DNA from: a virus
Reading direction: 5' to 3' (one strand)
IMG/VR virus record: IMGVR_UViG_3300020174_001259
Span: 1-24,952 of that record
DNA length: 24,952 nucleotides
Shown here: positions 1 to 24,952 of the stretch, in pieces
Layout of the letters: the number at the start of each line of letters is the position of its first letter
Position numbering within the stretch: the stretch's first letter is position 1
Translations under genes and position numbers: made by a program
The notes under the pieces: generated by a model
The model's database searches: none
What the model was told of the DNA's origin: nothing
What the model saw: only the letters and a program-made list of their open reading frames with translations

Positions 1-4
1 CTGT

Positions 5-32
5 TGTACGTATCATGATAGTGAACCGTACA
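5..32. repeat. Inverted repeat with inner palindrome
   Basis: TGTACG (5-10) and CGTACA (27-32) are perfect reverse complements. Between them is the 10-bp perfect palindrome TATCATGATA (11-20). Nested symmetry like this is typical of protein-binding sites, but no binding protein is identified. Confidence 0.5.
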
Positions 33-79
33 TAATCATATAGGCAAAGACTGGTGTGTAAACTCTGTCATCATTCTAT

Positions 80-96
80 TCAATGCAACGCATTGA
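80..96. repeat. Perfect 7-bp hairpin, 3-nt loop
   Basis: TCAATGC, loop AAC, then GCATTGA gives a perfect seven-pair stem. It has no following U tract, so it does not look like an intrinsic terminator. It could be a structural or protein-binding element of the non-coding region. Confidence 0.5.
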
Positions 97-245
97 CAAT
101 CACACATTAAGCCCGTGTTGTTGATAGTGATGTAGCTTTAGAATAGAGAGATATGACGGCAGGTATAACCCCTCCTCTCCGTGTGTGTGATAACAAAAGG
201 AATGAGCGATAGCGAATACCTATAAGCGAGCGAAGCGAGCGGTAA

Positions 246-383
246 GGGGGTGGGTACACAAAATACCTCAACGAACAACCGTAAAATAAAACGTAAAATG
301 AATGCAGCTGTATATCTCTACAGTCTGTAAGTAAAAGCTAAAAAAATCTGGACAGCAAAGTACGAGAGCAATGGGGGTGGGTA
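246..383. repeat. 11-bp direct repeat GGGGGTGGGTA
   Basis: Identical copies of GGGGGTGGGTA lie at 246-256 and 373-383, with starts 127 bp apart. G-runs this long are rare in an AT-rich genome, so the exact repetition is notable. Role unknown. Confidence 0.45.
308..329. repeat. Overlapping CTGTA/TACAG inverted repeats
   Basis: CTGTA (308-312), TACAG (319-323) and CTGTA (325-329) form two overlapping inverted repeats that share the central TACAG arm, with spacings of 6 and 1 nt. This is operator-like. Function is unknown. Confidence 0.4.
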
Positions 384-507
384 AATGTAAAACGTTTTCC
401 ATACGATGATTGTGATCTCAGAATCTTATAGAACCCAATACCTCTTCATATGTGCCATTTTTTAAAATAGTCTTACTAACCTAGTAAATGGTATACAGGG
501 GTTTTTA

Positions 508-515
508 TATATTTG
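508..515 (+). promoter_or_regulatory. Promoter-like -7 element TATATTTG
   Basis: TATATTTG matches the Bacteroidota vegetative -7 consensus TAnnTTTG and is preceded by a T-rich stretch. No TTG is seen at the usual -33 distance. It is followed by GCCACATA, a word repeated at 546-553 just before the next promoter-like element. Confidence 0.4.
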
Positions 516-558
516 CCACATATAAACAAGGAATATTGTTTTTCTGCCACATAAGTTG

Positions 559-572
559 TATATTTGATCAAA
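559..572 (+). promoter_or_regulatory. Promoter-like TATATTTG with palindrome
   Basis: TATATTTG (559-566) matches TAnnTTTG, and a TTG lies about 20 nt upstream at 536-538, giving the best two-part Bacteroidota promoter match in the window. The perfect palindrome TTTGATCAAA (563-572) covers the -7 element and the likely transcription start, an arrangement expected for a repressor operator. It would drive the small ORF at 583 and possibly the chaperonin operon. Confidence 0.5.
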
Positions 573-582
573 CACAGGCGTT

Positions 583-774
583 ATGAGAGGTATTGTCCAC
601 AAAACTACACAGGTATTCACACAGTCAGAAAGGCTGTCAGCACTAGATTTGGTAGGGTCTGCGAGAACTAATGAGTGGAATTCTACACAGCAATTCACAC
701 AGAGATCTACACACTGGATATATTCGGTTGTAATAGCTATTGTATTTACAGTTATTGTAATAGCTTGTATATAG
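583..774 (+). CDS. Possible small membrane protein (63 aa)
   Basis: An uninterrupted 63-codon frame starts 16 bases after a good promoter-like element. The N-terminal 45 residues are polar and contain two in-frame copies of a Thr/Gln motif (TTQVFTQ and STQQFTQ, 26 codons apart). The last 18 or so residues (IYSVVIAIVFTVIVIACI) form a strongly hydrophobic segment that could span the membrane, placing the polar part on one side. No family is recognised and there is no ribosome-binding site, as expected in this group. The alternative is that the frame is fortuitous and the repeated DNA words serve as replication or regulatory sites, so this gene is uncertain. Confidence 0.35.
   Translation: MRGIVHKTTQVFTQSERLSALDLVGSARTNEWNSTQQFTQRSTHWIYSVVIAIVFTVIVIACI
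593..713. repeat. DnaA-box-like words and 20-bp direct repeat
   Basis: TTGTCCACA (593-601) differs by one base from the DnaA box TTATCCACA. GTATTCACA (613-621) is one mismatch from TTATNCACA; CAATTCACA (691-699) and ATCTACACA (705-713) are two mismatches away. The 20-mers at 605-624 and 683-702 match at 18 of 20 positions (CTACACAG, two variable bases, ATTCACACAG). They lie next to an AT-rich run, as in a replication origin. The copies are also in frame within the possible small ORF, so coding repetition is the alternative. Confidence 0.35.
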
Positions 775-783
775 CTATTGTAT
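728..783. repeat. Direct repeats TTGTAATAGCT / TAGCTATTGTAT
   Basis: TTGTAATAGCT occurs at 728-738 and 755-765; TAGCTATTGTAT occurs at 734-745 and 772-783. The interlocking direct repeats sit 50-100 bases upstream of the chaperonin start and may be operator half-sites or iteron-like repeats. Confidence 0.45.
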
Positions 784-833
784 AATATATATATATATAT
801 AATAAAATATAATATAATAAATAACATAAACAA
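783..833. other. AT-only tract before the chaperonin gene
   Basis: Almost pure A/T, including 17 bases of strictly alternating AT at 785-801. Such a tract melts easily and could be a DNA-unwinding element or simply the A/T-rich untranslated leader typical of Bacteroidota genes. TATAAT occurs at 781-786, but no convincing partner element is seen. Confidence 0.4.
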
Positions 834-2426
834 ATGATTGAGAAAAAAATTTACTTTGGAGAGGACGCTTGGGAGAAAATCGTAAGCGGAGTACAGAAAT
901 TAGATGAGGCTGTTGGGTCTACTTTGGGTCCAAATGGTAGAACGGTTATCCTAGAGGACGACTTTGGCAATCCTCATGTAACAAAAGATGGTATTACTGT
1001 AGCTCAGAGCTTGGTGCTATCTGACCCTGTTGAGCACTTAGCAATGAGTACTGTTCGCCAGGCTTCTAAAAAAACAGCGCTTCGCGCTGGAGATGGAACT
1101 ACTTCGTCTATAGTTTTGGCTCATGCATTATTACGGATCATTGGAAAAAACCAAAGCGAAAATGCTAGTGTCCATGAAATCAAGAAGGGGGTTTACGACT
1201 GCATGAAGGAGGCTGTCAAGAGAATTAAAGAAGTTAGTCAAGACATCGACAATACAAAATTGAAGCAAGTTGCTACTTTATCGGCAAATGGCGATGAGTT
1301 TATCGGAGGTCTTATTGCTTCTGCATTTGAAAAGGTTGGTAAAGACGGTGTTGTTTCGGTTGAGGAATCGTACAACGAAGAGTCGTACATGACTTTGAAG
1401 GAAGGAACTAAGATTGACAGAGGGTATGCTTCTCATCACATGGTTACAGACCTCAACAAAAGAGAATTTTCAGTTAAAGATCCGCTTATTTTAGTTTGTG
1501 CTGCCGAAATTCAGGGACCTCAACAGATTTTGAGTGTTCTTGAGTTTTGTGCAAAGAACAACTTTCCAATCATTATCGTAGCAAACACAAGTGATGAGTT
1601 TGTTGCTACAATGATCTTGAACAATAGACAAGGAAGATTTAAGTCTTGCGTGGTTAATCCTCCTGGAATAGGATACAAGAGAGACGAGCTGCTTCAGGAT
1701 CTAGCGCTTATGACAGGGGCTGAGTTTATCAGCGAAGACATGGGAACTGACCTAGGGTCTATAACTCCTGATATGCTTGGTAGAGCCTCGAAGGTTGTTG
1801 TCAAGGAAGGGGAAACCGTTCTATTTATCGACGAGCAACCAGAGGAAGTTGACCAAATCAAAGCTCATTTACATGAGATGATGCAGGATATTAAAAACGA
1901 AGACCAGATGTGGCATTTAAGAGATAGGCTATCTAAGCTTACTGGAGGTGTGGCGACGATAAATGTTGGGGCTTCGACAGAAGTAGAGATGAAAGAGAAG
2001 AAAGACCGAGTGGATGACGCAATATCAGCCTCCAGAATAGCCTTAAAAGAAGGTGTTTTGCCAGGAGGAGGGGCTTTCTTGCTAAAATTATCGAAAAGAC
2101 TAAAAAAAGCATGGGATAAAGAAGCAAATTTAACAGATTCTTACAAAGAAGGATGGGGTTTTATGTGTAAATCGTTAGAAGCTCCTGTTAGAAGATTGCT
2201 AGATAACAGCTATTACGATGAAGATACTAAAAAAACCATCTTAATAAAGGTTTCAAGCTCAGATAACTTTATCGGATACAATGTTAAGAGCGAAAAAATA
2301 GAAGATTTGCTGGAAACTGGAATAATTGACCCTACGGCAGTTACCATAAACGTGTTAGAAAACGCCGTAAGTGTGGTTTCTGAGCTAATAACAACAGATT
2401 GTGTAATAACAAACGTAAGAGCATGA
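834..2426 (+). CDS. groEL: GroEL-type chaperonin (phage Hsp60)
   Basis: A 530-aa group I chaperonin alignable along its whole length with E. coli GroEL. It would form a ring that folds polypeptides using ATP in the cytoplasm. Nucleotide-site residues are kept: TLGPNGR at 30-36, D52 in KDGIT, GDGTT at 86-90 (D87), and D395 within RVDDA, matching the E. coli catalytic D398. VEMKEKKDRVDDA and PGGG are also conserved. In the apical domain the E. coli GYLSPYF segment reads GYASHHM (197-203), so Tyr203 and Phe204, which bind substrate and GroES, are His and Met here; the equivalents of L234 and L237 remain. The C-terminus stops at VITNVRA, without the usual Gly-Gly-Met tail. Its stop overlaps the co-chaperonin start (ATGA). 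It may fold virion proteins or supplement host GroEL. Confidence 0.97.
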   Translation: MIEKKIYFGEDAWEKIVSGVQKLDEAVGSTLGPNGRTVILEDDFGNPHVTKDGITVAQSLVLSDPVEHLAMSTVRQASKKTALRAGDGTTSSIVLAHALLRIIGKNQSENASVHEIKKGVYDCMKEAVKRIKEVSQDIDNTKLKQVATLSANGDEFIGGLIASAFEKVGKDGVVSVEESYNEESYMTLKEGTKIDRGYASHHMVTDLNKREFSVKDPLILVCAAEIQGPQQILSVLEFCAKNNFPIIIVANTSDEFVATMILNNRQGRFKSCVVNPPGIGYKRDELLQDLALMTGAEFISEDMGTDLGSITPDMLGRASKVVVKEGETVLFIDEQPEEVDQIKAHLHEMMQDIKNEDQMWHLRDRLSKLTGGVATINVGASTEVEMKEKKDRVDDAISASRIALKEGVLPGGGAFLLKLSKRLKKAWDKEANLTDSYKEGWGFMCKSLEAPVRRLLDNSYYDEDTKKTILIKVSSSDNFIGYNVKSEKIEDLLETGIIDPTAVTINVLENAVSVVSELITTDCVITNVRA

Positions 2427-2677
2427 AAGCATTAGGATTATTTGTGGTTATAAAGCCAATTTCAGAGAGAATAGAGTCTAAAGGAGTCATTTTATCGGCT
2501 CAAACAGAGAAAAACGTTAGATATCTTCCAGGAGAAGTCATTACTTGCGGAAGCGATGTTAAAATGCTAGAACCAGGCGACGAAATATACTACGATAAGA
2601 TGGCTGCAAGCGATATTAGAGTAGGTGAGGACAAATATCTGGTTCTTATGGAAAATGGATGCGTTGTTAAAAAATGA
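2423..2677 (+). CDS. groES: GroES-type co-chaperonin, short form
   Basis: I choose the ATG at 2423 (MKALGLFVVIKPI, 84 aa) because it gives the normal GroES N-terminus and overlaps the GroEL stop as ATGA; an upstream in-frame ATG at 2399 would add eight atypical residues. GroES caps the GroEL ring. The barrel motifs are present: VVIKPI, a mobile-loop region ending in KGVIL (the E. coli GGIVL contact tripeptide), PGEVI, EPGDEIYYDK and the closing YLVLMENGCVV. Between GEVI and GDEI only about 11 residues replace the 20 of E. coli GroES, so the roof beta-hairpin is missing, as in phage T4 gp31. The next gene also starts on an ATGA overlap, so all three are probably translationally coupled. Confidence 0.92.
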   Translation: MKALGLFVVIKPISERIESKGVILSAQTEKNVRYLPGEVITCGSDVKMLEPGDEIYYDKMAASDIRVGEDKYLVLMENGCVVKK

Positions 2678-3414
2678 AAAAAATCCCTTTATTTGATTAT
2701 GAAAGGGATAGGATAATAATGGAGACGTCTTTTGTCTACAAAGGACAAGAATATTTGTTTTTCCCCGAAGGAGTTGACTTTTACTCCCTCTACAGAAGCG
2801 AGAGGAAGGTTAACTCTTTACAGGAAATCGAATATATAGGCGAAAAATTTATGTGGCTTAACAAGGATTTTGACTTCAAGTTGTTTTGTTCGCACATGAT
2901 TGAGATGACGGACAGATCAAATGGACATGTAATTAGAACATACTCAAAAGAAAAAATCATAACTGCTTGTGAATCAGCATATAACGGAATACTTAGCGGT
3001 AAAATTCCTTACTGCGCTAGAAGAAGAAAGGTAATTTTTAATCCTGTAAAGATGATAGAAAAAAGCGAAAAAATAAAAATAGTAAATAGTCTTTTACACC
3101 CAAGAAAAGTATTTGAAGAAAAAGATATTTGGGACGCTGTAGATGTTATAGAAGGTAAAATAACCATGAAAAGCCTCGGAGAGCAATTGAATTGTAGCCC
3201 TCCTACGGTAAGAAAAAGCATAAATGACAGTATGCTATTAAAAATTAAAGAAATAAACGAGGAAAGAAAGAAGATACGTCACCAGAATCTCATTTTAAGC
3301 GCAATTAAGAGCATTATAGACGAAGGGTCTAAGGTTACCGTGCGAGAGGTGAAAAGAAGGGTTCCTGTTAGAGATCAAGCCCTTCTTCGCTGGATTGCTT
3401 ACCACGAATCTTAG
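2674..3414 (+). CDS. HTH protein in the chaperonin operon, function unknown
   Basis: A 246-aa protein I cannot assign to a named family. The N-terminal half is rich in aromatic and charged residues without a clear motif. Residues about 157-184 (IEGKITMKSLGEQLNCSPP followed by TVRKSI) look like a helix-turn-helix: a helix, a short turn at NCSPP, then a recognition-like helix. After a Lys/Arg/Glu-rich helix (about 185-205), the C-terminal 40 residues (SIIDEGSKVTVREVKRRVPV) could be a second small DNA-binding unit. It starts on the GroES stop codon (ATGA), so it is co-translated with the chaperonins, and its last 47 bases overlap the convergent minus-strand gene. A transcription regulator or DNA-binding replication protein is plausible; the role is inference. 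Confidence 0.8.
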   Translation: MKKIPLFDYERDRIIMETSFVYKGQEYLFFPEGVDFYSLYRSERKVNSLQEIEYIGEKFMWLNKDFDFKLFCSHMIEMTDRSNGHVIRTYSKEKIITACESAYNGILSGKIPYCARRRKVIFNPVKMIEKSEKIKIVNSLLHPRKVFEEKDIWDAVDVIEGKITMKSLGEQLNCSPPTVRKSINDSMLLKIKEINEERKKIRHQNLILSAIKSIIDEGSKVTVREVKRRVPVRDQALLRWIAYHES

Positions 3415-3892
3415 CGTTCATCTTTTTTATAGCCATTCTATAAACTCTATCGGTGTAAGTGTCCCCTTTCATTATGGGGTTTATTCTTGGGTTTTCACTG
3501 AAGGTTTCTTTCATCAAGAGCCTCTTGTATACGTGGTTAACTATTCTCTTTGATTTTGCAGACAGCTCGTAAATAGCCTTTCTGTTTGATACCTCGTTCT
3601 TTTTTCTCCAAACAACAATGTATTCTGCTTCTCTAAGTTTCCAAAAACGATCCCTGTCCCATTCCATGATGTTTGCATAATCTTTAAATGCAGCAGAGTC
3701 GAATCTGCCTTCATCATACAAAAAAAGAAGCATTTCTAAATCTGATTCCTTCAAATCATACTTTCTTTTCACGTAATACCTTACTATTCTCCAGTATTTC
3801 AAGAAGTTATATTTTCTTTCTCTTTCGTATCCTATATGATATTTTTCCTTTTGTTTTACTCTCTTTCGGAGCATGGGTCTTTTTTTATGCAT
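3368..3892 (-). CDS. Winged-helix (MarR-like) protein, putative regulator
   Basis: The only convincing minus-strand gene, 174 aa and strongly basic. After an Arg/Lys-rich N-terminus, residues about 28-120 resemble a winged helix-turn-helix: KYWRIVRYYVKRKYDLKESD, LEMLLFLYDEGRF, a helix around WDRDRFWKLREAEYI, and the wing IVVWRKKNEVSNRKAIYELS, followed by SAKSKRIVNHVYKRL. From memory similar proteins occur in Bacteroidota phage genomes, usually unnamed. An internal Met (MLRKRVKQKEK, start at 3874) is an alternative start. It is convergent with the HTH gene and divergent from the 3957 operon, whose promoter-like element lies between them, so control of that operon or of its own gene is plausible. 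Confidence 0.8.
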   Translation of the reverse strand: MHKKRPMLRKRVKQKEKYHIGYERERKYNFLKYWRIVRYYVKRKYDLKESDLEMLLFLYDEGRFDSAAFKDYANIMEWDRDRFWKLREAEYIVVWRKKNEVSNRKAIYELSAKSKRIVNHVYKRLLMKETFSENPRINPIMKGDTYTDRVYRMAIKKMNAKIRGKQSSEEGLDL

Positions 3893-3916
3893 ATAAAAGT
3901 GAATTTTATTTATTTG

Positions 3917-3924
3917 TATATTTG
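3917..3924 (+). promoter_or_regulatory. Promoter-like TATATTTG for the 3957 operon
   Basis: TATATTTG lies 33 bases before the preferred start at 3957, in the divergent gap next to the winged-helix gene. The 13-mer TTTGTATATTTGC here differs at one base from the copy at 7293-7305 ahead of the tail genes. No -33 TTG is visible. Confidence 0.55.
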
Positions 3925-3956
3925 CTCATGATAAGATAATGATAAAATCATTAGAA

Positions 3957-4256
3957 ATGGCATCAAAAGTAGACAAATCAAGCATGGCTTGCAACAAGCC
4001 AAGAGCTAGCACTAGACCAGGAAAGAAAAAAATGGTTAAGGCATGTTCTGGAGGTACAGAAAAAATAATACATTTCGGCGCTAAAGGATATGGTCATAAT
4101 TACTCTTCTGCTGCCAGAAAATCATTCAAAGCCAGACACAAGTGTGGATCAGCTACAAATAAATTGAGCGCTAGATACTGGGCTTGCAAAAACTTATGGG
4201 CTGGAAAAGGAGGGTCCACTAAATCATCTCCTAAATCAAAACAAGGAAAATATTAA
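3957..4256 (+). CDS. Small basic Cys-containing conserved phage protein
   Basis: I take the ATG at 3957 (MASKVDKSS, 99 aa) because its AAATGGC context recurs at many starts here; an in-frame ATG at 3939 would add six residues. The protein is very rich in Lys, Ser and Gly. Its core has the pattern VKACSGGTEKIIHFGAKGYG, then SSAARKSFKARHKC and LSARYWACKNLWAGKGG, a layout I remember from unnamed proteins near packaging and structural genes of many marine and gut phages. Cysteines (ACNKP, KACSG, HKCG, WACKN) might bind metal or nucleic acid. Function is not known. It is the first gene of the late operon. Confidence 0.85.
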   Translation: MASKVDKSSMACNKPRASTRPGKKKMVKACSGGTEKIIHFGAKGYGHNYSSAARKSFKARHKCGSATNKLSARYWACKNLWAGKGGSTKSSPKSKQGKY

Positions 4257-4259
4257 AAA

Positions 4260-4589
4260 ATGGATCCATTAAAAGTTAAAAGAAAAAAAGCTAAAATCAA
4301 AAGCAATCCTTCTAGTAAAGAATTTACTGGAGTTGGTTCAACCAATTACACAGGAAATAAAAAATCAGAACAAGGTCCTAAGGAAAAACCAGCTGGCTAC
4401 GGTCTAAGACCAGACAGGGCAGACCTAACTAAGCCTAGTTACGAAAACACTCCTTTCAAAAACAGAGACATCGATACGTTGATGAGTAAAAGAAAAAAGT
4501 TTGCTCCTGAGCCAGTAAAAGATGTACAGGTTACAAACAAGAAAGGTGAAAGTAAAATGATTTACAAACCAGGAAAATATAAAAACTAA
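4260..4589 (+). CDS. Lys-rich hypothetical protein, paralogue of 4790 gene
   Basis: A 109-aa, low-complexity basic protein with many Lys, Pro, Ser and Asn residues and no membrane segment; probably largely disordered. The C-terminal half matches the protein at 4790: KPSYENTPFKNRDIDTL against NPSYEKNNLKNTTIDRL, then KDVQVTNKKGESKMIYKPG against DTVNVTGYTKDGKEYRMFSKKG. No known family is recognised. It lies three bases after the previous stop, and its own stop abuts the next ATG. An internal virion or DNA-associated role would fit the charge, but that is speculation. Confidence 0.75.
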   Translation: MDPLKVKRKKAKIKSNPSSKEFTGVGSTNYTGNKKSEQGPKEKPAGYGLRPDRADLTKPSYENTPFKNRDIDTLMSKRKKFAPEPVKDVQVTNKKGESKMIYKPGKYKN

Positions 4590-4757
4590 ATGGCACATCC
4601 ACTAAAAGGACATAAAGGACTTGGGGACACCGTTGAGGCTTTCACTACCGCCACTGGGATCAAATCTATTGTTGACAAAGCAGCTAAAGCTATGAATAAA
4701 GATTGCGGATGCTCGGGCAGAAAAAAAACGCTTAACGACATGTTTCCTTACAAATAA
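4590..4757 (+). CDS. Small conserved phage protein with DCGC motif (55 aa)
   Basis: The ATG at 4590 directly follows the preceding TAA, in the recurrent AAATGGC context. The 55-aa product has the pattern GLGDTVEAFTTATGIKSIVD, KAAKAMNKDCGCSGRKKTLN and a final MFPYK. From memory this layout (GLGDTxExxTxxTGIKxxVD, then DCGCxxRKxxLNxxFPY) is one of the commonest small proteins in phages of many hosts, usually unnamed. The closely spaced cysteines could bind a metal or form a disulphide. Function unknown; the match to a widespread pattern makes this a confident gene despite its size. Confidence 0.85.
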   Translation: MAHPLKGHKGLGDTVEAFTTATGIKSIVDKAAKAMNKDCGCSGRKKTLNDMFPYK

Positions 4758-4769
4758 AAAAATCAAAAG

Positions 4770-4785
4770 TATTTTTTAAAAAATA
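4770..4785. repeat. 16-bp perfect A/T palindrome
   Basis: TATTTTTTAAAAAATA is a perfect palindrome in the only gap (32 bases) in the 3957-5311 stretch. It could be a weak bidirectional terminator or a bent DNA element. The stem is A/T only, so evidence is weak. Confidence 0.35.
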
Positions 4786-4789
4786 GAAA

Positions 4790-5179
4790 ATGGCTAAAAA
4801 AACAACAGAAGGTAAAACAAACCCTTCATACGAGAAGAACAATTTAAAGAACACTACTATAGATAGGCTAAGAAGGTTAGAGCCAGAAAGCAGCTTTAAC
4901 ACAGAAGACGCTATTAGTAGAGCTAAAACTAATGCTAGATTCCAAACATCTATAGCTCCTAAAGATACGGTAAACGTTACTGGCTATACTAAAGATGGGA
5001 AAGAATATAGAATGTTTTCTAAAAAGGGATCACCTAACGAAAAGATGCAAAAAGATATGGGAGGAATATCAAATGCTTTTAGACCTGTAGTATACGATAC
5101 TCCCCAAGAAGATCCTTATTACGTAGGAAACTATAGTTACAAAAAACCAACAGAAAATAAAAAAACCACAAAAAAATAA
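4790..5179 (+). CDS. Hypothetical protein, paralogue of 4260 gene
   Basis: A 129-aa basic, hydrophilic protein without membrane segments. Its central part shares the PSYE-x4-KN-x2-ID and VTxxxxKGxxxxMxxKxG patterns with the 109-aa protein at 4260, so the two are probably diverged tandem duplicates separated by the DCGC gene. It has a longer insert (residues about 32-55) and a C-terminal tail with DPYYVGNYSYKKPTENKK. No family is recognised. It starts at AAAATGGCT. Confidence 0.75.
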   Translation: MAKKTTEGKTNPSYEKNNLKNTTIDRLRRLEPESSFNTEDAISRAKTNARFQTSIAPKDTVNVTGYTKDGKEYRMFSKKGSPNEKMQKDMGGISNAFRPVVYDTPQEDPYYVGNYSYKKPTENKKTTKK

Positions 5180-5185
5180 AAAATC

Positions 5186-5311
5186 ATGAGAGGAATTAAC
5201 GAAACAAAAGCTGATTATTTTAAAAGAATTGGAAAAACAGTCGAAACTCCGAAGGTAGAGGCTCAAGTAGAAACCAAGAAAGAAGTTAAGTCTTCTAAAA
5301 AAAAGAAATAA
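5186..5311 (+). CDS. Tiny Lys-rich hypothetical protein (41 aa)
   Basis: The frame ATGAGAGGAATTAACGAAAC onward encodes MRGINETKADYFKRIGKTVE and ends in a Lys/Ser tail (SSKKKK). It starts six bases after the previous stop and ends six bases before the next start, filling the gap exactly as in a compact operon. Very short and basic, with no known family. Codon use resembles its neighbours. Probably real, function unknown. Confidence 0.6.
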   Translation: MRGINETKADYFKRIGKTVETPKVEAQVETKKEVKSSKKKK

Positions 5312-5317
5312 CATAAA

Positions 5318-5467
5318 ATGGAAGATTTGAAGATATATACATTGAATGGAGTAGCCTTACTGTTTAGTATGTCGCAAATAAATCCTTATCTTCAAACAAT
5401 TTCATTATTATTGGCGATAGTTTATACAGCGATACAGATATATAAAAAATTATTTAGAAATGGCTAA
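5318..5467 (+). CDS. Small membrane protein (49 aa)
   Basis: The ATG at 5318 follows six bases after the previous stop. The product (MEDLKIYTLNGVALLFSMSQ then INPYLQTISLLLAIVYTAIQ) has a moderately hydrophobic first half and a clear membrane segment at about residues 25-44, ending with the basic IYKKLFRNG. Its end overlaps the next gene's start by eight bases. Small membrane proteins like this are common beside lysis genes in Bacteroidota and marine phages, usually unnamed. A holin-like or accessory lysis role is inferred only from position. Confidence 0.7.
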   Translation: MEDLKIYTLNGVALLFSMSQINPYLQTISLLLAIVYTAIQIYKKLFRNG

Positions 5468-5747
5468 AATAGATATTGACGGTGACGGTAAAGCAGACTT
5501 GAGTATATCTCTTGGTCAAATAATTATGATTGGCACTTTGCTTGCCTCTATAATAGGCTCTTACTACACTTTAAGCGGTAGGTTAGCCATTGCAGAAGCC
5601 GAAGTATCTAAGCTAAAGTACAATGAGAAGGAATACACCTGGAAAGCTCAAAGAGCGATAGAGGCAGAAGTTGATAAAATGATGCTCGAAATGAGAGATT
5701 TTATGAAAGATCTTGAGTATCTTCAAAAAGACAAAAAAAATAGATAA
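5460..5747 (+). CDS. Single-span membrane protein, lysis-region
   Basis: A 95-aa protein with three parts: an N-terminal acidic loop DIDGDGKAD (5-13) that resembles a Ca2+-binding DxDGDG loop; a membrane segment at about 18-38 (LGQIIMIGTLLASIIGSYY); and a Glu/Lys-rich helix to the C-terminus that could form a coiled coil (AEAEVSKLKYNEKEY and following). From memory this layout recurs in unnamed small proteins of Bacteroidota phages. Placed among small membrane proteins before the endolysin, it may be a holin- or spanin-like component, but there is no lipobox and no direct evidence. Its ATG lies inside the previous gene's last codons. Confidence 0.8.
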   Translation: MAKIDIDGDGKADLSISLGQIIMIGTLLASIIGSYYTLSGRLAIAEAEVSKLKYNEKEYTWKAQRAIEAEVDKMMLEMRDFMKDLEYLQKDKKNR

Positions 5748-5750
5748 GCT

Positions 5751-5999
5751 ATGGGATTAGGTAAATCTGCAAAGTATTATGCCAGCAATCCTTTAGCAAG
5801 GGCTAAGAAGCTTGCATACGACAAAAAGTATCAAAAGAAGCCAAGCGCAGTAAAGAAGCGTATTGAGTGCAACAAATGGAATAGAAAAAACGGAACCTAT
5901 GGTAACGGAGATGAAATGGATTGCTCTCACAAAGACGGAACATTAATATCAGAACACAGAAAACCTAACCGAGCAAGGGGAGGCGCATTAAGAAAATAA
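5751..5999 (+). CDS. Conserved basic phage protein (82 aa)
   Basis: Starts three bases after the previous stop. The protein is strongly basic: MGLGKSAKYYASNPLARAKK, then KKYQKKPSAVKKRIECNKWN, RKNGTYGNGDEMDCSHKDG and a C-terminal RARGGALRK. I remember many phage proteins with the same order of motifs (YYxxNPxARAKK, KKPxxVKKR, N-R-x3-GTYGN-x-D, DxSH, RARGG), usually without function. The Asp/His-containing DCSH and C-terminal Arg cluster could suggest nucleic-acid contact. It is not a recognisable HNH nuclease because the expected H-N-H spacing is not seen. Confidence 0.8.
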   Translation: MGLGKSAKYYASNPLARAKKLAYDKKYQKKPSAVKKRIECNKWNRKNGTYGNGDEMDCSHKDGTLISEHRKPNRARGGALRK

Positions 6000-6019
6000 A
6001 TCAACATAAAACAATAAAC

Positions 6020-6316
6020 ATGAATTTAATTTACATTACCCTAGGATTATTAATTTTATTAATAATAGTTAATATTACAGCAATCTACCTTACTAAAAAA
6101 GGTCTGACCAAAGACGAAAACAACAATATGATTCCAGATATTCTTGAGGAAAAGTTTTCTCAACTTAAAGAGGAAGTTTCATTTAAGGTTGATCGAGTTG
6201 GTGAAGAGATGAAAGACGTTACAAAAGCAATCAAAGAAGTTGGAAGCCAACTAGGCGATGTTCCAAAAGCTATCGTAACAGGTAAATCTAGATCTGGACG
6301 CAAGCCCAAAAAATAA
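6020..6316 (+). CDS. N-anchored membrane protein with coiled coil
   Basis: 98 aa. Residues 3-24 (LIYITLGLLILLIIVNITAI) form a membrane anchor, followed by a polar acidic motif DENNNMIPDILEE (32-44) resembling a DxNxNxxPDxxE calcium loop. A long charged helix follows (EKFSQLKEEVSFKVDRVGEE and on, about 45-85), probably a coiled coil, then a basic tail (SRSGRKPKK). It lies just upstream of the endolysin. Candidate roles are a spanin-like or i-spanin protein or a membrane lysis accessory; none is proven. It shares with the 5460 protein the combination of one membrane segment, a Ca-loop-like motif and a helix. Confidence 0.8.
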   Translation: MNLIYITLGLLILLIIVNITAIYLTKKGLTKDENNNMIPDILEEKFSQLKEEVSFKVDRVGEEMKDVTKAIKEVGSQLGDVPKAIVTGKSRSGRKPKK

Positions 6317-6322
6317 TCTTCA

Positions 6323-6781
6323 ATGAAAATAAGCGATCACATTTCTTTTAAAGAAGCGATTAGGTCGAATACAGCTAAAAGACTAAACATAGATAATAGT
6401 CCGAATGGTTACCAGATATCAAATATGGTGGGAATTGCTGTAAAAGTCTTTGAGCCTCTTCGAGAGTGGGTTGGGGGACCTGTCAAAATAAATAGCTTTT
6501 TCAGATGTGAAAAATTGAATCGTGCTATTGGTGGAGCAAAACGCTCACAACATTGTGAAGGTAGAGCTCTTGACCTGGATGATACATTTGGATATAAAAC
6601 AAACGCTGAAATGTTTGAGTACATAAGGAAAAACCTAAACTTTGATCAACTTATCTGGGAATTTGGAGATGACGAGAATCCAGACTGGATACACGTATCT
6701 TATGTTTCAGATGACGAAAACAGAGGAAGATGTCTTATTGCCGAAAAGATAGACGGCAAAACTAAATACAGATATATATGA
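6323..6781 (+). CDS. Endolysin, M15-family D-Ala-D-Ala peptidase
   Basis: 152 aa, the usual size of a single-domain M15 (Peptidase_M15_3-like) phage lysin, a zinc peptidase that cuts cell-wall peptide stems. The family signature is present: INSFFRC, then the SxHxxGxAxD motif as SQHCEGRALD (75-84) supplying zinc ligands H77 and D84; E113 in LIWEFG as the likely catalytic acid; and the third ligand H124 in WIHVSY. There is no signal peptide, so it should need a holin for release. Its stop overlaps the next start (ATGA at 6778-6781), and that next gene encodes a holin-like protein, which supports the lysis assignment. Confidence 0.93.
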   Translation: MKISDHISFKEAIRSNTAKRLNIDNSPNGYQISNMVGIAVKVFEPLREWVGGPVKINSFFRCEKLNRAIGGAKRSQHCEGRALDLDDTFGYKTNAEMFEYIRKNLNFDQLIWEFGDDENPDWIHVSYVSDDENRGRCLIAEKIDGKTKYRYI

Positions 6782-7260
6782 GCGACCAGAACCAAAATAA
6801 CACTAAAAAACCCTTTAAAGACACTGGATTAGGTAAGATATTGCTTGGAATTTTACCTGGAGTTGTAAAAGGGGCTTCTAAGTTTTTGCCAGACTCAGGG
6901 ATTACTGGAATCATAAAGAATCTTATAGACAATGACCCAGACATGTCTGATGAGGAAAAGGCTGCTGCTCACGATCAGTTGGTTCAGCTTTATAAGTTAG
7001 AGGTGGAGGATAGGGATTCTGCTCGAAAGAGAGAGGCTGCTATAATTAACTCTGGAGGAAAAGACTGGATGATGTCTTTGACTGGAATAGTTGGTTTATC
7101 TGCATTTGGTTTTTTAGTTTACACTGTTGTAACTACAAATGTTCCAGAAAGCAATAAAGAGATTTTTATTCATATGATCGGTATAGTAGAAGGTGTTGCT
7201 CTTAGCATTTTTGGATACTATTTCGGTTCGGCTGTAAAGAAGGACAATAAGAGCGACTAA
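6778..7260 (+). CDS. Holin-like protein
   Basis: 160 aa. A hydrophobic/amphipathic N-terminus (GLGKILLGILPGVVKGASK) is followed by an acidic helix with LEVEDRDSARKRE (74-86), a WMM boundary, a membrane segment at 98-118, a short loop, and a second segment at 129-151 ending YYFGSAVKKDNKSD. The order E-x-x-DR-x-SAR-x-RE, GGxDW and C-terminal YYFGS is typical of the multi-span holin family found in phages and gene-transfer agents. It would permeabilise the inner membrane at lysis. Its ATG overlaps the endolysin stop, so the pair is translationally coupled. Confidence 0.85.
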   Translation: MSDQNQNNTKKPFKDTGLGKILLGILPGVVKGASKFLPDSGITGIIKNLIDNDPDMSDEEKAAAHDQLVQLYKLEVEDRDSARKREAAIINSGGKDWMMSLTGIVGLSAFGFLVYTVVTTNVPESNKEIFIHMIGIVEGVALSIFGYYFGSAVKKDNKSD

Positions 7261-7297
7261 AGGACCATAGCTTAAATAAGTGTGTCCTGTTATTTTG

Positions 7298-7305
7298 TAA
7301 ATTTG
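7298..7305 (+). promoter_or_regulatory. Promoter-like TAAATTTG before tail genes
   Basis: TAAATTTG lies 21 bases before the ATG at 7319, in a 58-base gap after the lysis genes. The surrounding TTTGTAAATTTGC nearly repeats the element at 3912-3924. No TTG at -33. A weak AGGAC/GTCCT inverted repeat (7261-7265 and 7284-7288) lies just upstream. Confidence 0.55.
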
Positions 7306-7318
7306 CATAAAAAGCAAG

Positions 7319-9943
7319 ATGGCAAGAATATCTACTTACGCTCTCGATACTACCCCTAGTTTAACCGACCTCTGGATCGGAACTGATTCTGCTACGCAGC
7401 AAACAAAGAACTTTAGCGTAGATAGCATTGTAAATCTATTAAATGATAATTCATTAATAGATCAGTTTGATGGAGTTATATATGAGTATAAAACATTAGG
7501 CTCTGAGCCACAACCTTCTGGAATTTTAAATTTTTCTGGTCAAAACTCACTTCCCACGTCTGTAAATGCTGTAACAACAATATATCTCAGCAAGGTTAGC
7601 GGATCTGGAGATGTCGTAACTCAATACATACAAGCATTCGACCAGCACTATATTAAAATAAACCAACAGGGTAATTTAAATATATACGGTGTTTTCCAGG
7701 TCAATTCTGTAGAGAATCACGATTCCAACTATCTTTTATTGCAGGTAAACTTTATAGAAGGAAACGGAACTTTCATTCCAAGCGAAAGATTTTTTGTGTC
7801 TAATTACCAATCTGTAATAGACAAAGACTTTAGTGACGACTCTATAACTGAATTTGGAGATGTTACTAGTGCTGGCTCTGGAAAGATCATAACCGATCAA
7901 GAAAGAACAAACTACAACGAAATACACACAAATGGTCTTCGACATTCTGACGTAATAGACAATTTAATCTCTATTGGGTCAGACGTTCCTTTATCAGCGA
8001 ATCAAGGAAAGATACTAAAGGGCTATATAGACACGATAAATACGCTCTTATTAAGCGATAACGTTGATCTAGACTCATTACAGGAAGTAGTAGACTTCAT
8101 TGAGTTAAACAGAGATACTCTTGAGTCATTAACCATATCTAGTGTCGCAGGTCTTCAAAACGCATTAGATGAAAAAGTAGATAAGATTGCTGGAAAGCAA
8201 CTATCTCAAGAAGACTTTACTACAATATTAAAGTCTAAGCTAGACGGAATTGCTGCTGAAGCTGAGGTAAATGTTCAAGCAAACTGGGCTGAATCAATAA
8301 TAACCAATGACGCTTATATTCAGAATAAGCCAACAGATGTAACTGATTTATCTATTCATAATGCTACAGAGCTAAACGACATAAACAGCTCTGGTTCTGG
8401 ATATATAATCACAAATGCCGAAAGATCTAGAATAGAAGATGATTTGGTAGAAAAGACTCAAACGGTTACTGTTACTGGAACTGCTTCTGAAGTCACTGTT
8501 TCTCCAGATACACCTCAAGCATTAGACTCTAACATATCCTTTAACGTAGGACTTCCTGATGACGTCATTATAACAAGTGATTTGTCTGTTGGAGATAATT
8601 TAACCGTTGGTGGTTCAGCCACTGTTACTGGAGATGTTACTGGGGATGATTTAGTCGCTCAAAACATAATTAAGATCAATAACGCTCAAAATACTGAGCC
8701 AGCCATAGAGAATGGTATATATATAAAGCAAGAAGGTGTTCATGAAGAGATGCACTTCAGATACCATAACCATGATATAAGCTTAGCAACTCTTACAGAG
8801 GAGCTTTCTTCTGGTATACTATATGGAGGAGGACTAAGCAAAGCTAATGACACTCAATTTACCATACAAGCAGGTAAAGGTATTGTTGTAAATTTAAATA
8901 AAACAATTGCATCTGAGCCTCATCCTGAAATTAATTACGTTGAGTGGGATACTCAGACTATAGATATTTTTAATTTAGATCCACTAGACCCACAACAATT
9001 GAACTCTTGGATTTATATTGATGATAGTGGAACTATTAATCAGCAATTAGATCCGTTTACAGACGCACAATATCAAAATGCAATAACCATAGGGTCTGCA
9101 ATTCACTCAGAAGGAGTATTGAGATTTGCTAGAACTTTTCCTAAAACAGCTTATAGTAATTCAGATCAGTTTAGTTCTTTCATTAGAATGTTTGGTCCTA
9201 TCAAAAGATCAGGTCACAAAATATCTGCAAATGGAATTAACCTTTCATTAAACAGGGCTTCTGGTGTGTCTTTTGCTTTAGGAAGAAACTACAGTGTAAA
9301 TCCTAATTTTCCTTCAAATATTATAGACGGGGCTAAAAACCTAGCTGGAATACATAGGTATTATAAAGATGGATCTGGAGGATTCGTTAGGGATGACGGT
9401 CCAACAGGGCAGGGGTATGCCGTTATGGATCCAACCAAATTTGACAATGGGTCTGGAACTTTAGCTAATATGCCTAACAATAAATATTCCATACAGAGGG
9501 TTTATTTTTTCCCATCAACTCCAGATTTGCTTATAGTTTATTATGGAACTGACTATTACGATAATAAGGAGGTTGCCGAGAAAAGTATATTCTTAGAAGA
9601 GTTTGTTGAGGCTAACAACACTGCCGAACAGGCTATTCATGTTGCTACAATAGTAGTTAAAAAGGAAGCTGAGGATTTAAGCGCTGCAACCGACTCACAC
9701 ATATATCAGGCAGGATTATTTAGAAACCTATCCGCTAGTTTTTCTGGAGGAGTTGATGTTAACGCTGGTATTAATGATTTGTCAGACGTTTCTATAAACT
9801 CTCCGCAAGAAGGTCAGTCGTTGACTTATAACGCCGTAGATGGCGTTTGGACTAACGCAGCTGGAGGTGGAGGAGATTCTTCGAAAGAGGCGATATACCA
9901 CTTGGTTGGTCTGTCGGATATGTATTATGCACAAAACTTATAA
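7319..9943 (+). CDS. Tail-fibre-like virion protein (874 aa)
   Basis: The N-terminus MARISTYALDTTPSLTDLWI (followed by GTDSATQQTKNFSV) is a typical opening of phage fibre proteins and probably anchors it to the virion. Two copies of a pattern D(V/I)(T/N)S(A/S)GSGxIIT(D/N)xER lie near residues 180-195 and 355-370, with fibre-type motifs DSLQEVVDFIELNRDTLESL, AEVNVQANWAE and AYIQNKPTDV between them. A Thr/Val-rich beta-repeat zone follows (TVTGTASEVTVS, then VGGSATVTGDVTGDD). The distal half (about 480-800) looks globular and might bind the receptor. The C-terminus has LSDVSINSPQEGQSLTYNAV, another fibre-type repeat. No intramolecular chaperone or enzyme motif is recognised. Outer virion or host-recognition protein is a confident class; its exact place is unknown. 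Confidence 0.85.
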   Translation: MARISTYALDTTPSLTDLWIGTDSATQQTKNFSVDSIVNLLNDNSLIDQFDGVIYEYKTLGSEPQPSGILNFSGQNSLPTSVNAVTTIYLSKVSGSGDVVTQYIQAFDQHYIKINQQGNLNIYGVFQVNSVENHDSNYLLLQVNFIEGNGTFIPSERFFVSNYQSVIDKDFSDDSITEFGDVTSAGSGKIITDQERTNYNEIHTNGLRHSDVIDNLISIGSDVPLSANQGKILKGYIDTINTLLLSDNVDLDSLQEVVDFIELNRDTLESLTISSVAGLQNALDEKVDKIAGKQLSQEDFTTILKSKLDGIAAEAEVNVQANWAESIITNDAYIQNKPTDVTDLSIHNATELNDINSSGSGYIITNAERSRIEDDLVEKTQTVTVTGTASEVTVSPDTPQALDSNISFNVGLPDDVIITSDLSVGDNLTVGGSATVTGDVTGDDLVAQNIIKINNAQNTEPAIENGIYIKQEGVHEEMHFRYHNHDISLATLTEELSSGILYGGGLSKANDTQFTIQAGKGIVVNLNKTIASEPHPEINYVEWDTQTIDIFNLDPLDPQQLNSWIYIDDSGTINQQLDPFTDAQYQNAITIGSAIHSEGVLRFARTFPKTAYSNSDQFSSFIRMFGPIKRSGHKISANGINLSLNRASGVSFALGRNYSVNPNFPSNIIDGAKNLAGIHRYYKDGSGGFVRDDGPTGQGYAVMDPTKFDNGSGTLANMPNNKYSIQRVYFFPSTPDLLIVYYGTDYYDNKEVAEKSIFLEEFVEANNTAEQAIHVATIVVKKEAEDLSAATDSHIYQAGLFRNLSASFSGGVDVNAGINDLSDVSINSPQEGQSLTYNAVDGVWTNAAGGGGDSSKEAIYHLVGLSDMYYAQNL

Positions 9944-9955
9944 CAATATATTTAT

Positions 9956-9963
9956 TAAATTTG
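9956..9963 (+). promoter_or_regulatory. Promoter-like TAAATTTG before 9980 gene
   Basis: TAAATTTG sits 16 bases before the ATG at 9980 in a 36-base A/T-only gap. Same -7 core as at 7298-7305. No -33 element is apparent. Confidence 0.45.
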
Positions 9964-9979
9964 TAAAAAATAAAAAAAG

Positions 9980-11875
9980 ATGGCGAATTCGATCACTTTA
10001 AGTCAAAGTCTAGTAGATGACATTGCACAGAAATTAACCGATGGTACAGCTACCGCTGAGCAGGTGGTTCTGTACACAAAAGGACTAAATCAACTACAGA
10101 CTGGAAATGATTTTCAGTCGGTTGTAATTGGACTTTCTCAAGCAGCAGTTGATACAATCGACTCTGCAAACGCTCAGTTTCAAGAGGATGCACAAACAGC
10201 TCTAAACACATTTAGCCAAACAGCTGATAATATTGACGCTAGCGCAACAAATGCTGTTTCAGCTATTAACGTAGCAAAAGATGTTCTTGTAGCTACTGAC
10301 GCTGAAATTTCAACTACCATAAGTGGGTTGCCTTCCTTAACTTTGATTAGAGAAAATATACAAGGAGATAGAGATTATATTCATCCTTATGAAAGACCTT
10401 GCTTTTGGTCGGCATCGGGAATTAATCAAGCCAACTATGAAGCTATTATAACCTGGTATAATCATTACGGAAAACAAGTTAAGAATCCAGACTGGGGGAA
10501 ATCTCAGATGATTATGCATTTAAATAATGAAGGTTATGACACGTCTAATAACTATATTAAAGATGGAAATGGTGAACATTACACGAGATATAATGGTGGT
10601 GCTATAACTCCATTTCAAGCCTATAGAACATCAAATTCCCAAACTGGATATGAATTAGGTTTTGCTATGAGTAAAAACGTTTACGGTCACGTAATGGGAA
10701 CATGGAACGACAAAACGGGGGTCTGGAATGGATATAATGGAACATGGTCTGCTGACTGGATGAGAGATACTGGTATTATTGTTGGAGATGCAGACAAATC
10801 ATGGTACATCGCCAGAACCAACACAACTTTTTATCTTGGAGGAACAAGAGGTATAACAGATTATAATAACTCTTATAACAACAGAGCTCAGCTAAGAGAT
10901 AATGTAACTCAGCTTTCTGCTGTATATAGAAAATACGAGGATCGTCAATGGGAGAATACAAGCGAGCGATTTATCTTGCCAGCACCTATTTCAACTGGAT
11001 ATGGTAATTTTTGTTACAACAAAAATACAAACCAAATGGTTGTTATGGTGTACAATGCTGCTGCTGGGAAACAAAGACCTGTTCTTTATTCATTCTCAAA
11101 CGACTGGAATCTTAAAGATATTGCAAAAGGAACAACGGCTATAACTTACAACTATGATCCAATTGCTAATGGAAAAATGACTCAAGTTATAGATAGCACT
11201 GTAGATAATAGTGATGGAATGCCTGCGACACCAAATCTAAGTGAGTCTAGTTACAGGGGAACACCTATTCTATGTGATAACGGCAAGGTTGTTCACTTCA
11301 TGTCAATGGGTAATAGCATATCTGGATCCTCTTATGCTTTTAGATGGGCTCAAAATGGAGATGGAACTGATTACGTTAAAGACGCTCACTTCACTTTCGG
11401 TGGACAAACCACTAAATATGGCTACGATCAAGGAGCTTATTACGGCGTAAGACACACCACAACAAACGACGGAAGATACGTTATCTCTTATGATGTTTAT
11501 TATTATTATCATGGAGGAGCGAGAGTTATTCTCACTAGAGTTTCTGACGGAAAAGTTCTTAAATGGACGGATAACGAAACTACTTGGGGATGGAGCTACA
11601 CTCCAGTTCAACGCAATAAATTAATTGTAAAACTAGAGCCACATCATCCTTATAGTAATATTTACTTGCATGATCTTGATTGGATGTTTGATAATTTCGC
11701 AGATGGTGCGGATGTAAACCTAAGAGGAGGAGATAGCCATGCTAAGCGTTGGATGATGGATATTGGTAATATACAGCCATATACAGGGTTTTGCTCTATG
11801 AATATCGATTATAGTCATGAGATGGATTACATAAGCCCAACAGACAATCACACAGACATAAGAACAATATCTTAA
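9980..11875 (+). CDS. Virion/tail protein with helical N-terminus (631 aa)
   Basis: Residues 1-115 are helical and Ala/Gln/Asp-rich (LSQSLVDDIAQKLTDGTATA, then AQFQEDAQTALNTFSQTADN), likely a trimeric coiled-coil stalk. From about residue 135 (RDYIHPYERPCFWSASGINQ) to the end the protein is rich in Tyr, Trp, Asn and Gly with repeated short beta strands (ex. GTWNDKTGVWNGYNGTWSAD), as expected for a beta-propeller or similar receptor-binding head. No catalytic motif is recognised. It follows the 874-aa fibre and precedes a small protein and the 1177-aa repeat protein, so an adhesin or tail-tip role is likely. Not assigned to a named family. Confidence 0.8.
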   Translation: MANSITLSQSLVDDIAQKLTDGTATAEQVVLYTKGLNQLQTGNDFQSVVIGLSQAAVDTIDSANAQFQEDAQTALNTFSQTADNIDASATNAVSAINVAKDVLVATDAEISTTISGLPSLTLIRENIQGDRDYIHPYERPCFWSASGINQANYEAIITWYNHYGKQVKNPDWGKSQMIMHLNNEGYDTSNNYIKDGNGEHYTRYNGGAITPFQAYRTSNSQTGYELGFAMSKNVYGHVMGTWNDKTGVWNGYNGTWSADWMRDTGIIVGDADKSWYIARTNTTFYLGGTRGITDYNNSYNNRAQLRDNVTQLSAVYRKYEDRQWENTSERFILPAPISTGYGNFCYNKNTNQMVVMVYNAAAGKQRPVLYSFSNDWNLKDIAKGTTAITYNYDPIANGKMTQVIDSTVDNSDGMPATPNLSESSYRGTPILCDNGKVVHFMSMGNSISGSSYAFRWAQNGDGTDYVKDAHFTFGGQTTKYGYDQGAYYGVRHTTTNDGRYVISYDVYYYYHGGARVILTRVSDGKVLKWTDNETTWGWSYTPVQRNKLIVKLEPHHPYSNIYLHDLDWMFDNFADGADVNLRGGDSHAKRWMMDIGNIQPYTGFCSMNIDYSHEMDYISPTDNHTDIRTIS

Positions 11876-11884
11876 TAAAAAAAA

Positions 11885-12409
11885 ATGAAACAAGTTATAT
11901 TAGACGGAAAAATAGTCACTGGAGTTAATGAGAATGCAGAAATTCCAGTAACAATCGGAGTAGGAGTGCCAGATGAAACTGTTTTATCTGTTGGTCAAAT
12001 ACTAGAGGATGATTTAACGGTAAGAGATATTACTGAGCAAGAAATTGTCGACAGATTTGGCTTATTTACTAGTGTCAATAAGGGAAGTTTGTATTCAAAA
12101 CTAACACAATCAGAGCTCACATCTTTTATTTCTGCTTCAAAAACCAATATTAATATCGAGGTTATTAAGGAGCTTTTAGATGCTGGAGGAACAGTTGACA
12201 TGTTTCAAAATAATATTTTAGTCGATGAAAATATTATTACAGAAGAAAGAAAAGCAGATATTTTAGGTATCACTGAAAAAAAAGAATTCATAGCTAATGG
12301 AATGGTTATCAAAGCAAATACTGCTGAGATTGCACCTTATCCATTAGAGGAAGAGGAAGTTCCTGTTACTGAAGAACAAACAGAAACAACGACTCCTGCT
12401 GCTGAATAA
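11885..12409 (+). CDS. Small acidic protein in tail-fibre cluster
   Basis: 174 aa, acidic, with no membrane segment. The N-terminal part (MKQVILDGKIVTGVNENAEI, then PVTIGVGVPDETVLSVGQIL) looks like a small beta domain; the middle is helical (LTQSELTSFISASKTNINIE and on); the tail is low-complexity Glu/Thr/Pro (EEEEVPVTEEQTETTTPAAE). I do not recognise a family. Its position between two large tail proteins suggests a tail assembly factor, chaperone or minor structural protein; this is inference from position only. The Thr-rich end recalls the linkers in the next protein. Confidence 0.75.
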   Translation: MKQVILDGKIVTGVNENAEIPVTIGVGVPDETVLSVGQILEDDLTVRDITEQEIVDRFGLFTSVNKGSLYSKLTQSELTSFISASKTNINIEVIKELLDAGGTVDMFQNNILVDENIITEERKADILGITEKKEFIANGMVIKANTAEIAPYPLEEEEVPVTEEQTETTTPAAE

Positions 12410-12441
12410 TTTTTTTTAAAATAATAGTAAAATAAAAACAA

Positions 12442-15400
12442 ATGGCTAACAGCTTATCTGATAAGGCGGTATATATATACGATATATTTTTTAGTGCAGA
12501 CATAACCTCTGGTAAGCTAGAGTCACAGCTAAAAAACTCATCTTTAAACAGGTTAGCTTTCGAGGAAGTTATATCGTATCCAAACTTATTGGATGCAATG
12601 AAGTCGCACGATAGATACGATGAGCTTATTGGAATTGAAACGTTTGCCTATACTTTAATATCGCAAAACGTTACAAGAGAGGAGAATTCTAAGCTAGAAT
12701 CTAACGCATATCTAGTAATCACAGACATATCTACTGATCATGATGATTTTAAAGCTTTCCTAAAAACCGTTTCAGGTCACATTGGATTTGGCTTGATAAT
12801 GAATAACGTTAAGACGGCTTACGATGTAGCTGGAAACGATCATGCTGTTTCGTTGATACTTAATAATGACGAGTCTATAAAAGCCTTGTTGAATAGTGAA
12901 TATGCATTAAAGGCTTTTGGTCAAACTCCAGCAGCTTCTGCCGCTATATTTCAAAATACCGAAATATTCAAAAGTTTAAGAACTAGCCTTTTGTTCGAGC
13001 AAAAAGATGAGTTGCCATCAACTTTAAGCTCTGATACTTATGTAGAATATATTGGAGGAAGGTATTTCACAAAGCCAAACGGCAGTCATTCCTACATGTA
13101 CATGTCTGAGGACATGATTAACTGGGAAACAATCGTTCATCCAGGATACAGTTTTAGTTATAGCCCTATTTTTGACACTATAGCTTACGACGAAATAAAT
13201 AAAGCTTGGTTTTTCATTAGCCGAGATTCTGGAGCACCCCCATTTTTTACAAAAGATTTTGTTACCTGGGAGAATGTAACTGCTTCTATGGGTAATGATG
13301 GATGTATATCTATAACAAACTTCAATAATAAAATTATAGTTAGTTATAGAGCCTCATCTAATAACTGGAGAACTGGGCAGATTAGCTACGCTGAAGGTCA
13401 GGCAGGATACACGTTAAATGACATTTCTATAATGCCAAACAATCTTGGCTATTATTACTTTAGAAAAGGTCATCCCGAATATTTGTTTATGGGAGACGGA
13501 AACCACTACTACAGGCTTTTAAACACCTCCTACGAGTACTCAACTAACTTCTGGGCTAATGACGCATCCTCAAGTTATAGGGGAATTAGAGGTATTTCTT
13601 GGGCTAATGACAGGTATTACTACACTCATTACTATTCAACTTCAGGTGACACTAGAATTGGGGTAGGGGTAATAAATCCTACCTTAGAGCATTTTCAGGG
13701 AGTCCATGATAGAAAACACTATTGGCTTCATTACGAAGGCACTGGTCATACTAGAGTTTTATACGCAAATGGAGTTTACATTACAAATGTTCCAGGTGGA
13801 TATGCAATTAGTTTAAATGGTTTTGTTTGGGATAAGAAGCTCTTTGATATCACTTATTCTTATAATTTAGGGGCTGTTGATCAAAGGGGGATAGTTGGAC
13901 ACATACCTTCTACTAGTTTTGTTTTGACTTCTTATGACGCAACAAGCACATTAATTGTAGAAGTTACTACAACCACAACTACGACTGCTGCACCTGCTGC
14001 TAATTTACCAGAATTCATAACTAATTTAAACTGTTTAGTTGACACTACTCAAGCTAGTGTTGTTGACTATAATGGTTTAAAAATGCTCTTCAACGGAGAG
14101 ACTGAGTATAAAAACACAAATTACGTATTGACTAATGGTCAATATAAAATATTAAATGTTCCTGAGCAATATCCTATAGCGGTATTGAATAAGGGAAAAT
14201 ACAATGCTATACATTACACTGGATTAAGCTCTAAAAGACACTTGATAAAAGTACGTGGAACTGAAGCTGACCAACCTTACGATTTTTTCTATGGAGACGT
14301 CACCATTAATGTCACTGGGAACTTCGGAAGGGTTAGTCTTTATTATTACAAGACTCCTGAAAACCAAGGTTATCTTGGAATGGAACAAATATTTGTTCAT
14401 CAAGACTACCTTTCTAATGGAGGGACAACAACTTCAGATGTTTTAAATACGGTTGCTAATACTAACATATATTCTTCTTCTATAAGAAACTTTGATTGCG
14501 TAGGCAATGAAGCTTTAGAGAAAGGAGAGGCTCCGTTAGTTGTTTATACCACCACAACAACAACAGATACTCCTTCATACACGGTACTAGCTCAGGAAAC
14601 AACAACCACAACAGAGGCTCCGTTTAATTATGGAGACGAAAACTATACTACGGCTATTGATGTTTCAACATCAGTTGCTCATGATGTGGCTTTAGATGTT
14701 AATGGTAAGCTTACTTTTGACGGAACTAGTTTGGAATCATTGTCATTGTCTGGAAGCAGACTATGTTTAGGAACTGGTACTTATATATTTAATGTGGCAG
14801 AAGACCAGCCTATAGCTATAGAAGGTGCAACGAGCTCTCCTTTTTTTGGACCTCAACACTCACGAATTAGTTACGCTGGAGACTTTTACAAAAGAAGCGT
14901 TAAATCTATAAATAATGTTCCTTATTATTTCTACCACGGACAAGTGATCGTTATTGTTGATGATATATTTTCAACAGTAAATCTTTATAGTTTCACTAAT
15001 GGCTATGCTGGAGGTGAAAATGGGTTTAGCTTTAGCCGAGTAACAACAACTACTACGGCAGCCCCAACAACAACCACAACTACAACTGATTCAAATCTTA
15101 CCTACACAAGATGTCTTGATTCTGATGTTTCGATAACTGTTGATGCAGGAAATCTTATACTAGATGGAGATCCACATAATGCAAATATTAAGTATGGATT
15201 GAACACGGGAGTAACTCTTTTAAGAAACGTTCCTCAATCACATCCAATTGCAATATTAAACTATGGTAAGTGGGATAAGATAAAATACTCTGGAAAAGGG
15301 TTAAGTAGTGTTTCTCACATTGCTCCAGATGGAAAACAATACTCGTATTTCCATGGAGATGTATTTATAACTGTATTGGGTGATTTTGGATTAGTTAGTT

Positions 15401-15975
15401 TTGATTGCGCTAATGACGGATACATGGGGGGTGAAAATAAATTAATATTCACCGATAACTGTTTCCCAAATGTAGCTCCAACAACAACTACCACTACAAC
15501 TGCTGATCCGTTATTTAATTACACCACTACAACTACAGGCGCACCTACAACAACAACAACAACAACGGCTGCTCCTACAACAACAACAACTACTACAGCT
15601 ACACCAACGGAAGCTGAGTTCTGCTTAATTAGTGGAGCTACAGGAAACACCGTTTCTTATGGAGGAGGAGAGTATGCTTTTAATGGAAATTCTGGATTAT
15701 ACGGAATGACCACGGGAACTTACACTTTTAAAGATGTAAGCGCTTCTCATCCAATAGCATTTTTGAATTACGGAAAAACTAGTAATGTGACTTACACTGG
15801 TCAATATGCTGTTGGAAACAAAACAGGGCTTGACGGAAATGAATATCCATATTACTATGGTAATGTTACAGTTACAGTGACTGGAGATTTTGATTTCCTT
15901 TCATACGAATGTTACTACCACGGCTACATGGGTGGCGAAAATAATATTATCTTTGATAACACAAATTGTACGTAA
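12442..15975 (+). CDS. Modular virion protein: propeller-like head, four repeat domains, poly-Thr linkers
   Basis: 1177 aa. Residues 1-190 are helical. About 195-510 looks like a beta-propeller, with blade-like motifs SEDMINW (222-228), TKDFVTW (270-276) and SLNGFVW (457-463). Then come four copies of a roughly 120-residue domain, joined by poly-Thr/Ala/Pro linkers (TTTTTTAAP type). The domain pattern is V-x2-(S)-(H)PIA-x-LNYGK, a YxYxHG strand, VTVTGDF and GYMGGEN. Copy 4 has H1103, C1157, H1160 and M1163 in C-x2-H-x2-M spacing, resembling a plastocyanin-type copper site. Copy 3 has H934, C989, D992 and M995; copies 1 and 2 lack the set (Y577; Q789, S850, N853, A856). Cupredoxin kinship is inference. 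Probably a surface-exposed virion protein binding host or sugar. Confidence 0.85.
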   Translation: MANSLSDKAVYIYDIFFSADITSGKLESQLKNSSLNRLAFEEVISYPNLLDAMKSHDRYDELIGIETFAYTLISQNVTREENSKLESNAYLVITDISTDHDDFKAFLKTVSGHIGFGLIMNNVKTAYDVAGNDHAVSLILNNDESIKALLNSEYALKAFGQTPAASAAIFQNTEIFKSLRTSLLFEQKDELPSTLSSDTYVEYIGGRYFTKPNGSHSYMYMSEDMINWETIVHPGYSFSYSPIFDTIAYDEINKAWFFISRDSGAPPFFTKDFVTWENVTASMGNDGCISITNFNNKIIVSYRASSNNWRTGQISYAEGQAGYTLNDISIMPNNLGYYYFRKGHPEYLFMGDGNHYYRLLNTSYEYSTNFWANDASSSYRGIRGISWANDRYYYTHYYSTSGDTRIGVGVINPTLEHFQGVHDRKHYWLHYEGTGHTRVLYANGVYITNVPGGYAISLNGFVWDKKLFDITYSYNLGAVDQRGIVGHIPSTSFVLTSYDATSTLIVEVTTTTTTTAAPAANLPEFITNLNCLVDTTQASVVDYNGLKMLFNGETEYKNTNYVLTNGQYKILNVPEQYPIAVLNKGKYNAIHYTGLSSKRHLIKVRGTEADQPYDFFYGDVTINVTGNFGRVSLYYYKTPENQGYLGMEQIFVHQDYLSNGGTTTSDVLNTVANTNIYSSSIRNFDCVGNEALEKGEAPLVVYTTTTTTDTPSYTVLAQETTTTTEAPFNYGDENYTTAIDVSTSVAHDVALDVNGKLTFDGTSLESLSLSGSRLCLGTGTYIFNVAEDQPIAIEGATSSPFFGPQHSRISYAGDFYKRSVKSINNVPYYFYHGQVIVIVDDIFSTVNLYSFTNGYAGGENGFSFSRVTTTTTAAPTTTTTTTDSNLTYTRCLDSDVSITVDAGNLILDGDPHNANIKYGLNTGVTLLRNVPQSHPIAILNYGKWDKIKYSGKGLSSVSHIAPDGKQYSYFHGDVFITVLGDFGLVSFDCANDGYMGGENKLIFTDNCFPNVAPTTTTTTTADPLFNYTTTTTGAPTTTTTTTAAPTTTTTTTATPTEAEFCLISGATGNTVSYGGGEYAFNGNSGLYGMTTGTYTFKDVSASHPIAFLNYGKTSNVTYTGQYAVGNKTGLDGNEYPYYYGNVTVTVTGDFDFLSYECYYHGYMGGENNIIFDNTNCT
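13963..15612 (+). repeat. Poly-Thr linker tracts (ACN repeats)
   Basis: Four clusters of ACN codons, around 13966-13990, 14550-14610, 15040-15090 and 15478-15610, encode Thr runs separated by AAP, DTP or ADP. In the last cluster the DNA is nearly a pure ACA repeat (15546-15566), so the run length could change by slippage without shifting frame. The runs separate the four repeat domains of the 1177-aa protein. Confidence 0.8.
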
Positions 15976-15988
15976 AAAATAACACAAA

Positions 15989-16465
15989 ATGGCAAGACAA
16001 GGAATTGATTTAGGAACCGCTGGAGACTTAAATACTGGCGACAACATAAGAGATGCATTCGATAAGGTTAACGATAACTTTGTTGAGGTTTACTCTGATA
16101 TAGTCAATCTACAGAATGATGACGCTAATGACGTAACTAAGGTTAATAACAGAACTGGAGACGTTGTTTTGGATATTAATGACGCAAAATATGCAGTTTT
16201 TGTAATTAGTGCTGATACAACTGCGGTTGCTGGTGGACTATATGTTCTTACCGCAAATCTAGTGTTGTCTTTGCCTGCTTCTCCTGCTGTTGGGGATAGT
16301 GTAAAAATATCAAACTTATCTCAGGTGGATACATGTACTCTTGCCAGAAACGGACAGTTGATACTAGGATCAGGATCTGATTTAACATTAGATAACAGGT
16401 ATAGCTCATTTGAGATGGTATTTACAGGAGCGTTAAAAGGTTGGGTAATAATCGGTCAAAACTAA
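15989..16465 (+). CDS. Short fibre-like virion protein (158 aa)
   Basis: The N-terminus MARQGIDLGTAGDLNTGDNI, followed by RDAFDKVNDNFVEVY, is a common opening of phage head- or tail-fibre proteins and probably binds the virion. VNNRTGDVVLDINDAKY is a fibre-type link, followed by a compact beta domain (LYVLTANLVLSLPASPAVGD, then LTLDNRYSSFEMVFTGALKG). At 158 aa it is a short fibre or decoration protein. It lies 13 bases after the large repeat protein and seven before the next gene. Confidence 0.8.
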   Translation: MARQGIDLGTAGDLNTGDNIRDAFDKVNDNFVEVYSDIVNLQNDDANDVTKVNNRTGDVVLDINDAKYAVFVISADTTAVAGGLYVLTANLVLSLPASPAVGDSVKISNLSQVDTCTLARNGQLILGSGSDLTLDNRYSSFEMVFTGALKGWVIIGQN

Positions 16466-16471
16466 TAAACT

Positions 16472-17380
16472 ATGGCGAATTTATCATCATTTTTTGGAGA
16501 CGCTCAAGGAAGCGGAGCTGACACCTCGTTAATAACAGACCCTAGAAAATTACCTATATCTCATAATAATAACCCATTATACTATAAGTATGGAGATAGC
16601 CATACTTGGCATGGAGACCATGAAAATGATTTTTGGTATTACTCTTATAACAACACAGGACAATCAACTAATGGGGATCCTTATACTGCACCTAGTGGGA
16701 GGACTAATACATTAGATAACGCTGGCACTTTAGTTTCTAGTACTACGTTTCCTAGATTAGGAGCTGATTGGAATCAATACGACTCTGCAACTTATGCAGG
16801 TGAGTGGATAACGATAATGGATCACTCTAACGAGGCTGGTAATTTGTGTTATGTAAAAGGGTTTGGAGCTAATCAAGCGACTTACGATTTAACCACAGGA
16901 GACAAACCTATTTCTAAGATTAGAATTACTGTTGATGGAAGTGCATATACATTTCAAGTTCAATTAAGAACTCATAATGACGTAAACTCTAGTACTTTAG
17001 GTTATCAGCATCCAGAATGGGGGCATTTTGGAAAAAGTGGTGCTTGGTATACTAGTTCTTATGGAGCTAGAGTTGGTAACTTTCCAGGAGCTGCATATGG
17101 TGACTTTGTTGATAGAAACTGGTTTAATTACGATCAAGAGGATGAATTTGGAGTTTATGACTGGAATTCTAGAGGAACTACATATCTATTACATCCGTCA
17201 TGGTTTGTTGAAGGAAGAAGACCTTCTGTAAGATATGAGAACAGTATCAAAGTAGAATGTGCAATCAATAAATATACCGACACAGTTACTAACGGCACAG
17301 GGTCAGCAGGGGTTGGTACTCACAGATACACTCATAGGGCATATGCAAAAAGAATTGTAGATCCTATAGTAATCATTTAA
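16472..17380 (+). CDS. Tip/adhesin-like protein, paralogue A (302 aa)
   Basis: Opens with MANLSSFFGDA, identical to the start of the following gene's product, and is followed by a Tyr, Trp, Gly, Asn and Asp-rich domain with many aromatic residues (for example DSHTWHGDHENDFWYYSYNN). A shared ITDxxKxP element near residue 20 and shared (P)(S/K)VR(Y/F)ENS(I/L)KVE near 250 show it is a diverged duplicate of the 284-aa protein. The composition suggests a beta-rich, ligand-binding virion tip. No enzymatic motif is recognised. Placement at the end of the fibre cluster fits receptor binding. Family unnamed. Confidence 0.8.
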   Translation: MANLSSFFGDAQGSGADTSLITDPRKLPISHNNNPLYYKYGDSHTWHGDHENDFWYYSYNNTGQSTNGDPYTAPSGRTNTLDNAGTLVSSTTFPRLGADWNQYDSATYAGEWITIMDHSNEAGNLCYVKGFGANQATYDLTTGDKPISKIRITVDGSAYTFQVQLRTHNDVNSSTLGYQHPEWGHFGKSGAWYTSSYGARVGNFPGAAYGDFVDRNWFNYDQEDEFGVYDWNSRGTTYLLHPSWFVEGRRPSVRYENSIKVECAINKYTDTVTNGTGSAGVGTHRYTHRAYAKRIVDPIVII

Positions 17381-17391
17381 AAAACAAACTC

Positions 17392-18246
17392 ATGGCAAAT
17401 TTATCATCATTTTTCGGAGACGCAGTCTCTTCAGGAACATCTTCTGAAATAACAGATGCGTCTAAAATACCTTTTCGAGCTACATTTACACCAAATTATG
17501 TTTTGAATGGAAGCAACTCAACCTATCACGATGGACAAGATACTTTTTGGAACACTGCTGATTACAATGGTTCTGGAGGAGGCGCATCAAGATTGTTTCA
17601 ATCAAACTTTGTTCAAGACACTGCTGGAGTTGCAGATACATGGCTAACCATTACAGACGTCACAAGCAAATCAGGATATTGGTGTTGGGCAACTGGCTTT
17701 TCTGGTCATTTAATTTCTGATTGGGGGACTACTCCTGTACACTCTTCTTTAAGAATAACTATCGATGGCACGGCTTATACTAGAGGTGCTGACTTAATTA
17801 GATCTGACTGCAACACTGCATCTAACCTAAGCTGGTGCCGTCCTTTTTGGGGGTGGACTGCTGAAAATGATTCGAATATTCAAAATCACTACTATCAAAG
17901 TTGGGCTGCTCTATCTGGTCCATCTGGTAGAATGACTCAACCTATAATTAGGAGTGGCGAGATGTCTAATATGGTTGGAGGAACAACACCATCAAATTTA
18001 GGAACACCAGATGTTTTTTATGCTCATCAAACTACTTATTTAAAAGGTAGGGACCATTACGAAATGTGGGGTTTGCCAAAAGTTAGGTTTGAAAATAGCT
18101 TGAAGGTAGAGGCTAAAATAAGCGTTCCACACCCTTCAATTGCAGCAGGTACAAACATTGGAGGAGCAACGCCTACCACAAATCAACATTATTATTCTGA
18201 TCACGCTTATAGCTATCATTATTACGATACACCTGTTACGATTTAA
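17392..18246 (+). CDS. Tip/adhesin-like protein, paralogue B (284 aa)
   Basis: Paralogue of the preceding protein: the same MANLSSFFGDA start, EITDASKIPF near residue 20, SSLRITIDGTAYTRGADLIR in the middle (compare SKIRITVDGSAYTFQVQLRT) and KVRFENSLKVEAKI near the end. The middle regions differ strongly, as expected when receptor-contact surfaces diversify. It is rich in Trp, His, Ser and Asn with a His/Tyr-rich tail (HYYSDHAYSYHYYDTP). No signal peptide or catalytic site is seen. The DNA of the first 30 or so bases is nearly identical between the two genes. Confidence 0.8.
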   Translation: MANLSSFFGDAVSSGTSSEITDASKIPFRATFTPNYVLNGSNSTYHDGQDTFWNTADYNGSGGGASRLFQSNFVQDTAGVADTWLTITDVTSKSGYWCWATGFSGHLISDWGTTPVHSSLRITIDGTAYTRGADLIRSDCNTASNLSWCRPFWGWTAENDSNIQNHYYQSWAALSGPSGRMTQPIIRSGEMSNMVGGTTPSNLGTPDVFYAHQTTYLKGRDHYEMWGLPKVRFENSLKVEAKISVPHPSIAAGTNIGGATPTTNQHYYSDHAYSYHYYDTPVTI

Positions 18247-18288
18247 TTTCGTAACTTGTGTAGTGTTATTTTAATTTAATATAATTTT

Positions 18289-18954
18289 ATGAAAGCTAAC
18301 ACTATATATTGGGATAAGTATCATGAGCATCTTGATTACGGGGTTGAAGATTTCTTTGTTAGTTGTGTAAAGAAAAAGCCATATTGGTTCTCTTCTTTAA
18401 AAAAACAGCAAATAAATGTAAATCAGAACATGAACGTCAAGACTTGTCCTTCATTTATAGATGTTTTCAAAAAAAGCATGTTATACAAGGCGCCTAGTGA
18501 TCTTGTTTTTTCTATTAGAAATAAAGCTGTGACCGTTCATACGCCAGATAATTTAAACGATTGGTTTTTGGTTACAAGTCATACAAATAATGAGCATTAC
18601 AATCAAATGGGTGATGAATGGAATAAAAATCTTTACAATATAAAATTAAATCCAAGTATAAAGTTTTCTAGCAAAAAACAAATTGATTTGGTTTTTATGG
18701 ATTCCATTTATTATAATTACAATAAAGGAATTATGGTGGCTCCAGGGACAATGACAATAAATCCAAAGGTGGTATTGCAGCCAAACTTGAATATGTTTAT
18801 TGACGTTTCGGAAGATAGAGATGTTTTAATAAAAGCAGGTGAAGTTATTTCTATGGTCTACTTTCCAGAAGGCATTCCTATTTTTGAAAAGAGAAAAATA
18901 ATAGACACCCCTAAGAGAAAGTTCATTGGAGATTACATTTATAGAACAAAATGA
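18289..18954 (+). CDS. Conserved phage protein of unknown function (221 aa)
   Basis: No named family is assigned. Motifs I recall from unnamed phage proteins in structural modules are present: a KTCPSFIDVFKKS segment near residue 51, mixed beta strands, and the C-terminal IKAGEVISMVYFPEG (about 184-198), which resembles a small barrel ending. It is probably soluble and beta-rich. It follows a 42-base gap containing TTG at 18256-18258 and an A/T-rich TAATTTTA, a poor promoter match. The next gene starts on its stop codon (ATGA). It belongs to the module leading to terminase and portal; a head or packaging accessory role is inference. Confidence 0.75.
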   Translation: MKANTIYWDKYHEHLDYGVEDFFVSCVKKKPYWFSSLKKQQINVNQNMNVKTCPSFIDVFKKSMLYKAPSDLVFSIRNKAVTVHTPDNLNDWFLVTSHTNNEHYNQMGDEWNKNLYNIKLNPSIKFSSKKQIDLVFMDSIYYNYNKGIMVAPGTMTINPKVVLQPNLNMFIDVSEDRDVLIKAGEVISMVYFPEGIPIFEKRKIIDTPKRKFIGDYIYRTK

Positions 18955-19169
18955 AACACATTAGAAAAATATCTGTAGGAGCAAACTACAAGGATGCTAT
19001 GCATTATATGATCGACCAGCAAGTTATGGGGGGCGATTGGACAATACACGCTGTTACACAAGACGATCTTAGCTATAATGTATGGATACAAAAAGGCGAT
19101 GAAATTAAAAAATGGAAAGAATTCAATAAGAATATGCCTATAACAATCGAATATAATGTCAACTTTTAA
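18951..19169 (+). CDS. Small conserved phage protein (72 aa)
   Basis: Starts on the ATGA overlap with the previous gene. The sequence MKHIRKISVGANYKDAMHYM, then VMGGDWTIHAVTQDD, NVWIQKGDEIKKWKEFN and the ending MPITIEYNVNF follow a pattern I remember from many marine phages, in which the protein is always short and uncharacterised. It looks like a small alpha/beta fold with no membrane segment. Its end overlaps the next gene by 14 bases, so it is tightly coupled to it. Function unknown. Confidence 0.8.
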   Translation: MKHIRKISVGANYKDAMHYMIDQQVMGGDWTIHAVTQDDLSYNVWIQKGDEIKKWKEFNKNMPITIEYNVNF

Positions 19170-19716
19170 TCCATTACAAAAGTTTTTAATTACACCTAGC
19201 GGAAACTCAGAATACAATAGAGAAAAAAAAGGAGTAATAGTAACTTCTTCTATAGAAAATCACAAAGACGTAAACCGAATTGGTAGGGTTGAAAATGTTC
19301 CTATAGACTATGACGGAGAGATATCTATTGGAGATCTAGTTGTTATTCACCATAACGTCTTCAGATCTTACTACGACATGAAGGGTTATGAGAGAAAAAG
19401 TAGGGAGTATTTCAAAGATAATCTGTATCTTGTAGATTTAAACCAAATATATCTTGTTAAGAAAAATAATAACTGGAATAGTTTTGATCATTTTTGTTTT
19501 GTCACTCCGAAGAAGGAGGCGCAAAAAATGGTTACGCTAGGAGATTATGAATCTAACCAGGGCTTTGTGTCTTATTCAAATAAAGACTTAGAGGCTAGAG
19601 GGATAAGCGAGGGAGATGAAATCGTGTTTGTTGATGATAGTGAATACGAATTTGAGATAGACGAAGTAAAGATGTATCGAATGAAGACTAATGATATTTG
19701 TATTAAATTAAATTAA
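19156..19716 (+). CDS. Putative double GroES-fold protein (186 aa)
   Basis: Two regions follow the GroES barrel order. Residues 8-70: QKFLITPSG, a loop, KKGVIVTSS, IGRVENVPI and ISIGDLVVIHH (compare GroES VIVKR, GGIVLTG, RGEVLAVG, VKVGDIVIF). Residues 135-186: QGFVSYSN, GISEGDEIVFVDD, and the closing EVKMYRMKTNDICIKL (compare EVLIMSESDILAIVEA). The middle is variable. The reading as two fused co-chaperonin-like barrels is inference from motif order and not a clear homology; I recall similar unnamed proteins in marine phages. A role in virion assembly, perhaps with the phage GroEL, is speculative. It overlaps the previous gene by 14 bases. Confidence 0.7.
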   Translation: MSTFNPLQKFLITPSGNSEYNREKKGVIVTSSIENHKDVNRIGRVENVPIDYDGEISIGDLVVIHHNVFRSYYDMKGYERKSREYFKDNLYLVDLNQIYLVKKNNNWNSFDHFCFVTPKKEAQKMVTLGDYESNQGFVSYSNKDLEARGISEGDEIVFVDDSEYEFEIDEVKMYRMKTNDICIKLN

Positions 19717-19717
19717 A

Positions 19718-19792
19718 ATGGATAAAGATTACTGGTACGCTACAACTACGTTCTCAGGAGGCTTTGAGTACACTTATGTCAAAAGATATTAA
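19718..19792 (+). CDS. Possible micro-ORF (24 aa)
   Basis: An ATG one base after the previous stop, in the AAATG context, opens a 24-codon frame (MDKDYWYATTTFSGGFEYTY, then VKRY). It fills the gap exactly and overlaps the next ATG by 17 bases, in the style of neighbouring genes. The peptide is rich in Tyr and aromatic residues. No homologue is recalled; it could be a real short gene or only a coupling leader for the downstream gene. Confidence 0.35.
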   Translation: MDKDYWYATTTFSGGFEYTYVKRY

Positions 19793-20069
19793 AGAAACCA
19801 TAGAAAGAGTCATTGCTGCTGGAGAAAAGGCGGTAGAAGAGCTTATTAAGGTTGCTCATGACGAAATCATTACTGACGATCCAGAACAGGATTTGGCTGC
19901 GGACAGACTTAAAAATGCAGCTGCAACTAAGAAGCTAGCGATCTTTGATGCTTTTGAAATACTGAATAGAATTCAATTAGAGAGAGATAAGTTAGAGAAT
20001 AATGATGAATCACAAGACAAAAAAGACGTCGGATTCCAGAGCTTTGCAGAGTCTAGAGGAAGAAAATAA
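19776..20069 (+). CDS. Conserved protein in small-terminase position
   Basis: I choose the ATG at 19776 (MSKDIKETIERVIAAGEKAV, 97 aa); a TTG at 19764 would add four residues. The protein is almost all helix: KAVEELIKVAHDEIITDD, then DLAADRLKNAAATKKLAIFD, AFEILNRIQLERDKLE. The NAAATKKLAIxDAFEIL stretch is a pattern I remember from unnamed genes just upstream of large terminases in Bacteroidota phages. The size, helical nature and position suggest a small terminase or packaging accessory, but no DNA-binding motif is visible. It overlaps the terminase gene by 68 bases in another frame. Confidence 0.7.
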   Translation: MSKDIKETIERVIAAGEKAVEELIKVAHDEIITDDPEQDLAADRLKNAAATKKLAIFDAFEILNRIQLERDKLENNDESQDKKDVGFQSFAESRGRK

Positions 20070-22293
20070 CAATCTATTTACGTATATAGATGTTGTTTCT
20101 GAAGAGGATTTAAGCAGAAGGAATAAAGAGAAATCGTGGGATTATGGCTATGATCGAGAATCTGATCTAGTAGTTATTTCTAAGACTGGTCAAATTGGTA
20201 GGGTAATTAATATAAACGGATTAAAAATTGCATTACCTTTGCAGCCAAAAAAAATCCATGAGCGAAGCAAGGAAAAATCCCAGCAATTCTGGGAAGAAGC
20301 AGAGTACCCAAATCAACTATTCAAAATCAAGACCATATTCCAGTGGAATAGCATGCCGTCCTCATTCAAAGAGTCATGGATTCCTTACATTGAAGATGAG
20401 TTCGAGAGAAGAGAGAGTGGTTATTGGTTTAAAAATAATGGCACACCTACTTATATTACTGGCAGCCATTACATGTATCTACAATGGACAAAGATAGATG
20501 TAGGTAAACCCGACTTCAGGGAATCAAATAGGATATTCTTTATTTACTGGGAGGCATGTAAAGCTGATCAAAGATGCTATGGATTATGTTATCTAAAAAA
20601 CAGGCGTTCAGGTTTTAGTTTTATGGCTTCTGGAGAGACCGTAAATCAAGCAACGGTTACGTCTGATGCTAGGTTTGGTATTTTATCAAAAACTGGATCT
20701 GACGCTAAGAAGATGTTTACCGACAAGGTTGTGCCAATATCAACAAACTATCCTTTTTTCTTTAAACCCATACAGGATGGTATGGACAGACCGAAGACTG
20801 AGCTCGCATACAGAGTTCCAGCCAGTAAGCTAACAAGAAAAAGCATCGAGGATATAGACAGCGTAGAGGATTTGACTGGTCTTGACACTACAATTGACTG
20901 GAAAAACACAGGAGATAACAGTTATGATGGAGAGAAGTTAAGGCTTTTGGTTCATGATGAATCTGGTAAATGGGAAAGACCTGATAATATACTCAATAAC
21001 TGGCGTGTAACAAAAACCACTTTAAGACTAGGAAGGCGAGTTATTGGAAAGTGCATGATGGGATCTACCTCTAACGCTTTAGATAAGGGTGGAGACAACT
21101 TCAAGAAGTTATTTTACGATTCTGATCCTCAAAACAGAAACTCAAACGGACAAACAAAAAGTGGATTATACTCTTTGTTCATACCAATGGAGTGGAACAT
21201 GGAAGGTTTTTTAGACTGCTTTGGACATCCAGTATTTAAAACCCCAGAAGAACCCGTTGTAGACGTAAATGGCGAGAACATATTTCAGGGGGTTATTGAT
21301 TATTGGGAAAATGAAGTTGATTCATTAAAGAACGATCCTGATGCCTTAAATGAGTTTTATAGACAATTTCCTAGGTCAGAAAATCATGCTTTCAGAGATG
21401 AATCAAAAAACAGCTTGTTCAATCTACAGAAAATATACGAGCAAATAGATTATAACGATACTATTGGAGTAGAATCCCTAGTAATGAAGGGTGATTTTCA
21501 TTGGGAAAATGGAGTTCGTGATAGCAATGTTGTTTGGACTCCATCTAGAAACGGAAAGTTTCATGTAACCTGGCTTCCTCCAAAAGAGCTTAGAAATAAC
21601 GTTATTCGTGAAAACGACACCTTTGCTCCAGGAAACGCACACATTGGCGGTTTTGGATGTGATTCGTATGACATCTCAGGCGTAGTTGGTGGTTTTGGAT
21701 CAAAAGGAGCTTTGCACGGTCTAACTAAAATTAACTTTGATAACGCTCCTTCGGAGATGTTTTTCTTAGAGTATGTAGCTAGACCTCAGACAGCTGAGCT
21801 TTTTTATGAAGATGTTTTGATGGCTATACATTTCTACGGAATGCCTATTCTCGTGGAGAACAACAAGCCAAGGATATTATATTATCTTAAAGAGAGAGGA
21901 TATAGGAAGTTCTCGACTAACAGACCAGATAAAATAAAAAACGACTTATCGAAAACAGAAAAAGAACTAGGAGGAATACCTTCCTCTTCTGCCGTCATAT
22001 CTATACACGCAGAGGCTATAGAAGCTTACATAGAGAAAAACGTTGGAGTAGATGTTCTTGGGTCCTATAGAGATCCTGGATCAATGGGTAAGGTTTATTT
22101 TATGAGAACATTAAAAGATTGGTCTAACTACAACATATTTAACAGAACAAAATACGATGCAACTGTAAGCTCTGGCTTGGCTATAATGGCTAATCAGAGG
22201 TTTGTAAACAAGCCTGTGAAAAAGCATAACAAAATAAGTGTTAAATTTGCAAAGTACAATAATACAGGCTTGAATAGTGAAATTTTAGGATAA
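20002..22293 (+). CDS. terL: Terminase large subunit
   Basis: 763 aa, the ATPase-nuclease that packages DNA into the head through the portal. Motifs: an adenine/Walker A-type KNRRSGFS (199-206) with deviant Walker A spacing; Walker B hydrophobic strand LLVHDE (315-320, D319 and E320); coupling motif GSTSN (354-358). The RNase H-fold nuclease shows D554 in FGCDSYD, E619 in ILVENN and D719 in TKYDA as likely metal ligands. Length and the ELAYRVPASKLTRKS segment recall crAss-like phage terminases, from memory. Starts at 20002 or 20005 are both possible (ATGATG); the gene overlaps the upstream gene by 68 bases. The portal follows five bases after its stop. Confidence 0.93.
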   Translation: MMNHKTKKTSDSRALQSLEEENNNLFTYIDVVSEEDLSRRNKEKSWDYGYDRESDLVVISKTGQIGRVININGLKIALPLQPKKIHERSKEKSQQFWEEAEYPNQLFKIKTIFQWNSMPSSFKESWIPYIEDEFERRESGYWFKNNGTPTYITGSHYMYLQWTKIDVGKPDFRESNRIFFIYWEACKADQRCYGLCYLKNRRSGFSFMASGETVNQATVTSDARFGILSKTGSDAKKMFTDKVVPISTNYPFFFKPIQDGMDRPKTELAYRVPASKLTRKSIEDIDSVEDLTGLDTTIDWKNTGDNSYDGEKLRLLVHDESGKWERPDNILNNWRVTKTTLRLGRRVIGKCMMGSTSNALDKGGDNFKKLFYDSDPQNRNSNGQTKSGLYSLFIPMEWNMEGFLDCFGHPVFKTPEEPVVDVNGENIFQGVIDYWENEVDSLKNDPDALNEFYRQFPRSENHAFRDESKNSLFNLQKIYEQIDYNDTIGVESLVMKGDFHWENGVRDSNVVWTPSRNGKFHVTWLPPKELRNNVIRENDTFAPGNAHIGGFGCDSYDISGVVGGFGSKGALHGLTKINFDNAPSEMFFLEYVARPQTAELFYEDVLMAIHFYGMPILVENNKPRILYYLKERGYRKFSTNRPDKIKNDLSKTEKELGGIPSSSAVISIHAEAIEAYIEKNVGVDVLGSYRDPGSMGKVYFMRTLKDWSNYNIFNRTKYDATVSSGLAIMANQRFVNKPVKKHNKISVKFAKYNNTGLNSEILG

Positions 22294-22298
22294 CCAGC

Positions 22299-24719
22299 AT
22301 GTTAAGAAACGATTTTAAAGTAGCAAACATTTCTTTTCCAGATCAGCTGGCTGCTGATGCTCAGAAAGAATCTAAGGAATTTGGTCTTACAGTTGGTAAG
22401 GCAATTGAGTCTGAATGGTTCAGGAAGGACAATGGAGCTGCTAGATTCTATAACAACAGGGATAATTTCCATAAGCTTAGAATGTATGCTAGAGGAGAGC
22501 AATCTGTTCAAAAATACAAGAATGAGCTTGCTATAAATGGAGATACATCATATCTCAATTTAGATTGGACTCCAGTTCCTATTATTCCTAAGTTTGTAGA
22601 TATTGTTGTCAATGGAATGACAAATAGACTTTTCGATATAAAAGTCGAGGCTGTAGATGATCTTGCTCAAGGAAGAAGAGTTAACTACAGAGAAGAGATC
22701 GAAAAGGATATGCTAGCAAAACCAATGCTTGAGGAGATATCTTCTAAAACTGGTGTAAATGGATTCGTAAATGATCCTGCAACTTTACCAGAATCAGAGG
22801 AAGAGTTAGAGCTTCACATGAAGCTTTCCTATAAGCAGAGAATAGAAGTAGCCGAAGAAAAAGCCTTAGAGGGTATATTAAATATAAACGACTACGAGCT
22901 AATAAGAAAAAGATTAAATGAAGATGCAACTGTATTAGGTATACAGTCTGTAAAGCACACATTCAACACTCACGACGGAATCAAGGTAGAATATGTAGAT
23001 CCAACAAATATAGTTTTTAGTCCTACTGAAGATCCTAATTTTGATGACTGCTATTATTTTGGAGAGGTCAAGAATGTAAACATTACTGAGTTAAAAAAGA
23101 TAGACCCTTCTCTTTCTCAAGAAGACATTAAGGAGATATCGAAACTTAGTTCTAAATGGGATGCTTATCAAGGAATAAGAGGCGGATACAAAACCGACAA
23201 CTTTGATCAGAATACCGCAACTCTACTTTATTTCTGTTACAAAACAGACAAAGAGATAGTATATAAGGTGAAAGAAACTCCTGTTGGCGGAAAAAGAGCT
23301 ATTAGAAAAGACGATAGCTTTAATCCTCCGCAAAATGAGCAGGTTAAATTTGAAAAACGATCAAAAAGAATAGATGTATGGTACGAAGGTGTACTTGTTC
23401 TCGGAACAAATTTTGTCCTGAAGTGGGACTTGATGAAAAACATGGTTCGACCAAAGTCGGGGATTCAGAAAGTTTACCCTCCGTACATTGTAAGTGCTCC
23501 AAAAATTTACAGGGGTCAGATCGACTCTCTAGTGAAGAGAATGATTCCGTTTGCGGATCAGATACAACTATCTCACCTTAAACTACAGCAAGTCATTTCC
23601 AAAATGATTCCTGATGGGGTTTATTTGGATTTAGACGGAATAGCAAGTGTTGATCTTGGTAACGGAGCTGTTTACAACCCTAATGAAGCTTTAAACATGT
23701 ATTTCCAGACTGGAAGTGTTGTAGGAAGAAGCTTTACTGAGGATGGAGAGTATAATAATGCAAAAATACCAGTTCAAGAACTTACTAGCACTGGCTCAAA
23801 CGCAAAAATACAATCTTTAGTTAGCATGTATAATCATTACATGCAAATGATTAGAGACGTCACTGGAATCAATGAGGCTAGAGATGGATCAATGCCAAGC
23901 GAGAGAACTCTTGTTGGAGTTCAAAAACTAGCTGCTTTAAACTCAAATACAGCGACTAGACATATATTAGAGTCTGGATTGGCTGTTACTTCTAAATTAG
24001 CCACAGCTCTATCTTATAGATTTTCTGATTTACTGGAATATAGCGAGATGAAAGATAGCTTTAGTTCTATCATCGGAAAAAACGCCATGAATATACTAGA
24101 GGATATAAAAGACCTTCATATTCATGACTTTGGCATCGAAATAGAATTACATCCAGATGAAGAAGAAAAGAATGTTCTAGAGTCTATGATTCAAATTGCA
24201 TTGCAAGGAGACAAAATAGACTTAGAGGATGCTATAGATATTAGAAACGTAAGAAACATCAAGCTAGCCAACGCTTTATTAAAAGTTAGAAAAACAAGAA
24301 AAGAGCAGGATGACTTGAAGATCAAGCAAGCTAATATAGATATGCAGACTCAATCTAATGTTCAATCAGCCGAAGCTGCATCACAATCAGCTATTAAGGA
24401 GATGCAATTTAAGTATCAAAACGAAATGGAGTTTGAGAAAGGCAAATCTATGCTTGAGATACAAAGAATGGAAAAGCAAGCTGAGTTAGATCTGATGATT
24501 TTAAAACAAAAGCTACAATTTGACCAGCAATTAAAGCAGATTGAGCAAGAGGGAATATCCTCTAGGGATCAGGCTAAAGAAAAGGCAAAAGACGATAGGC
24601 TTGACAAACAAAGCACACATCAAGCTGAATTAATACAGCAAAGAAAACAAGACACTAGCCCAAAAGACTTTATGGGATCTCAAAACACAGATGAGATGAT
24701 GGACCAAATTATGGGCTAA
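22299..24719 (+). CDS. Portal protein
   Basis: 806 aa, following the terminase by five bases, the standard order. The core (about residues 60-640) has portal-like features: a VPIIPKFVDIVVNGMTNRLF helix near residue 90, a PPYIVSAPKIYRGQIDSLVK helix near 390-415, SKMIPDGVYLDLDG, and a stem/crown region with GINEARDGSMPSERTLVGVQ (about 522-541). The long C-terminal third is a highly charged coiled coil (about 665-785; Gln, Glu, Lys rich, such as KIKQANIDMQTQSNVQSAE) ending DEMMDQIMG. Size and the coiled-coil extension recall crAss-like portals, from memory. It forms the dodecameric ring at the head vertex and should bind the terminase and tail. Confidence 0.88.
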   Translation: MLRNDFKVANISFPDQLAADAQKESKEFGLTVGKAIESEWFRKDNGAARFYNNRDNFHKLRMYARGEQSVQKYKNELAINGDTSYLNLDWTPVPIIPKFVDIVVNGMTNRLFDIKVEAVDDLAQGRRVNYREEIEKDMLAKPMLEEISSKTGVNGFVNDPATLPESEEELELHMKLSYKQRIEVAEEKALEGILNINDYELIRKRLNEDATVLGIQSVKHTFNTHDGIKVEYVDPTNIVFSPTEDPNFDDCYYFGEVKNVNITELKKIDPSLSQEDIKEISKLSSKWDAYQGIRGGYKTDNFDQNTATLLYFCYKTDKEIVYKVKETPVGGKRAIRKDDSFNPPQNEQVKFEKRSKRIDVWYEGVLVLGTNFVLKWDLMKNMVRPKSGIQKVYPPYIVSAPKIYRGQIDSLVKRMIPFADQIQLSHLKLQQVISKMIPDGVYLDLDGIASVDLGNGAVYNPNEALNMYFQTGSVVGRSFTEDGEYNNAKIPVQELTSTGSNAKIQSLVSMYNHYMQMIRDVTGINEARDGSMPSERTLVGVQKLAALNSNTATRHILESGLAVTSKLATALSYRFSDLLEYSEMKDSFSSIIGKNAMNILEDIKDLHIHDFGIEIELHPDEEEKNVLESMIQIALQGDKIDLEDAIDIRNVRNIKLANALLKVRKTRKEQDDLKIKQANIDMQTQSNVQSAEAASQSAIKEMQFKYQNEMEFEKGKSMLEIQRMEKQAELDLMILKQKLQFDQQLKQIEQEGISSRDQAKEKAKDDRLDKQSTHQAELIQQRKQDTSPKDFMGSQNTDEMMDQIMG

Positions 24720-24720
24720 T

Positions 24721-24734
24721 ATACCATAAGGTAT
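24721..24734. repeat. Small inverted repeat after portal gene
   Basis: ATACC, loop ATAA, GGTAT: a five-pair hairpin just after the portal stop, with no U run directly after. Possibly a weak processing or pausing site between portal and the next gene. Confidence 0.3.
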
Positions 24735-24741
24735 TTATAAT

Positions 24742-24749
24742 TATTTTTG
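24742..24749 (+). promoter_or_regulatory. Promoter-like TATTTTTG before acidic gene
   Basis: TATTTTTG fits TAnnTTTG, 39 bases before the ATG at 24781, in the 61-base gap after the portal gene. No -33 TTG is visible. Confidence 0.4.
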
Positions 24750-24780
24750 CAACAATATAGTTTAATTAAAATCAAATAAA

Positions 24781-24952
24781 ATGGCAGAATTTACAGTTAA
24801 GTCAGTTGGGGATGAAGAACCTTCAGACCAAAAAATAACTAAAGAGCCACAAGAGAACAAGATCGACCTGAGAGTATCGGATAATGATGATCAAGTTCAA
24901 GAGGAGCAAGTCTCTGAGGTGGTAGAAGAAATAGCTAAAGAAGAATTGCCTG
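24781..24952 (+). CDS. Acidic scaffold-like protein, partial (57 aa seen)
   Basis: The open frame runs off the window end after 57 full codons. The visible N-terminus (MAEFTVKSVGDEEPSDQKIT, then KEPQENKIDLRVSDNDDQVQ and EEQVSEVVEEIAKEELP) is strongly acidic and hydrophilic, with no hydrophobic core. An acidic low-complexity protein directly after the portal is where many tailed phages place a scaffolding protein or a head-protein N-terminal arm. This is inference from composition and position; the rest is needed to decide. The start is in the AAATGGCA context. Confidence 0.75.
   Translation, partial: MAEFTVKSVGDEEPSDQKITKEPQENKIDLRVSDNDDQVQEEQVSEVVEEIAKEELP

Follow-up and report, generated by a model that had tools for sequence, protein, structure and literature searches.

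A predicted cupredoxin-like domain with a type-1-copper-like ligand set in a putative tail protein of an environmental phage

The window, which is the whole stretch of DNA analysed here, is a virus record of 24,952 bases. The gene for a 1177-aa protein sits amid tail-fibre-like and baseplate-connector-like genes, with the terminase and portal genes located downstream (Table 1). Based on these structural-module neighbours and on relatives in which the same domain is fused to a crAss_MUZ_C region, Mtd_N or YHYH, the 1177-aa product is a putative phage tail/virion protein. The nearest named terminases were those of MW202828 (a podovirus that carries groEL and has a P22-like portal) and of Flavobacterium and Cellulophaga phages, and the host of the window phage is therefore likely a Bacteroidota bacterium. 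The window groEL and groES-like genes lie approximately 17 kb apart; in MW202828, groEL adjoins a 10-kDa chaperonin gene. Two further neighbours (16472-17380 and 17392-18246) had no family match, share the start MANLSSFFGDA and resemble diverged tandem paralogues.

Table 1. Positions of the genes in the window and of the parts of the 1177-aa protein.
Feature	Position	Strand	Remark
groEL	834-2426		window gene
Tail-fibre-like gene	7319-9943		phrog_19602 match
1177-aa putative tail/virion protein, four domain copies	12442..15975	+	ORF; residue numbering verified
N-terminal region, aa 1-508	12442..13965	+	no family match
Domain copy 1, aa 531-658	~14032..14415	+	ligandless: Y577, then Y, Q, L; strongly conserved
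Domain copy 2, aa 745-868	14674..15045	+	ligandless: Q789, S850, N853, A856
Thr-rich linker, copies 2-3, aa 868-882	15043..15087	+	
Domain copy 3, aa 891-1007	15112..15462	+	H934, C989, D992, M995; three of four ligand kinds
Thr-rich linker, copies 3-4, aa 1014-1056	15481..15609	+	in part coded by tandem repeats
Domain copy 4, aa 1061-1176	15622..15969	+	full H-C-H-M; flanked by C1061 and C1176
H1103 codon, first predicted ligand	15748..15750	+	two residues ahead of a strand
C1157-x2-H1160-x2-M1163, predicted amicyanin-type ligand loop	15910..15930	+	
Baseplate wedge/tail fibre connector-like gene	15989-16465		N-terminus matches phrog_677
groES-like gene	19156-19716		window gene
Terminase large subunit	20002-22293		window gene
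Portal	22299-24719		window gene

The four domain copies of the 1177-aa protein were detected by the family profile with E-values from 1e-25 to 1e-39. A first-pass annotation of this DNA had named 13 residues at the ligand positions of the four copies, from Y577 to M1163, and all of them were found where it had placed them (Table 1). The span that it gave, 14641-15975, holds copies 2 to 4, while copy 1 lies upstream of it. Including its N-terminal strand, the domain unit runs from Cys to Cys, as from C1061 to C1176 in copy 4. The bracketing cysteines are absent from copy 2, which evolves fast. For the N-terminal region, S-x-D-x-x-x-W blade-like repeats were suggested by inspection only, and searches of Pfam, PHROG and the named phages produced no match. 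The linker between copies 3 and 4 contains imperfect tandem ACAACA repeats as coding DNA (window positions 15529-15608). The Thr-rich tracts vary in length among related phages, and since this linker is coded by ACAACA repeats its length may vary through repeat slippage.

The fold of copy 4 was predicted twice. The first model, built from 20 short sequences, was mediocre with a pLDDT of 80, and cupredoxins made up 14 of its 20 best PDB rows as weak matches. The second was an AlphaFold2 model without templates, made from a phage-only alignment of 45 sequences that included the N-terminal Cys strand. It was all-beta with nine strands, a pLDDT of 96.1 and a pTM of 0.89. A Foldseek search of this model against the PDB showed that 46 of the 50 best matches were cupredoxins or cupredoxin-domain enzymes, and the other four were one peptidase, SO1698. 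Amicyanin topped the small-protein matches with a probability of up to 0.99, and the better amicyanin matches had a TM of 0.51-0.55 (by target length) at an rmsd of about 4 Å. The E-values ranged from 0.006 to 0.2 with none below 0.001, and for this reason a cupredoxin-like fold is claimed for copy 4 as a prediction, with homology not proven. At fold level only, the model agrees with the Greek-key beta-sandwich of seven to nine strands of cupredoxins. The strand register agrees as well: H1103 lies two residues before model strand 49-52, C1157 ends strand 96-101, which is the next-to-last strand, and H1160 and M1163 lie in the loop ahead of model strand 113-115. The first-pass annotation had compared copy 4 with cupredoxins by its ligand kinds; a fold other than cupredoxin-like did not appear in the model, and this comparison gained support for both the fold and the ligand set, with metal binding as a prediction.

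Sequence comparison with known cupredoxins by phmmer, hmmsearch and hhalign yielded no significant match (hhalign probability 0.2%), and the PDB sequences held no sequence match to the domain. The PF00127 Copper-bind profile did not match any of 45 family members or the window, although it matched the control genomes. Homology by sequence is therefore not claimed. The domain resembles plastocyanin and pseudoazurin (PF00127) in its fold match and in the same four ligand kinds but not in the loop, which is C-x2-H-x4-M in those proteins. The closest likeness is to amicyanin (1AAC), which shares the nine strands, a His before a strand and a C-terminal-loop C-x2-H-x2-M (PMC12723479). Amicyanin differs from the domain in having no detectable sequence similarity to it, Asn rather than Pro after the first His and no pair of N- and C-terminal cysteines. 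Moreover, amicyanin is a soluble electron carrier, whereas the domain stands in tandem on Thr-rich linkers in a predicted phage tail protein. P-SSM2 was considered as a carrier of the domain from a weak structural match, and a profile search of it gave no match.

Searches of IMG/VR produced 65 loci with copy 4 as the query and 203 loci with the copy 4 alignment, of which 80 were kept. With ligandless copy 1 as the query, only near-identical contigs were recovered. No Pfam or PHROG model was found for the domain family. Named phage genomes showed no match by tblastn with the domain or its consensus, while the positive control worked, and a motif-pattern scan of bacterial and archaeal genomes found no relative. 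A total of 119 distinct copies with both halves of the site were collected from environmental viral contigs. His, Cys, His and Met were all present in 104 of the 119, so that the four-residue set pointed out in the first-pass annotation exceeds chance. Exactly three cysteines, namely the bracketing pair plus the ligand Cys, were found in 91 of the 104 intact copies, a pattern expected if the domain is extracellular and has a single disulfide together with a thiol that serves as metal ligand. The site thus appears to be a family-wide feature of putative environmental phage tail proteins, unnamed in the libraries searched (Pfam and PHROGs).

The set has both the order and the secondary-structure register of the type 1 copper pattern, His ... 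Cys-x2-His-x(2-4)-Met. The first-pass annotation was correct that C-x2-H-x2-M departs from the C-x2-H-x4-M of plastocyanin; the spacing is not odd, as it is that of amicyanin. In the 1AAC sequence the residues H53, C92, H95 and M98 were verified to form C-x2-H-x2-M, and these are the copper ligands of amicyanin (PMC12723479). An Asn (or Ser) after the first His, which is common but not universal in type 1 copper proteins, was not found. Pro follows the first His in practically all 104 intact copies and Asn does so in the five cupredoxins aligned, amicyanin, plastocyanin and pseudoazurin among them. This Asn shapes the copper site, and its change to Ser in amicyanin gave a lower copper-site stability and a higher potential (PMC12723479). 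By sequence, the Pro is a real departure from cupredoxins.

Motif-based scans are biased to copies with the full set (HCHM), and therefore a ligand-blind scan was run with the pattern DGNxYx[YF][YF]xG[DN]xT, which contains no ligand residue. At least 96 copies had this stretch. Among the matches listed, 89 were HCHM, three were truncated at the first His and four were changed, with ESSL in L188 and L293 (near-identical), NSQL in L262 and HGGM in L263. The ESSL and NSQL copies belong to single-copy proteins. The ligand-blind pattern had a single match among bacterial and archaeal genomes, which lies in a contig of an Aliivibrio MAG. The suggestion in the first-pass annotation that such domains are widespread was borne out for environmental phages by the IMG/VR relatives and by these ligand-blind matches.

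The 15 non-HCHM copies among the 119 kept few of the ligands (first His in 2/15, Cys in 1/15, second His in 0/15 and Met in 2/15). All 15 kept G1092, G1120, G1140 and Y1162, and most of the remaining invariant columns were each kept by nine to 14 of them; exceptions near the site were Y1155 (5/15) and N1168 (4/15). The first His and the Cys, 54 residues apart, agreed in 118 of the 119 copies (Fisher p 2e-16, with kinship ignored). A tree computed with the ligand columns removed requires at least four changes of the first His and at least five of the Cys. There were three well-supported independent pairs, too few for a sign test, and Cys and Met followed the first His in nearly every pairing. 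On the aligned sequences, the ligands are lost jointly with the scaffold kept in at least four lineages, some of them detected by the ligand-blind scan, and usually all four ligands go together. Four residues spread across 60 positions that are kept or dropped jointly behave like one site, and a single functional (metal) site would be the simplest reading. It is quite improbable that the four residues instead serve to bind the host as a conserved surface, or to stabilise the fold as a cluster, within a beta-sandwich of cupredoxin-like or immunoglobulin-like type. Such a role would agree with the loop residues Y1162 and G1164, which are invariant too and kept in most ligandless copies, and with a fold match that stays under strict significance. 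However, all four ligands vanish together with few other invariant residues while the scaffold stays, a simple surface patch poorly explains why a His and a Cys separated by 54 residues are lost jointly, and a lone reduced Cys without a partner would be unlikely on a virion surface.

In four related phages, each of the four copies formed its own clade with supports of 99, 99, 93 and 98, and the fourfold array therefore predates the split of these phages. Copies 1 and 2 had none of the four ligands in all four phages and copy 4 was intact in all four. Copy 3 was intact in L003 and in L004/L005, HCDM in the window and ATFS in L072. A sequencing error at D992 is unlikely because further contigs (L001/L002) carry the same copy 3. 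Identity across the phages was 67-81% for copy 1, 69-78% for copy 4 and 40-63% for copies 2 and 3. Copy 4 showed low dN/dS where dS was measurable, dS being saturated in many pairs. As copy 1 is conserved as well as copy 4, it has been kept in ligandless form and is no relic. This contradicts one of the two readings offered in the first-pass annotation, in which a metal site had decayed copy by copy. Its graded ligand set holds for copy 3, which lost ligands in two of the four phages, and not for copies 1 and 2, which are ligandless throughout; the decay picture fits copy 3 only. That the ligand set of the window protein is decaying as a whole, with chance alone keeping it in copy 4, can be given very little credence. 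The ligandless copies 1 and 2 and the partial or complete loss in copy 3 in two of four phages point in that direction, but copy 4 is intact in four of four phages at the identity and dN/dS given above, and 104 distinct intact copies occur across many protein contexts.

Probably, copy 4 today and copy 3 in its ancestral state are cupredoxin-like domains that hold a type-1-copper-like His-Cys-His-Met set at amicyanin spacing and are carried on a tail/virion protein. The four residues would very probably bind one metal ion, and copper is the most likely metal, on the whole a probable one. C1061 and C1176 would pair as a disulfide, which would free C1157 as a ligand, and the domain would be an extracellular module strung along flexible Thr-rich linkers. 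The metal might stiffen the C-x2-H-G-Y-M-G-G loop (CYYHGYMGG) for host contact or serve as bait, although either role is doubtful. The ligandless copies would keep the fold; they may serve as spacers, or be binding domains for which metal is no longer required. Electron transfer is unlikely because a redox partner is not expected on a free virion, and a redox role is not assumed.

It is unlikely that the site binds zinc or iron rather than copper, with a purely structural or receptor-bait ('Trojan horse') role. The identity of the metal does not follow from the ligand kinds alone, the first His lacks the neighbouring Asn, and the H-C-D-M of copy 3 fits zinc at least equally. Met is a poor zinc ligand. 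The Met of the site is nevertheless invariant in all 104 intact copies, and His-Cys-His-Met with an amicyanin loop in a cupredoxin fold makes up the classical set for copper. HxH iron sites have been reported or predicted in tail fibres, such as T4 gp37 and that of alterophage R22Y, with a proposed role in host attachment as a metal bait (PMC11705849). The likeness to them lies in the metal in a tail protein, which is predicted here. Those fibres are trimeric and hold iron by paired His, whereas the window domain is a single-chain beta domain with His-Cys-His-Met.

Other proteins carry the domain as well. In 75 of 144 domain-bearing ORFs, a common C-terminal region matched crAss_MUZ_C (PF25729; 60 bits, cut-off 27), the C-terminal domain of the crassvirus muzzle. 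The muzzle of PhicrAss001 is located at the tail tip (PMC10172136). In comparison with the crassvirus muzzle, the cupredoxin-like domain is an added N-terminal module, and a muzzle domain is missing from the window protein. A 1507-aa ORF in contig L050 combines Mtd_N, fn3, YHYH and cadherin with the cupredoxin-like domain within about aa 1-1000. YHYH is a predicted zinc-binding tail domain (PMC7824862), and L050 would hold two predicted metal domains within one putative receptor-binding protein. The crAss_MUZ_C and Mtd/YHYH fusions support the predicted virion-surface role. Structural matches in BFVD were R4TIA3 (unnamed), A0A076FH44 (Aureococcus anophagefferens virus) and A0A5B8IDC5 (YHYH protein, Mimiviridae sp. 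ChoanoV1), with E-values from 4e-9 to 6e-5 and 26-35% identity; these are structurally alike and differ in that the domain is embedded in other proteins. Based on these matches, the domain is probably also present in large algal/protist viruses. Its occurrence with crAss_MUZ_C and Mtd/YHYH, in large-virus relatives and in the Aliivibrio MAG contig argues that it is a module that moves among virion surface proteins.

The sequences and models suggest that some virus particles carry metal. With slightly less than an even chance, the domain represents a widespread, unnamed family of copper-binding cupredoxins in environmental phage tails, and perhaps in large algal viruses, whose particles carry type-1-like copper. 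The copper would then shape the adhesive loop or exploit copper-handling surface proteins of the host. Metal in phage tails has hitherto been discussed mainly as iron on HxH fibres. In the literature searched, no report was found that places a cupredoxin site on virus particles, no paper was found pairing 'cupredoxin' with 'tail fiber', and nothing relevant appeared on cupredoxins in phages. If true, a copper-type site encoded in many environmental phage tails would represent a new type of metal site in virions and would bear on trace-metal cycling and phage attachment. The domain is one 120-residue unit with natural ligandless copies as controls, which makes it cheaply testable.

Some domain-bearing contigs showed further features. 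In L065 (aa ~368-615), the domain is interrupted by a second small domain with its own His-Pro and C-x2-H-x2-M (SSHPFFVYAN ... YYQCSNHSIM), possibly a domain nested in its own relative; with this short domain as the query, no wider family was found. In L077 (1273-3781), O-fucosyltransferase-like and Nol-like carbamoyltransferase genes lie just upstream of the muzzle-like gene that carries the cupredoxin-like domain. By eye, a cyclophilin-like stretch (FFHRSLPPMP...LIQGGGY) was seen in a 2122-aa ORF of L058 with two domain copies, and a stretch resembling formylglycine-generating or sulfatase-modifying enzymes follows the domain in an 833-aa ORF of L064.
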